Of a stretch of 5,429 nucleotides of DNA, positions 1 through 5,429 are shown one piece after another. Source of the stretch: Candidatus Binatia bacterium (GTDB taxonomy: Bacteria; Desulfobacterota_B; Binatia; UBA9968). Positions within the stretch are counted from its first letter, which is position 1. Every line of letters begins with the position of its first letter. Position numbers and translations under genes: made by a program. The DNA is taken from contig JAICHC010000240.1 in the NCBI GenBank assembly GCA_025922795.1, forward strand, positions 1 through 5,429. Reading direction: 5' to 3'. Under the pieces are notes generated by a model. The model saw nothing but the letters and a program-made list of their open reading frames with translations. It did no database searches and had not been told where the DNA came from.

Positions 1-2276
1 AGGCATTCACGGTGCACGGCTCTGTGATGATGTTTCTTTTCGCGATCCCGGTTTTTGAGGCGATCGCGGTCATCTTTCTGCCGCAGATGCTCGGTGGGCG
101 CGACCTGCCGTTTCCGCGCTTGTCGGCCTTCGGCTTTTGGTGCTTTTTGCTGGGAGGGATTTTTTTATGCGGCTCGATCTTTTTTAACGCCGCGCCGCGC
201 GGCGGCTGGTTTATGTACCCGCCGCTGACATCGACCTATCAATCCGGTATCGGAGCGGACATCTGGCTCCTGGGGTTTTCGTTCATCGAGATTGCCGCAA
301 TCGCCGCCGCCGTCGAAATGATTGTCGGCTCGCTGCTGACCCGGCCGCCGGGGATGCGTATCAATCTTGTGCCGCTCTACGTCTGGTACGTGCTGGTGGC
401 GGCGGCGATGATTCTGTTCGCCTTCCCTCCGCTCATCGCGGGCAGCATGCTGCTCGAAGTCGAGCGCGCCTTTCACTGGCCGTTTTTCAATCCGGGCGGC
501 GGCGGCGACCCGCTTTTGTGGCAGCATCTCTTCTGGCTTTTCGGCCATCCGGAGGTCTACATCATCTTTTTGCCGTCGGTCGCGTTGATCGCGATGATCG
601 TGCCGACTTTCGCACAACGGCCGATTGTCGGCTACAACTGGATCGTGCTCGCGGCGGTCGGCACGGGTTTTCTAAGTTTCGGGTTGTGGGTTCATCATAT
701 GTTCACCACCGGGCTGCCGGGCATCTCGATCGGCCTGTTCTCGGCGGCTTCGCAGGCGGTGGCGCTGCCGACGGGCGTGCAGATTTTCTGTTTCATCGCG
801 ACGTTGGCGGCCGGGCGCGTGGTGCATTCGGTGCCGATGCTGTATGCGTTCGGCAGCCTGGTCATCTTCGTGCTCGGCGGACTGACCGGGGTAATGGTAG
901 CGGTGGCGCCTTTTGATTTTCAAGCCCATGACAGTTTCTTCGTGGTCGCCCATTTTCATTACGTGCTGATCGGCGGCGCGCTTTTTCCGATCCTCGCGGG
1001 TTGCTCTTATTTTTTCCCGCTGATCAACGGCAAAATGCTCTCGGATAAACTTGGAAAGATCGCTTTCTGGTTTGCGTTCACCGGCTTCAATATCGCTTTT
1101 TTACCGATGCACTTGACCGGCCTGCGCGGCATGCCGCGGCGCGTCTTCACCTATCCGGCCGGGATGGGTTTCGACACACTCAACCTCATCTCAACCATCG
1201 GCGCGTTTATCCTGGCGACGGGTATTGCGGTCGTCTTTTGGGACCTCGTCCGCCCGAAAAAAAAGCAGCCCTATGCAAAACGAAATCCGTGGCAGGCCGG
1301 AACACTGGAATGGACGCAGGAGATGCCCGGCCAGCCGTGGGGCATTCGCTCGATCCCGGAGATTGACAGCCGCTACCCGCTCTGGAATCAGCCCAATTTC
1401 ATGCGCGACGTGGACGAAGGGCGGTTCTACCTCCCCGATGCCGAAGAATTGAGACGCGAAACTATTATCACCTCGGTCATCGACGCGCAGCCCCGGCAGT
1501 GCGCGCGCCTGCCGGGGCCGACATTCATCACGTTCTGGGCGGCGCTGACGACCGGCGGCTTTTTCATCTTTGGCACTTACCATTGGTGGACACTGGCGCT
1601 GGTCAGTCTGCTGGTCGCTCTCGGCGTGATCATCTACTGGGTATGGACCGGGACTGCGCTTATTCCTGAAAAGGAAGAGAAGGATGTAGGCTTGGGTTTA
1701 ACCTTGCCGCTTTATATTTCGGGCCCGCAGTCCGTCGGCTGGTGGGCGGTTTTTATTACGATGATGGCGATGATGAGCGCTTTCATGTCGCTCATCTTCG
1801 GCTACTTTTTCTTCTGGACCGTCCGCAATGACTTTCCTCCTGATCCGGCTTCAGGGCCGGGCATCTTCTGGCCGTCACTGGCCGCCGTGCTGCTGCTCGG
1901 AGGCTGGGCTATGACCTTGCTGGCGCGGCGCTTGAACAAAAAGGATCGCGCCATTGGTTTCTATTTCGGAATAGTGGTGGCGGTGGTTTTCGCCATCGCT
2001 GGCGGGGTGGCGCTCCTCGCCGGCCCATGGTTAACCGGTTTGGATCCGGCTAGCCACGTCTATCCCGCGACGGTGTGGATACTGGTGATCTGGACCGCGA
2101 GTCAAACACTGGTCGGAGTGATCATGCAGCTCTATTGCATAGCGCGCCGGATCGCAGGACGAATGACGGCGCGCTACGACATCGACATCTGTAATGTGGC
2201 ACTTTACTGGCATTTCACCGTGCTTACGGCAGTCATCACCGTAGCGGTAATCGCCGGTTTCCCATTGGTGGCGTAG
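1..2276 (+). CDS. Cytochrome c oxidase subunit I-III fusion, 5' partial
   Basis: Catalytic core of a proton-pumping haem-copper oxidase in the cytoplasmic membrane, reducing oxygen to water. The frame is open to the left edge (codons for A-F-T precede the GTG at 12), so that GTG is internal and helix I is missing. Numbering from codon 12: H2 and H316 fit the low-spin haem ligands, H314 the haem a3 ligand, and H179, H228 and H229 the CuB ligands. GHPEVYI carries E181 (D-channel glutamate) and Y183 (the Tyr cross-linked to His). D31 in GGRDLPFPR matches the D-channel entry Asp. Helices II-XII end near residue 412. A hydrophilic linker (NPW..GTLEW, about 415-500) leads to seven further helices ending in YWHF, the subunit III signature, so this is a I-III fusion. 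Oddities: Q257 replaces the K-channel Lys (PTGVQIF), and M587 lies where subunit III normally has Glu. Ligands and fold mark a genuine A-type-like oxidase; the exact subclass is uncertain. Confidence 0.95.
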   Translation, partial: AFTVHGSVMMFLFAIPVFEAIAVIFLPQMLGGRDLPFPRLSAFGFWCFLLGGIFLCGSIFFNAAPRGGWFMYPPLTSTYQSGIGADIWLLGFSFIEIAAIAAAVEMIVGSLLTRPPGMRINLVPLYVWYVLVAAAMILFAFPPLIAGSMLLEVERAFHWPFFNPGGGGDPLLWQHLFWLFGHPEVYIIFLPSVALIAMIVPTFAQRPIVGYNWIVLAAVGTGFLSFGLWVHHMFTTGLPGISIGLFSAASQAVALPTGVQIFCFIATLAAGRVVHSVPMLYAFGSLVIFVLGGLTGVMVAVAPFDFQAHDSFFVVAHFHYVLIGGALFPILAGCSYFFPLINGKMLSDKLGKIAFWFAFTGFNIAFLPMHLTGLRGMPRRVFTYPAGMGFDTLNLISTIGAFILATGIAVVFWDLVRPKKKQPYAKRNPWQAGTLEWTQEMPGQPWGIRSIPEIDSRYPLWNQPNFMRDVDEGRFYLPDAEELRRETIITSVIDAQPRQCARLPGPTFITFWAALTTGGFFIFGTYHWWTLALVSLLVALGVIIYWVWTGTALIPEKEEKDVGLGLTLPLYISGPQSVGWWAVFITMMAMMSAFMSLIFGYFFFWTVRNDFPPDPASGPGIFWPSLAAVLLLGGWAMTLLARRLNKKDRAIGFYFGIVVAVVFAIAGGVALLAGPWLTGLDPASHVYPATVWILVIWTASQTLVGVIMQLYCIARRIAGRMTARYDIDICNVALYWHFTVLTAVITVAVIAGFPLVA

Positions 2277-2293
2277 GAGCATTTTTTAATTTC

Positions 2294-2320
2294 GTATTTT
2301 GGATTGCCGATTTTGGATTA
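2294..2320 (+). repeat. AT-rich TTTTGGATT repeat, copy 1
   Basis: The sequence contains TATTTTGGATT, then GCCGATTTTGGATTA: two TTTTGGATT units separated by a few bases. It begins 17 bases after the oxidase stop codon. The same units recur at 2901-2934 in the same orientation and at 2457-2489 in the opposite orientation. Its function is unknown. It resembles the low-complexity interspersed intergenic repeats found in many environmental genomes. Confidence 0.7.
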
Positions 2321-2456
2321 TTCGGAAGGAGATTAGACACCTCGATGGATTATGGAATCTGCGTAGTTTCACTAGGCAATAGCAGCGAAGTTTTTGGATG
2401 TTCCATCGTCGTCAGTCTCGGTCTGCAAATAACCCTCTCACGGCACGGCGCCCGAA

Positions 2457-2489
2457 CAATCCAAAATCGAAAATCGAAAATCCAAAATG
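2457..2489 (-). repeat. AT-rich TTTTGGATT repeat, copy 2 (inverted)
   Basis: On the + strand this reads CAATCCAAAATCG, then AAAATCG and AAAATCCAAAATG. Its reverse complement has two TTTTGGATT-like units separated by GATTTTC units, and aligns with copy 1 after a small gap. The copy ends in an ATG (2487-2489), which creates an upstream alternative start for the small membrane-protein gene. Copies 1 and 2 could pair as the arms of a long-loop hairpin. Confidence 0.7.
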
Positions 2490-2504
2490 CAACGGCACGT
2501 GGCC

Positions 2505-2885
2505 ATGGCGACTCATCTGCCTGAGGAAAACGAAAGTCTGTGGTTGCTCACGGCTTCGCCGGTGATCTGGGCCGCGCACTTGCTCTTGTGCTACGTCACC
2601 GGCGCGATCTGGTGCGCCAAGGTCGTCGGACTCGGTGGCTCGCTTGATACCACACGGGTCGCGATATTCTTCTACACGTCGGTGGCGCTCGTTGCCATTG
2701 GGATCATCGGCTGGATCGGCTACCGCAGGCATAGCTTGGGAAGTGCGACCCTGCCGCACGATGACGACACGCCGGAGGATCGACATCGCTTCCTCGGTTT
2801 TGCCACCTTGCTGCTCTCGGCATTGAGCGCCGTGGCTGTTTTGTATGCCGGGCTCGTCGCCGTCTTCATCAGGAGCTGCTACTGA
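2505..2885 (+). CDS. Small three-helix membrane protein of the oxidase operon, unknown function
   Basis: I cannot name this 126-residue protein. It has three predicted membrane segments: about 12-37 (with W22, H25, C29, W36 and C37), 52-72 and 97-121. A charged loop between the second and third segments carries ATLPHDDDTPEDRHRF. There is no signal peptidase site or known cofactor motif, although the helix-1 His and the two Cys could bind metal or haem. It lies between the subunit I-III gene and ctaG on the same strand, so a role as a small oxidase subunit (a subunit IV analogue) or assembly helper is plausible but inferred. An in-frame ATG at 2487 would add six residues, but it is formed by the repeat and neither start has a clear ribosome binding site. 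I chose 2505 (MATHLPEE). Reading frame integrity, hydrophobicity pattern and context support a real gene. Confidence 0.8.
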   Translation: MATHLPEENESLWLLTASPVIWAAHLLLCYVTGAIWCAKVVGLGGSLDTTRVAIFFYTSVALVAIGIIGWIGYRRHSLGSATLPHDDDTPEDRHRFLGFATLLLSALSAVAVLYAGLVAVFIRSCY

Positions 2886-2900
2886 AATGCAGAGCTCTCG

Positions 2901-2934
2901 TCGATTTTGGATTTTGGATGTTGGATTCTCGATT
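2901..2934 (+). repeat. AT-rich TTTTGGATT repeat, copy 3
   Basis: Contains GATTTTGGATTTTGGAT followed by GTTGGATTCTCGATT, in the same orientation as copy 1. It begins 15 bases after the stop codon of the small membrane-protein gene, much as copy 1 begins 17 bases after the oxidase stop. It lies in the intergenic gap before ctaG. The ctaG frame is open through it from an ATG at 2907, but the repeat-encoded residues (MDFGCWILD) look spurious. Confidence 0.7.
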
Positions 2935-2981
2935 TGCTCCGGAGCCGGTGGGAGCGAATCATTGTCGACGGTGTGTCCACG

Positions 2982-3647
2982 ATGAATCCGCGTGGGATGC
3001 AGGACCGGAGCATCAGCCGCTCGCTTTGCTTCTCGCTTGGGGTCGCCATACTCGCGGCGGTCTGGTTAGGACCGCTCCCGCAGCTCGCACGCCAGGCGTT
3101 CTTTGCGCACATGTTGATGCACATGGGCGTCGTCGCGGTGGCCGCGCCGCTCCTGGCGCTTGCGATTGCCGGCGGCCGATTCGACCTTGCACGAAGAGCT
3201 CCGCGGCTGTTCGCGCCGATTCAGGCATCGGTCGTTGAACTTGTGGTCGTGTGGGCTTGGCACTCACCGGGACTGCATCATGCGGCGCGCCACGATATTG
3301 CGATGTTGATCCTGGAGCAGGGGATGTTTTTTATCGCGGGAGTTTTCGTGTGGCTGTCGGCCTTCGGCGGCGATTTTCTGAGCCGCGGGAGTCGGAGCGC
3401 CGCGGGAATCCTGGCGCTGCTCCTCACCGCCATGCACATGACCTTGCTCGGCGCGCTGCTCGCCCTCAGTCCGCGGCCGCTTTATGCGCATATGGAAGGG
3501 TACTCGGAGCTTACAGCTATCGATGATCAACACCTCGGCGGCGCGATCATGCTTCTGATCGGCGGCCTCTCCTATCTTCTTGGCGGTCTCTGGCTGACGG
3601 GTCGTTTGCTGCATGACCCGCTGCTCACACCGCCGGAGCGCGCCTAA
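2982..3647 (+). CDS. ctaG: Cytochrome c oxidase assembly protein, CtaG family (caa3 type)
   Basis: Integral membrane assembly factor of the caa3_CtaG family, involved in maturing the copper centre of haem-copper oxidases. The 221-residue product shows about six membrane segments. Family-like features are a first helix ending WLGPLPQLAR, then FAHMLMHMGVVAVAAPLLAL with closely spaced His and Met residues (H43, H47) that suit copper handling, WAWHSPGLHHAAR, a helix with AMHMTLLGALLALSPRPLY, and DDQHLGGAIMLLIGG near the C-terminus. The frame is open from an ATG at 2907, but the first 25 residues of that version are translated from repeat DNA. I prefer ATG 2982 (MNPRGMQDRS); GTG 2973 and ATG 2997 are alternatives. 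No strong ribosome binding site settles the choice, though GGTGGGAG lies at 2947-2954. The gene's end overlaps the start of the cytochrome gene, which argues for co-translation. Confidence 0.88.
   Translation: MNPRGMQDRSISRSLCFSLGVAILAAVWLGPLPQLARQAFFAHMLMHMGVVAVAAPLLALAIAGGRFDLARRAPRLFAPIQASVVELVVVWAWHSPGLHHAARHDIAMLILEQGMFFIAGVFVWLSAFGGDFLSRGSRSAAGILALLLTAMHMTLLGALLALSPRPLYAHMEGYSELTAIDDQHLGGAIMLLIGGLSYLLGGLWLTGRLLHDPLLTPPERA
3635..3638 (+). promoter_or_regulatory. Ribosome binding site for the triheme cytochrome gene
   Basis: GGAG inside the last codons of ctaG, eight bases before the ATG at 3647. That ATG shares its A with the ctaG stop (TAATG), an arrangement typical of translational coupling. 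It supports the 3647 start over any later in-frame start. Confidence 0.6.
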
Positions 3648-4951
3648 TGCAGCGATTCAGGAGTCTCGTCTTGATCGCCGCATTCTCGGCAGGGGCCGTA
3701 CTCGCGCTGGTTCGACTCTTCGAGAGAGCGGCGACGAGTGGTCGCAATACTCAGAGAGGAAATCAAGGGCGCAATGCAAAGCGCTGGGTATTTAAAATTG
3801 CCGCTTTTCTCCTCGTGGCCGCGTTCGGCGGTTTGTTGTTTGTGACCTCGGGAATCATGCCGATCAAAGCCAGCTCCCGCCACTGGGCGATTACCGCATG
3901 GTTTCTCAACTTTGCCATGCGCCGATCCGTCGTTACCCATTCGCTCGGAACCCGGGTGCCGGCGCTCGACGATGTCGCTCTCGTGGCGAAAGGCGCAACT
4001 CATTACGAATTTGGTTGCCGCCCCTGCCATGGCAGTCCGGATTTCGCGCAGCCGGCTATTGCGCAGAAAATGACGCCGCCCCCCCCTCACCTCCCTTGGG
4101 TCATTCCCCAGTGGCAGGCAAAGGAGCTTTTTTATATCGTCAAGCACGGGGTCAAGTTCACCGGCATGCCGGCGTGGCCGGCGCAGCAGCGCGATGACGA
4201 GGTCTGGGCAGTGGTCGCGTTTCTGCAGAAGCTTCCCAATCTCACGCCGGGACAGTATCAGGAACTCGCGCGCGGTAAGAAAGCCTCCGGCGCGGTTATC
4301 GATGAACTCTCGGGCCCGAACAACCCGCCGCAAGCAGTTGGCGAAAGCTGCGCGCGCTGCCATGGCTTGGATGGCGGCGGCCGAGGGCTGAGCGGTTTTC
4401 CTATACTTGCGGGCCAACGGCCAACCTATCTCTTCGCCTCCCTTCTGGCGTACGCTCGCGGCGAGCGCCACAGCGGAATCATGCAACCCATTGCTGCGGG
4501 ATTAAGCGCCCAAGACATGCGCGAGATCGCCCGTTACTATGCAAATTTAGCGGGGCTATCATCGCCGCGGGCTGTAGGGGCAGGTTTGAAACCTGCCTCT
4601 ACAATTTCCTCGTCGGTTTCCGGGAATCGTCACGATAGGCGGGATGCCTCGGCCATCGAGCGCGGTAGAGAAATCGCGATGCGCGGCATGCCGAGCCAAC
4701 GCCTGCCAGCTTGCGCCGCGTGCCATGGTCCCAGCTCTACTCCTCGCAATCCGATTTATCCCCAGCTTGCCGGACAATATGCGGAGTATCTCGCGCTGCA
4801 GATCACGCTGTTCAAAAAAGGCAGCCGCGGCGGCACGCCTTATGCTCACCTCATGCGCCTGGTTGCAAGCCGGCTGACGCCGGAACAGGTCCATGACGTG
4901 ACGCGGTACTACGCATCGCTCGGTTCGACCACTGAATCGCCCGCGCAGTAA
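3647..4951 (+). CDS. Membrane-anchored triheme cytochrome c
   Basis: Electron-transfer protein of 434 residues with three covalent haem c sites: CRPCH (C124, C127, H128), CARCH (C235, C238, H239) and CAACH (C356, C359, H360). Likely distal ligands are M174 (TGMPAW), M279 (GIMQP) and M403 (HLMR). The first domain resembles a cbb3-type monohaem cytochrome domain (KELFYIVKHGVKFTGMPAW..DDEVWAVVAFL). The second and third resemble paired class I c4/c553-type domains, each ending in a YYA-type motif. An uncleaved anchor near residues 46-69 (KRWVFKIAAFLLVAAF) would place the haems in the periplasm. The 44 residues before it, with another hydrophobic stretch, look like an extension. The linker at residues 310-319 is encoded by a palindromic repeat. 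Coupling to ctaG and operon position suggest it donates electrons to the upstream oxidase, or acts as a subunit of it. No CuA motif is seen, so it is not an ordinary subunit II. An eight-C run lies at 4079-4086 within the frame. Confidence 0.93.
   Translation: MQRFRSLVLIAAFSAGAVLALVRLFERAATSGRNTQRGNQGRNAKRWVFKIAAFLLVAAFGGLLFVTSGIMPIKASSRHWAITAWFLNFAMRRSVVTHSLGTRVPALDDVALVAKGATHYEFGCRPCHGSPDFAQPAIAQKMTPPPPHLPWVIPQWQAKELFYIVKHGVKFTGMPAWPAQQRDDEVWAVVAFLQKLPNLTPGQYQELARGKKASGAVIDELSGPNNPPQAVGESCARCHGLDGGGRGLSGFPILAGQRPTYLFASLLAYARGERHSGIMQPIAAGLSAQDMREIARYYANLAGLSSPRAVGAGLKPASTISSSVSGNRHDRRDASAIERGREIAMRGMPSQRLPACAACHGPSSTPRNPIYPQLAGQYAEYLALQITLFKKGSRGGTPYAHLMRLVASRLTPEQVHDVTRYYASLGSTTESPAQ
4574..4602. 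repeat. 29-base palindromic repeat inside the cytochrome c reading frame
   Basis: Left arm GTAGGGGCAGGTTT, one central G, right arm AAACCTGCCTCTAC. All 14 positions can pair, with one G-U wobble. It is read in frame as VGAGLKPAST (residues 310-319), in the linker between the second and third haem domains. I recognise this outline (gtaggggc..gtttgaaac..gccc..tac) as resembling dispersed palindromic repeats in environmental bacterial genomes, with GAGxKPA as the translated hallmark. That resemblance is from memory and not checked by a search. In RNA it would form a very stable hairpin. Confidence 0.8.
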
Positions 4952-4958
4952 CCGGCGG

Positions 4959-5429
4959 GTGAACAAGAAACATTTTGTGTTGTCGTTCGAATCTTACTCT
5001 CTATGGCTAAACGCGCTCATTTTCCTGCTGGCGGCGGGGACGATCTGGTTTGCCGGGATGCGCCTCGAGCGGCACGCGGACGCGATCTCCGAACGAACCG
5101 GCTTGGGGCAGGCTTTTACCGGCTTGTTGCTCTTGTCGGTGTCTACTTCCCTCCCCGAAGTTGCGACCACCATTACGGCTGTCGCCCTGCTGAACAATCC
5201 CACTCTGGCTGTTTACAACCTGCTCGGCAGTGTGGCTCTGCAAACCGGTATCCTCGCTCTTGCCGATCGAGCGAAGCGTCGGTCCGGCGCGCTGACCTAT
5301 TTCAGTCCGCGCTTTGCCCTCCTCATTCAGGGCGTTGGACTGCTGCTTCTGCTCCAACTCACTATTGCCGGAGTCACCGCCCGGGGCGTACCGACCCTAG
5401 GTTCGGTCAGCCTATGGCCGGTTGTACTG
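4959..5429 (+). CDS. Sodium/calcium exchanger-family cation antiporter, 3' partial
   Basis: N-terminal 157 residues of a multi-pass membrane protein, open to the right edge. After a short N-terminus come a membrane segment (about 15-33, LNALIFLLAAGTIWFAGMRL), an amphipathic stretch (ERHADAISERTGLGQAF) and the first alpha-repeat of the calcium/cation antiporter superfamily. That repeat reads STSLPEVATTITA (residues 62-74, with E67 as the expected ion-binding acid) followed by NPTLAVYNLLGSVALQT (80-96). Further helices follow from about 112. Full-length members carry a second inverted alpha-repeat, which should lie beyond the window. The ion is not determinable: calcium, sodium or another cation. 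The start is GTG 4959, seven bases after the cytochrome stop codon. GTG 4977 is an in-frame alternative, and neither has a strong ribosome binding site. Close spacing suggests co-transcription with the oxidase operon, but a functional link is not evident. Confidence 0.82.
   Translation, partial: MNKKHFVLSFESYSLWLNALIFLLAAGTIWFAGMRLERHADAISERTGLGQAFTGLLLLSVSTSLPEVATTITAVALLNNPTLAVYNLLGSVALQTGILALADRAKRRSGALTYFSPRFALLIQGVGLLLLLQLTIAGVTARGVPTLGSVSLWPVVL

Follow-up and report, generated by a model that had tools for sequence, protein, structure and literature searches.

A 31-bp palindrome inside the gene of a three-haem cytochrome c is very probably a tolerated in-frame insertion of a double-foot REP, of the type assigned to TnpA-REP subclass 2.4 (RAYT group 4). 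The case adds to a phenomenon already on record, and the element itself is not of a new kind. The palindrome lies in a 5,429-nucleotide stretch of DNA from a Candidatus Binatia bacterium, all of which was analysed and is referred to here as the window. By analogy with published work on other REPs, a group 4 RAYT would bind and cut the single-stranded hairpin, using the GTAG foot as a guide, and would thereby spread the REP; one copy would then have landed in the inter-haem linker of the cytochrome, adding 10 codons without a stop. The insertion would have been close to neutral, tolerated because the linker is freely variable in length and sequence. Domestication of the repeat and ribosome pausing are not needed as explanations. 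A respiratory cytochrome thus joins the genes known to carry in-frame REPs, as does a biotin ligase whose insert is 86 residues long.

The palindrome and its host gene

The genes of the window lie on the forward strand. A cytochrome c oxidase gene with a COX1 domain (3-2276), cut at its 5' end and with best relatives named subunit I+III, is followed by a gene at 2487-2885, whose small product matches no Pfam family, and by one for a CtaG-like assembly factor (ORF 2907-3647). Next come the host gene (ORF 3647-4951; 434 aa; Pfam Cytochrome_CBB3 and Cytochrom_C) and, from 4959, the beginning of a sodium/calcium exchanger gene. The three haem-binding CXXCH motifs of the host protein are encoded at 4016..4030 (residues 124-128), 4349..4363 (residues 235-239) and 4712..4726 (residues 356-360). 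Among 120 listed relatives of the oxidase subunit, the closest named one is from a Candidatus Binatia MAG (88%), followed by a Gammaproteobacteria MAG (86%), a Pyrinomonadaceae MAG (83%) and another Binatia (82%). The named relatives of the cytochrome, again among 120 listed, include a Polarisedimenticolaceae MAG and a Thermodesulfobacteriota MAG (63% each).

Positions 4574-4602 read GTAGGGGCAGGTTT-G-AAACCTGCCTCTAC, which confirms the near-perfect 29-base palindrome with 14-base arms and one wobble (G-T) pair described in an earlier note on this DNA. Pairing reaches one base further on each side, so that the full double-foot REP copy occupies 4573..4603 on the forward strand, with 15-bp arms (4573-4587 and 4589-4603) around G4588. 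Its 5' GTAG foot, following the REP definition in PMC6006769, lies at 4574..4577 and its 3' CTAC foot, the reverse complement of GTAG, at 4599..4602. Within the GGG that follows GTAG, the first G forms the G-T wobble in the window copy and a G-C pair in the family consensus. Translation of the ORF bears out the in-frame reading, positions 4574..4603 encoding residues 310-319, VGAGLKPAST, with no stop added. The insert separates the second haem domain from the third, in keeping with the linker position first proposed; AlphaFold2 predicts residues 306-327 as coil between helices 288-305 and 328-346, which at a low model confidence (mean pLDDT 48.8) lends weak support to this placement.

The palindrome is not expected by chance. 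The RNA fold of 4560-4620 has a free energy of -31.5 kcal/mol (z -6.4), equalled in 0 of 200 shuffles, and hairpin arms in the window (at most one mismatch, loop of at most 5) reach a length of 15, against 14 in the best of 60 Markov shuffles. The 29-mer, with up to 3 mismatches, has a single site on both strands of the window, with a shuffle mean of 0.00 (n=200).

The repeat family and its distribution

The family core is GTAG-GGGC[A/G]GGTTT-N-AAACC[T/C]GCC, and many copies end in a 3' NTAC foot. The exact double-foot pattern was found in 23 viral-contig stretches and the pattern without the 3' foot in 76. The viral sample comprised 127 distinct copies on 76 loci, 99 of them with distinct flanks, and the 24-base core recurs amid many different flanks. 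A 3' foot is present in 66 of the 127 copies (GTAC 33, CTAC 25, TTAC 8), and about half of the viral copies pair to their ends, like the window copy. In blastn searches, the window 30-mer matched 2 plasmid records, and part of the canonical 30-mer matched 2 phage records.

The double-foot pattern is rare. It was present in 2 of 247 genomes in the phylum of an Acidobacteria MAG (at most one mismatch), in none of 398 in the phylum of a Sphingomonas (exact pattern) and in 1 of 112 in the phylum of Nannocystis (exact pattern), this one being the genome labelled G705; such double-foot searches of whole genomes would overlook single-foot relatives. No copy was found in 11 genomes with distant cytochrome homologues (0/11). 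When the single-foot 25-mer was searched with at most one mismatch, G705 gave 57 forward and 60 reverse matches, a total of 117 in which double-foot copies are counted on both strands, and a reversed-pattern control gave 0. An order-level search (96 genomes) found, besides G705, G801 with 2 and 3 matches, and a family-level search (41 genomes) found G705 and G775. From the listed match places in G705, 49 stretches were fetched and 72 copies read. The core was identical in 64 of the 72; only 2 were double-foot and the CTAC foot was absent from 70, so the form counted in G705 is mainly single-foot and not that of the window. Of the mobile or spreading repeat suggested by the earlier note, the dispersal is borne out by the G705 matches and the viral copies, and this GTAG-footed REP family is probably mobile.

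Comparison with known systems

TnpA-REP subclass 2.4, to which RAYT group 4 sequences belong, has canonical long and double-foot REPs of the form GT[AG]G...C[TC]AC; the stem bottom of the canonical long type consists of three consecutive G-C pairs, and REPs occur in frame in tnpA-REP genes, generally between the HUH and Y motifs (PMC6006769). The window copy resembles these double-foot REPs in its 5' GTAG, its 3' CTAC and its long stem, which in the family consensus starts in G-C pairs, and the RAYT associated with the family resembles subclass 2.4 in its NH[IFV]H and WQ motifs and in an in-frame REP between the HUH and Y motifs. The window copy differs from the accessible part of the subclass description (PMC6006769) in lying in a cytochrome c gene, and the related RAYTs differ in mostly carrying YIxxNP (109 of 120 listed) and not the YIxNNP given there (25 of 120).

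GTAG-tagged REPs have also been reported within many diverse genes, with the argument that they may be neutral in flexible linkers or loops (PMC3733652). The window REP is likewise a short GTAG-tagged hairpin within a gene; however, GTAG is unpaired by the superfamily definition in the accessible part of that source and is paired with CTAC in the window, which places the copy outside that definition. In the REPtrons of E. coli and Stenotrophomonas, TnpA-REP recognises and cuts GTAG plus hairpin in vitro, but these belong to TnpA-REP groups 2 and 3 and have GTAG at one side only, as far as the source describes them (PMC8266576). Given the in-frame REPs of subclass 2.4 (PMC6006769) and the REPs in many genes (PMC3733652), insertions of this kind were already known. 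A few targeted searches of the open-access literature met no report of a cytochrome case or of the residue-pair signature described below. The peptides GAGLKPA, GAGFKPA, VGAGLKP and VGAGFKP were not found mentioned in the open-access literature, and the literature matches listed for the DNA word GTAGGGGC looked unrelated.

Rickettsia palindromic elements are palindromic repeats inside protein genes, and the earlier note likened the window palindrome, which also sits inside a protein gene, to them. The likeness did not hold, the element being a GTAG-footed double-foot REP. The window REP differs in its 31-bp length, its GTAG ends and its host, the flanking oxidase having no rickettsial relative among the named ones of the 120 listed. 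RPE-1 is longer, and the superfamily given for RPE-4 and RPE-6 is that of CGTC, not GTAG, in the part of the source available (PMC3733652).

The linker in cytochrome homologues

Of 2711 cytochrome homologues found, the 120 listed were aligned as proteins. The peptide G-A-G-L-K-P-A occurs in two of them, P0001, which is identical to the window protein, and P0004 (73% identical). The other 118 do not have it, among them P0002, the closest relative of those listed (87-90% identical overall), and no homologue with the same residues yet without the palindrome was found among the 120 in this protein-level comparison. The linker of P0004 reads ANLAGLSS-VGAGLKPAPT-NGHDRRDASAIE, and without these ten residues it is 20 aa long, the commonest length (71 of the 120). 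The linker insertion that homologue alignment was expected to reveal is therefore seen as ten extra residues in P0004, but not in the 118 proteins without the peptide, and the protein lengths suggest an insertion of 30 bp. The linker of the window protein is 40 aa and hence holds about 10 residues beyond the REP peptide. The window protein and P0004, although 73% identical overall, have the same VGAGLKPA.

The linker is the most variable part of the protein. By 31-residue block, identity to P0002 is 35% in residues 311-341 and 58% in 280-310, and the 12 remaining blocks lie at 87-100%. In each of the five relatives compared, conservation is lowest in the block of residues 311-341. Compared with P0002, 272 of 287 residues are identical before the insert region and 81 of 86 after it, but only 10/20 and 14/20 in the segments flanking the insert; the corresponding values for P0004 are 210/287 and 62/86, but 14/20 and 17/20. 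From the sequences, local recombination, or loss in the line of P0002, would explain this mosaic around the insert.

Link to RAYT transposases

The loci around Y1_Tnp matches were scanned for the repeat in G001, G006, G094, G176, G775 and G801 (19 loci; L178 and L182 overlap, and L039, L181 and L183 were left out). Only one of the 19, L067 of G094, carries a REP of the family; none was found at the Y1_Tnp loci of G775 or at the one scanned locus of G801 (L181 and L183 being excluded). The Y1_Tnp gene at L067 1441-2049 encodes a 202-aa RAYT with an exact core copy in frame, translated as NVGAGFKPART, between the HUH motif and an FKTFS motif, and it is flanked on both sides by GTAGGGG hairpins that are 2, 4 and 5 bases off the core. 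REPs flanking and in frame within a RAYT of subclass 2.4, as assigned by motifs only, were thus found for the family in G094 rather than in the window's organism. A search of the PDB with this RAYT gave 0 matches to E 0.1.

Among homologues of the L067 RAYT (120 listed of 571 found, a set biased by a query that contains the peptide), 115 have both landmarks, and 101 of these 115 have a loop peptide of the form G-X-G-[LF]-x-P-Y. In 52 Y1_Tnp loci chosen independently of the peptide, for the most part top Pfam matches within their genomes, the HUH motif was found in 10 and the loop peptide in L067 only. In 105 of 114 cases, residues X and Y are a pair expected from palindromic DNA (A-A 84, N-F 8, E-S 7, T-V 5, D-S 1), the best of 10,000 shuffles reaching 82; with X = A left out, 21 of 24 pairs agree and the best shuffle reached 15. 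The nine exceptions are A-D (5) and A-V, E-L, T-A and S-A (once each). This agreement points to the DNA hairpin rather than the peptide being kept, although the proteins are related, so that the pair counts are not independent events. Paired residue changes explained by a DNA palindrome (A-A, E-S, T-V, N-F) offer a protein-level test for REP inserts, and a short GAG[L/F]KPA-like linker in a metagenome protein can stem from a repeat, so that such linkers are not to be taken for conserved protein motifs.

G705, the REP-richest genome found, had no Y1_Tnp match (3 candidates scored), and its 117 REP-core matches are thus an amplification without a visible mobiliser. A different REPtron-like locus was seen in G001 (L040), where six GTAG hairpins, at least five of them sharing a GTAGGTCCCGCC stem, surround another Y1_Tnp match.

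Copies within and between genes

Genes in the fetched G705 DNA were called with a codon-usage gene caller of our own, which gave a coding fraction of 84%. The 72 copies were intergenic in 58 cases, overlapped gene ends in 3 and lay within ORFs in 11; given 84% coding DNA, 14 or fewer non-intergenic copies of 72 have P ~1e-33. Seven of the 11 ORF copies follow a stretch of negative coding score, one is at the first codon and one at the C-terminal end. The remaining two are copies in birA that are flanked by coding signal on either side, weak in one case. The match of this G705 BirA (L169 1988-3061, reverse strand) to a solved BirA (6apw) halts at residue 108 and restarts at 195 (chain residues 168 and 172), and the 86 extra residues, all at one place, hold three REP-like peptides and a duplicated spacer.

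On viral contigs, 50 pairs of a copy and a covering ORF were obtained, many in spurious frames, and 9 ORFs were chosen by eye for testing (L094, a repeat of the L085 gene, was excluded from the count). Seven of the nine matched a known family (L013, L018, L034, L079 minus strand, L081, L085, L109), and two did not (L106, L079 plus strand). The in-frame viral copies include one in a portal protein (PF23899, residues 36-696; REP near 221), those in the terminase large subunits of L018, L034 and L079, and one between the two domains of a glycosyltransferase fusion (L085). Two DUF6582 proteins that are 76% identical carry the REP at different places, near residue 387 in L013 and near 343 in L081. 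Two reading phases are used, giving VGAG[LF]KPA and RGGF[KEQ]TRP, and the third is blocked by the TAG of GTAG. The window copy has 4 of its 6 phases open, against 3 or 4 in the canonical repeat, depending on the loop base; the means for two kinds of shuffle are 4.06 and 4.17. Selection for coding-compatible insertion, as raised in the earlier note, is therefore unsupported, since the G705 copies avoid genes and the open phases are no more numerous than in shuffles, whereas tolerance of such insertions is likely.

Alternative explanations

Linkers rich in A, G, P, S and T are common, and VGAGLKPAST could have evolved as such a linker whose DNA pairs by accident. The shuffle statistics speak against this, and the recurrence of the 24-base core with many different flanks refutes it, leaving a chance or protein-driven palindrome with almost no credence. 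A very improbable alternative is a system like that of Rickettsia, spreading preferentially within genes since its sequence has been selected as translatable. It would account for several in-frame copies in conserved genes, including a RAYT gene, but the predominance of intergenic copies in a G705 sample with mostly coding DNA, the mere two ORF copies with coding signal on both sides, a number of open phases no higher than in shuffles and a phase always closed by the TAG in GTAG all count against it.

It is somewhat less improbable, though still distinctly unlikely, that the repeat has been domesticated, with selection acting either on the ten residues or on the hairpin, in RNA or in DNA, for instance for haem-domain spacing or ribosome pausing. 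The strong RNA hairpin, the VGAGLKPA shared with P0004 and the fact that the single base off the canonical palindrome nonetheless pairs would fit selection. However, P0002 and the great majority of the aligned proteins manage without the insert, it lies in the least conserved block of the protein, and the stretch in common with P0004 looks locally exchanged, which could account for the identity without selection. A tolerated in-frame insertion of a double-foot REP is the reading that we prefer.

A second dispersed repeat

A second dispersed repeat, ATTTTGGATTTTCGATTTTGGATT-like, is present in intergenic gaps of the window at 2289-2325, 2452-2488 and 2901-2935, in part as an inverted pair with a spacing of 126 nt. 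Translated, it gives NPKSKIENPK, which is similar to the same cytochrome linker in sister homologues. Across the 120 listed homologues, the linkers (3130 residues) contain NPK 12 times and the remaining 47615 residues contain it once. The exact 25-mer of the second repeat matched 4 viral-contig stretches.

The linker might be a standing landing site that turns unrelated short repeats into protein, and the REP family may carry a translation filter; this broader idea is rather unlikely. From sequence comparison, two sets of cases read like examples, the double-foot REP in the window protein and P0004, and NPKSKIENPK-like peptides, resembling translations of the second repeat, in P0003, P0005, P0006, P0007, P0011 and P0062. 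Such a filter may be family-wide, given that the genes of group 4 RAYTs carry an in-frame copy of their own REP. If true, the REP family would be a recurrent source of new protein linkers.

On a viral contig (L110), inverted copies of the second repeat lie about 460 nt apart at 7980-8004 and 8443-8467, in a layout like that of the window. In the glycosyltransferase fusion (L085 6484-8451, REP near residue 319), ENPKSKHQ is directly followed by STGGFETRPY, so that the peptides of both repeat families stand side by side in one protein.
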